57,418 nucleotides of DNA from Acidobacteriota bacterium (GTDB lineage: Bacteria > Acidobacteriota > Terriglobia > Bryobacterales > Bryobacteraceae): assembly GCA_026394075.1 (NCBI GenBank), contig JAPKYX010000282.1, positions 1 through 57,418 on the forward strand, written 5' to 3'. Both the position numbers and the translations under genes were made by a program. Under the pieces are notes generated by a model. That model saw nothing but the letters and a program-made list of their open reading frames with translations. It did no database searches and was not told the DNA's origin. Each line of letters opens with the position of its first letter. Within the stretch, counting starts at the first letter, position 1. Positions 1 to 57,418 of this stretch are shown here, in pieces.

Positions 1-3000
1 GAAGCCCACGCGCGCTTGTCCCAAATAGAGCCAAGTCGCGGGTGCGGCGGTGAAGTAGGCGACATCCGCGAAGGCCGTGGAGTAGAGGGTGGGGCGGGTG
101 GTCATCCACGGCAGTTCGCCTTGGCTGGCGGAATAGGTGGTGCGGACGAGCCAGGAGTTGAGTGCCACGTCGCCCAATCGCACCAGTCGCTCCCCGCTGA
201 AGAACAGGTTCTGCTGCCGCAAGGGCTTATAGCGGACGCCCACGCCCAACTGAGCACTCTCGGAATTCACCGCCAGCGACTGGAATCGGTTGGCCCACAG
301 CAGGCGGGCGAAGACGGTGAAGATGCGGTCATTACGGAAACCAATGCCGGGCGGACGCCAGTTCAGCTCCAGCCCGCCTTGCGACGGAACAGCCGGGCCG
401 AAGCCGGTGCCCAGGAACGACTGATCCTGCAGGCCCGCGGAGGCAAAGCCCCAGTAGACGTTCCAACTGAGACGGCGGCGCAGCTCCGACAGGTCACGCC
501 GGATCTGGCGGCGTTCCTGCCGGAAGTCATCGGCGGTGCCGAGGCCGGCCAGGGTCCGCTCAAATGATTCGATGGCCTGCGGGTTCCGGCCGCGCTGGCG
601 GTAGAGATAGCCCAACTGGGCCTCCAGGCGCGGCTGGGCGGGATGGCGTTGGAGTTCACGCTCCAGCACTTCCGCCGCCGTCAGGATGTCGCCCTTGGCG
701 GCGAGCGCATAGGCCAGTGGGCTGGACCAACCTGCGGGGGGCGTGGGTTGCTGCGAGACCCACTGGTATTGATCGATTGCATCATCCAGGCGGCCCAGTT
801 CCCGGTAAAGGCCGGCCAGAAAGAAGGAGCGTTCCGGTGTCCGGGCGGTGCGATTGGCTTGTTCCAGGACGTCGATCGCCTCCGCGCGCCGTCCAGCCCG
901 TTCCAGCAAAGTGCCCTGAAGATCCAGGAGCTCATTGCGTTCCTCAGGCGAGAGGCCCGCGGCGTCCACCTGGGCCAGTTGGTCGAGCGTGACCTGTTGG
1001 CCGAGGCGCAGCGCGGTGGTCAAAAGACGCAAGCGGCCCAGGTGCGTGGGCGCGATGCGTTGTGCTTCTTCCCAGTAGCCCAGGGCGCGGCTCAACTGCC
1101 CCTGGACGGTGGCGAGATAAGCCGCTTGCCGGTAATGCGCGGCCCGGTCGGCGGCGGGCAGTTCGGGTTCCGGCGGCAGCGCCTGCGTCAAGGCTTCCAG
1201 CGCCCGGTTGGGCTCTTCCATCTGCAGGTAACATTCCGCCAAGCTGCGCGCCAGCGAAGGTGTGGGTGCACGGCGCAGCAGTTGTTCGTAGAGTGGTGCC
1301 GCGTCGGCAAAGTGGCGTAGCCGGGCCAGCGTATTGGCCAGCCTTGGCGTGGTGTCGAGGCCGTGGTCCAGCGCCGCCTGATAAGCCGCGGCAGCTTCTT
1401 CATCGCGATTCAGCAAGGACTCAATGTCGCCCAGGCGTTCATAAAGCGACGCGGTGCGGAAACGGTCGCTGCCCGCCAGTTGGACTAGCTCGCGGAAGAC
1501 GGCGCGGGCTTCTGGCAGGCGCTTGACGAACACCAGGTGTCCGGCGGCTTGCTCCAGCAGTTGGGCACGGGGCGCTCCGGGCAACGTGGCGGCGCGGCGC
1601 AGTTGATCGGCGGCGGCGGACGGACGGTCCCGCCGGGCTTCGTAGCCGCCCATCAACGCGGCGGTCTCCCACTGCGGCGGCAGGTTGGCCAGACGCGCGA
1701 TCGCTCCGGCGAAGTTGCCCGCCTGGGCTTCGGCCTTGGCCACCAGCAGTTGCGTGGAAGGATCTTTGGCGTCGGCCAGGGGGCGGGAGTAGCGCAACGC
1801 ACCGGGTCCGTCGCCCGCCTGCAAAGAGAGGTCGAGCAATTCCCGCAGCAGTTCCGTCGAGGACCCCTCGATCATCAAGGCGGATTCCAGGGCCGTCCGC
1901 GCACCCCGCAGATCTCCCACCAGGGAGCGGGAGAAGCCGAGCTGGCGATAGGCGAGTGCCTGGTCACCGGGACGCGAGAGCCCGGTGAGGGCTTCTTCCG
2001 CTTGATCGCGGGACAGCAACACCTCCCCTAAACTGGCATTGAGCAGCGACAACCGCAGCAGCCACGACGGATCCCGGCGCGCCGCCAGCGCTTCATTCAG
2101 GGCCGCCACCGCACCGCGCAGGTCAGCGGCCAGTTCCCGTGCCGCGGCCAGTTCCGGACGGGCGGCGGGTGAAGGTTGCAGCTTGGCGGCCGAACTAAAC
2201 GCAGCTACCGCTGCGGGCCAGCGGCGTAACTGTTGTTCGCTGGAACCCAGCGCCATCCAAACCTCAAACTGCTCGGCCGGTGTGCGGAGGTTGGGCAGGG
2301 CTTCGCGATAAAGTGCAATCGCCTCCGCCGGATGGTCAGTGATCGACTCCAGGCGGGCCGTGGCCAGCACGGTATCGAGATCACGCCGTTGCGCCAGGGC
2401 GCGGCGGTACCAGCTGAGAGCCTCGGACAGCTTTTGTTGCTGGGCGAACAAGGTTCCCAGACGGGCCGCGACTGCTGGGGGAACGCTCCCTGTGGCGGCC
2501 GTCAGCAGCTTGGCGCGCTCGCGGTCAGGGTCGCCCTGGCGCTGGGCGACATCGGCCTGTAGCAGCAGAAACTCCTGGCGGCGGCCGGCTTCCTCCGGTG
2601 CGGCCAGACGCCGTTCCAGCAGGGCGTCGGCTTGCCCGTACTCCCGCAGCCGGATCAACAGCTGAACCTCAAAATCGAGCCCCGGGCCGGTGGCCGCGGT
2701 GGCATTCAGGCGGGTGATCCAGGCCAGGCTTTCCTGGTAGCGGGTTTCGCGGTACTCCAAATCGGCCATCGCCCGCAGCGCCGCCAGATCCTGCGGAGCC
2801 AGTTCCAGAACGGTCAACCAGGCGGCGCGTGCTTCCCCGTCCCGGGTGGACTTCTCATAGATCAGCGCCAGGCGGGCACGGGCGTTGCGGTCACGCTCCG
2901 GTAGAGCGACCGCGGAGGCGGCGCGCAAGGCCTGGTCCCAGCGGCCAGCGGCGATCTCCAGTTCGGCGCGGGAGTGCAGGGCAAAGGCGCGGTCCTTGGC

Positions 3001-3381
3001 GACCAAGCTGGAATCGGCGGCCCGCTGGAAATCCAGAATCGCTTCGGGTGCCTTTCCCAAGGCCTGATAGGAGAGCGCCCGGTAGAGTGCCGTCAAAGCG
3101 TCGTTGGGCTGCCGGCCCAGCAGCGTGGTGGCCGCCCGGATGGCGCCGGGATAGTCCTGCAACCGGTGCAGCAGCAGGACGTAGGTGCGCTGGGCATCGT
3201 TGTCGCCGGGGCGAATGCGCAAGGCCAGCTCCAGCGTTTGCCGGGCCTCGGGCAGCTGACCCTTGTCGATCAGCCGGTAAGCGCGGTGAAGTTGCGGGTA
3301 GGCGCGCACCCGGGCGGCAAAGCGGTCAAATTCGCTTTGCGGCGCCTGCATTAGGAAAAGAGCCAGTAGCAGCGGCGTCAT
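1..3381 (-). CDS. NfrA-like TPR/outer-membrane exopolysaccharide protein (3' end cut by window edge)
   Basis: This reading frame is open from an ATG at 3381 to the left edge, giving about 1127 visible codons with no stop, so the C-terminus is missing. The first residues (MTPLLLALFLMQAPQ) look like a short signal peptide. Most of the protein is an unbroken series of TPR-like helical pairs rich in Ala, Leu and Arg. From about residue 1010 the helices give way to aromatic, alternating beta-barrel-like sequence (SWNVYWGFASAGLQ), which resembles the C-terminal domain of bacteriophage N4 adsorption protein A (NfrA). Known NfrA is an outer-membrane component that works with glycosyltransferase NfrB. 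The start codon overlaps the stop of the upstream NfrB-like gene (ATGA), so the two are translationally coupled. Inference: an outer-membrane export or assembly factor for the polymer made by that glycosyltransferase. Confidence 0.85.
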   Translation of the reverse strand, partial: MTPLLLALFLMQAPQSEFDRFAARVRAYPQLHRAYRLIDKGQLPEARQTLELALRIRPGDNDAQRTYVLLLHRLQDYPGAIRAATTLLGRQPNDALTALYRALSYQALGKAPEAILDFQRAADSSLVAKDRAFALHSRAELEIAAGRWDQALRAASAVALPERDRNARARLALIYEKSTRDGEARAAWLTVLELAPQDLAALRAMADLEYRETRYQESLAWITRLNATAATGPGLDFEVQLLIRLREYGQADALLERRLAAPEEAGRRQEFLLLQADVAQRQGDPDRERAKLLTAATGSVPPAVAARLGTLFAQQQKLSEALSWYRRALAQRRDLDTVLATARLESITDHPAEAIALYREALPNLRTPAEQFEVWMALGSSEQQLRRWPAAVAAFSSAAKLQPSPAARPELAAARELAADLRGAVAALNEALAARRDPSWLLRLSLLNASLGEVLLSRDQAEEALTGLSRPGDQALAYRQLGFSRSLVGDLRGARTALESALMIEGSSTELLRELLDLSLQAGDGPGALRYSRPLADAKDPSTQLLVAKAEAQAGNFAGAIARLANLPPQWETAALMGGYEARRDRPSAAADQLRRAATLPGAPRAQLLEQAAGHLVFVKRLPEARAVFRELVQLAGSDRFRTASLYERLGDIESLLNRDEEAAAAYQAALDHGLDTTPRLANTLARLRHFADAAPLYEQLLRRAPTPSLARSLAECYLQMEEPNRALEALTQALPPEPELPAADRAAHYRQAAYLATVQGQLSRALGYWEEAQRIAPTHLGRLRLLTTALRLGQQVTLDQLAQVDAAGLSPEERNELLDLQGTLLERAGRRAEAIDVLEQANRTARTPERSFFLAGLYRELGRLDDAIDQYQWVSQQPTPPAGWSSPLAYALAAKGDILTAAEVLERELQRHPAQPRLEAQLGYLYRQRGRNPQAIESFERTLAGLGTADDFRQERRQIRRDLSELRRRLSWNVYWGFASAGLQDQSFLGTGFGPAVPSQGGLELNWRPPGIGFRNDRIFTVFARLLWANRFQSLAVNSESAQLGVGVRYKPLRQQNLFFSGERLVRLGDVALNSWLVRTTYSASQGELPWMTTRPTLYSTAFADVAYFTAAPATWLYLGQARVGF

Positions 3382-5657
3382 TCAGCCTCACTCTGTACTC
3401 TTCGGATCTGATCGGCCGTGATCCAGCCATGGGATACAGCAATTTCGCCCAACGGCCGGGTGCGGGAGGTTTGGCTGCGGAGCGCCTCCCGCAGCTGCTG
3501 CGGACCAATCCGCCCCAGGCGCACCAGCGTGTCGGACAGCATCTCGCCGGGCTTTGCTTCGCGCCGGGCTTCCTGCAACTGGCCCGGCGTCACCAGCTTC
3601 ATCTCGGTCAGGACATCGGCCAGCCGGACATAGGCGCGGCGCTGCTCGGCCAGCGCTTCATCGCGCTGTTCCGGCGTCAACAGGCCCGCAGCCACCAGCC
3701 GTTCGCCAAGCAGCAGCTGATCGGGGCTTTCCAGCCGCTCATAGCCATGCACGATGGCAAACTCGAGACCGGTGCGGGTGGTGAGGCAGAGTTCCACGTG
3801 CCGCTCGACGGCTGCCTCCAGCTTCTCGATCACTTCACGGGTCAGGATCTGGTCAGTGGCCACCAGCATCCGGGTCCCATTGACAAATGCGACTGGAAAG
3901 ACCGAATACTGGAGCGCCATTTCGCGTGGCAGCAGGCGGAGGGCTTCCAGCGGTGTCGCGTAGGGATCAATATCCTGCGGGCTGATCAGCAACTGGACGC
4001 CGATCGCGTTGAACAGTTCCCGTTCACCAACCAGGCCACGGTTGAGCAGAATTTCGCCCAGGGCCTGCCGGGCTTGGGTCGGCTGGGCGCGTTGCTCGGC
4101 CAGGGCCGCCTCCAGTTCCTCCGGGGCGATCAGGCGCTGTTCCAGCAGCAGATCGCCCAACCGGCGGCGGAAAGAAGAGATCTTCTGTTCGGTTGGGAAC
4201 GAGTGTTGGGTCTTTTCCCAGCCCAGAGCCTTGCCGAACAAACGCGAGCGCGAGAACAGCCAGATAGCGCGGTTGGTGGCGAAAAAGCCGATCAGGTTTC
4301 CCCAGATCAGCCGCGGCACCGACCACAGTGCCGGCCCCCAGCCATACACCACATAGACGCAGTGCGCCCGCAGCACCAGCCGCCACAACAGAAAGAACGT
4401 GTCGGCCAGCACGACGTACCATAGCCAACTGCCACGCTCGACGATGGACGGGTACTGATATTCGTCCGGGAAAAGCAGCCCCACAGTAAACAGGAAGAAG
4501 AACCCGGCCAGCACCAGATAGCCCAAGACATTGATTTGGCTGGTGAGTAGTGTCTTGCGGTCCCGCATCAACATGTAGCGGGTCCAGAAACTGCCCGGCC
4601 AGCCCAGCAGTTGCCAGCCCTGGATGGAGATGCCCAAAATCCAGCGGGCCTTTTGGCGGACGGCCGGTTGAAATTCGCTGGGGAAGTATTCGCGTGTGGC
4701 GACAATCTCTTCGCGTTCCACTTCCACCAGCTTCTTTTTGAACCACCCGCGCTCCACCATCTCCCGCCGCTTCAGGACCGGGCGGATGAAGCGGGTGGTG
4801 CGGCCGGCCAGACCCAGCCGGAGGGCGAAATCATAGTCCTCAGTCAAAGATCGCTGGTTGAATAGGCCGCCGTCACCGGTCGCTTGACGCTCCCGCATCG
4901 CCTCCAACGCCGCCCGGCTGAAGCCACAACCGACGCCGGCCGAGGGCACCGATCCGGACAGCAGCTCGCGCACGGGAATGCTCTTGATGTGGTGCTCGCA
5001 GAATTCGTCCACATAGTGGCAGCCGGTAAACTCCCGCCAATCGGTCTCCAGCGCGAACACGGGCAACTGCACCATGTCCGTTTGGGGCTGGTAGAAGTTG
5101 AACACCCGCATCGACTGGGGATGCACCAGATCTTCGGCATCGTGCTGGACGAAGATGTCGAACTGCATCCCGGCATCACGCTCGAACTCAAAGATCCGCT
5201 CAAAGATGGCGTTCAGGCAATCGGCCTTGTTGGTGGGGCCGGGCAGCGGGCAAACCGCCCGGTGGACCCGGCCGTAGCGCTGGCTCACCTTTTCGACGGC
5301 GGCATTGGTCGCCTCGTCGTTGGGGTAGACGCCGACGAAGACCTGATAGTTCGAGTAGCGGACGGTTTGCAGCGTGTTTTCAAGCATCTGGGCGATCACG
5401 TCGCCCTCGTTCCAGGCCGGGATCATGACGGCGATGGGCTTTTCCGGCAGCCCGGCCAGGGACTCTTCGGTGTGCATCGCCTTGGCCCCCACCAGCGCCT
5501 GCTCCCCGGAGGCTCCGGCCGTGCGGCGCGGCAGAATGCGCAGCAGGTACACCAGGTCGAGGAAGAACTCGTCTAAACCACTGACCAGCGTCACCACCGC
5601 GACAAAGACGAGCAGGACCACGAGACTGATGACAAAGCTATCGAGCCAGGTAGACAT
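3378..5657 (-). CDS. NfrB-like membrane glycosyltransferase with C-terminal MshEN-like repeats
   Basis: A 759-residue family-2 processive glycosyltransferase. It has an N-terminal membrane segment (about 8-27), a nucleotide-sugar start motif (IPAWNEGDVI, 79-88), an acidic DAED motif at 173-176, TEDYD at 272-276 and QKARW at 335-339 (the Q-x-x-R-W signature), then membrane segments around 375-470. From about residue 499 it carries five tandem segments of roughly 24 residues. The first (RLGDLLLEQRL, 499 on), second (ALGEILLNRGLV) and third (LLGERLVAAGLL) fit the MshEN/GspE N-terminal pattern well; the last two are looser. In E. coli NfrB the MshEN domain binds cyclic di-GMP and switches on synthesis of the surface glycan used by phage N4. 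Inference: a c-di-GMP-gated surface polysaccharide synthase. It heads a two-gene operon with the NfrA-like gene. Confidence 0.9.
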   Translation of the reverse strand: MSTWLDSFVISLVVLLVFVAVVTLVSGLDEFFLDLVYLLRILPRRTAGASGEQALVGAKAMHTEESLAGLPEKPIAVMIPAWNEGDVIAQMLENTLQTVRYSNYQVFVGVYPNDEATNAAVEKVSQRYGRVHRAVCPLPGPTNKADCLNAIFERIFEFERDAGMQFDIFVQHDAEDLVHPQSMRVFNFYQPQTDMVQLPVFALETDWREFTGCHYVDEFCEHHIKSIPVRELLSGSVPSAGVGCGFSRAALEAMRERQATGDGGLFNQRSLTEDYDFALRLGLAGRTTRFIRPVLKRREMVERGWFKKKLVEVEREEIVATREYFPSEFQPAVRQKARWILGISIQGWQLLGWPGSFWTRYMLMRDRKTLLTSQINVLGYLVLAGFFFLFTVGLLFPDEYQYPSIVERGSWLWYVVLADTFFLLWRLVLRAHCVYVVYGWGPALWSVPRLIWGNLIGFFATNRAIWLFSRSRLFGKALGWEKTQHSFPTEQKISSFRRRLGDLLLEQRLIAPEELEAALAEQRAQPTQARQALGEILLNRGLVGERELFNAIGVQLLISPQDIDPYATPLEALRLLPREMALQYSVFPVAFVNGTRMLVATDQILTREVIEKLEAAVERHVELCLTTRTGLEFAIVHGYERLESPDQLLLGERLVAAGLLTPEQRDEALAEQRRAYVRLADVLTEMKLVTPGQLQEARREAKPGEMLSDTLVRLGRIGPQQLREALRSQTSRTRPLGEIAVSHGWITADQIRRVQSEAE

Positions 5658-5742
5658 GTCAGTGGGGATTGCGGTCAGGCGGTTTCACGAACGATCTACG
5701 AAATCGCCAGCCCAAACAGATTGCGGCGAGGGGGATCGCACG

Positions 5743-5772
5743 AGTATATCGATTTGTAAACGGTTGAATCAA
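5743..5772 (-). promoter_or_regulatory. candidate sigma-70-type promoter of the nfrB-nfrA-like operon
   Basis: On the minus strand TTGATT (5767-5772) is followed after 18 nt by TATACT (5743-5748), a good match to a housekeeping promoter. Transcription would start near 5736 and leave a leader of about 79 nt before the ATG at 5657. Confidence 0.5.
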
Positions 5773-5978
5773 CTACTTCCGCCCTCTGGCGCTGCTTAGG
5801 GGAAACCGCCTATTGGCGTCCCCATCTACAGCGATCTCCTCAGGCATATCGGCGTGAACACGCGGGCCCTAAGTAGCATTGACGGTTGAAATAGCGTTAC
5901 GATAGGCCCAGTCCCCCCAGAACCGCCCAGCTCCACGGTTCCATGGCTGGTGATGCGGAGGTAGGGCAAAGCCCTGGT

Positions 5979-6008
5979 TTGACACTGAGCCGTCATTTCC
6001 GCTACCAT
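5979..6008 (+). promoter_or_regulatory. promoter of rplM-rpsI
   Basis: A perfect -35 TTGACA (5979-5984) is followed after 18 nt by TACCAT (6003-6008). The predicted start near 6015 gives a leader of about 30 nt containing the ribosome-binding site GGAGAGG (6031-6037) before the ATG at 6047. This is the strongest promoter-like sequence I found. Confidence 0.65.
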
Positions 6009-6046
6009 GAAGTGTTTGTAGTTACCGAACGGAGAGGCGTCTGTCC

Positions 6047-6475
6047 ATGAGTACCGTATTTCCGTCTGGGAACGAGCTTGAGCGTAAGTGGTTCATTCTG
6101 GACGCCGAAAACGCCGTCCTGGGCCGCCTTGCTTCGAAGGCAGCCAACCTTTTAATGGGTAAGCATAAGACCATCTATACGCCGTTCCTGGACACTGGCG
6201 ACCACGTAGTGGTCATCAACGCCCAAAAGGTCAAATTGACCGGGCGCAAAGAAGAGCAGAAGATGTACCGGACCCACTCGGGCTATCCGGGTGGCCTGAA
6301 GGAAACTCAGGCTCGCCGGATGCGCGTGCAGCGACCGGAACGAATGATTGAGCTGGCCATTTCTGGCATGCTCCCCAAGACCAAGCTGGGCAAGCAGATG
6401 TACCGGAAGCTGAACGTCTACGCGGGTGATCAACATCCGCACCAGGCGCAGAAGCCGGAACTTCTGGTGAAGTAG
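6047..6475 (+). CDS. rplM: 50S ribosomal protein L13
   Basis: At 142 residues this is the normal length for bacterial uL13. The sequence shows the family landmarks in order: KWFILDAENAVLGRLASKAA near the N-terminus, LMGKHKTIYTPFLDTGDHVVV, the TGRK segment, HSGYPGGLKE, and the C-terminal GMLPKTKLGKQMYRKLNVY. L13 is an early assembly protein of the large ribosomal subunit. The ATG at 6047 is preceded by a clear GGAGAGG, and a strong promoter lies just upstream. The gene is followed 12 bp later by rpsI, the usual bacterial pairing. Confidence 0.98.
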   Translation: MSTVFPSGNELERKWFILDAENAVLGRLASKAANLLMGKHKTIYTPFLDTGDHVVVINAQKVKLTGRKEEQKMYRTHSGYPGGLKETQARRMRVQRPERMIELAISGMLPKTKLGKQMYRKLNVYAGDQHPHQAQKPELLVK

Positions 6476-6487
6476 TAAGAGGATTAG

Positions 6488-6886
6488 ATGGCAGCAACGA
6501 TCACACAATATCTCGCCACCGGCCGGCGGAAGACGTCGACGGCGCGGGTGTTTCTCCGTCCCGGTTCGGGCAAGGTGACGATCAACGATCGCCCGCTCGA
6601 GCAGTACTTCACCACGGAATCATCGCGCAACGCGGTCCGGCAGCCCCTGGCGGCGACTGAGACAGCGGGCCAGTTTGATGTTCTGGTGCTGGTTCATGGT
6701 GGTGGCTATACCGGGCAAGCCGGTGCCATCAAGATGGGCATCGCCCGCGCGCTGTGCGAGTTCAACCTGGAGCTCCGCGGCAAGCTGAAGGCGGAAGGCT
6801 TCCTGACGCGTGACCCGCGCCAGCATGAACGCAAGAAGTATGGGCAAAAGGGTGCCCGTAAGAGATTCCAGTTCTCGAAGCGCTAA
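6488..6886 (+). CDS. rpsI: 30S ribosomal protein S9
   Basis: A 132-residue uS9. The conserved N-terminal [19 protein letters not shown], the [19 protein letters not shown] block and the basic C-terminus ending in [12 protein letters not shown] (the tail that reaches the ribosomal P site) are all present. It is co-transcribed with rplM (12-bp gap, AGAGG just before its ATG) and followed by a strong hairpin terminator, so L13-S9 forms its own transcript, separate from the rpsB group downstream. Confidence 0.98.
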
Positions 6887-6909
6887 ACACGCTTCTGGTG
6901 GGAAAAGCA

Positions 6910-6941
6910 GGGGCCGCTCTCGAAGCGGCCCTTGTGTTGTT
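6910..6941 (+). terminator. rho-independent terminator after rpsI
   Basis: A perfect 8-bp GC-rich stem, GGGCCGCT (6911-6918) with AGCGGCCC (6924-6931), closes a 5-nt loop. It is followed by the T-rich run TTGTGTTGTT. It lies 24 nt after the rpsI stop codon. Confidence 0.75.
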
Positions 6942-7123
6942 CAGTGGTATTTGGCGGGCTGCGTGAGTGGCTTGCTGGTTTCGAGTTTCAGTTGTACCGT
7001 TCTGGGTTGTTCACGTCTACCGGTAAATCTCGCCTTGGACCGCCGGTGAGTCGTCTGGTCCAATCCATACCTTAGGTTTCATACGCGTCAAGCAATACTT
7101 GCGCGTGCTGACAGGAGAGAAGT

Positions 7124-8026
7124 TTGCCCCAAATTTCAATGAAAGAATTGCTCGAAGCTGGCGTTCACTTCGGGCACCAGACCAAGCGCTGGAACCCAAA
7201 AATGAAAGAATACATTTTTGGCGAACGTAACGGCATTTACATTGTCGACCTTCAGAAGACCCTGAAGTTGTTCAAGGACGCGATGCGCTTTGTGGCCGAA
7301 ATGGCCGCACAGAACAAGACCGTCCTGTTTGTCGGCACCAAGCGCCAGGCTCAGGAAGCGATTGCCGAAGAGGCCACGCGGTGCAACATGTACTTCGTGA
7401 ATAACCGCTGGCTGGGCGGCCTGCTGACCAACTGGGCCACGGCCCAGAAGTCGATCAAGCGCCTGAAGGAATTGGAAGGCTACGCCACCGATGGTGATTG
7501 GGGCGGTCGTCCGAAAAAGGAAATCATCCGCCTGGAGCGCGAGCGTAAGCACCTCGACAGCAACCTGCGCGGCATCAAGGACATGAACGGTCTGCCGGAC
7601 CTGATGTTCGTGGTGGATTCAAACAAGGAATCGATCGCCGTCAAGGAAGCCCGCAAGCTGGGCATTCCGGTGGTGGCTGTGGTGGACACCAACTGCGACC
7701 CCGATGAAGTGGACTACGTGATCCCGGGCAACGATGACGCTCTCCGCGCCATCCGCCTGTTCACCAACAAGACGGCCGAAGCCTGCATCGAAGGCCGCGC
7801 ACTGGCCACGGAGCAGGACTTCCAGACCGAAAAGATCGCCTCCGATGACGCGGCGACGATGGAAGATCTGTCGCAGTATTCGCACTACGTGGATCCGCAG
7901 TATTCGGCACAGCTGATGTCGGAGAGCCTGGTTTCCGACGAAGATCTGCCGAACATGTCGCTGCCCAAGAAGACTCCGGCCGCCGAAGTTCCGGTGGAGC
8001 CCACGGCTGAGGTGGGGGTGGAGTAA
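7124..8026 (+). CDS. rpsB: 30S ribosomal protein S2 (TTG start)
   Basis: A 300-residue uS2. The N-terminal [20 protein letters not shown], the GTKRQAQ segment, [12 protein letters not shown] and the [20 protein letters not shown] blocks are the family hallmarks. The start is taken as TTG at 7124. It gives the usual five residues before MKELL, and AGGAGA at 7113-7118 sits at the right distance, whereas the in-frame ATG at 7139 would remove conserved N-terminal residues. The acidic tail (about 245-300) is longer than in E. coli S2. Some 237 bp separate it from rpsI; most of this lies beyond the terminator and probably carries the rpsB leader, in which I found no convincing promoter. Confidence 0.97.
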
Positions 8027-8097
8027 TCCACCCTTCCCTACCCCGGCCATTCAAGTTCAAACCAACTAAATCTAGAAAAGCGAGATAAGGGGAACCT

Positions 8098-8997
8098 ATG
8101 GCGGAAGTTACCGCTCAACTGGTCAAGCAGCTTCGCGAGCGCACCGGCGCGGGCATGATGGAGTGCAAGAAGGCTCTCGATTCCACCAGCGGCGATCTGG
8201 AGAAGGCGATCGACGAGTTGCGGAAGCGCGGCGCGGCCTCGGCTGACAAGAAGGCTTCGCGCTCGGCTCTGCAAGGTAGCGTGGGCACATTGATTGCCGG
8301 TGACGCCGCCGTCATCCTGGAAATCAATTGCGAGTCGGACTTTGTGGCGCGTACGGACGACTTCCAGGCCTTGGTGGCCAACGTCGCCGCGCAGGTGGCG
8401 GAGAGCAACCCGGCCGACGTGGCCGCGTTGGGTGCCCTGCCCTACGCGGGCGATCCTTCCGTGACCGTACTGGAAGCCGTAAAGCAGAAGATCGCAAAGT
8501 TGGGCGAAAACATGGTGATCGCCCGTTTTGCGCGCCTGACAAGCTCTGGCTCGACCGCGTTTGGCAGCTACATCCATGCCGGCTCCCAACTGGGTGTCCT
8601 GCTGGAAGTGCAGGCCGCCACGGCAGCTGGCGCCGCTCACCCCGAAGTGCAGGAACTGGTGAAGGATCTGGCCATGCAAGTGGCCGCCGCCGACCCCAAG
8701 TTTGTGCGCCGCGAGGAAGTGGCCGCTGACGTTCTGGAACGGGAACGGGCCATCGCCCGGGATCGCGCCAAGAATGAGAACAAGCCCGAAAAGATCTGGG
8801 ACCGCATTATCGACGGCCGTATCGAGAAGTTCTACGAAGAAGTCTGCTTGCTGGAGCAGCCCTTCATCAAGGAGAACTCGGTTTCGATCACGGAGATCGT
8901 GAAGCAGAAGTCCGCCAAAGTAGGCGAAGCCCTGACGGTGACTCGCTTTGTCCGCTTCAAAGTGGGCGAAACGGCTGTCGCCGGAGCGGCGGAGTAA
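8098..8997 (+). CDS. tsf: translation elongation factor Ts
   Basis: A 299-residue EF-Ts, the nucleotide exchange factor that recycles EF-Tu. The N-terminal UBA-like domain ([20 protein letters not shown] and [20 protein letters not shown]) and the TDDF core motif (in [16 protein letters not shown]) are clear. The C-terminal part contains [18 protein letters not shown], typical of the family. The ATG at 8098 follows a purine-rich AAGGGGA site. It lies 71 bp after rpsB and 7 bp before pyrH, in the classic rpsB-tsf-pyrH-frr order. Confidence 0.97.
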
Positions 8998-9004
8998 CAA
9001 TACC

Positions 9005-9715
9005 ATGGCCGGTTATCGACGAATCCTGCTCAAGCTGAGCGGCGAGGTGATGGCCGGCCAAGGTTCTTTTGGCATCGACCCGGAGAAGGTGAACGCCATT
9101 TCCGCCGAGGTGGCCGAAGTAGCCCGTGAGGGTTATCAACTGGGCCTGGTGGTGGGTGGCGGCAACTTCTTCCGGGGAGTCGCCGCCGCGGCCAAGAACA
9201 TGGACCGCGTCGCCGCGGATCACATGGGCATGCTGGCCACGGTGATCAATGGCATTGCTTTGCAGGATGCGCTGGAGCGGCATGGTGCCCCCACACGGCT
9301 GATGACCGCCATCCACATCAATCAGGTAGCCGAACCCTTTATCCGCCGCCGGGCCATCCGGCATCTGGAGAAGGGCCGCATTGTGATCTTTGCGGCAGGC
9401 ACGTCCAACCCCTATTTTTCCACCGACACCGGCGCTACGCTGCGGGCGCTGGAGATCCACGCCGAAGTGGTGGCGAAGGCCACGCGCGTTGATGGCGTCT
9501 ACGACAAGGATCCCTTGAAGCACGACGATGCCGTGATGTTCGACTCGATCGACTTCGATGAGGTGCTGCAACGCAAGCTGCGCGTGATGGATACGACAGC
9601 GATTGCCATGTGCCGTGACAATGCCCTGCCGATCCAGGTTTTCAATCTCAACGTCCGGGGCAATATAATGCGAATGGCCCGTGGCGAATCGATCGGCACG
9701 CGCATTCACCCCTAA
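9005..9715 (+). CDS. pyrH: uridylate kinase (UMP kinase)
   Basis: A 236-residue bacterial UMP kinase that phosphorylates UMP to UDP with ATP. It begins with the family N-terminus [15 protein letters not shown]. It contains the GGGNFFRG glycine-rich phosphate loop, the [19 protein letters not shown] block, and the [19 protein letters not shown] and [13 protein letters not shown] motifs. The start at 9005 is chosen over an in-frame start inside tsf because it matches the family N-terminus and sits 7 bp after the tsf stop, with a GGAG in the end of tsf serving as the ribosome-binding site. Confidence 0.97.
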
Positions 9716-9753
9716 CCTGACCACCGGCGGGGGGCCTAGAGAGAACTACTGCT

Positions 9754-10326
9754 ATGAATTTCACAACCGTCAAAGAAGTGGAAGCAAGCGCGAAATCGCG
9801 CATGGAGAAAGTGCTGGATGGCCTGCTGCACGACATGGCCTCCATCCGTACCGGCCGGGCTTCGGTGAACCTGCTGGAAAACGTCCGCGTGGACTATTAC
9901 GGTACGCCCACCCCGATCAGCCAAGTGGGTACGCTGCATGTCCCGGAACCGGGCATGATCACCGTGCAGCCCTGGGACAATTCGATCATCAACGCCATCG
10001 AGAAGGCCATCCGCAACGCCGAACTGGGGTTGAACCCAGGCAACGACGGCAAGCTGATCCGCGTCCCGATTCCACCGCTGAACGAAGAGCGCCGCCGCGA
10101 ACTGGTGAAGAAGCTGCACGGAGTGGCCGAAGAACACCGCGTCGCCATCCGCAATGTCCGCCGCGATTCCAACGAATCGCTGAAGAAGTTGTTGAAGGAC
10201 AAAGCCATCAGTGAAGATGACGAGCGCCGGGCCTTGGAAGAAGTCCAGAAGCTGACCGATGGCATGATGGCCAAGCTGGACGCGGCGTCCAAGACCAAGG
10301 AAAAAGACATCCTCGAATTGAAGTAG
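9754..10326 (+). CDS. frr: ribosome recycling factor
   Basis: A 190-residue RRF, which splits post-termination ribosomes with EF-G. The markers are the N-terminal KSRMEKVLDGLLHDMASIRTGRAS, the VDYYGTPTPISQVGTL and QPWDNSIINAIEKAI blocks, and the C-terminal coiled-coil helix with VRRDSNESLKKLLKDKAISEDDE. Its length is close to the family norm of about 185. It follows pyrH by 38 bp and is followed 23 bp later by a secreted RidA-type gene with no terminator between them, so some readthrough is likely. Confidence 0.97.
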   Translation: MNFTTVKEVEASAKSRMEKVLDGLLHDMASIRTGRASVNLLENVRVDYYGTPTPISQVGTLHVPEPGMITVQPWDNSIINAIEKAIRNAELGLNPGNDGKLIRVPIPPLNEERRRELVKKLHGVAEEHRVAIRNVRRDSNESLKKLLKDKAISEDDERRALEEVQKLTDGMMAKLDAASKTKEKDILELK

Positions 10327-10349
10327 TTCAAAGTTAACCAGGAGACATT

Positions 10350-11456
10350 ATGCGGCGATCGGTACTGCTGTTCACATTGGCGGCGACGGTCGCCGCTTCG
10401 GTTTTTGGGGCTGACATCAAGGTGATCATTGCGGCGAACGGGGCCAAGCCGGCCGGGCCGTATTCACCGGGTCTGCTGGTGGGGGATTATCTGTACGTGG
10501 CGGGCCAGGGCTCCGCGCGGTCCGATGGCACGCGGCCGGAGGGTTTTGAACCCCAGGTCCACCAGTGCCTGAATAACGTCAAGGCAATTGTCGAAGGCGC
10601 CGGCTTGACCATGAACGATGTGGTCTATGCCCATCTCTACCTGGCCGACATCAAGAACTACGAGGCGGTGAACAAGATCTGGCCGACGTACTTCAAGGTG
10701 CTGCCCGCCCGCGCGACCGTGGGCATGGCCCGGCTGCCAACCGACCTTCCGATTGAGATCACGGTGGTGGCCTACAAGGGCGCGCGCACGCCGGTGACGC
10801 TGGCGGGTTCCACCTCGCCCGTGCCGATCTCACCCGGCATCCTCACCGCGGACCGCTTCTACGTGGCGGGCATCCTGGGCCGCGATGCCGACAAGGGCAC
10901 CATTCCCTCAACCCCACAGGGCCAGGTGGACATGGTGCTGTCGCGGCTGGACCGCGTGCTCGCTTCCGCAAAGATCAACAAGAATCACTTGGCGTTTGTG
11001 AACGTCTATCACACGCCCCAGATGCCGGTGGCGCTGGTGACGCGGGCGCTTTCCAAATACTGGAAAGCCGAGCGTCCGGCCCTGGCGCTGGTGGAGGTGG
11101 CCGCGCTGCCGTTTGGCACCAACGTCTCGATCACCGGCATTGCCGCGCGCAACCTGAAGGACCGCACCAAGGAAGGCGACTGCCTCAGCATTGGCACGAC
11201 GGACTTCTGCGCCCTGGCGCACGCTCCCGGAGCCGATGTGGCCGCGCAGACCACCGGCACGCTGAGCAAACTGAAGCTGGACAACGTCGTCGCCACCAAT
11301 CTCTATCTCGATTCAGTGGACGAGTTCGGCCAGATGAACGCCGCCTACGGTGAAGTGTTCAAGGGCAAGACGCTACCCTCCCGCACCACCGTTCAGCCGC
11401 TGAAGACGGGCACGCAACCGCACAAGTTCCGCTTCAGCTTCATCCGCGTCCGGTAG
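10350..11456 (+). CDS. secreted protein of three tandem RidA/YjgF-like domains
   Basis: A 368-residue protein beginning with a signal peptide (MRRSVLLFTLAATVAASVFG). Domain 1 (about 22-150) is a good RidA domain, with the start KPAGPYSPG, LYVAGQ, the conserved arginine in PARATVGMARLP and a following glutamate in IEITVVA. Domain 2 (about 155-275) keeps the RidA outline and the arginine in AERPALALVEVAALP but loses the glutamate (VSITGIA). Domain 3 (about 278-368) is shorter and diverged (SRTTVQPL). RidA proteins remove reactive enamine/imine intermediates in the cytoplasm and act as trimers with active sites between subunits. A single chain carrying three domains may form a pseudo-trimer outside the cytoplasm (inference). 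AGGAGA precedes the ATG. Confidence 0.85.
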   Translation: MRRSVLLFTLAATVAASVFGADIKVIIAANGAKPAGPYSPGLLVGDYLYVAGQGSARSDGTRPEGFEPQVHQCLNNVKAIVEGAGLTMNDVVYAHLYLADIKNYEAVNKIWPTYFKVLPARATVGMARLPTDLPIEITVVAYKGARTPVTLAGSTSPVPISPGILTADRFYVAGILGRDADKGTIPSTPQGQVDMVLSRLDRVLASAKINKNHLAFVNVYHTPQMPVALVTRALSKYWKAERPALALVEVAALPFGTNVSITGIAARNLKDRTKEGDCLSIGTTDFCALAHAPGADVAAQTTGTLSKLKLDNVVATNLYLDSVDEFGQMNAAYGEVFKGKTLPSRTTVQPLKTGTQPHKFRFSFIRVR

Positions 11457-11483
11457 CAGCCCGCTGCCCGTTTTGAAGTTTCC

Positions 11484-11547
11484 CGCAAAGACGCAAAGGC
11501 GCCAAGAATGAACCTTTCTTTGGCCTTTGCGTCTTTGCGTCTTTGCG
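11484..11547. repeat. long inverted repeat (CGCAAAGACGCAAAG type) between convergent genes
   Basis: The 15-bp arm at 11484-11498 is the exact reverse complement of 11525-11539, and of a second overlapping register at 11533-11547, because the right arm contains the CTTTGCGT unit three times. Pairing continues inward with a small bulge (GGCGCCAA against TTGGCC). It lies between the plus-strand RidA gene and the minus-strand TIM-barrel gene, where it could end transcription from both sides. Confidence 0.7.
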
Positions 11548-11576
11548 TGGCATCCTGCAGGCCATCTGCCGGAGCA

Positions 11577-12464
11577 TCAGCGGCTGGACCAAGCTAGGTT
11601 ACGGACATCGCGGAGTGTCGTCAACGCGTCCTTGGTAGGGATGTATTCCATTCCCACGTAGCCCGAAAAGCCGGTTTGTTCGATGGCCCGAAAGACGCTG
11701 CTGAAGTTGATTTCGCCCGTGCCCGGCTCATGCCGCCCCGGCACATCGGCGACGTGAATGTGGCCGATGGCTGAGATGTTCTGCCGGATCGTTTCGATGA
11801 GGTTTCCCTCCATGATCTGCACGTGGTAGAGGTCGTAGAGAATCTTGAGGAACGGGCTTCCCACTTCACGCACCATCGCAAACGCCTCCGGTGTGCGGTC
11901 GAGAAAATAGTCGGCGTGGTTGTTGCCCTTGGGGTTTAATGGCTCCACCGAAGCCAGCGTATTGATCACTTCGACGATCATGGTGATCCCCAAGGGGGCC
12001 ACGATGTCGTGGGCGCGCTTCAAGCCTTCCACCATATTCAAGTGTTGCTGCGCGCGGGAAAGCTTCGGCACCTTGAAGCCGCTCAAGACCACCAGCATGC
12101 GGCTCTCCAAGCGGCGGGCGGCCTCAGCGGAGGCACGCAGCTCCGCCAGAAAGCCGTCGCGTTCCGCCGGGTCGCACAGGCCCATGCCGATGGGGTTCAC
12201 GCCGCGATTGCCCACCAGACAAACGCATTCCAGCTTCAGCCGCCGCTGCAGGGCCACGATCTGCTGCGCGTCCACTGCCCGCCAGTCGCCAAACTCATAG
12301 CCCTGGTAACCCGCCTGCGCCACCTTCTCCAACTGCTGGGGCAGGGTGAGGCCGGGAAACAGCGGCTCCACGCGGACCGACAAGTTCAGCCGGGGCCGGG
12401 AACTTGTTTGAGCGCTGGGCAGAGCGCCGACGGCCGGCCAGGTGAGCAGTGTGCGGCGTTGCAT
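11577..12464 (-). CDS. hydroxypyruvate isomerase-like TIM-barrel protein with export signal
   Basis: A 295-residue protein of the xylose-isomerase-like TIM-barrel superfamily, closest in pattern to hydroxypyruvate isomerase (Hyi). Clear family blocks are MIVEVINTLA (metal-binding Glu), LKILYDLYHVQIMEGNLIET, IGHIHVADVPGRHEPGTGEI and the C-terminal YVGMEYIPT (second Glu). The N-terminus (MQRRTLLTWPAVGALPSAQ) has twin arginines and a hydrophobic stretch, so it may be exported by Tat, which is unusual for cytoplasmic Hyi. It is divergent from the bicupin gene, with 53 bp containing an ATATAAC tract between their starts. The real substrate could be another small sugar or keto-sugar. Confidence 0.85.
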   Translation of the reverse strand: MQRRTLLTWPAVGALPSAQTSSRPRLNLSVRVEPLFPGLTLPQQLEKVAQAGYQGYEFGDWRAVDAQQIVALQRRLKLECVCLVGNRGVNPIGMGLCDPAERDGFLAELRASAEAARRLESRMLVVLSGFKVPKLSRAQQHLNMVEGLKRAHDIVAPLGITMIVEVINTLASVEPLNPKGNNHADYFLDRTPEAFAMVREVGSPFLKILYDLYHVQIMEGNLIETIRQNISAIGHIHVADVPGRHEPGTGEINFSSVFRAIEQTGFSGYVGMEYIPTKDALTTLRDVRNLAWSSR

Positions 12465-12517
12465 GGTTCGAAGGGGCAGACGTTTGTTATATCATCGTCC
12501 CCGAAGCGCGCGAATTC

Positions 12518-13294
12518 ATGTTCTCTCAACCCCTGCTCATTACCCTGATCCTGGCCTCGGCGGCAACGCTGGAGGCCCAGTCGATTCGCGTGGTCCGCTT
12601 CTCAGAGAGTGATCCGTTCCGCATGGGTGAGGTTACTTCGCGCCGCATCATCCACCCGGGCCTGGGGGCCAAGAAAACGACACTGAACCTCTCCGTTTCG
12701 CAGCCCGGCGCTGAGTTCGCGCAGCATGTGCATGACTACTCCGACGACACGATCCTGGTGCTGGAAGGCGAGGTCAACCTGCGGCAAGGCGATTCGTTGC
12801 GCTTGTTCAAGGCCGGTGAGTGCGCCTTTGTGCCCACCGGGCAGATCCACGGCACCGTGACGGCCGGCAAGGGCGACGCGGTGATGATCAGCTTCCAGAA
12901 TCCACCGGACTTGATTTTGTATGCCGGTGCGCGCGATTCGAAAAAGACCGGCATCGCACCCAAGGGCGACATCACGCCGGGTGCGGTGAAGTACGTTGAC
13001 TTTGGACACACCGAGGGTCTCTTTACGTCTCCCAAGATCGGCTCGCAGCGCGCGGCAGGTGCCCACCGGAAGCTGAAGCCCGGAGAATCGTTCCGGACCC
13101 GTGTCGAAAATGAGGGTGAGCAGTTGCTGTTTGTCTGGAAGGGCGCGCTGAAGGTGAGCGATGGCAAGACCACGTACCTGGCCGGGGAGCGCGACACGGT
13201 GTTCATCCAAGGTGCAGCGCAGCTCACCGTCACTGCCGATGCTCCGGGTACCGAGATCATCCAGGTGCAAGCACCGCTGGTGGAGAACAAGTAG
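12518..13294 (+). CDS. secreted bicupin protein
   Basis: A 258-residue protein with a signal peptide (MFSQPLLITLILASAATLEAQ) and two cupin folds. The first (about 35-135) has the metal-site pattern HVHDYSDDTILVLEGE and ends with FVPTGQIHGTV, so it can bind a metal through its histidines. The second (about 160-255) keeps the cupin outline (GEQLLFVWKGALKVSDG) but lacks the histidine cluster and is probably structural. The ATG at 12518 is chosen because an upstream in-frame start would overlap the divergent TIM-barrel gene and put non-signal residues in front of the signal peptide. It lies 6 bp before an oxidoreductase gene, so it is probably part of the same sugar-related operon. Substrate unknown. 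Confidence 0.8.
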   Translation: MFSQPLLITLILASAATLEAQSIRVVRFSESDPFRMGEVTSRRIIHPGLGAKKTTLNLSVSQPGAEFAQHVHDYSDDTILVLEGEVNLRQGDSLRLFKAGECAFVPTGQIHGTVTAGKGDAVMISFQNPPDLILYAGARDSKKTGIAPKGDITPGAVKYVDFGHTEGLFTSPKIGSQRAAGAHRKLKPGESFRTRVENEGEQLLFVWKGALKVSDGKTTYLAGERDTVFIQGAAQLTVTADAPGTEIIQVQAPLVENK

Positions 13295-13300
13295 CCGCCG

Positions 13301-14335
13301 ATGACTCGACGCACGTTTGCTCATCTGGCCGCCGCCGCACCGCTGGCTGCTGCTGGCACCGGAAAGATCCGCGCGGCAATGGTGGGCACGGGGCACGGCC
13401 ACGCCGCCAGCAAGATCAAGGCTCTGCTGAGCATGCCGGAGTATGAGTTCGTCGGCCTGTGCCGCCCGGACGCGCAGGATCCGGCGATTGGTGACGTTTT
13501 CGGCCAAGTCCCCGCGCTCGACTATCCGGCCGTGCTGAAGGATTCGTCCATCGAGTTCATTGCGGTGGAAGGTGCGGACGCGGAGCAGAATCTGGCCTGG
13601 GCGCAACTGGCCATCAGCGCGGGCAAGTGGGTGCACCTGGACAAGCCGCCCGGGGCAAATCTAAAGGGGCTGCAATGGCTGCTCGAGGAGGCAGCCAAGC
13701 GCGGACGCATCGTGCAGATGGGCTACCAGTGGCGTTATCACTCAGGGATGCAGGCGGCGATGGAAGCGGCCCGTCAAGGCTGGCTGGGCCGTGTCTATCG
13801 CTTCCGCGCCTCGATCGACAAACCCATCGATGCGGACGAGCGCAAGCACTTGGCCAAGTATCGCGGTGGCATGATGTTCTCTGAAGGCTGCCATCTCATT
13901 GACCGCGCCACGGCCTTGCTGGGCAAGCCCACCAAGGTGACGGGCTTCATTCGCCATCATTCGCCCATTGCGGATGGGCTGGCTGACAATTCGCTGGTGG
14001 TGCTGGATTACCCGAACGCGGTGGCCGAGATTTCGCTGGCGGGGTTTGATCCGCTGGGCAACCAACACCGCTATGTCGAGATCCTGGGCACCAATGGTTC
14101 GGCCAAGGCGCAACCGTTTGCGCCGGTGCGGCTGACGGTGGAATTGAAGAAGGCTGCTGGTCCGTACAAGGCGGGCTTGCAGACGCTGGAACCACCCAGC
14201 CCCCCGGGACTGGGCTACACACCCGACTTTGCCGAGATGGCGGCCGTGATTCGCCAGGGCGCGAAGCCCACCTATTCAGCCGAGCATGATCTGATGACGC
14301 AGGCCGTGTTGCTGGAAGCCTGCGGGATGCTCTAG
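13301..14335 (+). CDS. Gfo/Idh/MocA-family oxidoreductase
   Basis: A 344-residue NAD(P)-dependent oxidoreductase-like protein. After a Tat-like leader (MTRRTFAHLAAAAPLAAAG) comes a Rossmann fold with a modified nucleotide loop (MVGTGHGHAASKI, GTGHGH instead of the usual GxGxxG). WVHLDKPPG stands where the catalytic EKP motif normally lies (Asp for Glu, Lys kept), and GCHLIDRA carries the usual conserved His. It starts 6 bp after the bicupin gene and is followed by a second, more canonical family member. Family members oxidise or reduce sugars and sugar derivatives; this substrate cannot be told. Confidence 0.88.
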   Translation: MTRRTFAHLAAAAPLAAAGTGKIRAAMVGTGHGHAASKIKALLSMPEYEFVGLCRPDAQDPAIGDVFGQVPALDYPAVLKDSSIEFIAVEGADAEQNLAWAQLAISAGKWVHLDKPPGANLKGLQWLLEEAAKRGRIVQMGYQWRYHSGMQAAMEAARQGWLGRVYRFRASIDKPIDADERKHLAKYRGGMMFSEGCHLIDRATALLGKPTKVTGFIRHHSPIADGLADNSLVVLDYPNAVAEISLAGFDPLGNQHRYVEILGTNGSAKAQPFAPVRLTVELKKAAGPYKAGLQTLEPPSPPGLGYTPDFAEMAAVIRQGAKPTYSAEHDLMTQAVLLEACGML

Positions 14336-14369
14336 GCACTTGAAACCGACCCCAGCAGGAGAACGAACA

Positions 14370-15491
14370 ATGAACACCGTATCGAGACGCTCACTAGTGC
14401 AAGCCGCCACGCTGGTTCCGTTGCAGGCCGTCCGCGGCAGCGCGCAGAATTCGGCCCTCAAGATTGGCCTCATCGGCGCAGGCAGCCGTGGCACCTACAC
14501 GGCCACCACGATCAACAAGAACCCCGGCGCCAAAGTGACGGCGATCTGTGACGTCGTCGAAAGCCAGGTGGCCAATGCCAAGGTGAAGATCGGCGCGCCG
14601 GACGCGAAGGCGTACACGAACTTCCAAGAGCTGCTGGCCAGTGACGTGGATGCGGTGATGATCGCCACGCCGGTCTATCTGCACCCGGAGCACTTTGAGG
14701 CCGCCGTGAAGTCCGGCAAGCACATCTACATGGAAAAGCCCGCGGGCCTGGATGTGGCGGGCTGCAAGCGCGTGATGCGCGCGGCCGACAGTGCGGACCG
14801 CAAGGTGAACATCACGTTCGGCTTCCAGCAGCGCTACGGCGGCGTCTACGTCAAGGCCAAGCAGATGCTGGAATCGGGCGCCATCGGCAAGATCCGCGAA
14901 GTGCACGGCGAGTTTCTGAAGTTCGCTCTGCAAGGCAATGAGCCGCCGCTGCCCGCGCCACGCAACGAGAAAGAGAAGCTGGAGCAGTGGAAGCTGTGGC
15001 GGTCGACGTTTGGCGAAGTGATCGTCGAGACGTATGTCCACAACCTGGATGCCATCAACTGGTTTATGGGCGCGCACCCGCTGAAGGCTATCGGCACCGG
15101 TGGCCGCACGGTGGAGAAGCGTGGTGATCTGCTGGACCACTTAAGCGTCACCTACGACTACCCGGGCAACGTGCAGATGACCTTTGCCGGATCGCAGATG
15201 ACGCCCAAGTTTTTCCGGTCGAACAAGGAGCGCTACATCGGCGAGAACGGCTTTATCGAAACGGCGCGCGAATACTGGACCTACAACACCGGCGCGGGTC
15301 CGGTGACCGAGAAGTCCGGCCACGACATCACGCAGGACGCACTGCAAGCGTTCGTGCAGCGCATTGCGGAAGGCAAGCCGGAGAACGTTGGCGTGCGCGC
15401 GGCGGAGAGCACGCTGACCTCGATTCTGGGGCAGATGGCGATCGACCGGAAGCGCGAAGTCACCTGGGACGAGATGATGCGCAGCGCGTAA
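14370..15491 (+). CDS. Gfo/Idh/MocA-family oxidoreductase with Tat-type signal
   Basis: A 373-residue protein with leader MNTVSRRSLVQAATLVPLQA (twin-Arg), the Rossmann loop IGLIGAGSRGTY, the catalytic-type motif IYMEKPAGLDV and the C-terminal oxidoreductase domain (EVIVETYVHNLDAINWFMG). The ATG at 14370 is preferred over the in-frame TTG at 14340 because AGGAGAACG (14356 on) lies at ribosome-binding distance. It follows the first oxidoreductase by 34 bp and precedes the TonB-dependent receptor by 46 bp. Periplasmic members of this family can act with substrate held after uptake across the outer membrane (inference). Confidence 0.9.
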   Translation: MNTVSRRSLVQAATLVPLQAVRGSAQNSALKIGLIGAGSRGTYTATTINKNPGAKVTAICDVVESQVANAKVKIGAPDAKAYTNFQELLASDVDAVMIATPVYLHPEHFEAAVKSGKHIYMEKPAGLDVAGCKRVMRAADSADRKVNITFGFQQRYGGVYVKAKQMLESGAIGKIREVHGEFLKFALQGNEPPLPAPRNEKEKLEQWKLWRSTFGEVIVETYVHNLDAINWFMGAHPLKAIGTGGRTVEKRGDLLDHLSVTYDYPGNVQMTFAGSQMTPKFFRSNKERYIGENGFIETAREYWTYNTGAGPVTEKSGHDITQDALQAFVQRIAEGKPENVGVRAAESTLTSILGQMAIDRKREVTWDEMMRSA

Positions 15492-15537
15492 AGCGGCCAT
15501 CTGATACAACATTCAAGCAGCAGGGAGCAAGAAAGTT

Positions 15538-18500
15538 ATGAGATCAATCATTTTATTTATGGCCACCGCCGCGTTGTGGGCCAGTTCAGCCTGGGCCCAG
15601 AATGTCAGCGGCTCCATCACCGGTACGGTGACGGATTCCAGCGGCGGCGTGGTGCCTTCCGCCAAAGCCACCGCACGCAACAGCGGAACCGCGGCGGTGT
15701 TCACCGCCACCGCCAGCGCCGATGGCGTCTACTTTCTGCGCAATCTGCCGGTGGGCGAATACGACATTGTCGTCGAAGCGGCCGGCTTCCAGAAGTTTGA
15801 GGTGAAAGACGTCCGGCTTCAGGTCAACGAAGTCACGCGCCTGGATGTCCGGTTGAGCGTGGGCGCCACCACGGAGACAGTTACCGTGCAGGCCAACGCG
15901 GTGAACGTGGACACCACCACCTCTACGCTGAAGGCCGTGGTGGATCAGAAGCGCATCGAGGAACTGCCGCTGAATGGCCGCAACGCCACGCAGTTGATGC
16001 GGCTGATTGTCGGCGTCACCAGCGACCCTGGGGCCAACGTCACCTCCGGCACCACGTACCCAGGCACCAATCCCGTATCGGTGAACGGCGGCCGGGCCAA
16101 CACCACCAACTACGTACTGGATGGAGCGCAGAACAACGATGTCTATTCCAACGCCCCTGCGCCGTTGCCCAACCCGCACGCTCTGCAGGAGTTCAGCGTG
16201 CAGACCAACAACTTCTCCGCCGAGTTCGGCCGCCAGTCGGGCGGCGTGGTGAATGCGGTCACCAAATCGGGCACCAATGAACTGCATGGTTCGGCGTTTG
16301 AGTTTGTCCGCAACCAGTCATTGAATGCGACCAACTATTTCTCGCCCATCGTCAATGGCTCAAAGCTGCGCGATGGCTTGAAGCGTAACCAGTTCGGCGG
16401 CACCATCGGCGGCCCGCTGGTGATCCCGAAGGTCTACAACGGCCGCGACAAGACGTTTTTCTTCTTCTCCTATCAATCGACGATCATCAAGCGCGCGCCG
16501 GTTTCCGCACAGCGTCTGGTGGCGACGGAAGCCCAGAAGAATGGCAACTTCGCGAATCTGCTGCCGCGCGTGATCCGCGACCCCGGCACCACGCAGCCCT
16601 ATCCCGGCAACCTGATTCCGGCGGCGCAGTTCCACCCGGTCTCGCGCGCTGTGCTGGCCAAGGTGCCCAATCCGACCTCCGGCAACACCATCTTCACGGC
16701 TGCACCGAACAACTCCAATGACGACCAGATTCTGGCCCGTGGCGACCATGCCATTTCCGATCGCAACCGCATCTCCGGCCGCTACTACCGCAGCTGGGCC
16801 AGCGCTACATCGTTCCTGAATCCGAACAACTATCTCGAACAGAACAGCGGCGGCAACTGGATCAACGAGAGTGTCTCCATCACGGACACGCACACCTTTA
16901 CGCCGAACCTGACCAACCAGGCGCTGTTCAGCTTCAATCGCCTGGACGGCTACTTCGTGCCGCCGCAGCCGGACAAGAGCTTGGCCTCACTGGGTTTGAA
17001 CTACTACAACGACCCGATCATCAAGTGGGACATTGCCATCGCCGGCTATTTCTCGATCAACACGGGCGACACCAATTCGTTCCCGCGCAAGGAATTCCAG
17101 TACCTGGACACGTTGCGCTGGACCAAGGGCAAGCATCAGTTGACGATGGGCGGCGAGTACGCGCACGGGTCCAATGACATCGTGAACAACTTCCGCGCCA
17201 ACGGCCAGTGGAACTTCAATGGAGCCGCGCCCTTCACGACGGACGCGCTGGCCGACTTTGTGATTGGCCGCTACAACTCACTGACGCAAGGGATCGGCGA
17301 ATACAAGGGCACGCGCGTGCGCCGCTTCTCGGGCTTCGTCCAGGATTCCTGGAAGGTCTCGCGGCGTTTGACGGTGGACCTGGGCGTCCGCTGGGAGCCG
17401 TTCACGCCGTATACCGATGCCTTGAACAAGATCGCGGTGTGGCGTCCGGCGGAGCAGTCGACGCGCTACATCAATGCACCCAAGGGCGTGATCTACGCCG
17501 GTGACCCGAGCGTCTCCAAAGGCACCGTGCCGACCGTGTGGACCAACTTCGGCCCGCGGCTGGGCTTTGCGCTGGATGTGTTCGGCGATGGCAAGACCTC
17601 GCTGCGCGGCGGCTATGGCGTTTTCTACGACTGGACCAACACCATCTCCACCAACAGCCAGGCTACGCAAGCCCCGTTTGGCACGGTGGTGACCGTGTTC
17701 GGCAACGCGAACAACAGCTTCACCAACCCCTGGGCAGGCACCACCAACCCCTTCCCTGCCCCGCTGAACCCGCCTTCGACGGCGACGTTCCCGGCCTACA
17801 CTTCGCAGTTCCTCTATGCGGCCAATTTCCGGAACCCCTACATCCAATCCTGGAACCTGACGCTGGAACGCGAAGTCTTCGGCGGCTTCGTCATGCGTAC
17901 TTCCTACGCGGCATCCAAGGGCACGCGCCTGGGCGTGGGCCGTGAATTGAACCCCGCTACCTACGTGGTGGGTGCGACCACCGCCACGACGAACCAGCGC
18001 CGTCCGCTGGGCCCGGCACTGGGGGCGACGCCGATTCTCGAAAGCGTCAGCAACTCTACCTTCCATTCGCTGCAAGTGACGCTGGAACGGCGCTTCTCCA
18101 AAGGCTTGACGATCCTGACCAACTACCAGTTCGCCAAGTCGATCGACGACACGTCACAGAACAAGGTGAATGGCATTGCTCGCACCAACCCCACCAATCA
18201 GGCCTATGACAAGGGGCTTTCTGAGTTCCACCGCGCCCACGTCTTCAACTTCTCCGGCCTGTGGGATCTGCCGTGGTCGCCCAAGGCGGGCGCGGGACGG
18301 TTCCTGTTCGGTGGTTGGAGCATGAACGGCATCGTCAACCTCAACACGGGCCAGCCGTTCACCGTCGGCAGCGGCGTGGACAACGCGCGCACCGGCACTG
18401 GCGGCCAGCGGGCGGATATGGTGGGCGACCCGAACTTGCCGACCGGTCGCGCGCGGCAGGATGTGGTGCTCGAATACCTTCGCAAGACCGCCTTCACGCC

Positions 18501-18759
18501 CAATGCCATCGGCACATTCGGCAACCTGGGCCGCAACACGTTCTTTGGTCCGGGGCTGGCCAACGTCGATCTGGGCTTAGTGAAGAACTTCAAGTACAAC
18601 GAACGGGTGAACACGTTCCTCCGCTTTGAGGCATTCAACGCCCTGAACCGGGTAAACTTGGGCAATCCCGTGGCCACGCAGAACAGCGCCAACTTCATGC
18701 GCATTACCAGTGCGGGTGATCCGCGAATTCTGCAGGTGGCCCTGCGGATGACCTTCTAG
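15538..18759 (+). CDS. Oar-like TonB-dependent receptor with carboxypeptidase-regulatory domain
   Basis: A 1073-residue outer-membrane protein. It has a signal peptide (1-20), a carboxypeptidase-regulatory-like beta-sandwich (about 24-105, GSITGTVTDSSGGVVPSA... GEYDIVVEAAGF), a plug region (ELPLNGRNATQLMRL, VNGGRANTTNYVLDGAQNND, NNFSAEFGRQSGGVVNAVTK) and a long barrel ending in the aromatic F of ALRMTF, the usual outer-membrane signature. These receptors are greatly expanded in Acidobacteria and are generally thought to import oligosaccharides or other large ligands. It lies between oxidoreductases and an Asp-box protein, which fits sugar uptake. AGGGAGCAAG precedes the ATG. Confidence 0.92.
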   Translation: MRSIILFMATAALWASSAWAQNVSGSITGTVTDSSGGVVPSAKATARNSGTAAVFTATASADGVYFLRNLPVGEYDIVVEAAGFQKFEVKDVRLQVNEVTRLDVRLSVGATTETVTVQANAVNVDTTTSTLKAVVDQKRIEELPLNGRNATQLMRLIVGVTSDPGANVTSGTTYPGTNPVSVNGGRANTTNYVLDGAQNNDVYSNAPAPLPNPHALQEFSVQTNNFSAEFGRQSGGVVNAVTKSGTNELHGSAFEFVRNQSLNATNYFSPIVNGSKLRDGLKRNQFGGTIGGPLVIPKVYNGRDKTFFFFSYQSTIIKRAPVSAQRLVATEAQKNGNFANLLPRVIRDPGTTQPYPGNLIPAAQFHPVSRAVLAKVPNPTSGNTIFTAAPNNSNDDQILARGDHAISDRNRISGRYYRSWASATSFLNPNNYLEQNSGGNWINESVSITDTHTFTPNLTNQALFSFNRLDGYFVPPQPDKSLASLGLNYYNDPIIKWDIAIAGYFSINTGDTNSFPRKEFQYLDTLRWTKGKHQLTMGGEYAHGSNDIVNNFRANGQWNFNGAAPFTTDALADFVIGRYNSLTQGIGEYKGTRVRRFSGFVQDSWKVSRRLTVDLGVRWEPFTPYTDALNKIAVWRPAEQSTRYINAPKGVIYAGDPSVSKGTVPTVWTNFGPRLGFALDVFGDGKTSLRGGYGVFYDWTNTISTNSQATQAPFGTVVTVFGNANNSFTNPWAGTTNPFPAPLNPPSTATFPAYTSQFLYAANFRNPYIQSWNLTLEREVFGGFVMRTSYAASKGTRLGVGRELNPATYVVGATTATTNQRRPLGPALGATPILESVSNSTFHSLQVTLERRFSKGLTILTNYQFAKSIDDTSQNKVNGIARTNPTNQAYDKGLSEFHRAHVFNFSGLWDLPWSPKAGAGRFLFGGWSMNGIVNLNTGQPFTVGSGVDNARTGTGGQRADMVGDPNLPTGRARQDVVLEYLRKTAFTPNAIGTFGNLGRNTFFGPGLANVDLGLVKNFKYNERVNTFLRFEAFNALNRVNLGNPVATQNSANFMRITSAGDPRILQVALRMTF

Positions 18760-18773
18760 AGACCGGAGATCGA

Positions 18774-19910
18774 ATGAACCGACTGATCCTGACCACGCTT
18801 GCGAGCGTGCTGCTGCACTCTGCTGGCCTGGCGGCCGACCCGCTGGCGGTAAAGAACGGCGTGGTCTACAAAGTGGCGGGCCGCTATGCCGGCTGGCCCG
18901 CCAATCATGGCATCTGGAGCTGGGGTAACGAGATCGTGGTGGGCTTCGAATCCGGCCACTTCAAGGTGAACCGCTCGATCCACGCGGTCGATTACAGCCA
19001 GAAGGAAGAGCACCTGCTGGCCAGGAGCCTGGATGGCGGCGAGACGTGGACGATCGAAAAGCCACTCTCCTTGCTGCCCCCTCCGGGCGGCAAGATGGCC
19101 GGCGTGCCCACCGAAGATGGCGGCAAGGCTACCACTGACCTGAAGACCGCGATGGATTTTTCCAAGCCCGGCTTCGCGTTGACGGCGCGGATGTTTTCCA
19201 AGGACACCGGCCCGTCGCACTTCTACTACTCCTACGACAAGGGCAAGAACTGGAACGGCCCCTATCATGTGCCGACGTTCGGGACCAAGGGCATCATGGC
19301 CCGCACGGACTACTTCATCGATGGGCCCAAGTCGATGACCATGTTCATCACGGCGGCGCTCGATACGAATAAGGAAGGCCAGGTGTTCTGCGTTCGTACC
19401 ATCGACGGCGGCCTGAACTGGACCAAGGTGGGTGTCCCGTCGGTGCCGACCAACGGCTTCTCGATCATGCCCTCGTCACTGCGCTTGTCGGCGAAGACGA
19501 TCCTGTCTTCCATCCGTCGCATCGAAGGCAAGGACAACTTCATCGAGCTCACGCGCTCCGACGACAATGGCGCGACGTGGCGCATCATCTCGCGCGTCAC
19601 CGCCCAAGTAACCGGCAACTCCGGCAACCCGCCCAGCATGGTCCGCTTGAAGGATGGCCGCCTCGTCATCACCTATGGCCATCGCGAAGCGCCCTACAGC
19701 ATCCGCGCCCGGATCAGCAAAGACGACGGCGCCACCTGGGGCGAAGAGTTGCCCCTCCGCCAAGACGGCGGCGACCGCGACCTGGGCTACACCCGCACCG
19801 TGGTCCGCCCCGACGGCAAGCTGGTGACGATCTACTACTTCAACGACGGCCGCGAGTCCGAACGCTACATCGCCTCGACGATTTGGGAAGCACCGGCAGG
19901 GCTAAAATAG
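18774..19910 (+). CDS. secreted Asp-box (BNR) sialidase-like beta-propeller
   Basis: A 378-residue protein with signal peptide MNRLILTTLASVLLHSAGLAA. Five Asp-box motifs (S/T-x-D-x-G-x-T-W type) are visible: SLDGGETW, YSYDKGKNW, TIDGGLNW, RSDDNGATW and SKDDGATW, giving a six-bladed propeller as in sialidases (GH33-like). The F/Y-R-I-P motif of true sialidases is not obvious, so activity on sialic acid is unproven and it may act on, or merely bind, another glycan. It is 14 bp after the TonB-dependent receptor and surely co-transcribed, suggesting that it trims or presents the imported ligand. Confidence 0.82.
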   Translation: MNRLILTTLASVLLHSAGLAADPLAVKNGVVYKVAGRYAGWPANHGIWSWGNEIVVGFESGHFKVNRSIHAVDYSQKEEHLLARSLDGGETWTIEKPLSLLPPPGGKMAGVPTEDGGKATTDLKTAMDFSKPGFALTARMFSKDTGPSHFYYSYDKGKNWNGPYHVPTFGTKGIMARTDYFIDGPKSMTMFITAALDTNKEGQVFCVRTIDGGLNWTKVGVPSVPTNGFSIMPSSLRLSAKTILSSIRRIEGKDNFIELTRSDDNGATWRIISRVTAQVTGNSGNPPSMVRLKDGRLVITYGHREAPYSIRARISKDDGATWGEELPLRQDGGDRDLGYTRTVVRPDGKLVTIYYFNDGRESERYIASTIWEAPAGLK

Positions 19911-19962
19911 ACGCACGCTGCAGGAGCTATTGCTTCAAGTTCGGGTCATAAAGTGGCGGAAT

Positions 19963-19989
19963 GGTAGAATTCGAATGGAAGGGTAGAAT
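19963..19989 (+). promoter_or_regulatory. GGTAGAAT direct repeats just before vapB (candidate operator)
   Basis: GGTAGAAT occurs at 19963-19970 and again at 19982-19989, 19 bp apart, ending 4 bp before the vapB start. Two equally spaced sites on roughly the same face of the helix would suit VapB autoregulation, and TAGAAT also resembles a -10 element. Inference only. Confidence 0.35.
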
Positions 19990-19993
19990 CACC

Positions 19994-20263
19994 ATGGCCC
20001 TTAGCCTAAAGAATCCAGAGGTGGACCAGTTGGCCGCGCAAGTGGCTCAAATGGCCAATGAGACGAAGACCGAGGCCGTGCGGCGAGCCTTGCTGGAGCG
20101 TCGGGACCGCCTTTCGATGAACGCCTCTCCGCTGACTCGCATGGAGCGGGCGGCCGATATTCTGCGGGAAATCCGCGCCTCCCTGCCCGCTGAAGCAAAA
20201 GGCCGGCGCCTCACCCGAGAGGAAGAAGACGAGATTCTGGGCTTTGGCCCGGACGGTGTGTAA
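19994..20263 (+). CDS. vapB: VapB-type antitoxin (PSK_trans_fac family)
   Basis: An 89-residue antitoxin. The N-terminus (MALSLKNPEVDQLAAQVAQM then TKTEAVRRALLERRDRL) is a close match to the Rv0623-like/PSK_trans_fac antitoxins, which use this part as a ribbon-helix-helix-like DNA-binding region. The C-terminal EEDEILGFGPDG is the usual toxin-binding tail. The ATG at 19994 is chosen because the family begins exactly there; an upstream in-frame GTG at 19961 would add 11 unrelated residues. It overlaps the toxin gene by one base (TAATG), a typical coupling for toxin-antitoxin pairs. Confidence 0.9.
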   Translation: MALSLKNPEVDQLAAQVAQMANETKTEAVRRALLERRDRLSMNASPLTRMERAADILREIRASLPAEAKGRRLTREEEDEILGFGPDGV

Positions 20264-20652
20264 TGGTTCTCGAGTCGTCTGCGATCGTGGCCATCTTCCA
20301 GCAGGAGCCAGGCCACGAACTGCTGGAGCAGAAGATTGACCAGGCCGAGGTCATTCTTATCGGTGCCCCCACCATGACGGAGATCGCCATTGTGATGTCA
20401 CGCCGCAGTGGTGGCGACTATCGCCCCAGTCTGGAGGCTTTCCTGCGGCGGATCGATGCCCAGGTGGTCTCGTTCACGGAGCAGCACTACAGCGCGGCCA
20501 GTGACGCTCACCTTCGCTTCGGGCGCGGAATCAATTCCAAGGCTGCGCTCAACTACGGGGATTGCTTGTCCTATGCCGTCGCCAAGGTGGCTGGCCAACC
20601 GCTGCTCTTCGTCGGCGACGACTTCGCACACACCGACATCATCGCGGCGTAA
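20263..20652 (+). CDS. vapC: VapC-type PIN-domain ribonuclease toxin
   Basis: A 129-residue PIN-domain protein. The four acidic positions are E4 (MVLESSAIVAI), E40 (TMTEIAIVM), D100 (NYGDCLSYAVAK) and D119/D120 (FVGDDFAHTDI). In most VapC proteins the first position is Asp (VIDxSA); here it is Glu, a conservative change in a metal-binding residue that could lower or retune activity. VapC toxins are Mg2+-dependent RNases that cut tRNA or rRNA. The gene is fused by one base to vapB and followed by a hairpin terminator. Confidence 0.9.
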   Translation: MVLESSAIVAIFQQEPGHELLEQKIDQAEVILIGAPTMTEIAIVMSRRSGGDYRPSLEAFLRRIDAQVVSFTEQHYSAASDAHLRFGRGINSKAALNYGDCLSYAVAKVAGQPLLFVGDDFAHTDIIAA

Positions 20653-20679
20653 AGCTCGCGCTTCCAGCCCATTGGGTGG

Positions 20680-20708
20680 AAAGGCCCGGCGGCCAGAGCG
20701 GGCCTTTT
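20680..20708. terminator. hairpin terminator between vapC and the DHDPS-family gene
   Basis: AAAGGCCCG (20680-20688) pairs perfectly with CGGGCCTTT (20699-20707) around a 10-nt loop, with a T run on the plus strand and a matching A/T flank on the other. It sits where vapC and the minus-strand lyase gene converge, so it probably serves both. Confidence 0.7.
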
Positions 20709-21618
20709 ACAACCCCGGCATCGCAAAGCCCAGCGCGTCGAGCTCCGGCATCAGTGCGGCCGTGTGCGCCGCGCTCAGGTTCATCAGTGGTGGGCGGACG
20801 GTGACCCAATCGGGATCGGCCCCGTAGTGCGCCACGACGGCCTTCAGCGCGCCGATCATGGGGTACTTCTGGATGGTGGCCCGAGTGGCGGTGATACCCG
20901 CCTGTAGAGCGTCGGCGTTGTCGGCTTGCCAGTTGGCGAACACGTTGTGGATGGGTCCGGGGTTGACGTTCGCCGTGGCGGAGATGCAGCCGCGGCCGCC
21001 GTGGCGCATGTTGTCCAGCAGGAAGACTTCGCTGCCCGCAAAGACATCAAACTCCTCGCCCGCAAAGGCGTCCAGCACGGCCTTGGTGTTGTTCCAATCG
21101 CCGGAGCTGTCCTTCATGCCCGCGATGGTCTCCGGGTAGGCCTTCTTCAGCCGCTGCATCAGCGCCACTGAGATCGGGATCTGCGCCACCGGCGGGATGT
21201 GATACAAAAACAGCCGCAGCCGGGAGTCACCCACGCGCTGGATCACTTCCGAAAAGTAGGCATAGAGGCCGTCTTCCGGCACGCCTTTGTAATAGAACGG
21301 CGGCAGCATCAGTGCCCCGGCGCAGCCCGCTTCAACGGCGTGGCGAGTGATGTGCACGGATTCGGTGAGCGAGCAGCAGCCCGTTCCCGGCATCAGCTTC
21401 TCCGCGGGGACCCCAGCGGCGATCAGGGCTTCCAGCAGTGACGTGCGCTCATCGGCGGATAGAGAGTTGGCCTCGCTATTGGTGCCAAAGCAGGCCAGTC
21501 CCGCGCAGCCGTTGGCCAGCAGCCACTTGGCGTGACGGGCAAAACGCTCGGCGTCCGGCGACAAGTCGCGGCGGAAGGGCGTGACGGCGGGGGCAAGTAC
21601 TCCAGCTAGACGGTTCAT
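20707..21618 (-). CDS. dihydrodipicolinate synthase/N-acetylneuraminate lyase family protein
   Basis: A 303-residue class-I aldolase-type TIM barrel of the DapA/NanA family. Residues that fit catalysis are the Schiff-base lysine K169 (AGMKDSSGDW) and Tyr139 (LYHIPPV); the substrate loop reads FGTNSEANSL instead of the usual GTTGE. The exact reaction (lysine pathway, sialic-acid lyase, or keto-acid sugar lyase) cannot be settled, but the GTNSEA variant argues against plain DapA. It converges with vapCB and faces the sialidase-like gene 0.8 kb away, so a role in catabolism of a nine-carbon or uronic-type sugar is possible (inference). Confidence 0.85.
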   Translation of the reverse strand: MNRLAGVLAPAVTPFRRDLSPDAERFARHAKWLLANGCAGLACFGTNSEANSLSADERTSLLEALIAAGVPAEKLMPGTGCCSLTESVHITRHAVEAGCAGALMLPPFYYKGVPEDGLYAYFSEVIQRVGDSRLRLFLYHIPPVAQIPISVALMQRLKKAYPETIAGMKDSSGDWNNTKAVLDAFAGEEFDVFAGSEVFLLDNMRHGGRGCISATANVNPGPIHNVFANWQADNADALQAGITATRATIQKYPMIGALKAVVAHYGADPDWVTVRPPLMNLSAAHTAALMPELDALGFAMPGL

Positions 21619-21854
21619 GGGCGTTTACGATGGCTCCTCAATGATCGCGGTTCGCATCCTACGGGGCCGGCGCCGGGTGATCCAAGAAGCACGGCCGGCC
21701 GGGTCCGCGGGGGTTGAATTATCGAGGATATCAGGTAGGGCGGACCGTGTCCGGCACCGGCGGCAGCCCGAAGGGGGAAGGCCAGCCCACAGCCGGGCGG
21801 TGGCGTGCGGCCGGGCCGCGCAGGGAGCCGGAAAATCGGGTAAACTGACGGCCT

Positions 21855-22211
21855 ATGAGAGCACTTGCCAAACTACTCCTCTTAACGGCCGCCCTGACGC
21901 TGCCGGTGGCCTTTGGTCAGGCCAAGAAGGACGCCCCCAAGGCCGCCGAAAAGAAGACCGCCGACAAGAAGGCCGCTCCGGAAGCCAAAGCTGCTGAGAA
22001 GAAGGCTCCCGAGAAGAAGGGTGAGTTGATCGACATCAACTCCGCCCCGGCCGACACCTTGAAGACCATCCCGGGCATCGGCGACGCCTATTCGGCCGCC
22101 ATCGTCAAGGGCCGCCCCTACAAGCGCAAGGACGAGCTGCCGCAGAAAAAGATCATCCCGCAGGCCACCTACGACAAGATCAAGGATCTGATCATCGCGA
22201 AGCAGAAGTAG
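21855..22211 (+). CDS. secreted ComEA-like helix-hairpin-helix protein
   Basis: A 118-residue protein with a signal peptide (MRALAKLLLLTAALTLPVAFG), a Lys/Ala/Glu-rich low-complexity linker (about 23-55, repeated KKAPEKK-type units) and a C-terminal HhH domain (about 56-118, LIDINSAPADTLKTIPGIGD then AYSAAIVKGRPYKRKDEL). The INSA...L..IPGIG pattern is that of ComEA, which binds incoming double-stranded DNA in the periplasm during transformation. The linker replaces the usual membrane tether. No other competence gene is nearby, and some ComEA-like proteins have other DNA-binding roles. Confidence 0.82.
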   Translation: MRALAKLLLLTAALTLPVAFGQAKKDAPKAAEKKTADKKAAPEAKAAEKKAPEKKGELIDINSAPADTLKTIPGIGDAYSAAIVKGRPYKRKDELPQKKIIPQATYDKIKDLIIAKQK

Positions 22212-22224
22212 GGCGAACCTCTCC

Positions 22225-22827
22225 TTGCTGCCCCGCTTCTACCCCATTCTCGATCCCACGCGCGCTCTCCCCGTCGTCGAGCAGGCCCAGGCTGTGCTCG
22301 ACGGCGGGGCATCGTTTTTTCAGGTGCGCCATAAGGGCGCCTGGACTCGATCGGACTTGGCCGCACTGGAGACAATGGCGAAAATGTGTCCGCGGCTGAT
22401 CGTGAACGACCGCGCCGACATCGCGGCACTGGTGGGCGTAGGCTTGCATGTCGGCCAGACCGACCTGCCGCCAACCGATGCCCGAAAGCAGATCGGCCCG
22501 CGGATACTGGGCTTTTCGACGCACAACGCCGCGCAACTGGCTGCCAGCGCGGCCGAACCGGTGGACTATCTCGCGCTGGGCCCGATTTTCCAGACCGCCT
22601 CGAAGCAGAACCCCGATCCGCAGGTGGGGCTCGACAATTTGCGTGCCTGGCGCCCCCTGGCGAATCGCCCGCTGGTGGCGATCGGCGGCATCACGCGCGA
22701 CAATGCAGTTTCTGTGCTGGAGGCGGGGGCTGACTCGGTCGCCGTCATCGGTGACCTCTATCCGGAAGAACTAACGGCGCACAGCTTGCGCGAACGGGTG
22801 ATGGATTGGATCAAGCGACTCAGTTGA
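22225..22827 (+). CDS. thiamine phosphate synthase-like protein
   Basis: A 200-residue TIM barrel of the ThiE/TenI superfamily. Recognisable blocks are FFQVRHKGAWTRSDL (variant of the Q-R-x-K phosphate motif), LIVNDRADIAALVGVGLHVG, GFSTHNAAQL, YLALGPIFQTASKQNPDP and VAIGGIT. ThiE joins HMP pyrophosphate and the thiazole phosphate. The chain is at the short end for ThiE and no other thiamine gene is present, so a TenI-like or diverged role is possible. It starts with TTG at 22225, 13 bp after the HhH gene, and its end overlaps the start of the next permease gene by 22 bp. Confidence 0.82.
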   Translation: MLPRFYPILDPTRALPVVEQAQAVLDGGASFFQVRHKGAWTRSDLAALETMAKMCPRLIVNDRADIAALVGVGLHVGQTDLPPTDARKQIGPRILGFSTHNAAQLAASAAEPVDYLALGPIFQTASKQNPDPQVGLDNLRAWRPLANRPLVAIGGITRDNAVSVLEAGADSVAVIGDLYPEELTAHSLRERVMDWIKRLS

Positions 22828-24170
22828 ACAAACCACCGGCTTTGAATGCCCGGCTGGGACTGGTGGATGCGACGACGCTGGTAGTCGGCTCCATGATCGG
22901 GTCCGGCGTCTTTGTCGTTGCGGCCGATATTGCGCGCCAGGTGCAGTCGCCCGGCCTGCTGCTGATCGTCTGGATCGCCACCGCGGTGATGACGATGGTG
23001 GCCGCGCTCAGCTATGGCGAACTGGCGGCGATGATGCCGCAGGCGGGCGGCCAGTATGTCTACCTGCGGGAAGCCTTTGGTCCCCTGCCCGCGTTTCTCT
23101 ACGGCTGGACGCTATTTCTTGTCATCCAGACCGGCACCATGGCCGCCGTGGCCGTAGCCTTCGCCAAGTTTCTGGGCGTCTTCATCCCGCTGGGTCCGCG
23201 CGAACAGCAGATGGTCGCCATCGCCGTGCTGGTGAGCTTGGCCTACATCAACACGCGCGGTGTCCGCGAGGGCGTGTTGGTGCAGAATGTTTTCACGGTG
23301 GCCAAAGTTGGGGCGCTGTTGGGCTTGATCGGGCTGGGCTTGTGGCATGGCCACACGACGGAGGCACTGCCCAACTTCGACAACTTCTGGCAAGGCGCTG
23401 ACTGGAGCTGGACCTGCATTCGCCTGGTGGGCGTGGCCATGGTGGGCTCCCTGTTTTCCTCCGATGCGTGGAACTGCGTCACCTTCACGGCCGGCGAAAC
23501 CAAGGACCCAAAGCGCAACGTACCGCTGTCGCTGGCGCTGGGTGTGGCCATCGTGTCGCTGCTTTACCTGGGCGCCAACTACGTCTATGTCAGTGTGTTG
23601 CCGCTGGCGGGCATTGCCAACGCCGCCCAGGATCGCGTGGGCACCGCCGCCGCCCAGGCACTGTTGGGCGATAGCGCGCAGGCCATCATGGCCATCGCCA
23701 TCATGATCTCGACGTTTGGCTGCGTGAACGGCCTGACGATGGCCGGGGCGCGCGTGTACTACGCCATGGCGCTGGACGGTCTGTTCTTCAAGAAGGTGGC
23801 GCAGCTGGACTCGAAGACGCTGACGCCCAACGTCTCGCTGTGGGCGCAATGCCTGTGGGCTTGCGTGCTGACCTTAAGCGGACGCTATGGAGATCTGCTC
23901 GACTATGTTATCTTTGCCGTTTTGCTGTTCTACGCGCTGACAATTTGTGGCGTGTTTGTTTTGCGGGTCCGGCGCCCCGACGCGCCGCGGCCATACCGGG
24001 CCATTGGCTATCCGGTGGTGCCCGCGCTTTATATAGTGGCGGCACTCACCATCGAATGGCTCCTGTTGCTTTATAAGCCCAGCTATACGTGGCCGGGCCT
24101 GATCATAGTTCTTTTGGGAGTGCCGGTCTTTTACATTTGGAGAGGCCGCGGGAAAGAGGTTAAGGGATGA
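22806..24170 (+). CDS. APC-superfamily amino acid permease
   Basis: A 454-residue integral membrane transporter with about 12 membrane segments. The first carries the consensus VGSMIGSGVFVVAADIA (the APC G-S-G substrate loop of TM1), and the TM2-3 region reads ALSYGELAAMMPQAGGQYVYLREAFGP, typical of L-type/basic amino-acid exchangers. The start is TTG at 22806 inside the end of the ThiE-like gene; a TTG at 22824 is also possible. It overlaps the next permease by 4 bp (ATGA), so two related permeases are made from one message. Confidence 0.9.
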   Translation: MDQATQLNKPPALNARLGLVDATTLVVGSMIGSGVFVVAADIARQVQSPGLLLIVWIATAVMTMVAALSYGELAAMMPQAGGQYVYLREAFGPLPAFLYGWTLFLVIQTGTMAAVAVAFAKFLGVFIPLGPREQQMVAIAVLVSLAYINTRGVREGVLVQNVFTVAKVGALLGLIGLGLWHGHTTEALPNFDNFWQGADWSWTCIRLVGVAMVGSLFSSDAWNCVTFTAGETKDPKRNVPLSLALGVAIVSLLYLGANYVYVSVLPLAGIANAAQDRVGTAAAQALLGDSAQAIMAIAIMISTFGCVNGLTMAGARVYYAMALDGLFFKKVAQLDSKTLTPNVSLWAQCLWACVLTLSGRYGDLLDYVIFAVLLFYALTICGVFVLRVRRPDAPRPYRAIGYPVVPALYIVAALTIEWLLLLYKPSYTWPGLIIVLLGVPVFYIWRGRGKEVKG

Positions 24171-25621
24171 ATCTGTTTGCGACAAAGTCGGTAGACCAGT
24201 TGATCGCCGAAGGCGGCGATGGATCTCACGGCAGCGGCAATAGTGATCTAAAGCGCACCCTGGGTGCGATGCAGTTGGTGGCGTTGGGCATCGGAGCCGT
24301 GGTCGGCGCGGGCATCTTCGTGCTGGCGGGAACCGCGGCCGCCAATCACGCAGGACCTGCCGTCGTTTATTCGTTCATTCTGGCCGCCATTGGCTGCGCG
24401 CTGGCCGGGCTCTGCTACAGCGAGTTCTCGACGATGATTCCGATTGCGGGCTCCGCGTACGCCTATTCCTATGCGACGTTGGGCGAACTGGTGGCCTGGA
24501 TCATTGGCTGGGCGTTGGTGCTGGAATACGCGGTGGGAGCGGCAACGGTATCGGTTGGGTGGTCCGGCACCATGGTCTCGATTTTGAAATCGTTGAACAT
24601 CACTCTGCCGCAGCAGTTTTTGGCTTCCCCCTGGGATGCCTCGCCGGGTCTCGTGAATCTGCCAGCCGTTTTCATCATCATGGTGATCACCGCGATCCTG
24701 ATCCGTGGCGTGCAGGAATCGGCCCGCTTCAACTCGATTGTGGTGGCCGTGAAGCTGACCGTCGTCATCGCCTTCATCGTGCTGGGCTATAGCTACATCA
24801 ACACCGGCAACTACACCCCCTTCCTGCCGGAGAACACCACGGGCGAGTTCGGCAAGTTTGGCTGGACCGGCGTGATGAGCGCCGCGGGAACCATCTTCTT
24901 CGCCTACATCGGCTTCGACGCCGTCTCCACCGCCGCACAGGAAGCCAAGAACCCCAAGCGCGACATGCCCATCGGCATCATCGGCTCACTGGCGGTGTGT
25001 ACGCTGCTCTACATCCTGTACGCGCTGGTGCTGACCGGTATCGTCAACTTCAAGGAACTGAACGTGGCCGCGCCCTACGCTCTGGCCGTCGACCGCATGA
25101 CCGGCCTGCCGTGGCTGGGCTTCTGGATGAAGTTGGGTTCGCTGCTGGGCTTGACCACCGTGATGCTGGCAATGTTGTTCGGCCAGTCCCGCGTGTTCTA
25201 TTCGATGTCGAAGGACGGTCTGCTGCCCAAGACGTTCTCTGAGATCCACCCCACGCTGCGGACGCCCTACAAGTCCAACCTGATCCTGCTGGTGTTTGTG
25301 GGCCTGCTGGCGGGCTTTACGCCCATCAGCCTGCTGGGCAACCTGACCAGCATCGGCACGCTGTGCGCCTTCATCGTGGTCTGCATCGGCATCATCGTGC
25401 TGCGGCGTACGCGGCCCGAACTGCCCCGGCCCTTCCGCACGCCGATGGTGCCGCTGATCCCGGCCCTGGGTGTCGTGGCCAACTTCGCGCTGATGTACTC
25501 GCTGGACTCGCTGACCTGGACCGCCTTCCTGGCCTGGATGGCATTTGGGCTGGTGATCTATTTCAGCTACAGCGCCAGCCGCAGCCACTTGCAGAAGGCG
25601 GCCGCCCGCTCAGGCCGTTAG
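24167..25621 (+). CDS. APC-superfamily amino acid permease (cationic amino acid transporter-like)
   Basis: A 484-residue APC transporter with roughly 12 or more membrane segments. A soluble N-terminal segment of about 30 residues is followed by LGIGAVVGAGIFVLAGTAA in TM1, PIAGSAYAYSYATLGELVAWIIGWALVLEY, and FFAYIGFDAVSTAAQEAKNPKRDMP, which are hallmarks of the YfnA/CAT (cationic amino acid transporter) group. It is translationally coupled to the preceding permease. The last 12 bp overlap the 3' end of the convergent PhoD-like gene. Confidence 0.93.
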   Translation: MNLFATKSVDQLIAEGGDGSHGSGNSDLKRTLGAMQLVALGIGAVVGAGIFVLAGTAAANHAGPAVVYSFILAAIGCALAGLCYSEFSTMIPIAGSAYAYSYATLGELVAWIIGWALVLEYAVGAATVSVGWSGTMVSILKSLNITLPQQFLASPWDASPGLVNLPAVFIIMVITAILIRGVQESARFNSIVVAVKLTVVIAFIVLGYSYINTGNYTPFLPENTTGEFGKFGWTGVMSAAGTIFFAYIGFDAVSTAAQEAKNPKRDMPIGIIGSLAVCTLLYILYALVLTGIVNFKELNVAAPYALAVDRMTGLPWLGFWMKLGSLLGLTTVMLAMLFGQSRVFYSMSKDGLLPKTFSEIHPTLRTPYKSNLILLVFVGLLAGFTPISLLGNLTSIGTLCAFIVVCIGIIVLRRTRPELPRPFRTPMVPLIPALGVVANFALMYSLDSLTWTAFLAWMAFGLVIYFSYSASRSHLQKAAARSGR

Positions 25622-26857
25622 AGCCGATTGGTAGACCGGGGCGCCTTTCACGTCGCAATGGGTCAACGTGAGGCGCCCCGAGGTTACCTGCACCTTCAGA
25701 AAGCCACCCTTGACGCGGTGGAACCGGTGCATGCTCTTGTCCTCGCCCGGCGTTCCGGCGGCGTGCTCATCGCTGGCCGGCCCGCAGCCGAATTCCTGCA
25801 GCCCCGTCTTGGGATCCACCGAGTGATACTGCCAGTGCCGGTCACCGCACAGCACCGCCCCGCGTGACCCCAGCGTCTTCGTCAACCACGCCCGCAACTC
25901 CGCCCCTTCGGTCGCAAAGGCGGCATTGGCATAGCTGTCGTTCTTGGTCTTGCGATCCGGACCCACCAGCGGCGTGGGGCTGATCACGATCTTGAAGGTG
26001 GCGTTGCTTTCCGCCATCGACGTTTCCAGCCACTCCTTCTGATCCGCGCCCAGGATCGACTTTGATTTCGAATCCGGTGCCGTGTTGGGAGACCGGTAGT
26101 CCCGGCCTTCCAGCAACCAGAACTCGACGTGCGAGCCCCAGCGCACCGTGCGGTAGGCCGGATCGGGCATCGGCACCTGCTCCCGGAAGATGCGCTGGCC
26201 TTCGGCAAAGGTAAAGCCGCCCATCTTGGCGCTGGTCTTGCCGGGCCAGGAATCGTCGTCGTAGACGTCGTGGTCGTCCTTCTGCCAGTAGCCCGGCACG
26301 GAGCGCAGACACTCGGCAATCGACGGCAACGCGTACATGCGGTGCCAGTGCAGCCGTGCCAGCTCCACTGACGTCACCACCGGCTCTTCGTTGTCGTAGT
26401 AGACGTTGTCGCCGCAGGAGAACAGGGCCGATGGCGACAAGGCGCGGATCGAGTCGTAGATCTTGAAGCCGCGGGCCGGGTCATCACGATCCTTGTACAT
26501 CTGGCAAGAGAGCATGGTGAACAAAGCATCGGCCGGTTCGCTGGGCAGCGGTGCGGTGCGGAAGTGGCCCTCCACCGGTGCTTGCCGCTTCGATTCCACG
26601 CGGAAGCGGACTTCGCGGCCCGGCTCCAGCCGCGTCAACACCCAGCGCAGCGTGTAGTCGTTCGAGGCCAAGGCGCGACGCCAGGGCGGCCGCCGTTCAC
26701 CGACTGTCACTACCCGGACGGGGCGCTTGCTCCGGATCCAGACGATCGCCGTCGTGGGCGTGACTTCGCCCACCTTGATCGACACACCCTCATCGCTGGC
26801 TGGAGCCGCCTCTATGACGCTGGCAGCCGTGGCCAGCATAAAATCCCGTCGAGTCAT
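25610..26857 (-). CDS. PhoD-like alkaline phosphatase D family protein
   Basis: A 415-residue metallophosphatase. The Tat-type leader MTRRDFMLATAASVIEAAPA begins at 26857, chosen over an upstream in-frame start because it gives an intact twin-arginine signal. An N-terminal Fn3-like domain (SIKVGEVTPTTAIVWIRS) precedes the calcineurin-type core: FTMLSCQMY, SCGDNVYYDNEE, YWQKDDHDVYDDDSWPG and LCGDRHWQYHS, carrying the metal-binding Asp, Asn and His residues. PhoD enzymes release phosphate from phosphodiesters such as wall teichoic acid or DNA. This one lacks any visible Pho-box neighbour. It ends 12 bp inside the convergent permease gene. Confidence 0.88.
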   Translation of the reverse strand: MTRRDFMLATAASVIEAAPASDEGVSIKVGEVTPTTAIVWIRSKRPVRVVTVGERRPPWRRALASNDYTLRWVLTRLEPGREVRFRVESKRQAPVEGHFRTAPLPSEPADALFTMLSCQMYKDRDDPARGFKIYDSIRALSPSALFSCGDNVYYDNEEPVVTSVELARLHWHRMYALPSIAECLRSVPGYWQKDDHDVYDDDSWPGKTSAKMGGFTFAEGQRIFREQVPMPDPAYRTVRWGSHVEFWLLEGRDYRSPNTAPDSKSKSILGADQKEWLETSMAESNATFKIVISPTPLVGPDRKTKNDSYANAAFATEGAELRAWLTKTLGSRGAVLCGDRHWQYHSVDPKTGLQEFGCGPASDEHAAGTPGEDKSMHRFHRVKGGFLKVQVTSGRLTLTHCDVKGAPVYQSALTA

Positions 26858-27001
26858 TCTTACAGGGTAATGTTTTGGCGCGTACAATTTCTCGATACCG
26901 TTTTTGAGGCTGCCGCAAGCACCCGGGGCGAAGCGTGGAAGGAGCGTGGCGGTAAACATTTCTTAAACTGCCCGCCCCAATACTGGTGCTATCCTGCGGG
27001 C

Positions 27002-27484
27002 ATGATGTCATTCACTCGCCGGGCTGCGATCGCTGCCCTGGCCCTGACCAGCGCGGCTCTGTTCGCCGCGGACAAGCCCAACTTCACCGGCGAATGGAAG
27101 CTCAACAAGGCCAAGAGCGATCTCGGCATGATGGCCGACCGCATGCCGGAAACCTTCGTCGTCAAGATCTCGCATGAAGACCCCACCATTACCATCGCCC
27201 AACCCGGCATGGGCGGCCGTGCGCAGGAAAACAAGCTCACCACCGACGGCAAGGAATCCGTCATGAAGCGCGAAACGCCCAATGGCGAAGTCACCATCAA
27301 GTCCACCGCCAAGTGGGACAAGGATGCGCTGGCCGTCAAGACCAACATGAGCTTCAGCCAGGGTGAGATGGAACAAAGCGACAAGTGGACGCTGTCGGAA
27401 GACAAGAAAGTGCTGACCATTCAGCGCAAGATGTCGTCGCCGATGGGTGAGATGGAGATGAAGCAGGTTCTCGAAAAGCAATAG
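27002..27484 (+). CDS. secreted hypothetical protein (lipocalin-like acidobacterial type)
   Basis: A 160-residue protein with signal peptide MMSFTRRAAIAALALTSAALFAA. The mature part begins DKPNFTGEWKLNKAKSDLGM and continues as alternating beta strands (TITIAQPGMGG, EVTIKSTAKWDKDALAVKTN, DKWTLSEDKKVLTIQRKMSS). The F-x-G-x-W-K-L start and the repeated antiparallel strand pattern suggest a small lipocalin-like barrel, a kind of protein often seen in Acidobacteria without known function. The ATG at 27002 is used because it begins the signal peptide. A strong terminator follows. Confidence 0.8.
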   Translation: MMSFTRRAAIAALALTSAALFAADKPNFTGEWKLNKAKSDLGMMADRMPETFVVKISHEDPTITIAQPGMGGRAQENKLTTDGKESVMKRETPNGEVTIKSTAKWDKDALAVKTNMSFSQGEMEQSDKWTLSEDKKVLTIQRKMSSPMGEMEMKQVLEKQ

Positions 27485-27515
27485 CGGCTGGCGCTGTAAG
27501 CGCATCCGCCATCAG

Positions 27516-27552
27516 AAGGCCCGCAGGGAGAGATCCTGGCGGGCCTTTTTTG
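27516..27552 (+). terminator. rho-independent terminator
   Basis: A 12-bp stem, 27516-27527 with 27535-27547 (AAGGCCCGCAGG paired with CCTGGCGGGCCTT, one bulged G), is followed by a run of six T. It lies about 30 nt after the lipocalin-like gene. Confidence 0.85.
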
Positions 27553-27591
27553 TGGGCCGCGTTTTGCGCGCGATAAATATTTCATGCCCGG

Positions 27592-27620
27592 GGAACTTTC
27601 TCCGGAACACACGCGTAGGA
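27592..27620 (+). promoter_or_regulatory. ECF-sigma-type promoter candidate
   Basis: GGAACTT (27592-27598), the classic ECF -35 element, is followed by 16 nt and then GTAGGA (27615-27620) in the -10 position (CGTnnnA-like). It lies 30 nt upstream of the ATG of a small envelope protein and suggests stress-type control by an ECF sigma factor. Confidence 0.4.
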
Positions 27621-27650
27621 CCAGGGTAAGGGAAAGGCTGGACCACCATC

Positions 27651-28028
27651 ATGCGATTTGCCCATCTGCTGTTCGGAGCCCGTTCGGGCCTGTTTGGTGC
27701 CGGAGTGCTGGGTGCCCACGCCGCTGAGCGGATGGCCTGGAAAGCTCAGCGCGCAGCCTGGAAGGCGGAGCGGGCGGCCTGGAAGGCCCAGCGCCGGGCG
27801 ATGCGTGCGCAGCGGCCATTTGTTGTGCGGGCCTTTTCCGGCCTGCTCTCGCTGGCGTGGTTGGCCTTCGCCATGTGGACGGTGTTCGGCTTCGCTTTCG
27901 GCGGTCCGGAGTTCAAGGATGAGTTTGTCCGCACGGTCCAACTGGGCGCGGACTTGGCCCGCCAGGCGCTGGAGTTTCTAGTAGCCAGCGCCCGGAGCCT
28001 GTTTAACGGCGTCACCGGCCCCCAATAG
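27651..28028 (+). CDS. small membrane protein with WKAQR-type repeats
   Basis: A 125-residue protein of unknown function. Residues about 27-55 hold a basic, helical tandem repeat (WKAQRAA, WKAERAA, WKAQRRA, then MRAQR) and are followed by a membrane segment (about 62-83, LLSLAWLAFAMWTVFGFAF) and an amphipathic tail. The codon choice is strongly G/C at third positions, as in real neighbours, and GGAAAGG lies 13 bp before the ATG. The ECF-like promoter upstream suggests envelope stress control. No known family was recognised. Confidence 0.65.
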   Translation: MRFAHLLFGARSGLFGAGVLGAHAAERMAWKAQRAAWKAERAAWKAQRRAMRAQRPFVVRAFSGLLSLAWLAFAMWTVFGFAFGGPEFKDEFVRTVQLGADLARQALEFLVASARSLFNGVTGPQ

Positions 28029-28077
28029 CCTCAAGCCCGTCAAGCCTCAGTATTGGCACCGCGCAGTGGAGTGCCCC

Positions 28078-29277
28078 CTACCGCAGCGCTACGGGCGGCC
28101 ACACCACGCCCTGATCCTTCTTCACGACCGGGCCCAATCCCTTATAGACGAACCGCTGCACACGCTGACCACGGTAAGTTTCGGTGGTGAAGATGTTGCC
28201 CTTGGAATCAGTCGCAATCGAGTGGATGGCGTAGAACTGCCCCGGTTGCCGGCCGCCGTCGCCAAACGTGGTGAGCTCTTCCAGCGTGTCGCGCAGCAGC
28301 ACATGGACCCGCTGATTGGCACCATCAGCCAGATAAAGAAACTTCTGCTGCGGGTCCTTCGAGAAAGCAATGTCCCAAGCGGAGCCATCGCCCAGCGTGT
28401 TCTTCTCGACGAACACTTCCTTGACGTAGGTGCCGTCCTGTTTGAAGACCTGGATACGGTCGTTCGGCCGGTCGCAAACGTAGATGAAGCCGTCGTTTGA
28501 AAGCTCAGCACAGTGCACCGGGCTGCGGAACTGCTTGGGCGCCGGCGCGGCCGGGTCGTAGCGGCCCAGGTTGCCGTCGTCCGGCTTGTTGCCGTAGGCG
28601 CCCCAGTGGCGCTTGTACTTGCCGGAGTCGGCATCGAACACGATCACGCGCTTGTTGCCGTAGCCGTCCGCCACGATCAGTTCGTTGGTCTTGGCATCGA
28701 CAAACATCTTGGCCGCGCCTTTGACGTTCTCCACGTCATTGCTGCCCTTGCTTTGCGCTGCCTTGCCGATCTGCATCAGGAACTTCCCGTCGCGGGTGAA
28801 CTTCAAAATCATGTTGTCGTGGTAGTAGCCCGTGCCCGCGTTGTAGCCACCGCCCGATGCCGGGCGCGCGTCAGCCGCTTTGGCCGCCGGGTCCGTGCCG
28901 CGGCCATTGCCGCCGATCCAGACATTGCCCTTGTGATCGACCGTGATGCCGTGGTTGGAATCCGGCCATTCGTAGCCCGCACCCGGACCACCCCAGTGGC
29001 CGACGAGGTTGCCCGCGGCGTAGGTCTCCATGCGTTCCAGTGATGCCCCGCGATGGACCACCCAGATATGGTCCTTGGCGTCGACGGTAAGGCCAATGAT
29101 GTTGCCCACCACCCAGTGATTCGGCAGTGGCTTGGGCCACATCGGGTCCACTTCAAAGCGTGGAGCCGTCGGCCCGGCGGCCTCAACGGCGGCGCGGCGT
29201 TCCAGCAGCCAGGTGCCGCCCGCCACAGCGGCCAGCGTCACGCCATACAGCACCAGCTTGCGGTGTTGACGAATCAT
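28078..29277 (-). CDS. membrane-anchored six-bladed beta-propeller (NHL-like) protein
   Basis: A 399-residue protein with an N-terminal membrane anchor (KLVLYGVTLAAVAGGTWLL, about 5-24) followed by a propeller built of NHL-like repeats (GITVDHKGNVWIGGNG, MILKFTRDGKFLMQIG, ELIVADGYGNKRVIVFDADSGKY, GFIYVCDRPNDRIQVFKQDG, KFLYLADGANQRVHVLLRDT, IATDSKGNIFTTETY.GQRVQRF). This pattern resembles bacterial relatives of peptidyl-alpha-hydroxyglycine lyase, but the metal ligands cannot be assigned here. The ATG at 29277 is preferred to a GTG at 29286 because GGAGAG lies 8 bp upstream of it. The HupE-like gene is divergent, with 43 bp between starts. Confidence 0.8.
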   Translation of the reverse strand: MIRQHRKLVLYGVTLAAVAGGTWLLERRAAVEAAGPTAPRFEVDPMWPKPLPNHWVVGNIIGLTVDAKDHIWVVHRGASLERMETYAAGNLVGHWGGPGAGYEWPDSNHGITVDHKGNVWIGGNGRGTDPAAKAADARPASGGGYNAGTGYYHDNMILKFTRDGKFLMQIGKAAQSKGSNDVENVKGAAKMFVDAKTNELIVADGYGNKRVIVFDADSGKYKRHWGAYGNKPDDGNLGRYDPAAPAPKQFRSPVHCAELSNDGFIYVCDRPNDRIQVFKQDGTYVKEVFVEKNTLGDGSAWDIAFSKDPQQKFLYLADGANQRVHVLLRDTLEELTTFGDGGRQPGQFYAIHSIATDSKGNIFTTETYRGQRVQRFVYKGLGPVVKKDQGVVWPPVALR

Positions 29278-29320
29278 CAGGGTCACTCTCCGTTTCGGGA
29301 ATTTACATTAACATACAGGC

Positions 29321-30640
29321 TTGACCAAAATCCTACGCCTACCGGTGATGCTGCTCGCGATCGCGGGTGGAGGTCTGCTTACAGCGCACGACATCCCCAA
29401 TGAAGTCGCGGTGCAGGCCTTCGTCAAGCCACAGGGCGAACGCCTGTATTTGTTGGTCCGCGTGCCATTGCACTCCATGCGCGACTTTGCGTTTCCGCAG
29501 CGCGGGCCGGGCTATCTCGATGTCGCCCGAGCCGCTCCATTGCTGGATGACGCGGCCCAGCAATGGATCGCCGGAGCGGTGGACATCTTCGAGAATGATC
29601 GCCCCGTCACTGGACTGCGCGTGATGAAGACGCGGATTGCGCTGGAATCTGATCGTTCCTTTGGCTCCTACGACCGCGCACTAGAGAATCTGAATTCTCC
29701 ACCGCTGGATGAGCAAGCGAACGTCGTCATCAACCAGGCCCTGCTCGATGTCTTGTTCGAGGCGCCCATCGCGTCGGACCGTTCACGCTTTGCCATCCAC
29801 TCGAAGCTCTCGCATCTGGGCCAACGCGTCGTCACCGTGCTGCGCTTCATGCCCCCCGATGGCGGCGTGCGGCCGTTCGAGTTCACGGGCGACCCGGGCC
29901 TCGTCGCAATGGATCCCAGCTGGCTGCAAGCCTCCTGGCGCTTCGTCGTGATGGGCACCGAGCATATCCTCGAAGGCACGGACCACTTGCTGTTCCTGGT
30001 ATGTCTGGTTCTCCCGGTCCGCCGCTTTCTGGGCCTGGTGCCAGTGGTGACCGCCTTCACGGTGGCGCATTCGGTGACGCTGCTGGCGGCCGCCTACAAC
30101 TGGGGCCCGGACGCAATGTGGTTTCCACCCTTGATTGAAGTTCTGATTGCGCTTTCGATCTTCTACCTGGCCATCGAAAATCTCATCCGCCCGGCTTCGT
30201 CCGGGGAGCGCTGGTTGATCACGTTTGGCTTTGGCCTGGTGCACGGGTTCGGCTTCTCGTTCGGGCTGCGCGAGAACTTGCAGTTTGCCGGGTCGCATCT
30301 GCTGGCTTCGTTGCTGTCGTTCAATCTGGGCGTGGAACTGGGCCAGCTGGCCGTGCTGATCGTGCTGGTGGGTGCTTTCAACTTGATGATCCGCGTCACG
30401 CAGGCCGAACGCATGACGGCCACCATTGTGGGCGTCCTGGTGGCGCACACCGGCTGGCACTGGATGGTCGAACGCTGGGAGAAGTTCCGCCAGTTTCCGC
30501 TGCACTGGCCGGTCTGGGACGCGGCTCTGCTGGCGGCGTTGGGGCGTTGGCTGCTGGTGCTGCTGGTGCTGGGCGGGTTGCTGCGAGCAGCCCACGACAT
30601 CTTCCGACGGTGGAACATGCCGCAAGCTGGGCCGGAATAA
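29321..30640 (+). CDS. HupE/UreJ family membrane protein
   Basis: A 439-residue membrane protein of the HupE/UreJ_2 kind. An N-terminal leader is followed by a soluble extracytoplasmic domain (about 22-200) and then six or so membrane segments bearing the family motifs MGTEHILEGTDHLLFLVCLVLP, AHSVTLLAAA, GLVHGFGFS and AHTGWHWM, all rich in histidines that could bind nickel or another metal. Nickel or cobalt transport is known for HupE/UreJ, but the enlarged soluble domain has no assigned role. The start is TTG at 29321; an ATG at 29348 is the alternative. No hydrogenase or urease gene is nearby. Confidence 0.85.
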   Translation: MTKILRLPVMLLAIAGGGLLTAHDIPNEVAVQAFVKPQGERLYLLVRVPLHSMRDFAFPQRGPGYLDVARAAPLLDDAAQQWIAGAVDIFENDRPVTGLRVMKTRIALESDRSFGSYDRALENLNSPPLDEQANVVINQALLDVLFEAPIASDRSRFAIHSKLSHLGQRVVTVLRFMPPDGGVRPFEFTGDPGLVAMDPSWLQASWRFVVMGTEHILEGTDHLLFLVCLVLPVRRFLGLVPVVTAFTVAHSVTLLAAAYNWGPDAMWFPPLIEVLIALSIFYLAIENLIRPASSGERWLITFGFGLVHGFGFSFGLRENLQFAGSHLLASLLSFNLGVELGQLAVLIVLVGAFNLMIRVTQAERMTATIVGVLVAHTGWHWMVERWEKFRQFPLHWPVWDAALLAALGRWLLVLLVLGGLLRAAHDIFRRWNMPQAGPE

Positions 30641-30782
30641 CAGCCGACGAGCCGGCAAGCAGACGCCGCGCCGGACGGGTTCGCCGGGCAGGTTTACCGC
30701 ACCGTCCCGGGCTGAAGTAGCATTGGCCATGAAACTGCTGGCCAATGAAGCAGCAGCGCAAGTATTCGGAGGATGGTCGGTC

Positions 30783-31721
30783 ATGAAAACTTTATTCGTC
30801 ATCGGTGTGATCTGCTCTTTGCTGGCGGGTTGCAGCCGCAGCCCGCAGGTGGAGAGTGAACGCAAGCTGGCCGAGGCTCAAGCCAAGTTGGACGAGGCAA
30901 CCATCGCCCTGAAAGCGGCCCAAAAGGCCGCCGAGGAAAAGGTAGAGTCCGCCGCAGAGACGGCCCAGACGGCGAAGCAGGAGGCGCTGACCGCGCGGAA
31001 GGCTGCCGCACAGGCCCTGGCGAAGGCGAAGGAAGACGTGAAGCGCTCCGCTGACAACCTGGCCAGCGCCGCCAAGGCAATGAAAGAAACCAGCGCCGCC
31101 GTCGAGAACAACGCGGCGGTGGCGGAATCCGCCAAGAAAGCTGCTCTGGCGGCGGAAGCGAAGGCCGAAGAAGCGCGCCGCTTGGCGGAGCCGCCCAAGA
31201 CGCACACGCTGGAAACCGGCACCGCCATCAAGGTCCGGACCACGTCGCTGTTGTCCACCAAGACCAGCTCGACCGGCGGCACGTTTGAAGCATCGCTGGC
31301 CGCGCCGCTGGAAGTGGATGGCTACACGGTGGCGGACAAGGGCGCTTCCGTGGAGGGTGTCATCACCGACGCCGACGATGGCGGCCGGGTGAAAGGGAGA
31401 GCTTCCATGACCGTAGCGTTGCGGCGGATCACGACCGCCGATGGCCAGACCATCAACATCCGGACAGATAGTGAATCGCGCGAGGCCAAAAGCAGCGTAA
31501 AGAAAGATGCTCTGAAAGTCGGCATCGTCTCCGGCATTGGCGCGGCCATCGGAGCCATTGCGGGTGGCGGCCGCGGCGCCGCAATCGGTGCCGGTGCCGG
31601 TGCGGGTGCGGGAACTGGCGTGGTGCTGGCCACCAAAGGCGAGGCCGCGGTGTTCCCCGCTGAATCACTACTGACGTTCCGGCTGGCGGCGCCGGTGACA
31701 GTGACCGAGGCGAAGCGTTAG
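30783..31721 (+). CDS. lipoprotein with Ala-rich coiled coil and glycine zipper
   Basis: A 312-residue lipoprotein. The leader MKTLFVIGVICSLLAGCS ends in a lipobox (LLAGC), so the mature protein starts at Cys17. Residues about 24-130 are a long Ala/Lys/Glu coiled coil, residues about 135-240 form a beta-rich domain (HTLETGTAIKVRTTSLLS), and about 250-280 is a glycine zipper (GIGAAIGAIAGGGRGAAIGA). The ATG at 30783 is supported by GGAGGA at 30768. An in-frame ATG at 30729 would put extra residues before the lipoprotein signal. Probable envelope-spanning or surface lipoprotein. Its 3' end overlaps the convergent PIN gene by 4 bp. Confidence 0.8.
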   Translation: MKTLFVIGVICSLLAGCSRSPQVESERKLAEAQAKLDEATIALKAAQKAAEEKVESAAETAQTAKQEALTARKAAAQALAKAKEDVKRSADNLASAAKAMKETSAAVENNAAVAESAKKAALAAEAKAEEARRLAEPPKTHTLETGTAIKVRTTSLLSTKTSSTGGTFEASLAAPLEVDGYTVADKGASVEGVITDADDGGRVKGRASMTVALRRITTADGQTINIRTDSESREAKSSVKKDALKVGIVSGIGAAIGAIAGGGRGAAIGAGAGAGAGTGVVLATKGEAAVFPAESLLTFRLAAPVTVTEAKR

Positions 31722-32239
31722 GCGTCAGGGATTTCCTCAATCGAGTAGCACGTAACGCCATTCATGCTGCAAAACTCGGGGAATCGACGCCGGTCGTCGC
31801 TCAAGATGTCGCAAGCTGTATCTCTGGCGGCGGCGATGAGTAAAGCGTCAGAGTAGCCGATGTGGCGAAACATTTCGGCAAAGTCGGGCTCGGACCAATG
31901 GTGCGTGGAACTGGGAGATAGTACTTGGACTTGGTGGTCATCAACAAATTTCTCCAACGTCCGCCTGCCCCGATAGGCGTCGGCCTTGCTCCACCCGCGA
32001 TGCGGGTTGTCCAATAAATTGTCCGCTTCAACAAGGCCTCCCACCGTGATCATCCGGCAGGTAGCGTTTTTGAAGCACTGGCGCAGCCTGCGAAGCAAGG
32101 GGCGCTGGACTAAGTCTCCGCCGCGCCGACCTTGAACGAGCTCTCCCAGTTGAGCTTCAGACAAGTCCTGCCTGGCTTCGATGGTGTACAGAATGACCAG
32201 GATGTTGGCATCAATGGCGATTCGCCTCAACCCAGGCAC
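31718..32239 (-). CDS. PIN-domain nuclease
   Basis: A 173-residue PIN-domain protein with all four acidic positions: D10 (RIAIDANILVILYT), E71 (GGLVEADNLL), D131 (GYSDALLIAAARD) and D148/D149 (DILSDDRRRFPEF). It starts with GTG at 32239, 5 bp after the stop of the upstream unknown gene, so the two are coupled. It is longer than VapC (about 130 residues), mainly in the middle. PIN proteins are metal-dependent RNases. The partner is not a recognisable VapB, so this may be a different toxin-antitoxin arrangement, or a host RNase. The pair looks more AT-rich than its flanks, suggesting transfer. Confidence 0.78.
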   Translation of the reverse strand: MPGLRRIAIDANILVILYTIEARQDLSEAQLGELVQGRRGGDLVQRPLLRRLRQCFKNATCRMITVGGLVEADNLLDNPHRGWSKADAYRGRRTLEKFVDDHQVQVLSPSSTHHWSEPDFAEMFRHIGYSDALLIAAARDTACDILSDDRRRFPEFCSMNGVTCYSIEEIPDA

Positions 32240-32244
32240 GTTAA

Positions 32245-32886
32245 TTACCGGGCCAAAACAATCGGCACATCTGCCCGCAAAGCCAATTCCCGGCGTACTC
32301 GCTCGAGATATTCACTGCATTCCAACGTAGACCGCAGTAAGTCCGAAGCGGCTTCCTTGGTTTGAGAATAGGCGGGTTGAACGGTCGCTACCTCCCGCAG
32401 CTTCAGCAGTCTATCGCGAAGGGGATTCCAACTTCGAGCAACCGGAAAGTTATCTGGCACCTCGCCTGAACCGTTGACCACCAAATCCAAGAGCAGATCG
32501 GTGAGACGTTCCGGATCGTGGACAGAATCCATGCAGTTGATCTGGATAAATAATGGCTGCCATTCCGGGCACTGTTTGAGCGCGAGATGATACGCGGAGC
32601 AACTCTTGCCGAGCGTTTCGACCTGTTCGTCATGGGCCCGATGGACGCGCTCAAAATCCTGATTAAGCTGCTTAAACTGTTCGAAGTTCGGGAGATAGTC
32701 GGGGTCAGTGTACTGGTCGAGGGACCGGATCATCACCAGCTTTGGCGGCCTGGACTGCCAAGTCCAATTCTGTACTTCCAACAATTTTCGCTCGCGTGTC
32801 AAGGATGAGAGAAAATCCCGGAAGAACGTGTCGAACCATGCCCTTACCGTCCTCTGTCCGGGGATGACCATTTCTTCGGTTGGCAT
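32245..32886 (-). CDS. hypothetical protein upstream of the PIN nuclease
   Basis: A 213-residue, mostly helical soluble protein (no signal or membrane segment) of no recognised family. Features seen: TVRAWFDTFFRDFLSSLTRE near the start, an acidic/aromatic central part (SLDQYTDPDYLPNFEQFKQLN), LFIQINCMDSVHDPERLTDLL, and a basic helical tail ending in LRADVPIVLAR. It is 5 bp from the PIN gene and follows recQ by 43 bp, so all three may be transcribed together. The ATG at 32886 is used; a GTG at 32928, next to the recQ stop, is the alternative and would add 14 residues. Proposed partner or antitoxin of the PIN protein by position only. Confidence 0.6.
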   Translation of the reverse strand: MPTEEMVIPGQRTVRAWFDTFFRDFLSSLTRERKLLEVQNWTWQSRPPKLVMIRSLDQYTDPDYLPNFEQFKQLNQDFERVHRAHDEQVETLGKSCSAYHLALKQCPEWQPLFIQINCMDSVHDPERLTDLLLDLVVNGSGEVPDNFPVARSWNPLRDRLLKLREVATVQPAYSQTKEAASDLLRSTLECSEYLERVRRELALRADVPIVLAR

Positions 32887-32929
32887 GCCTCTATTGTTGC
32901 TCGACCGAGAACCCGCCACAAGCGCCACC

Positions 32930-34465
32930 CTAGTTCACCAGCGCCAGCAACTCCGCCCCATACTTCTCCGCCTTCTTGAGGCCGATACCCGGCACCTCCA
33001 GCAGCTCCGCCAGCGAGGCCGGGCGGCGGCGGCAGAGTTCGGTTAGCGCTTGGTCGTGGCAGATCACGTAGGCGGGCAGGTTCTTCTCGCGCGCCGTCCG
33101 AGTACGCCAGTTGCGGAGCCTCGTCAATAGGTCTTGATCCAAGTCGGCCACGGCAGCCGCGCGCGGCTTGGCCGCACGCACAGGTTTGACGGTCTCCTCC
33201 GCCACCTCGACGATGGCCTCTTCTACGGCCTCTGACAGGCCCAGGCAGACGTCGCAGGCTCCGCAGGTCTCCCACCTCGGAATTTCGCCAAAGTACTCGC
33301 AGAGGAAGCGGTGGCGGCACTGGCGGCCTTCGACGAAGCGCTTGATGGTGTGATAGCGCTGCCAGCCCCGTTCGCGCTCCGCCGGGTCCTGGATTTCGTT
33401 GATGAAGTGGACCAGCAGGGCCACGTCACGCTTGCGCCACAGCAGGTAGCATTTTGCTAATTCGCCATCGCGCCCCGCGCGACCCGCTTCCTGGTAGTAC
33501 TGCTCCACGGACTTGGGCAAGGCCATGTGAACCACGGCGCGCACGCCGGGTTTGTTGATGCCTAGCCCGAAGGCCAGCGTGCCCACCATTACCCGGGCTT
33601 CATCGGCCATCCAGCGTTCCTGATTCTGCTGCCGCGTCGATGAGTCCATCTTGCCGTGATACATGCAGGACGGGATGCCCTTGGAGGTCAACCATTCGCC
33701 CAGCGTGTCTACTTCGGCAGTTTTCGAGGCGTAAACGATGACGCTTTCGCCTTCCAGATCTCGCAGGGTCGCCAGCAGAGTGGCCTGCAATCGCGTCAGC
33801 CGCTTGCTCTTCTTATTGGAAGGCTCGTCCACATTGCGGACCAGGTATTGCAGGTTGCTGCGGTGGAAACTCCGCACTACCTTCAACGGATCATCAAGAC
33901 TCAGCGCATTGACGATGTCGCCGCGCACGTGGCGTGTCGCGCTGGCCGTAAAGGCCGCAATCGGCACCTCTGGGAACCAGTCCCGCAACTGCCCCAGGCG
34001 GCGGTAGTCCGGCCGGAACTCGTGGCCCCATTCAGAGATGCAGTGCGCCTCATCGATCGCGAAAAAGCCCAGCGGAATACGCCGCAACCGCTCCGCCGCA
34101 CTGTCCAGCGCCAACCGTTCCGGCGACACATAGAGCAGCCTCAGCCGCCCCGCATCCGCCTCCCGCCACGCGGCCAACTGGGTGGGCCAGTCGCTGTTGC
34201 TGTGGATCGATGCCGCGGGAATGCCCATCTGCCCCAGCTGCGCCACCTGATCTTCCATCAGCGCGATCAAGGGTGACACCACCACCGCCGTCTTGCCGGA
34301 GACGACGGCGGGCAGCTGATAGCAGAGCGACTTGCCGCCGCCGGTGGGCATCACCACGGCGACATCACGGCCGCCCAAGATCGCCCGCACCACCTCTTCC
34401 TGCCGGGGACGGAATTCCGAATAGCCCCAATGGGTACGCAGGGCTTCTCGGAGCGGGTCCATCAC
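32930..34465 (-). CDS. recQ: ATP-dependent DNA helicase RecQ, short form without winged-helix domain
   Basis: A 511-residue superfamily-2 helicase. Landmarks are the Q motif (YSEFRPRQEEVV), Walker A TGGGKSLC (K45), DEAH at 138-141, the FTASAT motif, the Cys zinc region (CRHRFLCEYFGEIPRW, CGACDVC) and a C-terminal HRDC domain (about 435-511, LDQDLLTRLRNWRTRTA and LLEVPGIGLKKAEKYG). After the zinc motif only about 40 low-complexity residues precede the HRDC, so the winged-helix part of RQC is missing, unlike the 609-residue E. coli enzyme. The upstream start ATGATG makes the first Met uncertain by one codon. Confidence 0.94.
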   Translation of the reverse strand: MMDPLREALRTHWGYSEFRPRQEEVVRAILGGRDVAVVMPTGGGKSLCYQLPAVVSGKTAVVVSPLIALMEDQVAQLGQMGIPAASIHSNSDWPTQLAAWREADAGRLRLLYVSPERLALDSAAERLRRIPLGFFAIDEAHCISEWGHEFRPDYRRLGQLRDWFPEVPIAAFTASATRHVRGDIVNALSLDDPLKVVRSFHRSNLQYLVRNVDEPSNKKSKRLTRLQATLLATLRDLEGESVIVYASKTAEVDTLGEWLTSKGIPSCMYHGKMDSSTRQQNQERWMADEARVMVGTLAFGLGINKPGVRAVVHMALPKSVEQYYQEAGRAGRDGELAKCYLLWRKRDVALLVHFINEIQDPAERERGWQRYHTIKRFVEGRQCRHRFLCEYFGEIPRWETCGACDVCLGLSEAVEEAIVEVAEETVKPVRAAKPRAAAVADLDQDLLTRLRNWRTRTAREKNLPAYVICHDQALTELCRRRPASLAELLEVPGIGLKKAEKYGAELLALVN

Positions 34466-34571
34466 TCTAGGTTAGCGGTCCGGACCCTGGTTCGACCAGC
34501 ACGATAGGCAGAGCCAGGCAGCGCTGGTGAACCAGAGAGAGCGCACGTCTGGTATCGGGCGTTCGCCCCAC

Positions 34572-35471
34572 CTACAGCATGTCGCGGTAGGTTTCCATGA
34601 TGGCAGCCAAATCGGCGATATCCGCCTCACGCATCGGGGCCAGCGGCGACCGGACGGTGGCGCCGCACAGGCCCAGCATCTCCATCGCCTTCTTCATCAC
34701 GGTCACTTCATAGCCCTTCATGCGCTCCCGCAATGCGTAGAGCGGGTGGACGTACTTGTCCATCAGCACGTCCAGCTTGTCGAAGTCGCGCGCCATGCCC
34801 GCTTCGGCCAGCGCGAGCGAAACCTTGGGCGCAATGTTTGAGATCGACGACGTGTAGGCTTGCACACCGCAGGCAAAGTATGTCGAGACGCAATCATCAC
34901 CCAGGCCACCGACCCAGGCCAACCGGTCACCCACCTTGTTCATGATGCGGCGATAGGTGCGGCCATTGCCCTGGCCGTCTTTCCAGATCTCGAGCGTCGG
35001 CACCTGGTCGGCCAAGCGCGCCACCTGATCCGGCGTGAACACGGCCCATTCGCGCGAATAGATCGCCAGCGGCAAGCCCGAAGCCTCGCCGATCTCGCGG
35101 TAATACGCAAACAGCCCCGCTTCCGGCGCATGCGAATACGTGGGCGGCATCACGAGCAGCGCATCGGCCCCGGCCTTCTCCATGCGGCGCGCCATGTCGC
35201 TGGCGATCACGGTGGAATAGCCCACGCCCGCCACCACTGGCATCCGGCCCTTGACGGCCTTCACGGAATGCTCCACGACGGCCACAGCTTCATCGGCGCT
35301 CAACGAATAGATCTCGCCCGTGCCGCCGGTGACGACGATGGCGCAAAACGGATGGCCCATCATCATGTCGATGACCTTATCGAGGGCCTCGAAATCAATC
35401 GAGAGGTCAGCCTTGAAGGGCGTGATGGGGAATCCGAAGACGCCCTTCAGTTGTTGTTTCAGGTTGCTCAT
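34572..35471 (-). CDS. kdgD: 5-dehydro-4-deoxyglucarate dehydratase-like protein
   Basis: A 299-residue DapA-superfamily lyase. The Schiff-base lysine K164 (EIWKDGQGNG) and catalytic Tyr138 (LAIYSREWAVF) are placed as in 5-dehydro-4-deoxyglucarate dehydratases, as are GTGEIYSL (50-57) and FGFPITPF (12-19). This enzyme converts 5-keto-4-deoxy-D-glucarate to 2-oxoglutarate semialdehyde, CO2 and water. The upstream gene encodes a glucarate dehydratase-like enzyme 42 bp away in the same direction, which strongly supports this reading over a lysine-pathway DapA. The next enzyme (2-oxoglutarate semialdehyde dehydrogenase) is not in the window. Confidence 0.85.
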   Translation of the reverse strand: MSNLKQQLKGVFGFPITPFKADLSIDFEALDKVIDMMMGHPFCAIVVTGGTGEIYSLSADEAVAVVEHSVKAVKGRMPVVAGVGYSTVIASDMARRMEKAGADALLVMPPTYSHAPEAGLFAYYREIGEASGLPLAIYSREWAVFTPDQVARLADQVPTLEIWKDGQGNGRTYRRIMNKVGDRLAWVGGLGDDCVSTYFACGVQAYTSSISNIAPKVSLALAEAGMARDFDKLDVLMDKYVHPLYALRERMKGYEVTVMKKAMEMLGLCGATVRSPLAPMREADIADLAAIMETYRDML

Positions 35472-35513
35472 GGAAAACGTTCTCTTTAGGGTACAAGCTT
35501 GCGAGCGGCCGCC

Positions 35514-36845
35514 CTACCAGCGCGGCAGCACGCGCTTCCAATTGGGATCGACATGCTTACGCATCTCGGCCTCGTCGTCGCGCTTGCGGTATTCCAGCTT
35601 TTCGTAGCGCTCCTTCAAGCGCGCCAACTGGTCGTAGTCGAGTTCGACGCCCAGGCCCGGACGGTCGGTCACTTCGACGCAGCCATCGTCGAACGGCACT
35701 CGACCGCCCACGATCACTTCGTCCTTGGCCGTCTGCCAGGGGTAGTGCGTGTCGCAGGCGTGCGTCATGCCCGGAGCCGCCGCGGCCGCGTGGGCCATGG
35801 CCATCAGGCTCACTCCCAGGTGGTTGTTCGAGTGCATCGACAAGCCCTGCCCCAGCGTCTGGCACAGGTGCGAGAGGCGCTGTTGCGCGCGGATACCACC
35901 CCAGTAGTGCGGATCGCTGAGCACCACCTGCACGGCGTCGAGCTGTTTGGCCTTCACCACATGTTCAAAGCACGTCACTGAGACGTTGCTCGCGAAATCG
36001 GTGGTGATGCCTTCGGCCTGCAATCGCCGCCGGACTTCGGCCATGCCTTCCAGTTCCGCGCACGGGTCTTCCAGATAACCGCCATTGGCCAGTTCGTCTT
36101 TCAACGCACGGCCTACCTCGACGGAGGTGTCGACGCTCCAGGCGCAGTTGGGGTCGATGCGCAGGGGCACGGTGGGGCCAAAGGTGTTGTAGAGCGCTTT
36201 GATGGAGGCGATCTCAACATCGGGGTCCAGCACGCCGCCCTTCAGCTTGATCTCACGGAAGCCGTAGGTGTCGCACATCTGGACGGCTTGCTTGACGATC
36301 TGGTCCGGCGACAGCGCCTCGCCGTATTCGTCGGAGCGCGTGTCCACGCCCAATCCGCCGCCGCCGGCATGCTTGTAGAACAGGTAGGCGGAAAACTCCA
36401 CCTTGTGGCGCGCGCGGCCACCCACCAGGTCACAGACCGGGCGTCCCAGCGCTTTGCCGATCAGGTCGAGGCAGGCCACTTCAATGGCGGCGAAGCTGCG
36501 GGCGTGCTGATCGAGCGGGTTCTCGCCGGGCACCAGCCAGGCCTGCGTGCGGCCGGCGGTTTTGGGGTCCTGGGCGGCGGCCGCATCGCTCGCGGCACTG
36601 GCCTCCATGTCCATCCAAAGTCCGGTGAGATGGAACGGGTCCATGCCCACGATGCGTGACCGCAGGGCTTCCAGAGCGGCCAGAGGCCGGTCTCCGCCAT
36701 AGGTTTCGCTGATACCGGTGAAGCCATCGGTGGAGCGAAGTTCCACGATGGTCCTCAGGGCGTAGGGTGAGTGCAGTCCGTAGGAGCTGCGAAGGGGGCC
36801 GTCTGCAATCGCGATCGGGTGCAGACGCATCTCGGCGATGCGCAT
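35514..36845 (-). CDS. gudD: glucarate dehydratase-like enolase-superfamily protein
   Basis: A 443-residue enolase-superfamily enzyme, close to the 446 residues of E. coli GudD. The catalytic KxK is K200/K202 (EIKLKGGVLDP), the metal ligands are D231 (RIDPNCAW), E259 (YLEDPC) and N287 (DFASNVSV), and H338 (SMHSNNHLGVS) is the second base, all in glucarate-dehydratase context. It dehydrates D-glucarate to 5-dehydro-4-deoxyglucarate, which the downstream KdgD-like enzyme uses. D-galactarate or idarate specificity cannot be excluded. The ATG at 36845 has no clear ribosome-binding site but an extended -10-like TGATATAAA right in front. Confidence 0.9.
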   Translation of the reverse strand: MRIAEMRLHPIAIADGPLRSSYGLHSPYALRTIVELRSTDGFTGISETYGGDRPLAALEALRSRIVGMDPFHLTGLWMDMEASAASDAAAAQDPKTAGRTQAWLVPGENPLDQHARSFAAIEVACLDLIGKALGRPVCDLVGGRARHKVEFSAYLFYKHAGGGGLGVDTRSDEYGEALSPDQIVKQAVQMCDTYGFREIKLKGGVLDPDVEIASIKALYNTFGPTVPLRIDPNCAWSVDTSVEVGRALKDELANGGYLEDPCAELEGMAEVRRRLQAEGITTDFASNVSVTCFEHVVKAKQLDAVQVVLSDPHYWGGIRAQQRLSHLCQTLGQGLSMHSNNHLGVSLMAMAHAAAAAPGMTHACDTHYPWQTAKDEVIVGGRVPFDDGCVEVTDRPGLGVELDYDQLARLKERYEKLEYRKRDDEAEMRKHVDPNWKRVLPRW

Positions 36846-36851
36846 GAATTG

Positions 36852-36860
36852 TTTATATCA
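36852..36860 (-). promoter_or_regulatory. extended -10 promoter element of gudD-kdgD
   Basis: On the minus strand TGATATAAA (TGnTATAAT-like extended -10) ends 6 nt before the ATG at 36845. Transcription would begin at or next to the start codon, giving a leaderless message. Confidence 0.4.
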
Positions 36861-36956
36861 GGCTTCAGGAGGGGACTTGTGTCGGCGCTTGCCGGATTGC
36901 CTCAGATTGGGGTTGCCGGCGGGCGCGGCGATCAATTCGCGCCGGACAAATAGCGA

Positions 36957-36995
36957 AGCCCCCAGCCGGGCCAAGCAAGGCCGCCGCTGGGGGCT
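36957..36995. terminator. long hairpin after the small basic gene
   Basis: AGCCCCCAGC (36957-36966) pairs perfectly with GCTGGGGGCT (36986-36995), and an inner GGCC/GGCC adds a second stem. On the minus strand it lies 57 nt past the stop of the 43-residue gene and is followed by a moderately T-rich flank. Confidence 0.6.
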
Positions 36996-37051
36996 ACGGA
37001 AAAGTCAGTAATCGGCTCGCCGGCGGCAACCGCCTGGCGTGTCAGAAAAAA

Positions 37052-37183
37052 CTACTTGCGGGCGCCGCGTTGGGGGCTCTTCACCCGGCTCTGACGGAGC
37101 TTGTGCTTCTTGCGCTTGGGCTTGGTGATGATGAAGGTGCCGGAGCCCAGATATTCGGCCTGATAGAGATTTGCAGCTGCCAT
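37052..37183 (-). CDS. 43-residue highly basic protein
   Basis: ATG at 37181-37183 opens a 44-codon frame ending in TAG at 37052. The product is MAAANLYQAEYLGSGTFIIT followed by a cluster of Lys/Arg (KPKRKKHKLRQSRVKS) and a Lys end. Net charge is strongly positive, like small ribosome-associated proteins (bTHX, bS22 kinds), but it matches none I know. TACAAT, a good -10, lies 9 nt upstream of the ATG and a terminator hairpin follows, so this is an independent short transcription unit. It is shorter than most gene-calling cut-offs. The true function is unknown. Confidence 0.6.
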   Translation of the reverse strand: MAAANLYQAEYLGSGTFIITKPKRKKHKLRQSRVKSPQRGARK

Positions 37184-37234
37184 AACTTTTCTATTGTAGC
37201 GCGGAAGGGCCACGGCGGTGAGCACAGCTTCCGT

Positions 37235-38674
37235 TTAGGGCTGAACGGCGATCGTCACGGCTTGGCTGGCCCGGCCGCCGCCTTCGACGATCACGGGCAC
37301 CCGGTCAGAGGCCGCGATGCCAGCTGGAACGCGCACATTCAACTGGTAGAGGCCCGTAAAGCCGGGGGCCAAGCCGGAATAGAGAATCTCCGCCGACACG
37401 CCGCCCACGGTGACCAACGGGCGCACTTCCGTCTCGGCCAGGGGTGAGACCGGTGCTGGCTGGCCAGCCTCCACGCCCGGGCGCACGCTGCCCAGGCCGG
37501 TGAGGAAGATGGTCACCACATCACCTGGCCGCGCCGGGTTGCCCGTCTCGACATACCGGTACTGCGAATCCACCACGACGCCCTGCCCCTTGCCCGTGAA
37601 GTCCTTGGCAAAGATCCCCGGCTGGGCGGCGGACACCACCACCGGCTCCGGCACGGAAAGGCTGGTGCCCCGGCGGATCAGCAGCGATTGCTGCGTGTCG
37701 AGCTCCAGCCCATACGGCACCATGGCGTTGATCTGGCCGTTGGCCGCATAGAGCAGGGGCAGCAGCTTTCCGCCCAGCGTCACCGAAGTGACACCCAAGG
37801 TGGTGTCGAGCGGCAGCGAGTTGGTCCGTACTTCCGCGGTCGCCAGGCGAGCCCCGAAAATCGAGATCAGCGTGCCGGGGGCCAGCGGGGTGCGGGTGGC
37901 GTAGCTGGCGGCATTGACGATGCCTCCACTGGCGACAATCGGAGGGTTCGTGTTCGCTTGCACGCCGCCGGTGGTTTGATACACCCCGCGCAGACGGGCG
38001 CTGTTTTCCGCGGTCACCGTGATGGTCACCTGCGGCGTCAGTGCGTTGCGGCCGGTCCAGGTACCGCTCCAGCGCCCGCCGTCCAGGTGCACCAGGCTCA
38101 GCGACGCATCGCCGTTGGAGAACGAGACCACAATCGAGCCATCCGTCATCGGCGCGCCGCAATCGTCCACCACGCGCACTTCCACCGGCGTCGGCCACCC
38201 GGCCGGGATATTGAAGCCGCTGCCGAACAGTGTAGAGACCGGAACCAACTGCGTCGGGACACAGGTATTCTGCGTTGCCACAAAACCCTCCGCCGTCGCG
38301 ACCGCAGCGGGCAGGGAGACCAGATCCACCACCGCCGAGGAGTCGTTCGAGAACCCCAGCTGCAGCGTCCCGCGCCGCAGACCGGCCGTCCCCGCCACCG
38401 TCGCCTGCACGGCGATGCGCGTGGCAACCCCCGGCGTCAAAGTTCCCGACGAGGGCGTCACGGTGAACCAGACACTCTCTTCCGCGCTATAGCGGCCGGT
38501 GAAGAAATTCACCGGATCCCGGCCCGTGTTGGTGAGCACTATCTCCTGCGGGGCGGTGCCGGACAGCAGCAGGCCCGCGGGTTGCACCACAATCTCCCCG
38601 GCCACATCCGGTGCCCGGACGGTCATGACGACGGTCAAAGTCTGCGGCGGATTGATCGCTTCGCTGGAAGCCAC
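37235..38674 (-). CDS. C-terminal part of the frameshifted Ig-repeat surface protein (TIGR03437-type end)
   Basis: The reading frame from 38674 to the TAA at 37235 continues the same protein as the larger upstream frame. In-frame homologous sequence starts as early as 38731 (TVRANPAGLAAGDYYGQVQV), so the ATG at 38674 is not a natural start. The last 230 or so residues (from SGGIVNAASYATRTPLAPGT through ...GLGSVRPGVEAG... to IAVQP) match the 'Solibacter C-terminal' domain found at the ends of many acidobacterial surface proteins. Between lies a BACON/Ig-like region. The one-base change is either a real mutation or a sequencing or assembly error. Confidence 0.8.
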   Translation of the reverse strand: MASSEAINPPQTLTVVMTVRAPDVAGEIVVQPAGLLLSGTAPQEIVLTNTGRDPVNFFTGRYSAEESVWFTVTPSSGTLTPGVATRIAVQATVAGTAGLRRGTLQLGFSNDSSAVVDLVSLPAAVATAEGFVATQNTCVPTQLVPVSTLFGSGFNIPAGWPTPVEVRVVDDCGAPMTDGSIVVSFSNGDASLSLVHLDGGRWSGTWTGRNALTPQVTITVTAENSARLRGVYQTTGGVQANTNPPIVASGGIVNAASYATRTPLAPGTLISIFGARLATAEVRTNSLPLDTTLGVTSVTLGGKLLPLLYAANGQINAMVPYGLELDTQQSLLIRRGTSLSVPEPVVVSAAQPGIFAKDFTGKGQGVVVDSQYRYVETGNPARPGDVVTIFLTGLGSVRPGVEAGQPAPVSPLAETEVRPLVTVGGVSAEILYSGLAPGFTGLYQLNVRVPAGIAASDRVPVIVEGGGRASQAVTIAVQP

Positions 38675-41600
38675 CTGAACCTGCCCATAGTAGTCGCCAG
38701 CCGCCAGACCCGCCGGGTTCGCCCGGACCGTCAGGACAGTTCAGCGCACCCACGCCGGCATTGAGAATGGCGACGGTCTGTGGCGGAGGCGTCACGCCCG
38801 CCTCCGTAGCGCGGAAGGTCAACCCGACAGGGGTAACCACCAACTGCCGCACGGCGCGCGTCACCAACAGGTTCACCACCATCGAGAGATTTTCCGCCCC
38901 GCTGCCGTTCACGACCACGCGGGCCGAATAGGTACCGGGCCGAAGCTGGGCGGGGTTGGCGGTCAACCGCAGGGAACCGTTGGCCAACCGGCTGGCGGCG
39001 ACGGTGCTTTCGGCCAGGGAGAGCCAGCCTAAGTTTGGCCCTTCATACCGGATCGTTGCCTGGTAGATCTCCGGCGTGTCGCTGGAGGACGCGATCTGGA
39101 GGGGGCGGGACTGCGCGGGACCGGCCTCCACCGACGTGAACTGAATGAAGTCCGGATTCAGGTCGGTCACCACCGGATCAGCCGGCGGGCGCACAATGCC
39201 GATCGAATAGGCCCGCCGCGTGCTCCGCTGATTGGCATCGTTCACCTGCACCGCGAAGCCGAAAAGTCCGTAGCTGGAAGGTATGCCCAACAGTTGACCG
39301 CCCGGACCCAAACTCAACCCCGGCGGCAAGGCACCACTGGAAACGGTCCATGAATAGGGCGGCACTCCGCCCACGGCGCTGAAGGAGATCTGGTAGAACT
39401 GCCCCTGGGTCCCATCGGGGAGCGGTGAAGGCGTCACGATATTCAGAATGGGCCGGACCACGATGGTAAAAGTCCGGACGGCCGTCTGGGGGGGCACGAC
39501 GGAATCGGAGACGGTCACCGCAAAGCTGAAGGATCCCTCCGTGGTGGGCGCTCCGCTCAGCCGGCCATCCGCTGACAGACCAAGCCCCGGCGGCAATGCT
39601 CCGCCCGACACCGCAAACCGGTAGGGCGCCACACCGCCCGCAACCGCCAGCGCGACAGCATAGGGCGCGCCCACGCTTCCCGCGGGAAGTGCCGCCGCGG
39701 TGGTGAAGGAAACCTCCGGCACCACATCGATGGTGACCGTCCGTGTCGCCCGGGCACCGTTGGCATCAATGGAAAAAACCGTGAAGGTGAAGGAACCGGT
39801 CACCGTGGGGGTGCCGAAAATAGAACCTTGCGCCAGTGTCAAGCCGGGCGGCAACCCGCCAGTGTCAAGCAACACCGGGCCCGGCACCGTTCCCCGTTCC
39901 ACGGCGAATACCAATGAGTAAGGACGCCCACGCGCAGCAGCCGGAGCCCGCTCCGGCCGGATCACCGGGGCCTCATTGATCACCAGCGCGACTTCGCTCA
40001 CCCGTGACCGGGCTGGGGTGGCGCTATCGGTCACGCGCACGGACAAACCTGCCCGGCTGGAGGCGCTGGTGGGTGTTCCGGCGAGGACACCAGCGCTGGA
40101 TAGCACCAGACCAGGGACAGCCCCAAGCGTCACTTCGAAGCGGTACGGCGGGGTACCGCATGTTGCCCGAAGGGTGGCCGAATAGGGAGCCGTGGCCGTT
40201 GCGGGAGGCAGCGCCGAATCCACCAAACTCAGTTGCCGGGCCACGGTCACTTTGTAGGTTTGGCTGGCGGTTAAGGGGGGAGAACTGGCATCACGTCCCT
40301 GGACCGTGAACGTATACTCGCCGGCGGCCGTGGGTGCCCCGCTCAACGTGTTCCGCGCAGCATCATAGGTAAGCCCCGGCGGCAAAGCAGCAGTGTTGGT
40401 GATGGAAATCACAAACGGAGCCACCGCCGGAGCGGTCATCGAAAAAGGGACGCTAACCGACACGTTGGCGTCGAGTGTGGGAAAAGTCGCCGGCAGAATG
40501 TTGGGAGAATCGGCCACCGCGACGGCATAGCTGCGGGATGCCGAGCGCGGGGGCGAACTGCTATCCCGGGCATTGATGGTCATCAAGTAGGAGCCGCGCG
40601 CACTGGGAATCCCCGACAGCAAACCCGTCACCGGGTTGAGCGTTAGACCAGGAGGTATCGAGCCGGAAGACGAGAATGAGACCGGCGCTGTGGTGGGCGG
40701 CTTCATGGCAAATTGCACCGATACGGACTGCCCGGACACCATGGCCGGCACCAGGGAAGGTTCGATATCGGGACCAGCGATCACACTCACCGTGTAAGAC
40801 CGGTTGGCCGAGTAGGGTGGCGAGCTTTGGTCGCGGCCCACCACCACGAAGCTGTACGTACCGGGCGTGGTGGCCGTGCCCGAAAGCAGCCCGGTGGCGC
40901 TCAAGGTCAGCCCCGGCGGCAGGTTGCCGTTGACGGAAAACTGGAATGGCCCGACGGCCGGCGAACTGAGGCCAAACGCCACGGCTACGGCGGATCCTTG
41001 AATGATGCTGCTGATCGCCGCCGGGGTCACTTCGGGCGGGGCGGTGACCAGTACCGAATAGCTGCGGGAGGCTGTCAACGGGGGTGACGAAGCATCCCGC
41101 CCGTTGATGGAAAAGACGTAGGTTCCCGGCGCGGACGGCGCACCGGAAAGCGTCCCCCCGCTGCTGAGGCTCAGCCCGGGCGGCAAGGCGCCCACGGCGG
41201 AGAAGCTTAAGGGAGCGGCGGAGGGTGGCGAGGTCATGGTGAAGCCCACCGAGGAGAACACGCCGGCCACCAGGGGCCCGATGCTCACCGGTCCCAACAC
41301 GGGGCCGGCCAACACCGTAATCGAGTAGGCCCGGTCAGCCGTCTGGGCCGCCGGTTTTGAGCTATCCCGGACCGTGATCACAAACACGTACGTACTCGGC
41401 ACCGGGCCACCCGCGGCACCGGACAAGCGGCCATCCCCGATCGCCAATCCGGGCGGGAGCGTGCCACTCTTGAGCGCGAAGCTATAGGGTCCGGTACCGT
41501 TCTGCGCGGCTAAGGCACAGCTGTAACTCACGCCCGCGTAGGCCGTGGAAGGGCAGCTGGAATTGATGGCGACCGAGGGCGGTGGCGTGGTCTCGTTGGG

Positions 41601-41699
41601 CCTTGGGGTCGTCACACCACCTGGCACAGCCTGCGGTTGTGCGGCCGCTAGAAGTGGCATCAGCAGCAGCCAACCGAACTGTATCGTTCTCCGCCTCAA
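38487..41699 (-). CDS. N-terminal part of the frameshifted Ig-repeat surface protein
   Basis: This frame begins with TTG at 41699 after GGGGAG and encodes a signal peptide (MRRRTIQFGWLLLMPLLAAA). It is followed by a Pro/Thr linker and about nine tandem putative-Ig (He_PIG type) repeats of the form LPPGL.L...G.LSG.P...G.Y.F.I...D.SSPP. Examples are LPPGLSLSSGGTLSGAPS and LPPGLTLSATGLLSGTAT. The genuine reading ends near 38742 (NAGVGALN); after that the frame runs through meaningless Arg/Gly/Pro sequence to a stop at 38487. With the downstream frame it would make a secreted protein of about 1490 residues, probably a cell-surface adhesin or carbohydrate-binding stalk. It follows the caspase gene by 42 bp. 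Confidence 0.8.
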   Translation of the reverse strand: MRRRTIQFGWLLLMPLLAAAQPQAVPGGVTTPRPNETTPPPSVAINSSCPSTAYAGVSYSCALAAQNGTGPYSFALKSGTLPPGLAIGDGRLSGAAGGPVPSTYVFVITVRDSSKPAAQTADRAYSITVLAGPVLGPVSIGPLVAGVFSSVGFTMTSPPSAAPLSFSAVGALPPGLSLSSGGTLSGAPSAPGTYVFSINGRDASSPPLTASRSYSVLVTAPPEVTPAAISSIIQGSAVAVAFGLSSPAVGPFQFSVNGNLPPGLTLSATGLLSGTATTPGTYSFVVVGRDQSSPPYSANRSYTVSVIAGPDIEPSLVPAMVSGQSVSVQFAMKPPTTAPVSFSSSGSIPPGLTLNPVTGLLSGIPSARGSYLMTINARDSSSPPRSASRSYAVAVADSPNILPATFPTLDANVSVSVPFSMTAPAVAPFVISITNTAALPPGLTYDAARNTLSGAPTAAGEYTFTVQGRDASSPPLTASQTYKVTVARQLSLVDSALPPATATAPYSATLRATCGTPPYRFEVTLGAVPGLVLSSAGVLAGTPTSASSRAGLSVRVTDSATPARSRVSEVALVINEAPVIRPERAPAAARGRPYSLVFAVERGTVPGPVLLDTGGLPPGLTLAQGSIFGTPTVTGSFTFTVFSIDANGARATRTVTIDVVPEVSFTTAAALPAGSVGAPYAVALAVAGGVAPYRFAVSGGALPPGLGLSADGRLSGAPTTEGSFSFAVTVSDSVVPPQTAVRTFTIVVRPILNIVTPSPLPDGTQGQFYQISFSAVGGVPPYSWTVSSGALPPGLSLGPGGQLLGIPSSYGLFGFAVQVNDANQRSTRRAYSIGIVRPPADPVVTDLNPDFIQFTSVEAGPAQSRPLQIASSSDTPEIYQATIRYEGPNLGWLSLAESTVAASRLANGSLRLTANPAQLRPGTYSARVVVNGSGAENLSMVVNLLVTRAVRQLVVTPVGLTFRATEAGVTPPPQTVAILNAGVGALNCPDGPGEPGGSGGWRLLWAGSGGFQRSDQSAADFDRRHDRPGTGCGRGDCGATRGPAAVRHRPAGDSAHQHGPGSGEFLHRPL

Positions 41700-41723
41700 G
41701 AAATTGCTTGCTCCCCAACATCT

Positions 41724-41743
41724 GGCGGCGAAAGCCGCCTTTT
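41724..41743. terminator. GGCGGC-GAAA-GCCGCC hairpin between caspase and Ig-repeat genes
   Basis: A 6-bp perfect stem with a GAAA tetraloop, followed on the plus strand by TTTT. On the minus (coding) strand the T run is missing, so for the operon it is more likely a partial attenuator or processing hairpin. It overlaps the end of the caspase gene. Confidence 0.4.
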
Positions 41744-44462
41744 ACTGCTTCCTCGCCGGCACCTGCGATTTCAGCTTCGCCCGAACCCGCTTGCGGAGGT
41801 CCGGATCGACAGCCTGGTCGAGAATCGTTTGATAGTGCGCCCGCCCCTCGACGATCCGGCCGCTGGCCTGCAGAACATCGCCCAGTTGCTCGGCCACGAC
41901 AGGGTTGACGGGTTGGGCCGCGTAGGCGATCTCCAAGTGATGAACCGCGTCGGCGGCCCGTCCGGTGGAGGCCAGCAATCTTGCCAGTTCCAGCCGCGCC
42001 GCCAGAAATTCGGGCACGCGCTGGACTAGCTGATCATACTCGGCAATGGCTAATTCGTGCTCGCCGGCACTCTCCAGGGTCTGCGCCAAACTGAGGCGCG
42101 CCCGCGTGTAGCCGGGGTCGATCGCCAGCGTAGCGCGCCATTCCGCCAGCGCTTCCGGCCGCCGCTGCGGTTGCCGGGCCAACACCGAGGCCAGATTGTG
42201 GCGCGCCGGGAGAAACTTGGCGTCGCGCTGCACCGCCTGCCGCAACAACTCCTCCGCCGCCGCCCAATCGCCCTGATCCGCCTCGAGCGCCCCCAACGCC
42301 GTCAAAGGCTCCACCAACTGCGGACCCTTGGCCATAGCCTCGCGGAACCGCTGCGCCGCCAGCTTCGGCTGGTTCAGCTTTTGGTAGATCAAGCCCTGGT
42401 TGTAAGGCAGATATGCATACTGCGGGGCCAGACGAATCGCCTCGTCATAAGTGGCCGCAGCTGCCTCCAGATCCCCCTGCTGCATCTGCAGCAAGGCGCG
42501 GTTGTGGCGCGGGTAGGCCCACTGCGGCGCCCGCCGGATGGCCTCGTCGAAGGCCTTGGCGGCCAACGCAAAATCCGCTTGCTCCAGGTAGGCCGTACCC
42601 AGCGCGTTGTAGATGTAGGATGCCCCGGAATCCAGCCTCAGGGCCGCTTCCAGGCTCCGCCGGGCGGTTGAGTAGTCCTTGTCCAGGATCGCCACCCGCC
42701 CTTCACAGAACTGTAGACGGCTGAGAAGGTACGGGGTTTCGCCATTAATCTGGATGGCCGCGTTGATGGTGCGCGCCGCATCGATAAACTGGCGGCGCGT
42801 GGCGGGCTGTTGGTCGCCCTTCAAATAGTCGAGCAGTGTTTGCTGGTTGCGTTCTTCCAGTGCGGTTCGCAATCTGTTCTCCTGCGCCAATACCTGCTCC
42901 CGGGTCAGCTTGCGGGCGAGTTTCAGCTGCCGGAATGCGGTGAAGGCATTGGCGGAATCGTCCGGTAGAATGCGCCCCGCCCGCAGCGCTTCATCAAAAT
43001 CCACCGCCTGGCGAATGTTCAGTACCCGCACGGCCAGGTCGCGCGAGTGGGAATCCAGGCTCCGGACGCCGTTCAACTGGGCCGCCCCGGGCTCATTCGC
43101 GGCGCCGGGTACGTAGGCCGGCAGGGCGATGCCTGGTTGCCGCGTATTGGCAATCCGTACAGTCGTGTCCAGCGTGCCGCCTTCCCGCGGATGCTGCTTG
43201 TCGACGGTCGCTTCGGCCACTTTCTGTTGGACGTAGGTGGTCATCTCGTTCACCGTCACCTGACCGTCCTGGTCAAAGTCCGCCGCGCCGTTCAATGCCT
43301 CCAGCAGAAAGAAGCTGAATGCCCCGTGGCCGCCGCCGTACTGACGCCCTTCAAAGGAGACTTCGCCGGGACGGGAAGCGGTGAACAGAAACAACTGTGT
43401 ATCGGTCTGCGTCAGCGCATCCAGTTGCGCGTTGATCTTCAGCTTGGCCCGGTCCGGAATTGTCCCGATGGTCCCGCTGCGGCAAGCATCGACAAAGGCG
43501 ATCACGCGCGCCGTCTGCCCCAGTTCATCCCGGATAAACCGCTGCACCACGGGCATGGGCAGGGCGGTGGCGGCCAGATCTTCCGGGTCGCTGTCGTAGG
43601 TGACAATGTAGGCGCCGCGCAAACGCGCGTTGCTCGACTCGACGACCGTTCCATGGGAGGCCATCAACAGAATCACCGTATCCTTTGGTGTCGCCCTCTT
43701 GAGGATCGTTTCAAACGCGGTCTTGATGGCACCAGTGGTGGCCGCCTGGTTCACCAGCACCGTGATGTCTTCCGGCGCCAACCCGCCGCCACGGGGCGAC
43801 CTCAGCAGTTGCTCCATTAACAGCGCGTCTTCGTGGGCATAACGCAACGGACGGATCTGGGCGTTCTGGTACTGCGAGATGCCGATCAGTAGCGCGTAAG
43901 TCTTGCCGCCGATCGTGGGATCGGACTTGGGTGCCCGCCGCCGCACCGCCGCCTCGTCCAGCACAAAAATCCGCTGCGCCGCCAGCTCCGGCACCTCGGC
44001 CTTGATCGCTCGATACGCCGATGCCGCCTCAGCTTCGCGTCCAAACTCCGCCAGCACTTCGGCCTTTGCGATACGAATGTAAAGCGAATCGCCTTGGATG
44101 CCGGCCAGACGCCGGTCCAGTTCCGCTTGACGGGCTGGGGGCAACGCCGGAAGCTCCGCGTGATCGGCTTCGCTGTCCTCGTTGAGCAAGGTGCGGGTTA
44201 AGGCTGCACCATTGAAGGGCGACGCCCCACGATCCCGCGGCACAGCGGGGCAGATCGATTTGCGGCAGTCCACCGTGCGAGCCCCGGGCGAGAGCAGATC
44301 ACCGGGATAAACAAGATCTCCTGCTTTGGCCAGCAGCGGAAGCGCACTGCCCTGGCGCGTCAGCGTCGCTCCTCCGCCGGCCAGCACCAGGGCTGACGGA
44401 AGCTCGCCGGTCGCGGTTTCAGCCGCCATGGAAGCGGCCCATAATAGGATCAGGCCCCGCAT
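41742..44462 (-). CDS. secreted caspase-like peptidase with EF-hand loop and TPR repeats
   Basis: A 906-residue protein (start ATG 44462). A weak signal-like leader (MRGLILLWAASMAAETATG) is followed by a short all-beta region, then a C14-type caspase domain from about residue 185 (TYALLIGISQYQNAQIRPLRY). The catalytic dyad is clear: H270 (LLMASHGTVV) and C327 (IAFVDACRSGTIG). Inside the same domain, about 395-406, DFDQDGQVTVNE is a canonical EF-hand calcium loop. After a linker come at least six TPR repeats (about 600-880). Bacterial orthocaspases cut after Arg/Lys and are often calcium-activated. It sits in an operon before a giant Ig-repeat surface protein and head-to-head with an Oar-like receptor, suggesting regulated proteolysis at the surface (inference). 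Confidence 0.9.
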   Translation of the reverse strand: MRGLILLWAASMAAETATGELPSALVLAGGGATLTRQGSALPLLAKAGDLVYPGDLLSPGARTVDCRKSICPAVPRDRGASPFNGAALTRTLLNEDSEADHAELPALPPARQAELDRRLAGIQGDSLYIRIAKAEVLAEFGREAEAASAYRAIKAEVPELAAQRIFVLDEAAVRRRAPKSDPTIGGKTYALLIGISQYQNAQIRPLRYAHEDALLMEQLLRSPRGGGLAPEDITVLVNQAATTGAIKTAFETILKRATPKDTVILLMASHGTVVESSNARLRGAYIVTYDSDPEDLAATALPMPVVQRFIRDELGQTARVIAFVDACRSGTIGTIPDRAKLKINAQLDALTQTDTQLFLFTASRPGEVSFEGRQYGGGHGAFSFFLLEALNGAADFDQDGQVTVNEMTTYVQQKVAEATVDKQHPREGGTLDTTVRIANTRQPGIALPAYVPGAANEPGAAQLNGVRSLDSHSRDLAVRVLNIRQAVDFDEALRAGRILPDDSANAFTAFRQLKLARKLTREQVLAQENRLRTALEERNQQTLLDYLKGDQQPATRRQFIDAARTINAAIQINGETPYLLSRLQFCEGRVAILDKDYSTARRSLEAALRLDSGASYIYNALGTAYLEQADFALAAKAFDEAIRRAPQWAYPRHNRALLQMQQGDLEAAAATYDEAIRLAPQYAYLPYNQGLIYQKLNQPKLAAQRFREAMAKGPQLVEPLTALGALEADQGDWAAAEELLRQAVQRDAKFLPARHNLASVLARQPQRRPEALAEWRATLAIDPGYTRARLSLAQTLESAGEHELAIAEYDQLVQRVPEFLAARLELARLLASTGRAADAVHHLEIAYAAQPVNPVVAEQLGDVLQASGRIVEGRAHYQTILDQAVDPDLRKRVRAKLKSQVPARKQ

Positions 44463-44489
44463 CTTGTTGAAAGCCCTCTTCCTATTATC
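44440..44489. promoter_or_regulatory. symmetrical divergent promoter (inverted repeat ATAATAGGA)
   Basis: ATAATAGGA (44441-44449) and TCCTATTAT (44480-44488) are perfect inverted repeats with 30 bp between them. Each arm contains a -10-like element for one strand (CATAAT at 44440-44445 on plus; GATAAT for the minus strand, 44484-44489) and AGGA. Both start codons, TTG at 44464 (+) and ATG at 44462 (-), lie inside the spacer. Confidence 0.5.
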
Positions 44490-47400
44490 GCTGGTCCTGG
44501 CCGTGCCCGTGCGGGCACAGACCACGCAGGGGCTCCTGGTGGGGAGGGTCACGGATTCGCGTTCAGGCGCGGCTGTGGCGGGGGTCCGCATCGCTTACCT
44601 CAACCGCGCAACTCACTCATCGGGATACGTCATTTCTTCAACGGCGGGCCGGTTTGCCATTTTCCTCCTCCCGCCCGGAGAGTACCGGTTACGTTTGACC
44701 GCCAATTCCTACCAGGCCCAGGAAGTGCAGAATCTGGAAGTGCCCGTGGCCGGCCGCCGCGAGGTGGACTTTCAACTTCGCCCGCTCCAGGACGTCTGGG
44801 AGATGGGGGAGTACCGGAACATCACACTCCCCAAGTCTGATCTGGTGGTGACGCTCTTCGGGCCAGACCTGGATAGCTCCCGGACGGGGCAGTTCCTGGC
44901 CAACCCCGGCACCGGCGGGGCGCTGGAATCCACCCTGTCCAGTGTGATCGACCCCGTCCAACTGGGCCGCTTGCCGCTGGCCGGACGCGATGCCTACACC
45001 ATGCTGATCACCCAGCCCGGCGTCACGGCCGAAGCCGGCACGGCGCGCGGGCTCGGCCTTTCGGTGAACGGCCAACGCAGTGCCGCCTCGAACTTTTTGC
45101 TCGACGGCGTCGAGAACAACAACGCTCTCGTCACTGGGCCCTTGGCCGCCATCGCGCCGGAAGCGATCCAGGAATACCGGATCTCGACCAACAATTTCTC
45201 CGCCGAGTTCGGTCGCACCAGCGGCTTCATCGCCAACGCCATCACCCGCTCCGGCGGCAATGAGTGGCATGGCCTGGGGTACGCCAATCTCAAAAATGAC
45301 GCCCTAAACGCCAACTCCTTCGAGCGGAACCGGCTGGGCCAACCTCGGACGCCCCAGAAAGAACAACAGTTCGGCGGGCAGGCCGGTGGACGGCTGAAGC
45401 GGGAGCGGCTGTTTGCTTCGCTTGCATTGGAACAGTTGCGCTCTCGCGGGTATGGCGAGTCCCAACCCTACACCCTGCCCGCCACCGGAGCCTGGGGCAC
45501 GCTGGATTCCAGTTCCATCGCCCGGCGCTTGCTGGACCAATACCCCGCGCTCGTCCGGCCCGTATCGCGCAACCTCACCGAGGTGGTGAACCTTCGCCCA
45601 CCGGCCACGCTCAACCGGACGCTGGGCTTGGCGCGGCTCGATGCCAATTGGGGCAGCCAGCGCCTGATGCTGCGCTATTCCGCCAACCGCACCGGCAACC
45701 CCAACTTCATCTGGACCCCCTACCCCGACTTTGTGTCGGGTCTCGAACAGCAGGCCGATAGCATCGCCGGGGCGCTGGAAAGCATGCCCCGCGCCAACAT
45801 GTCGAGCGAACTGCGCTGGGGGTGGAGCCACGACCGGTTGGCCTGGGATCGCGCGCATCCGGAGATCCCGACGCTCTACGAAGGCAGCTTCGGCACCACG
45901 CTGCCCGGCAGCCCCGCCGCCTACGCCTACCGCAACCAGGGCCACTCCTGGCAGATATCCGAGAGCGTCTCGGCGGCCCTGGGTGCCCATATCGTCAAAG
46001 CCGGCGGCGGCGTATTCTGGCGCAACCCCGGCGGCGAGCTGACGGCCGGTCGCGATGGCCTCTTTGTCTTCCAGGACTTCTTGAACTTCTCGGTCGACAA
46101 GCCCGACGTCCTGCAAGCCGCGCTCGACCGCTCGCAACTGCCCCGCTTCGCAACCCCCAACTACCAGCGCCAGTGGCGGCAATCCCAGTGGTACGGCTTC
46201 CTCCAGGACACTTGGCGCATCTCGCGGCAGCTGGTCGTCAACTACGGTCTCCGCTACGACAGCTTCGGCGCGCCCACCCTCAATGGCACCGGCGTCTACC
46301 GCACCGACCGGAACGACTTTCAACCGCGCTTGGGCCTCACCTGGTCGCCCCGGGTAAACTCCCGCTGGCTGGTCCGCGGCGCCTACGGCATCTTTCAGGA
46401 CCGGCCGTTCGACAACCTGTGGCAGAACACCCGCAACAACGGCCTCACCATCGCCAGTCTGGCTGTCGAAGGACGGTTCAACTACAACTACCTCGCGCCT
46501 CTTGCGCAGCAACTGCCCGCGTTCCAAGGCCAGCGGTTCGGCGATGGCTTCCCCAACCTCACCCGCATCGACCCCAACCTCCGCAACGCCTACGTCCAGA
46601 CCTGGTTCGCCGGCGTCCAAGGCACTGCGGGCTCGCATTGGAGCGTTGAGGCTAACACCACCGGTTCACTGGGCCGCAAGCTGATCACCACCGACATCTT
46701 GAACCGCGCCCGTCGCGACAACCCGGCACTACCCGAGATCGCCTGGCGCTCGACGCAAGGCAGCTCGAACTATCTGGCGCTGCACGGCGTGGTCCGCTAC
46801 CGGAACTCGCGCGGCTTTGCGCAGGCGGCCTACACGTGGTCCCACGCGATCGACAATCAGAGCGAGCCGCTGGCGGGCGATTTCTTCGACCTCAACTTCT
46901 CGCGCATCGCCAGTGGAGCCCTTACGGCGGACCGTGCCCGCTTCCTGCGCCCCGGCGATTCTCGTGGGGACCGCGGCAGCGCCGATTTCGACCAGCGGCA
47001 CAATCTGGTGGTCTACTCCGTCTGGCAGTTGCCCGCCCCGCGCGCGCTCCCCTGGCTGCGCGGCATCAGCCTTTCGGAAATGGCCGCCTTCCGCACCGGC
47101 TTCCCCTTCTCGGTGACGGCCAGTGATCGACGAGCCGAAGTCACCGGACCCGCCACCAGCAATGGAGCGGTGGCAGGTGGTGTCCAATGGCTGAACCCGG
47201 CCGCTTTCCGCTTTCCCACCGGCTTCGGCAACTCCGGCCGCAACGCCTTCCGCGGCCCGGGCCTCTACAACGTCGATTTCTCGCTCGGAAAAACAATCAC
47301 CCTCCGCGAGCGGTGGCGCGCCACCCTCCGCGCCGATGCCTACAACGTGCTCAACCACGCCAATCTCAACAACCCGCAGTCGTCACTCTTCTCACCCGAC

Positions 47401-47511
47401 TTCGGCATCGCCCGCTACGGCCGCCGCGCCCGCGAAACCGGCTTCCCCGCCCTAGTGCCATTTGCTGAGAATGCGCGGCAGGTGCAATTGATCGTACGCT
47501 TTGAGTTCTGA
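44464..47511 (+). CDS. Oar-like TonB-dependent receptor with carboxypeptidase-regulatory domain
   Basis: A 1015-residue outer-membrane protein related to the receptor at 15538 but distinct. The order is signal peptide (KALFLLSLVLAVPVRAQ), carboxypeptidase-regulatory domain (GLLVGRVTDSRSGAAVAGVR... GEYRLRLTANSYQ), plug (LPLAGRDAYTMLITQPGV, VNGQRSAASNFLLDGVENNN, NNFSAEFGRTSGFIANAITR), then barrel strands to the terminal aromatic FEF. The start is TTG 44464 (TTG 44467 equally good); ATG 44428 would overlap the divergent caspase gene. The one-bp gap to that gene means the two genes share one regulatory segment. Ligand unknown. Confidence 0.9.
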   Translation: MLKALFLLSLVLAVPVRAQTTQGLLVGRVTDSRSGAAVAGVRIAYLNRATHSSGYVISSTAGRFAIFLLPPGEYRLRLTANSYQAQEVQNLEVPVAGRREVDFQLRPLQDVWEMGEYRNITLPKSDLVVTLFGPDLDSSRTGQFLANPGTGGALESTLSSVIDPVQLGRLPLAGRDAYTMLITQPGVTAEAGTARGLGLSVNGQRSAASNFLLDGVENNNALVTGPLAAIAPEAIQEYRISTNNFSAEFGRTSGFIANAITRSGGNEWHGLGYANLKNDALNANSFERNRLGQPRTPQKEQQFGGQAGGRLKRERLFASLALEQLRSRGYGESQPYTLPATGAWGTLDSSSIARRLLDQYPALVRPVSRNLTEVVNLRPPATLNRTLGLARLDANWGSQRLMLRYSANRTGNPNFIWTPYPDFVSGLEQQADSIAGALESMPRANMSSELRWGWSHDRLAWDRAHPEIPTLYEGSFGTTLPGSPAAYAYRNQGHSWQISESVSAALGAHIVKAGGGVFWRNPGGELTAGRDGLFVFQDFLNFSVDKPDVLQAALDRSQLPRFATPNYQRQWRQSQWYGFLQDTWRISRQLVVNYGLRYDSFGAPTLNGTGVYRTDRNDFQPRLGLTWSPRVNSRWLVRGAYGIFQDRPFDNLWQNTRNNGLTIASLAVEGRFNYNYLAPLAQQLPAFQGQRFGDGFPNLTRIDPNLRNAYVQTWFAGVQGTAGSHWSVEANTTGSLGRKLITTDILNRARRDNPALPEIAWRSTQGSSNYLALHGVVRYRNSRGFAQAAYTWSHAIDNQSEPLAGDFFDLNFSRIASGALTADRARFLRPGDSRGDRGSADFDQRHNLVVYSVWQLPAPRALPWLRGISLSEMAAFRTGFPFSVTASDRRAEVTGPATSNGAVAGGVQWLNPAAFRFPTGFGNSGRNAFRGPGLYNVDFSLGKTITLRERWRATLRADAYNVLNHANLNNPQSSLFSPDFGIARYGRRARETGFPALVPFAENARQVQLIVRFEF

Positions 47512-47523
47512 GGCTGTAGTACG

Positions 47524-47587
47524 GACCACTTGCTGACGCGCGTGGCTCAGTAGAACGCAACAGAGCCACGACCGTGAGGGAGTGGTC
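47524..47587. repeat. REP-like palindromic intergenic repeat
   Basis: A 64-bp imperfect palindrome: outer arms GACCACT (47524-47530) and AGTGGTC (47581-47587), and inner arms CGTGGCTC and GAGCCACG around a 12-nt loop. It lies between two convergent genes and has a shortened relative at 55207-55252. The pattern suits a REP/BIME-like extragenic element and could also end transcription in both directions. Confidence 0.6.
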
Positions 47588-47600
47588 TTCGACAGGATCA

Positions 47601-49853
47601 CTACGGCTTCGGCCACTTTAGATGCTTGTGCAGAAAATCGAACGTCCCGGCGCTGTGGATCATGTGGCCGCCGTTGAAGTACTCAATCTCGGTCTTCTCC
47701 GGCAGCCCCAACTTGGCGTACATGCGCCGCACCTTGGCGTACTCGTAGGAGACCCACTCGTCGATGCCCACGCCGTCATCGTGCCCACGCTCCACCATAA
47801 AGGGCCGCGGAGCAATCAGGGCCGTCATTTCGGCATAGTTGAACGTGTTGCCGAGGTTCCATTCGAGCATGTCGTATTCGGGCGTGAACATATAGCTGAA
47901 CGGCGCCGTCAAGCTGGTGATCTTCCAGATCCACTCATTAAAGTCGCCGGAGCAGATCACCGCCGCGTAACGGTCCAGCAGAGACGGGACGCGCATGGCG
48001 GTCTTGCCGCCGTAGCTTAAGCCATAAAAGCCGATGCGCTGCGGGTCGACAAAGGGCAGCGCCGACAGCCAATCGAGCGTCCGGTCGTGCTGCCCGATGA
48101 TGAAGCTGAATAGCGACAGCTTCAACGGGTTCGCCTTGCGCAATAGCACGCGAAACTGTTCATCGCCGATATAGGGATTCTGCGGCGAATAGACGATAAA
48201 GCCGCGCTCGGCCAGCGCCGCGGCGTAGTTGTGATAGAAGTTGAACTGCTTCGTATCCTGGCCATCGACAGTGTCCTGCGGCCGGCTGTTCAAGCCATGC
48301 TGCGTGACCACCACGGGCCGCCGCTCACCCGGCTTCATGTCCTTGGGCACTAACAAGACCCCGTAGGTGTAGACGTCTTCCCAGACCGGGATGACCACTT
48401 CGTAGCCCGTGAACTTGGGCCGGTCATACGCTTGCCGCGTCTCTGCCGCGAGCGGCTGAGTAGGAGGCGGCAGCTTGCCCAGCACCTCTTCCCACAACTG
48501 CTTCCGGTAGAACGGAGCCGCCTTTTCTAGACCCGCCACGCTCTTCACATCCGCCTGCTTCCAGTAAGCCGCCCGCGCGGTATCGCTCTCCCGCACGAGG
48601 CGCTGCGCGTACTCGACCAGCTGCGACACCTGCTGCTTCTGGCGAAGTTGTGGGTCAAAGCCGGTGCGTTGATCTTTCGGCGCGGCCGACGCTGCGCTCA
48701 GCCCGGCGGGCAGATTCAAGCCCACGCGAAAAGCTTCAAGCGCTTCCTTGCTGCCCGGCTCCGAGGTGCCATTGCCCGTCAACGTCAGCGTGCCGCCGCC
48801 CGCAAAGAAGCGCTTCGCCCGCGCAAATTCGCGCTCCACCTCAGCCAGCGGCGGCGTCACGATCAATCCCGGAGCAGCGCCTCGCCGCAGCATCTCATTT
48901 TCGGTCCGCGATGGCGGCGGGCCGTCGACCTTGGGGTGCACGGAAGCCTCCACCACCAGCGTGCGCGGCGCAATCAAGCCCGCGATTTCGGCATCACCTA
49001 GACTCTTCAGCTGGCCCCAAATGGAGCGGTAGATCGGCTGCCGCCATACCTCTTCCCGTGGCGCGAACGCGCCTGATACCAGCGCCGCGGAAATGCGCTC
49101 ATCGAGCGCCCCCGCCATCAGCGCCACCAAGGCCCCTTCGCCATACCCGGCCACGCCGATGGGCACCTTGGCGGAAGCGCCGGACCACCAATCGACGGCC
49201 GCCAGCACCTTCTGCACCTCAAGACCCAACAGATGCCGGCCTACCGGCACCAGTTGACGATGGAGCCATTCGCGGTGCGGCTGGTTGGTCATCTTCACCG
49301 CCGGGTTTCCGGACCAGTTGTCAGCACGATTGATCAGCACCATCACCAGCACCTCAACGCCGTTCTCCGCCAGCCGCCGCGCCATCTGCGACTGCTCCGG
49401 CAACCCGGGTGCCAGGCCCACCATCTGCTCCGGCGTCGAGTCCGCATCCGGCAGCAGGACCACCCTCGCCTTGGCCGTCCCACGCGGCGTCAGCAACAGA
49501 CCGTCCCCCTCCACACCCGGCAAGACCGGCCAACGGACCGCCGTCACTTGAAACTTGGGCGTACTCGCCACCACCGCCGAGCCGCCAAGCGTCGCGACCA
49601 ACGCGGGCGCATCAAACTTGAGACGCGGCTCAACGATGCCGAGGATGCGGCGTAACTCCTCCCGGTCAGGCTGAACATTCGCCCGCGCGGCGGGCGCAGC
49701 GGCCAAGGCGCGCATCAGGTAGCGGTCGATCCCGGCCACCATTTGCATCGAAAGATCCCCCGGCCGGGTCAGCGGTTGAGTGCCCGGCAAAGCCTGGCCC
49801 AAAATCACCGGCGTAGCCTGACTCAAAATCAATAGTGCAGTGAGCGTCGTCAT
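47601..49853 (-). CDS. secreted two-domain alpha/beta hydrolase (esterase-like)
   Basis: A 750-residue protein. The ATG at 49853 opens a signal peptide (MTTLTALLILSQATPVILG). The first alpha/beta hydrolase domain (about 90-330) has GYGEG where a serine hydrolase would have GxSxG, so its nucleophile is replaced by Glu. The second (about 440-750) has an intact nucleophile elbow, GLSYGG, an acid-bearing loop near the GHDD segment and a C-terminal NGGHMIH His. It resembles acetyl-xylan-esterase/dienelactone-hydrolase types, which are often paired with polysaccharide utilisation. The gene diverges from aguB with 18 bp between starts. Confidence 0.8.
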   Translation of the reverse strand: MTTLTALLILSQATPVILGQALPGTQPLTRPGDLSMQMVAGIDRYLMRALAAAPAARANVQPDREELRRILGIVEPRLKFDAPALVATLGGSAVVASTPKFQVTAVRWPVLPGVEGDGLLLTPRGTAKARVVLLPDADSTPEQMVGLAPGLPEQSQMARRLAENGVEVLVMVLINRADNWSGNPAVKMTNQPHREWLHRQLVPVGRHLLGLEVQKVLAAVDWWSGASAKVPIGVAGYGEGALVALMAGALDERISAALVSGAFAPREEVWRQPIYRSIWGQLKSLGDAEIAGLIAPRTLVVEASVHPKVDGPPPSRTENEMLRRGAAPGLIVTPPLAEVEREFARAKRFFAGGGTLTLTGNGTSEPGSKEALEAFRVGLNLPAGLSAASAAPKDQRTGFDPQLRQKQQVSQLVEYAQRLVRESDTARAAYWKQADVKSVAGLEKAAPFYRKQLWEEVLGKLPPPTQPLAAETRQAYDRPKFTGYEVVIPVWEDVYTYGVLLVPKDMKPGERRPVVVTQHGLNSRPQDTVDGQDTKQFNFYHNYAAALAERGFIVYSPQNPYIGDEQFRVLLRKANPLKLSLFSFIIGQHDRTLDWLSALPFVDPQRIGFYGLSYGGKTAMRVPSLLDRYAAVICSGDFNEWIWKITSLTAPFSYMFTPEYDMLEWNLGNTFNYAEMTALIAPRPFMVERGHDDGVGIDEWVSYEYAKVRRMYAKLGLPEKTEIEYFNGGHMIHSAGTFDFLHKHLKWPKP

Positions 49854-49871
49854 CGACGAAAATGATAACGA

Positions 49872-50768
49872 ATGGCGTCCACTTCCCTGGCAGCACCCAA
49901 ATTTAAGATCGGCTTGGTGCAGATGTCCTGCTCCACCGACTCTCAAGAGAACCTCGATAAGGCCGTAGCTCGCGTCCGCGAAGCGGCGGCCCTTGGCGCA
50001 CAGATTGTGTGCCTGCAGGAACTGTTCCGGTCACAATACTTTTGCCGCAAAGAAGACGCGGACCTGTTCGACCTCGCGGAGCCGATCCCCGGCCCTTCCA
50101 CTGACGCCATCGGCGCCGTCGCCAAAGAATGCGGCGTCGCGGTCGTAGCCTCTTTGTTTGAGCGCCGCGCCCCGGGGCTCTATCACAACACCGCGGCGAT
50201 CATCCGCCCGGATGGCACGCTGCAAGGCATCTACCGCAAGATGCACATCCCGGATGATCCGCTCTACTACGAGAAGTTCTACTTCACCCCCGGCGACACG
50301 GGCTTCCTCAACTTCGACACGCCTGCCGGGCGCATTGGCGTGCTGGTCTGCTGGGACCAGTGGTATCCCGAAGGCGCTCGGCTGACTGCTCTGCAAGGCG
50401 CACACGTGCTGTTCTATCCCACGGCCATCGGCTGGCACCCGCATGAGAAGGCGCAATACGGCGAAGCGCAACTGGACGCCTGGCGGACCATCCAGCGCGG
50501 TCATGCCATCGCCAACGGCGTCTACGTGGCGGCCGTGAACCGCGTCGGATTTGAAGGCACGCCCGATTCCGGCCTCGAGTTCTGGGGCAACTCCTTTGTG
50601 GCGGACCCGTTTGGCCGCCTGATCGCGCAAGGCTCGGTAGACCAGGAAGAGATTCTGATCGTCGAGATTGACCCGGCGCACCAGGAAGAAGTCCGTCGCA
50701 ACTGGCCCTTCTTCCGGGACCGCCGCATTGACGCTTACTCCGGGATCACCAACCGATGGCTGGCGTAA
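49872..50768 (+). CDS. aguB: N-carbamoylputrescine amidase
   Basis: A 298-residue nitrilase-superfamily enzyme with the Glu-Lys-Cys triad: E50 (IVCLQELFRSQYF), K123 (YRKMHIPDDP) and C160 (VLVCWDQWYPEGAR). The blocks match N-carbamoylputrescine amidase closely (GDTGFLNFDTPAGRIG, YPTAIGWHPHEK). It cuts N-carbamoylputrescine to putrescine, CO2 and ammonia. The next gene, overlapping by 13 bp, encodes agmatine deiminase, the preceding step of the same pathway. Confidence 0.95.
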   Translation: MASTSLAAPKFKIGLVQMSCSTDSQENLDKAVARVREAAALGAQIVCLQELFRSQYFCRKEDADLFDLAEPIPGPSTDAIGAVAKECGVAVVASLFERRAPGLYHNTAAIIRPDGTLQGIYRKMHIPDDPLYYEKFYFTPGDTGFLNFDTPAGRIGVLVCWDQWYPEGARLTALQGAHVLFYPTAIGWHPHEKAQYGEAQLDAWRTIQRGHAIANGVYVAAVNRVGFEGTPDSGLEFWGNSFVADPFGRLIAQGSVDQEEILIVEIDPAHQEEVRRNWPFFRDRRIDAYSGITNRWLA

Positions 50769-51754
50769 CTGTGACAAATCAAGCAGCGGGTAAGTGGCGG
50801 CTGCCCGCCGAATGGGAGGCGCACGAAGCAACCTGGATCGCCTGGCCGCATGAAAAGAGCGACTGGCCAGGCAAGTTCGCGCCCATCCATTGGGTCTATG
50901 CGGACATCGTCCGGCACTTGGCGCAAGTGGAAGTAGTGCGGATCGTCGTCCAGAACGAAGCGGAAAAGAAGGCGGCCGGGCGGATCTTTGAAAAGTCCGG
51001 CGTCGATCTCGATTGGGTGGAGTTCTTCATCGCCCCCACCAATCGCAGTTGGCTCCGCGACACCTCGCCGATCTTTGTCCGCAACGAAGCGGGCGAGGTA
51101 GCGGCGACGGACTGGAAGTTCAACGCCTGGGCCAAGTACCCGAACTTCGAGCATGATGACCAGTTGCCCGCCTTTGTCGCGAAGAAGCTGAAGATGCCGC
51201 GGGTCGCCACGAAGGTGGTGCTGGAAGGCGGCGGCATTGATTCCAATGGCGCCGGACGCTTGTTGACCACTGAAGAGTGGCTGCTCTCGGACGTCCAGGT
51301 GCGCAACCCAGGCTTCACTCGCGAAGACTACCAGCGCGTCTTCGCCCAGCATCTCGGCATTACGGAAGTGATCTGGCTGGACCACGGCATTGCCGGTGAT
51401 GACACGCACGGCCATGTGGACGACCTGGCCCGCTTCGTCGCCGAAGACACCGTGGTGACGCTCGATGTCGGCGACGCCGCAGCTCGTCTCAAGAAGGCCG
51501 GCCTGCGCGTCGTGAAACTGCCGCAGCCACAGCCGGTCACCTTCGACGGCCAGTTACTCCCGGCTAGCTACGCGAACTTCTACATCGCCAACGGCCTGGT
51601 GCTGGTCCCCACCTTCACTGACCCGGCGGACCGCCTGGCGCTCTCGACGCTCGCTAAACTGTTCCCGGACCGCGAAGTGGTCGGAATTCCCTGCCGCGAC
51701 CTGGTGCTGGGGCTGGGCACGCTGCACTGCATGACCATGCAGCAACCGGCATAG
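50756..51754 (+). CDS. aguA: agmatine deiminase
   Basis: A 332-residue member of the guanidine-modifying (PAD-like) superfamily that turns agmatine into N-carbamoylputrescine. Motifs seen are EWEAHEATWIAWPH at the start, RDTSPIFV (conserved Asp), VLEGGGIDSNG, DDTHGHVDDLARFV (conserved His and Asp), and the C-terminal catalytic cysteine C325 (GLGTLHCMTMQQP). It overlaps aguB by 13 bp, so they form one operon for putrescine formation from arginine. No arginine decarboxylase is present here. A MITE-like repeat follows 6 bp after the stop. Confidence 0.95.
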   Translation: MAGVTVTNQAAGKWRLPAEWEAHEATWIAWPHEKSDWPGKFAPIHWVYADIVRHLAQVEVVRIVVQNEAEKKAAGRIFEKSGVDLDWVEFFIAPTNRSWLRDTSPIFVRNEAGEVAATDWKFNAWAKYPNFEHDDQLPAFVAKKLKMPRVATKVVLEGGGIDSNGAGRLLTTEEWLLSDVQVRNPGFTREDYQRVFAQHLGITEVIWLDHGIAGDDTHGHVDDLARFVAEDTVVTLDVGDAAARLKKAGLRVVKLPQPQPVTFDGQLLPASYANFYIANGLVLVPTFTDPADRLALSTLAKLFPDREVVGIPCRDLVLGLGTLHCMTMQQPA

Positions 51755-51760
51755 CTCTGG

Positions 51761-51899
51761 GGTGGCGCAGGCTGTCAGCCTGCAGGCGGACTTCAGTCCG
51801 CCCCTGCGAGTATGACGACGACTGGAAATGGTTCCGGCGGTTGCGCGGCCCCGACCAGCGGGACTAAAGTCCCGCTGCAGGCTGACAGCCTGCGCCACC
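51761..51899. mobile_element. MITE-like palindromic element with perfect 25-bp inverted ends
   Basis: Positions 51761-51785 and 51875-51899 are perfect reverse complements of 25 bp. Inside lie two further self-complementary blocks: GGCGGACT/AGTCCGCC (51785-51802) and AGCGGGACT/AGTCCCGCT (51857-51876). The ends themselves fold too (GGCTGTCAGCC). The 139-bp element has no coding frame, lies just after aguA and resembles a non-autonomous transposable repeat or RAYT-type element. A target duplication is not evident. Confidence 0.7.
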
Positions 51900-51978
51900 A
51901 CGAGCTCGTCAATGCGACCTAAGTTGTAAAAAGATATTCCAGAAGCTGCATATAACCCGGCGCATACGGTAGTTTTCA

Positions 51979-52008
51979 TTGGTTAGTACCCAGCCAGCTT
52001 GATATCCT
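51979..52008 (+). promoter_or_regulatory. candidate promoter of the propeller-kinase gene
   Basis: TTGGTT (51979-51984) followed after 18 nt by TATCCT (52003-52008), with the GTG start only 10 nt later, so the message would have a very short leader or none. Confidence 0.4.
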
Positions 52009-52018
52009 GACCTGGACC

Positions 52019-55000
52019 GTGCGCATTTGGGTACTGATCTTAGTCGCTGTCTCCGCTGCCGCCCAAAGCTTGCATTGGGAGCATCTGGGCGTCACCTCCG
52101 GCATCAACTATGCGTTTGCCTTTGAGCAGACACCCGATGGGCGACTGTGGATTGGGACGCAGGATGGGCTGTGGGAGTATGACGGCCAAACCTTCCTGCG
52201 CATCGGACCGGAACGCGGAATCCCACCGGGACCCGTTTCTTATGTGGCCGTCAGTGGCCAGGAGCTCTGGCTCTGTCACGCCGAAGGCATCTTCCGCCAG
52301 GAGGGCGAACGGTTCGTCCGCGTCGCCAAACCGGGCGTCGAAGCCGCAACCATCGCCGCCGATCCACAGGGCAAGGTCTACTTCGCCGCCCCCCACCTGC
52401 ACATCGCCCGGCGAACGCCTCAAGGCTGGCAAGTGCGCGAGGAGCCAACGCTGGTCCCCAATGGCACCGTCCGCATCGGGACGGCCGGCGACATCTGGTT
52501 CGGCTGCGGCCAGGAGATCTGCCAACTGGAAGCCGCCACGCTGCGGCAACTGCCCGCCAAGCTGCTGCCGAAGCGTTGGGGCTTGAAGGAGGGCGTCCCG
52601 GCCAAGCTGTGGTGGGATGCGGCCATGGACGGAAACGGCATCCTCGTCGGGACCGTAAGAGGAAACGATCCGTTGTGGCGAAAGTTCCCGGGGCGACCGA
52701 TGCGGCTGGAAGGAAATCTATTCGATACAACGCGGCCTGTCGGAAGCTTGTGGTTCCCCTACTGGCTTAGTGCCCGGAAGGGATTTCAGTCACTCGATCA
52801 ACCTCAGTTGCCCATGTTGATTACGAGCCTAATCGCCTTCTACCGCGATCGGCACGGCACAGTCTGGTCGGCGGACAGTGGCCGGGGAATCTGGCGCGCG
52901 GCGAAGGATCCTGGGGTGGAAGCATGGGGCAAGCTTGACGGCTTCTCCGACTCCCTCATCTTCCAGCAGGGCCGAATAGCCAATGGTAGTCTGATTGCCG
53001 CTACCCCGAAGGGACCGCACCAACTACCGAATGGTAGCCACCATTGGTTGCCGTTCGCGAAGAACTGGCCCCTGACAACCTTGGCTCCCTTACCGGGAGG
53101 AGGAGCGCTGCTTGCCTTCGTCCGGCACACAGGTCTTCAGCGCGTTGACTCTGCCGGTCGAATCACCGGAGAGATACTCACGGCCACGGGCGATCGCCTA
53201 CGGCCACAGCGCTTGATGCCGGACGCGCAAGGCGGAGTGTGGATCTCTACTCAGGAAGAGCTCTATCGCCTCCCTCCCGGCGGGTCACGTGCTAGCCGAG
53301 TGGAACTGGTGCCGGGCCGGTGGGACCACCGTGACATCCTCATCGACAAGAAAGGCACTGTCTGGGTGGCCTTCCAGAAAGGCTTGGCGCGCTTGGAGAA
53401 TGGCCGCTGGCGCATCTTCTCCACGCAGGATGGTCTGAAATCGGACTACACGCGCTGCCTGGCTATGGACGCGAGTGGACACCTTTGGGTGAGCTACCGC
53501 ATGGCAATTGGCTTCTCGAAGTTGACCATCGAAGGCGACCGCCTTTCCGCACAGCACTTCGATACCGCCAGCGGCCACGGGTCCAACAGCACCTTTCTGC
53601 TGGGGGCGGACCGGCGGGGGTGGGTGTGGCGGGGCACCAACGATGGCATGTACGTCAAGCGCGGTGCCAGCGACGCGCCGGGGGACTGGCTCCACCTGAC
53701 TACCTTCGACGGCTTGCCCGCCAATGACATCAACATCTTCTCCTTCTTTGAGGATCGCGACGGCAGCGTCTGGTTTGGAACGGTCGGCGGCAACGTCCAC
53801 ATTGGACCGGCGGCGATTGAGGCGATTGCGCGGCAGCAGTTTCGGGTCCGCGTCACCCAAGCGGGCTTGGCTGATGGGGTGCTCTCCGCCCAGGTCAACC
53901 CCATCTACCTGGGCCGGCGGGACCGGCTGCAGTACCGCTACCGGGTGGCGGGCACCGACACATGGACCACCACCTTCTCGCCGGAACTCAAGGTGGCCGG
54001 GCTGCCTTACGGCGACCATTCGCTCGAAGTCCAGGCCCGGCGCACTGGGGCCGTCTGGTCAGAAAGTGCGGCGCTGCCGTTCCTCTATCCGCGGCCGTGG
54101 TGGCAATCCGCACGGGCACTGCTGTTCTACGCTTTATCCGGTGTGGGTATCGCGGCATGGTGGCGCAGTATCAGCAACCGGCGCCGGCGGGAGCAGCAAC
54201 AGTTCGAGGCCGAGAAGGCTCTGTTTGTGGAATTGAGCGGCCTTCCGGCGGAGCAGCAGGAGACTCGTCTGCGGCAGGTGGCGCCCGAACTCGCAGAGCG
54301 GGTCCGCCGCCTGCTGTCTTCGCAGTCCGCCGGCGAAGACCGTGACGTGATCCTCAACAACCGCTATCGGCTGGGGCCGAAGGTGGCGCAGGGCGGCATG
54401 TCCACCATCTACCGCGCTTGGGATCAGCGGCTAGCCGGACGGCTGACCGCCATCAAGATCTTGCGCCCCGATCTGGGCGACCCTGAATGGCTGATCCGGC
54501 GCTTTGAGCTGGAGCGTGAGGCGCTAAGCCGCATCTCGCACCCGGGCGTCATCTCGGTGCTCGATGCCGGGCAGACGCCGCAGGGCTTGGCCTTTCTGGC
54601 CATGGAGTTCGTGGAAGGCCCGACGTTGCGGCAGGTGTTGACCGCGGGGCCGCTCACCCCCGCGCGCATCGCCCGGCTGCTGCGGCAAACAGTGGAGGCT
54701 CTGGATGCCGCCGACACCGCCGGAGTGACGCACCGGGATTTGAAGCCCGAGAACCTGATGCTGCGCCGGGCGGGCGAACCGGATGAGCAGATGGTGGTGG
54801 TGGACTTCGGCATCGCCGTGGTGCGCAACCCGGGCAGTGAGACCCTGGTGCTGTCCCGGGCGGCGGGTTCACTGGACTACATGGCGCCGGAGCAGACCCA
54901 GGGCCGCGCTACGCCCGCGGCGGACCTCTATGCCCTGGGCCTGATCGTCTTTGAGATGTTGACCGGGCAACGGCCCGCGCAGCTCGATCTGGGCCACCAT

Positions 55001-55186
55001 GCCGACTTTGGCGATGATGTCATCCGCCACCTGAGTGGCTCCTGGCCGGTGGCGCTGGCGGAGCTGGTCGGTGCGGCCCTGTCATTCGACCCCAAGACGC
55101 GGCCCGCCTCAGTGAAGGTGTGGGGTGAGGCCGTGGCTCGGGAATTGGAGCGGCCACTCGCCGCCCGGAGCCACTCCGAAAGTTAA
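52019..55186 (+). CDS. transmembrane sensor: two-component-type propeller and Y_Y_Y domain fused to a Ser/Thr protein kinase
   Basis: A 1055-residue protein (GTG start). After a signal (MRIWVLILVAVSAAAQ) comes a propeller of the two-component regulator type (about 20-620; blades such as LWIGTQDGLWEYDGQTF, VWISTQEELYRL, HLWVSYRMAIGFSKL, FEDRDGSVWFGT). A Y_Y_Y-like Ig domain follows (about 630-697, LQYRYRVAGTDTWTT), then one membrane helix (about 699-716), then a short helical linker. The cytoplasmic end is a Hanks-type kinase with lysine K813 (AIKIL), HRDLKPEN with D907, DFG at 929 and APEQ. The glycine loop is irregular (VAQGGMSTIYRAW). This sensor is normally linked to histidine kinases. The ECF sigma gene converges with it. 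Confidence 0.93.
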   Translation: MRIWVLILVAVSAAAQSLHWEHLGVTSGINYAFAFEQTPDGRLWIGTQDGLWEYDGQTFLRIGPERGIPPGPVSYVAVSGQELWLCHAEGIFRQEGERFVRVAKPGVEAATIAADPQGKVYFAAPHLHIARRTPQGWQVREEPTLVPNGTVRIGTAGDIWFGCGQEICQLEAATLRQLPAKLLPKRWGLKEGVPAKLWWDAAMDGNGILVGTVRGNDPLWRKFPGRPMRLEGNLFDTTRPVGSLWFPYWLSARKGFQSLDQPQLPMLITSLIAFYRDRHGTVWSADSGRGIWRAAKDPGVEAWGKLDGFSDSLIFQQGRIANGSLIAATPKGPHQLPNGSHHWLPFAKNWPLTTLAPLPGGGALLAFVRHTGLQRVDSAGRITGEILTATGDRLRPQRLMPDAQGGVWISTQEELYRLPPGGSRASRVELVPGRWDHRDILIDKKGTVWVAFQKGLARLENGRWRIFSTQDGLKSDYTRCLAMDASGHLWVSYRMAIGFSKLTIEGDRLSAQHFDTASGHGSNSTFLLGADRRGWVWRGTNDGMYVKRGASDAPGDWLHLTTFDGLPANDINIFSFFEDRDGSVWFGTVGGNVHIGPAAIEAIARQQFRVRVTQAGLADGVLSAQVNPIYLGRRDRLQYRYRVAGTDTWTTTFSPELKVAGLPYGDHSLEVQARRTGAVWSESAALPFLYPRPWWQSARALLFYALSGVGIAAWWRSISNRRRREQQQFEAEKALFVELSGLPAEQQETRLRQVAPELAERVRRLLSSQSAGEDRDVILNNRYRLGPKVAQGGMSTIYRAWDQRLAGRLTAIKILRPDLGDPEWLIRRFELEREALSRISHPGVISVLDAGQTPQGLAFLAMEFVEGPTLRQVLTAGPLTPARIARLLRQTVEALDAADTAGVTHRDLKPENLMLRRAGEPDEQMVVVDFGIAVVRNPGSETLVLSRAAGSLDYMAPEQTQGRATPAADLYALGLIVFEMLTGQRPAQLDLGHHADFGDDVIRHLSGSWPVALAELVGAALSFDPKTRPASVKVWGEAVARELERPLAARSHSES

Positions 55187-55206
55187 GTTTGAGCAGGACC
55201 CCAAAA

Positions 55207-55252
55207 GACCGCTTGCTGGCGCTACCGAGCCACTTGCCGTGAAGGAGGGGGC
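55207..55252. repeat. degenerate copy of the 47524 palindromic repeat
   Basis: It shares the order GACC-CTTGCTG-CGC...GAGCCAC-CCGTGA-GGAG with 47524-47587 but lacks part of the central stem. It lies between the convergent kinase and sigma-factor genes, as the other copy lies between two convergent genes. Confidence 0.5.
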
Positions 55253-55273
55253 TTTCCGGTTTGCTACAGAGAA

Positions 55274-55780
55274 TTAACCCGTGATGCGGTCGCGCAGCCA
55301 CGTCTCGGAGAACTTCAACGAAGTCCGGACGGCGGAGACTGTCATACCGGACAACTCGGCTGTCTCCCGCAAGGTGTGACCTTCAAAGATATGGAGGCGG
55401 ACGATCTGACCCGCCGCCGGATCGAACTGGCATAGCTTCTCGTAGGCTTGGCGGACGGCTAGCATGCCGGGGTCGTCGGGGAGGACGACACTCAGTAAAC
55501 GGTCGGTGGGGGTGCGCTTGATTGCGCCGCGCCGCCGGCCGCGGTCGATCAGAATCCGGCGCATGTTGTTCACCACCACACCCATCAGGTGTTGCGGGTT
55601 GCTGAAGCCACCTTCGTAACCCAGCAGCCTTAACAGACTTTCGTTCAGCAGGGCGGTGCCGGACAACGTACCAGACACCGGCTCGCGAGCGACCAAGCCG
55701 CGTGCAATGCGGCGCAGCACCGGGTAGGTCTCTTCAAGAAATGGCGGCGGGGCGGGCGGCTCCATTCCGGATGAAGTCAT
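55274..55780 (-). CDS. ECF-family RNA polymerase sigma factor (acidobacterial TIGR02999-like)
   Basis: A 168-residue sigma factor beginning at ATG 55780 (ATG 55765 possible). The region-2 part (ETYPVLRRIARGLVAREPVS and TALLNESLLRLLGYEGGFSN) has the T-x-L-x-x-E pattern of the TIGR02999 group. The NNMRRILIDRGRRRGA segment follows, and region 4 ends with VRLHIFEGHTLRETAELSGMTVSAVRTSLKFSETWLRDRI. Many such sigma factors lie next to Ser/Thr kinases in Acidobacteria, as here. No anti-sigma gene is visible, so the kinase may control it by phosphorylation (inference). TATACT, a good -10, lies 11 nt before the start. Confidence 0.9.
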   Translation of the reverse strand: MTSSGMEPPAPPPFLEETYPVLRRIARGLVAREPVSGTLSGTALLNESLLRLLGYEGGFSNPQHLMGVVVNNMRRILIDRGRRRGAIKRTPTDRLLSVVLPDDPGMLAVRQAYEKLCQFDPAAGQIVRLHIFEGHTLRETAELSGMTVSAVRTSLKFSETWLRDRITG

Positions 55781-55842
55781 AGAGTATTGCCAGTATAGCG
55801 ATTCGCCGGACAAGCTACTGGCCACTCACCCCTGAGAATTTA

Positions 55843-56019
55843 CTAGCAGCACTTGGCGCGCGCGTACTTTTCCTTCATCCGCGCTTCACTGAGGCGCCGC
55901 CATTCGGCGGCGGAGGGGGCGGCACCGTGGTGGGCCAAGTGACGCTCATAGGCGGTCTCATCGGAGAGCTCGCGGAGGATGCCGCGGAGGATGGCGAAGA
56001 AGTTCTTGACTACGCTCAT
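55843..56019 (-). CDS. ybdD: YbdD/YjiX-family protein (DUF466), partner of CstA
   Basis: A 58-residue protein beginning ATG 56019 ([20 protein letters not shown]), with the family features [12 protein letters not shown] in the middle and a terminal KCC, as in E. coli YbdD. The start codon overlaps the stop of cstA (ATGA). In E. coli, CstA/YbdD and BtsT/YjiX form coupled pairs for pyruvate or peptide uptake under carbon limitation, and the small protein is needed for transport. An upstream in-frame start inside cstA would add 30 residues with no family likeness. Confidence 0.9.
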
Positions 56020-57418
56020 CCGCCCACCTCTTCGGCCTTCAGTTGGGTCAACACGAAGGGCGTTTCGCTCGATACGGCGACGGTCTTCTTGCTGAGCACG
56101 GAGATCCACAGGCGGATCGAGTCGATCAGAATCGTCGTCACCAGGATGAGGAACAGGCCGCAGATGACGGCGTCCAGGCGCTCATTGAAGATCAGCCGCT
56201 GGGTCTCGGCGATTTTGGCGGGGGCGATCTTGCCCGCATCGATCAGGCCTTGCAGCTGGTTGCCGCGCGCCAGAAAGCCGATGCGCGGGACATCGGAGAA
56301 GATCTTCTGCCAGGCGGCCGTGTAGGTGACCGTGAGCAGCCAGCTTAAGGGCACGCAGGTGACCCACATGTACTTCGCGCCATGCATCTTGATCAGGATG
56401 GTGGTGGCGACGCAGAGGGCGACGCTGGCCAGCAGCTGGTTGGCGATGCCGAAGAGCGGCCAGAGGGTATTGATGCCGCCCAACGGGTCCAGCACGCCTT
56501 GATAGAGGAAGTAACCCCAACTGAGCACGATGACGGCGCTGGTGCCGATGACGCCGGGCATCCAACTGGTGCGGCCCAGCGGCTTCCAGATATGGCCCAG
56601 CAGGTCCTGCAGCATGAAGCGGCCGACGCGCGTGCCGGCGTCGATGACGGTCAAGATAAACAGCGCCTCAAACATGATGGCGAAGTGATACCAGAAGCCC
56701 AGGATCGCCTTCCCTGCTCCAGGAGCGGCGGCTAGGCCTTCGGCAAAGATATGCGCCATGCCTAACGCCAACGACGGAGCGCCGCCGGTGCGGGCGAACA
56801 GCGTGTCTTCGCCGACATCCTTCGCGAGCGCGGCCATCTGCGGAGCCGTCACCGGGAAGCCCCAGGCGGAGATGGTGGCCACCGCGGCATCGGCCGTCGC
56901 ACCCACCACGCCCGCGGGCGAGTTGACGGCGAAGTAGACACCCGGTTCCAGAGCACCCGCCGCAATGATGGCCATGATCGCGACAAAGCCTTCGAGCAGC
57001 ATCGAGCCATAGCCTACGGGCAGCGCGTGCTTCTCCTTGGCGATCATCTTGGGCGTCGTGCCGGAACTGATCAGCGAGTGGAAGCCGGAGATGGCTCCGC
57101 AGGCGATGGTGATGAAGCAGAACGGAAACACCTTGCCGGCAAAGATCGGCCCGGTGCCATCAATGAACTGCGTCACGGCGGGCAACTGCATCTGCGGCCG
57201 GACAAACAGGATGCCGACGCCCAGCATCAGAACGACGCCCAGTTTGACGAAGGTCGAAAGATAGTCACGCGGGGCGAGCAGCAGCCAAACGGGCAGCGCG
57301 CTAGCCGAGAAGCCGTAGAGGATGATGCCGATGGCCAGCGCTGTCCCGCCGAAGGTGAACATCGGCGCCAGCGTCGGGCTGTGGGCGACATACTCACCCA
57401 GGAAGATGCTGCCCATCA
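56016..57418 (-). CDS. cstA: carbon starvation protein A, pyruvate/peptide transporter (5' end beyond the window)
   Basis: The frame is open to the right edge, so the N-terminus is outside the window. The 467 codons seen contain many membrane segments and the CstA blocks [20 protein letters not shown] and the adjoining [28 protein letters not shown], then the long loop with [18 protein letters not shown] and the later [23 protein letters not shown]. CstA takes up pyruvate (and peptides) when carbon is scarce. It overlaps ybdD by 4 bp. Confidence 0.93.

Follow-up and report, generated by a model that had tools for sequence, protein, structure and literature searches.

A gene for a receptor-type Ser/Thr kinase lies next to a gene for an ECF sigma factor in the window, i.e., the whole stretch of 57,418 nucleotides analysed here. 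The locus raises the question whether the two genes form a signalling pair, by which residue a signal would pass from one product to the other, and which part of such an arrangement is new. The features on which the analysis is based are as follows (window coordinates).

51755..55843, no strand: segment that spans both genes plus a repeat pair upstream and is missing from the corresponding site in a congeneric genome (G110)
52019..55186, + strand: receptor kinase gene, GTG at 52019 to stop at 55186, 1055 aa
52019..52066, + strand: signal peptide, residues 1-16, boundary set by eye, cleavage site putative
52070..54094, + strand: periplasmic sensor, residues 18-692, with the fold of HTCS sensors, from the Reg_prop match and structure matches
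53921..54073, + strand: Y_Y_Y domain (PF07495), with a genome-search score of 23.5 bits against a cut-off of 26.6
54107..54172, + strand: transmembrane helix, about residues 697-718, from hydropathy and sequence, with an Arg-rich stretch after it
54344..55153, + strand: Hanks-type kinase domain, residues 776-1045, with K813, E832, H905-D907, N912 and D929
55274..55825, - strand: ECF sigma factor of 183 aa, TIGR02999/Sigma70_ECF type; an alternative ATG start lies at 55780, the end coordinate given in the initial annotation
55655..55657, - strand: codon of Thr57 of the SGTA motif (numbering from the GTG start), which alignments match to the phospho-threonine of ECF43 sigma factors

The receptor kinase and its sensor

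The 1055-aa protein consists, in this order, of a signal peptide, a double Reg_prop beta-propeller with Y_Y_Y, one transmembrane helix and a C-terminal Hanks-type Ser/Thr kinase. Its most hydrophobic 19-mer starts at residue 1, and residues 2-14 form a helix in the AlphaFold model (whole chain modelled, 15-row alignment, mean pLDDT 78.7, pTM 0.54); the transmembrane region is helical in the model, but with a pLDDT under 50 for residues 705-722. In the Pfam scan of the protein Reg_prop was matched with an E-value of 2.3e-18 and Y_Y_Y with 18.3 bits, again under the cut-off. The weak sequence call of the latter is supported, because the model fold of the sensor (residues 18-692/694, with low confidence for residues 216-271) matches the extracellular parts of HTCS sensors (3v9f, Z 28.8, 544 residues aligned; 4a2l, Z 28.4, 611 residues aligned); the Y_Y_Y region (residues 609-690) is modelled as beta strands. 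The structure matches of the whole-chain model were mostly kinases. The HTCS sensors matched at a Z of about 28 are BT4663 and BT3049, which, together with BT4673, share with the window protein, in the excerpted accounts of these Bacteroidetes proteins, a periplasmic sensor of a Reg_prop double propeller and Y_Y_Y within a membrane protein. The sensor make-up of an HTCS is therefore present, Y_Y_Y being under the Pfam cut-off by sequence, and the fusion of a propeller/Y_Y_Y sensor to a Ser/Thr kinase recognised in the initial annotation is borne out by Pfam matches and model fold alike. Neither a histidine kinase nor a receiver nor an AraC-type DNA-binding domain was found in the chain by the Pfam scan, Pkinase standing in their place; unlike in HTCS, the output is a Hanks kinase plus a separate sigma gene.

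The kinase domain (Pkinase, E-value 1.8e-32, residues 784-992) matches PknB in the model (residues 774-1044, Z 30.3). The catalytic Lys, the Glu, the HRD Asp, the Asn and the DFG Asp expected of an active Hanks kinase are all present, and K813, E832, D907, N912 and D929 are invariant across 15 aligned propeller-kinase fusions. Judged from these residues the domain looks active, and an inactive kinase, which by the initial annotation would have spoken against its proposal, is not what the 15 fusions suggest. PknD of Mycobacterium tuberculosis likewise combines a receptor Ser/Thr kinase with a beta-propeller outside the cell, but that propeller is single and six-bladed (residues 403-664) in the excerpted description (PMC3601408), whereas the window protein has a much larger N-terminal sensor of the HTCS type with the kinase behind it.

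The sigma factor and its acceptor position

The sigma factor is an ECF sigma factor of the TIGR02999/PF07638 kind, matched by Sigma70_ECF (PF07638) with 72.7 bits (cut-off 21.1) and by TIGR02999 with 95.1 bits, under its cut-off of 126.15. TIGR02999 and ECF43 presumably overlap; the likeness to ECF43 is judged here by shared features (sigma family, kinase neighbour, lack of an anti-sigma factor, motif). Beyond the sigma gene lie, first, an 88-aa ORF with no Pfam or NCBIfam match and then CstA; neither showed an anti-sigma domain, and none is recognisable among the neighbouring genes, in agreement with the earlier description of the sigma factor as lacking such a partner.

In region 2.2 the motif SGTA is found where the acidic DAED patch is expected, with Thr at the third position and no acidic residue; when the sigma family is aligned to sigma-E, the Ala of SGTA faces an Asp of sigma-E. 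Phosphorylation of an ECF sigma factor by a neighbouring Hanks kinase is described, in the excerpts of the two reports considered, for EcfP/PknT of Vibrio parahaemolyticus (motif STTA; PMC8999054) and EcfK/PknS of Xanthomonas citri (motif QATE; PMC13147305). As far as these excerpts go, both ECF43 pairs resemble the window pair in the Hanks kinase beside the ECF sigma factor, the lost or altered DAED patch and the Thr at the acceptor position. Since SGTA replaces DAED and Thr occupies the phospho-acceptor position, the window sigma factor fits the principle of kinase-activated ECF sigma factors. Unlike PknS, which has a periplasmic TPR-rich domain according to the same excerpts, the window pair has an N-terminal HTCS-type double propeller, a C-terminal kinase and convergent genes.

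In an alignment of 23 partner sigma factors of propeller-kinases the acceptor position is occupied by Thr (18/23) or Ser (2/23), so that the conserved Ser/Thr looked for in the initial annotation holds for 20 of the 23 and not for the remaining three, GSID (L095), SAQD (L104) and YSGD (L158). These three motifs have Asp as the fourth residue and Ser as the first or second.

Pairing, layout and inheritance of the two genes

The two genes converge tail to tail with 87 bases between them, an orientation that the initial annotation does not mention. A sigma gene was found within 0.6 kb of all 24 testable propeller-kinases of the same kind (Bryobacterales/Terriglobia, window included), and the pairing is therefore not a matter of chance; the survey of other propeller-kinase fusions suggested at the outset thus gave consistent co-occurrence in relatives, the absence of which was to have counted against the pair. 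In stretches selected from the matches to the kinase protein (best five candidates per genome scored, among the matches listed), the sigma neighbour was present in 15 of 15 recognised propeller-kinases, against three of 16 other kinases at loci of the same search re-read with wide flanks (Fisher p 3e-6) and five of 14 further long kinases from the same list, whose frames yielded no sensor match (pooled controls 8/30, Fisher p 2e-6). Kinase and sigma factor were also found together at 15 of 16 loci from named genomes (one propeller-derived pattern), the sixteenth being truncated by a contig end. In a profile search across 396 genomes from the phylum (E 1e-110) the best two candidates per genome were scored; because only two or five candidates per genome entered the scoring, a frequency of the fusion is not derivable from either genome search.

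The tail-to-tail layout was observed in 19 of the 24 propeller pairs and in none of 16 other sigma/kinase pairs whose kinase is N-terminal (Fisher p 3e-7; the count leaves out L142 with a C-terminal kinase on the same strand, L136 with a sensor-less kinase in convergent orientation, and, at both L104 and L108, the second kinase). Owing to this recurrence the convergence is not a lone oddity of the window, a reading that was considered and rejected. Two-gene switches are not usually laid out convergently, which is a point against one here. Four other pairs of the same genome (L115, L117, L118, L119) have, as in the window, a sigma factor of the same family (TIGR02999-type) adjoining a Hanks kinase; their kinases are N-terminal and followed by TPR (L115, L117), PD40 (L118) or no named domain (L119), and three of the pairs are on the same strand and one is divergent, whereas the window pair is convergent.

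Kinase and sigma distances are correlated over 23 pairs (r 0.89, or 0.77 without four close ones; p 1e-4, by a statistic that ignores species kinship), and the same subclades are found in the kinase tree and the sigma tree. A branch of the sigma tree (support 91/92, not starred) separates the partner sigma factors of the propeller-kinases and the partner of L136 from 11 other sigma factors. A clade of the 23 propeller-partner sigma factors alone was rejected (p-AU 0.003), as was a single origin of the fusion, since the kinase tree needs four changes for the propeller kinases and its starred branches force at least two.

When compared with G110 by blastn, the window has its breakpoints at 51754 and 55844, and kinase and sigma factor come and go jointly at this locus. 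A recent foreign island was considered and rejected; there is no compositional sign of one, because the GC content of the segment (0.640) is close to that of its flanks (0.624 and 0.637). A sigma-70 scan gave no promoter-like and one terminator-like site, against 3.3 expected.

Proposed switch and rival readings

The reading preferred here, with a probability of roughly 0.7, is a two-gene receptor-kinase/sigma switch in which the kinase phosphorylates the neighbouring ECF sigma factor, with Thr57 of region 2.2 as the most likely site. The double propeller outside the membrane would bind a ligand, probably an oligosaccharide or another polymer fragment; binding may act via Y_Y_Y and the single transmembrane helix to bring kinase domains together and activate them. 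The phosphate transferred by the activated kinase would restore the negative charge that SGTA lacks in comparison with DAED and thereby enable the sigma factor to bind RNA polymerase, as others have shown for ECF43 sigma factors.

It is rather unlikely that Thr57 is not the switch and that the kinase controls the sigma factor through other sites (the linker between domains 2 and 4, a neighbouring Ser) or through its amount or stability. Further phospho-sites were reported in the linker of EcfK, with T106 as critical, in the excerpt of PMC13147305, and the three partner sigma factors without an acceptor Ser/Thr still adjoin a kinase; the retention of Thr or Ser in the other 20, and a motif free of acidic residues in which Ala takes the place of the sigma-E Asp, argue for the acceptor position instead. 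Least probable is that kinase and sigma factor are mere neighbours and the kinase has other substrates. The excerpt of the EcfK report describes several substrates as usual for Hanks kinases (PMC13147305), and L138, a propeller-kinase of another acidobacterial family, has no such sigma gene within 1.5 kb, but the complete pairing in 24 loci, the matching subclades and the joint presence or absence stand against this explanation.

The initial annotation had also placed sugar-uptake receptors under the control of the sigma factor. HTCS sensors of the same architecture bind oligosaccharides according to the excerpt of PMC3243724, and a TonB-dependent receptor is encoded upstream of the kinase (44326-47511), at a distance of about 4.5 kb, but this receptor gene is not part of the 4.1-kb segment whose presence or absence goes with that of the pair. 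The neighbours of the receptor kinase are agmatine deiminase/N-carbamoylputrescine amidase and CstA-side genes, and no glycoside hydrolase or SusD was detected at an E-value of 1e-5 among the flanking proteins scanned (30 of the 59 selected at related loci), which included two TonB/CarboxypepD-type receptors (L104, L105), two F5/8 type C proteins (L095, L099) and 15 proteins with no match. Glycan enzymes and SusC/D-type uptake genes alongside, as in a polysaccharide-utilisation locus, were thus not found among the window neighbours and these 30 proteins; the proposed control of sugar uptake is not supported, and a role of the pair as a regulator of glycan uptake through the TonB-dependent receptor nearby is considered improbable.

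The 'new signalling route' proposed in the initial annotation is not new, because activation of ECF sigma factors by Hanks kinases (EcfP/PknT, EcfK/PknS; ECF43) has already been published (excerpts of PMC8999054 and PMC13147305). With the switch principle known, the new part, apparently unreported, is the combination of an HTCS-type sensor, a C-terminal kinase and a convergent layout. No recognisable description of a Reg_prop/Y_Y_Y-Ser/Thr kinase fusion was found among the literature matches listed, which probably miss slash spellings, and a survey of ECF43-associated kinases (Iyer et al. 2020) may already name the sensor type.

Taken together, and as an evenly balanced judgement, Bryobacterales may have rewired polymer sensors of the HTCS type so that they feed into a sigma factor, in a two-gene cassette that moves, or disappears, in one piece and passes the extracellular ligand signal by Ser/Thr phosphorylation directly to RNA polymerase, with a dedicated sigma subfamily and a conserved tail-to-tail layout; in the side branches L104/L158 and L095, with Asp and without the usual acceptor, the switch would have to use a different residue or work in a different way. 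If true, one system would unite modules that have each been studied well but are otherwise separate: a sensor of the oligosaccharide type, as in gut Bacteroidetes, and a sigma factor activated by a kinase. The 24 pairs in soil bacteria make up a compact, testable series, in which the natural variants without the usual phospho-acceptor would offer a direct test of whether phosphorylation in region 2.2 is the general switch in such pairs.

Propeller-kinase, sensor and site

In the window, part of a 5.77-Mb genome (302 contigs), a propeller-kinase (Reg_prop/Y_Y_Y double-propeller sensor, membrane helix and C-terminal Hanks-type Ser/Thr kinase) and an ECF sigma factor (the sigma) are encoded convergently, with a gap of 87 bases:

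52019-55186, + strand, propeller-kinase (1055 aa)
55274-55825, - strand, ECF sigma factor; clear Sigma70_ECF match, TIGR02999 match below its cut-off
55655-55657, codon of the predicted acceptor threonine, residue 57 of the sigma

Pfam matches to the 1055-aa protein were Reg_prop and Pkinase, plus Y_Y_Y below threshold. The AlphaFold model was beta-rich to about residue 595, followed by a beta domain (609-690), helices (694-767) and the kinase; model confidence was low at residues 216-271 and 705-722. Structurally, sensor residues 18-692/694 aligned with the sensor 3v9f of a Bacteroidetes hybrid two-component system (HTCS) (Z 28.8, rmsd 4.5, 544 aligned) and with 4a2l, the heparin-sensing BT4663 (Z 28.4, rmsd 5.8, 611 aligned), and the kinase part with PknB 5u94 (Z 30.3, rmsd 2.1, 250 aligned). 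The best three Foldseek rows were BT4673 sensor structures; their TM-scores, taken over the full chain, were low (0.25-0.35).

The pair was present at this site in only one of three genomes of the genus, the window's own. In genome G110 the blastn match to the window stops at 51754 and picks up again at 55844, the two parts being 6 bases apart; genome G070 carries about 3 kb of other sequence there, in which no tblastn match to the kinase or sigma protein was found. In these three genomes the two genes come or go together at this site. Upstream of the kinase (51767-51893), two palindromic 17-mers (GCAGGCTGWCAGCCTGC) lie 110 bases apart; the genome holds 16 sites of this type (seven pairs about 97-112 bases apart and two singles), and we take the pairs to resemble a REPIN-type repeat. 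The genes beside the pair at 49872-51754 likely encode two enzymes of putrescine synthesis, N-carbamoylputrescine amidase and agmatine deiminase (each with an NCBIfam match below cut-off). The window also encodes a caspase-domain (Peptidase_C14) protein with TPR repeats (41742-44591), and an 88-aa ORF beside cstA is presumably ybdD, named from its C-terminal motif.

Pairing of kinase and sigma factor

The kinase protein was searched against 150 genomes of the family, with five candidates scored per genome, and 20 stretches were fetched, picked by hit range or frame length (the G013:C68 stretch also for its adjoining sigma; it turned out not to be a propeller-kinase). Among the matches listed, 15 of the 20 were propeller-kinases, from 11 other genomes, the remainder being L106, L108, L109, L113 and L114. 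L102 gave no phmmer sensor match at E 1e-3, yet aligned through the sensor, and L101 was truncated by the contig start. A sigma adjoined all 15 at a distance of at most 566 bases. As a control, a sigma was found beside 3 of 16 other kinases of the same search (L047, L050 and L059; four of the 16 near a stretch end), unchanged with wide flanks, and beside 5 of 14 further long kinases; at four propeller proteins that lack this kinase (L042, L046, L060 and L062), no sigma was found inside roughly 1.5 kb around the match.

Another propeller-kinase, L137 (genome G102), has sensor and kinase in two frames. A propeller-derived pattern, which picks up kin of the fusions because it was built from them, yielded 16 loci over named genomes (the 16 named relatives being MAGs titled Bryobacterales, Bryobacteraceae, Bryobacter, Terriglobia or Acidobacteriia), eight of them already among the loci seen before. 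Kinase and sigma were present in 15 of these loci (L153 in split frames); L160 stops at a contig end. Co-occurrence in relatives, a check named in the initial annotation, is borne out: in the distinct set (window, the 15, L137 and seven new loci), 24 of 24 propeller-kinases have a sigma within 0.6 kb, or 23 pairs if L103 and L152 (96-98% alike) are counted once. Nineteen pairs are convergent, three lie on the same strand (L099, L104, L158) and two are divergent (L102, L107); the gene ends commonly overlap, by a few bases up to some tens, the window pair having a gap instead.

Two further loci bear on the pairing:

L138, 6392-10246, propeller/Y_Y_Y sensor, long linker and C-terminal Ser/Thr kinase, from another acidobacterial family
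L136, 6560-7453, kinase without sensor (297 aa), convergent with and overlapping a sigma (5829-6581)

No sigma of the TIGR02999 kind was found near L138, which is apparently a separate fusion of the same parts and is a counter-example to strict pairing. The L136 sigma is of the same subfamily, and L136 clusters with the same propeller pairs in the kinase and sigma trees.

TIGR02999 matched 15 times in the window's own genome, six at E 3e-26 or better:

C270, C37, C94, C123, C186 and C42 (the window), contigs of the six best TIGR02999 matches

A Ser/Thr kinase adjoins five of these six; no kinase was found in the 14-kb stretch around the C37 sigma. Conversely, a sigma is present at 5 of 15 kinase loci (two C26 hits counted as one ORF; 3 of the 10 loci without sigma close to a stretch end). 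In the other four pairs the kinase is N-terminal, followed by TPR in two, by PD40 in one and by no named domain in one; thus the sigma/kinase pair is ordinary in this genome and the propeller sensor is not. For 22 of the best 30 sigma matches across the family, the window among them, the locus, taken as up to 1.5 kb on either side, also encodes a kinase.

Other C-terminal Ser/Thr kinases were seen. L126 (8248-11271, own genome), with GAF and without a sigma neighbour, and L142 (4224-7334), with one, both match PrsK, the histidine kinase of the XrtA system, weakly and below cut-off; they may be a further case in which a sensor of the histidine-kinase type is fused to a Ser/Thr kinase. L175 (5218-8121) and L178 (3239-6190) have neither propeller sensor nor sigma nearby.

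Co-inheritance and the acceptor position

Pairwise kinase and sigma distances correlated (r 0.89, 23 pairs; r 0.77, 19 pairs, once L098, L146, L147 and L152 were removed; permutation p 1e-4, kinship uncorrected). Both trees, computed like the correlations without L153, contain L095+L101, L102+L107, L104+L158, L096+L098+L137+L146+L147 with L136, and a group of ten around L097/L103; the window and L099 each stand alone. Several genomes carry two unlike pairs, e.g., G067 (L095, L104) and G111 (L107, L111).

In region 2.2 the window sigma reads S-G-T-A in place of DAED. In an HMM alignment the family's p-t-a-L-v-n-e lies over V-P-D-V-V-Q-E of E. coli sigma-E, directly after a six-residue gap in sigma-E, so that the family's Ala takes the place of the sigma-E Asp. 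In ECF43, the group with published kinase-activated pairs, PMC8999054 and PMC13147305 give STTA for EcfP, QATE for EcfK and QTTA as consensus, the third residue being the phospho-threonine. Position 3 is Thr in 18 of 23 partner sigmas (window counted; L153 left out, its sigma being split) and Ser in two (L102, L107). In each of the other three (L095 GSID, L104 SAQD, L158 YSGD), position 4 is Asp and one of the first two positions is Ser; these exceptions argue that phosphorylation of position 3 would not be the whole story in this group, and their sigmas may use another residue or be partly active by themselves.

Signal input and novelty

The best account is that the receptor kinase, taking its input from an HTCS-type sensor, would phosphorylate and thereby activate the neighbouring sigma, as in the published ECF43 pairs. 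HTCS sensors with this architecture have oligosaccharides as ligands (PMC3243724), so that a ligand of that kind is a fair guess, no more. The link to sugar uptake suggested in the initial annotation found no counterpart among the genes scanned near the pair. Nor is the route as such new, kinase activation of an ECF sigma being already in print and summarised in PMC8103513. In the literature searched, a scope that excludes the key survey of ECF43-linked kinases, no paper on a Reg_prop/Y_Y_Y-Ser/Thr kinase fusion was recognised. What is known is the principle of kinase-to-sigma activation; the new part is apparently the attached sensor.
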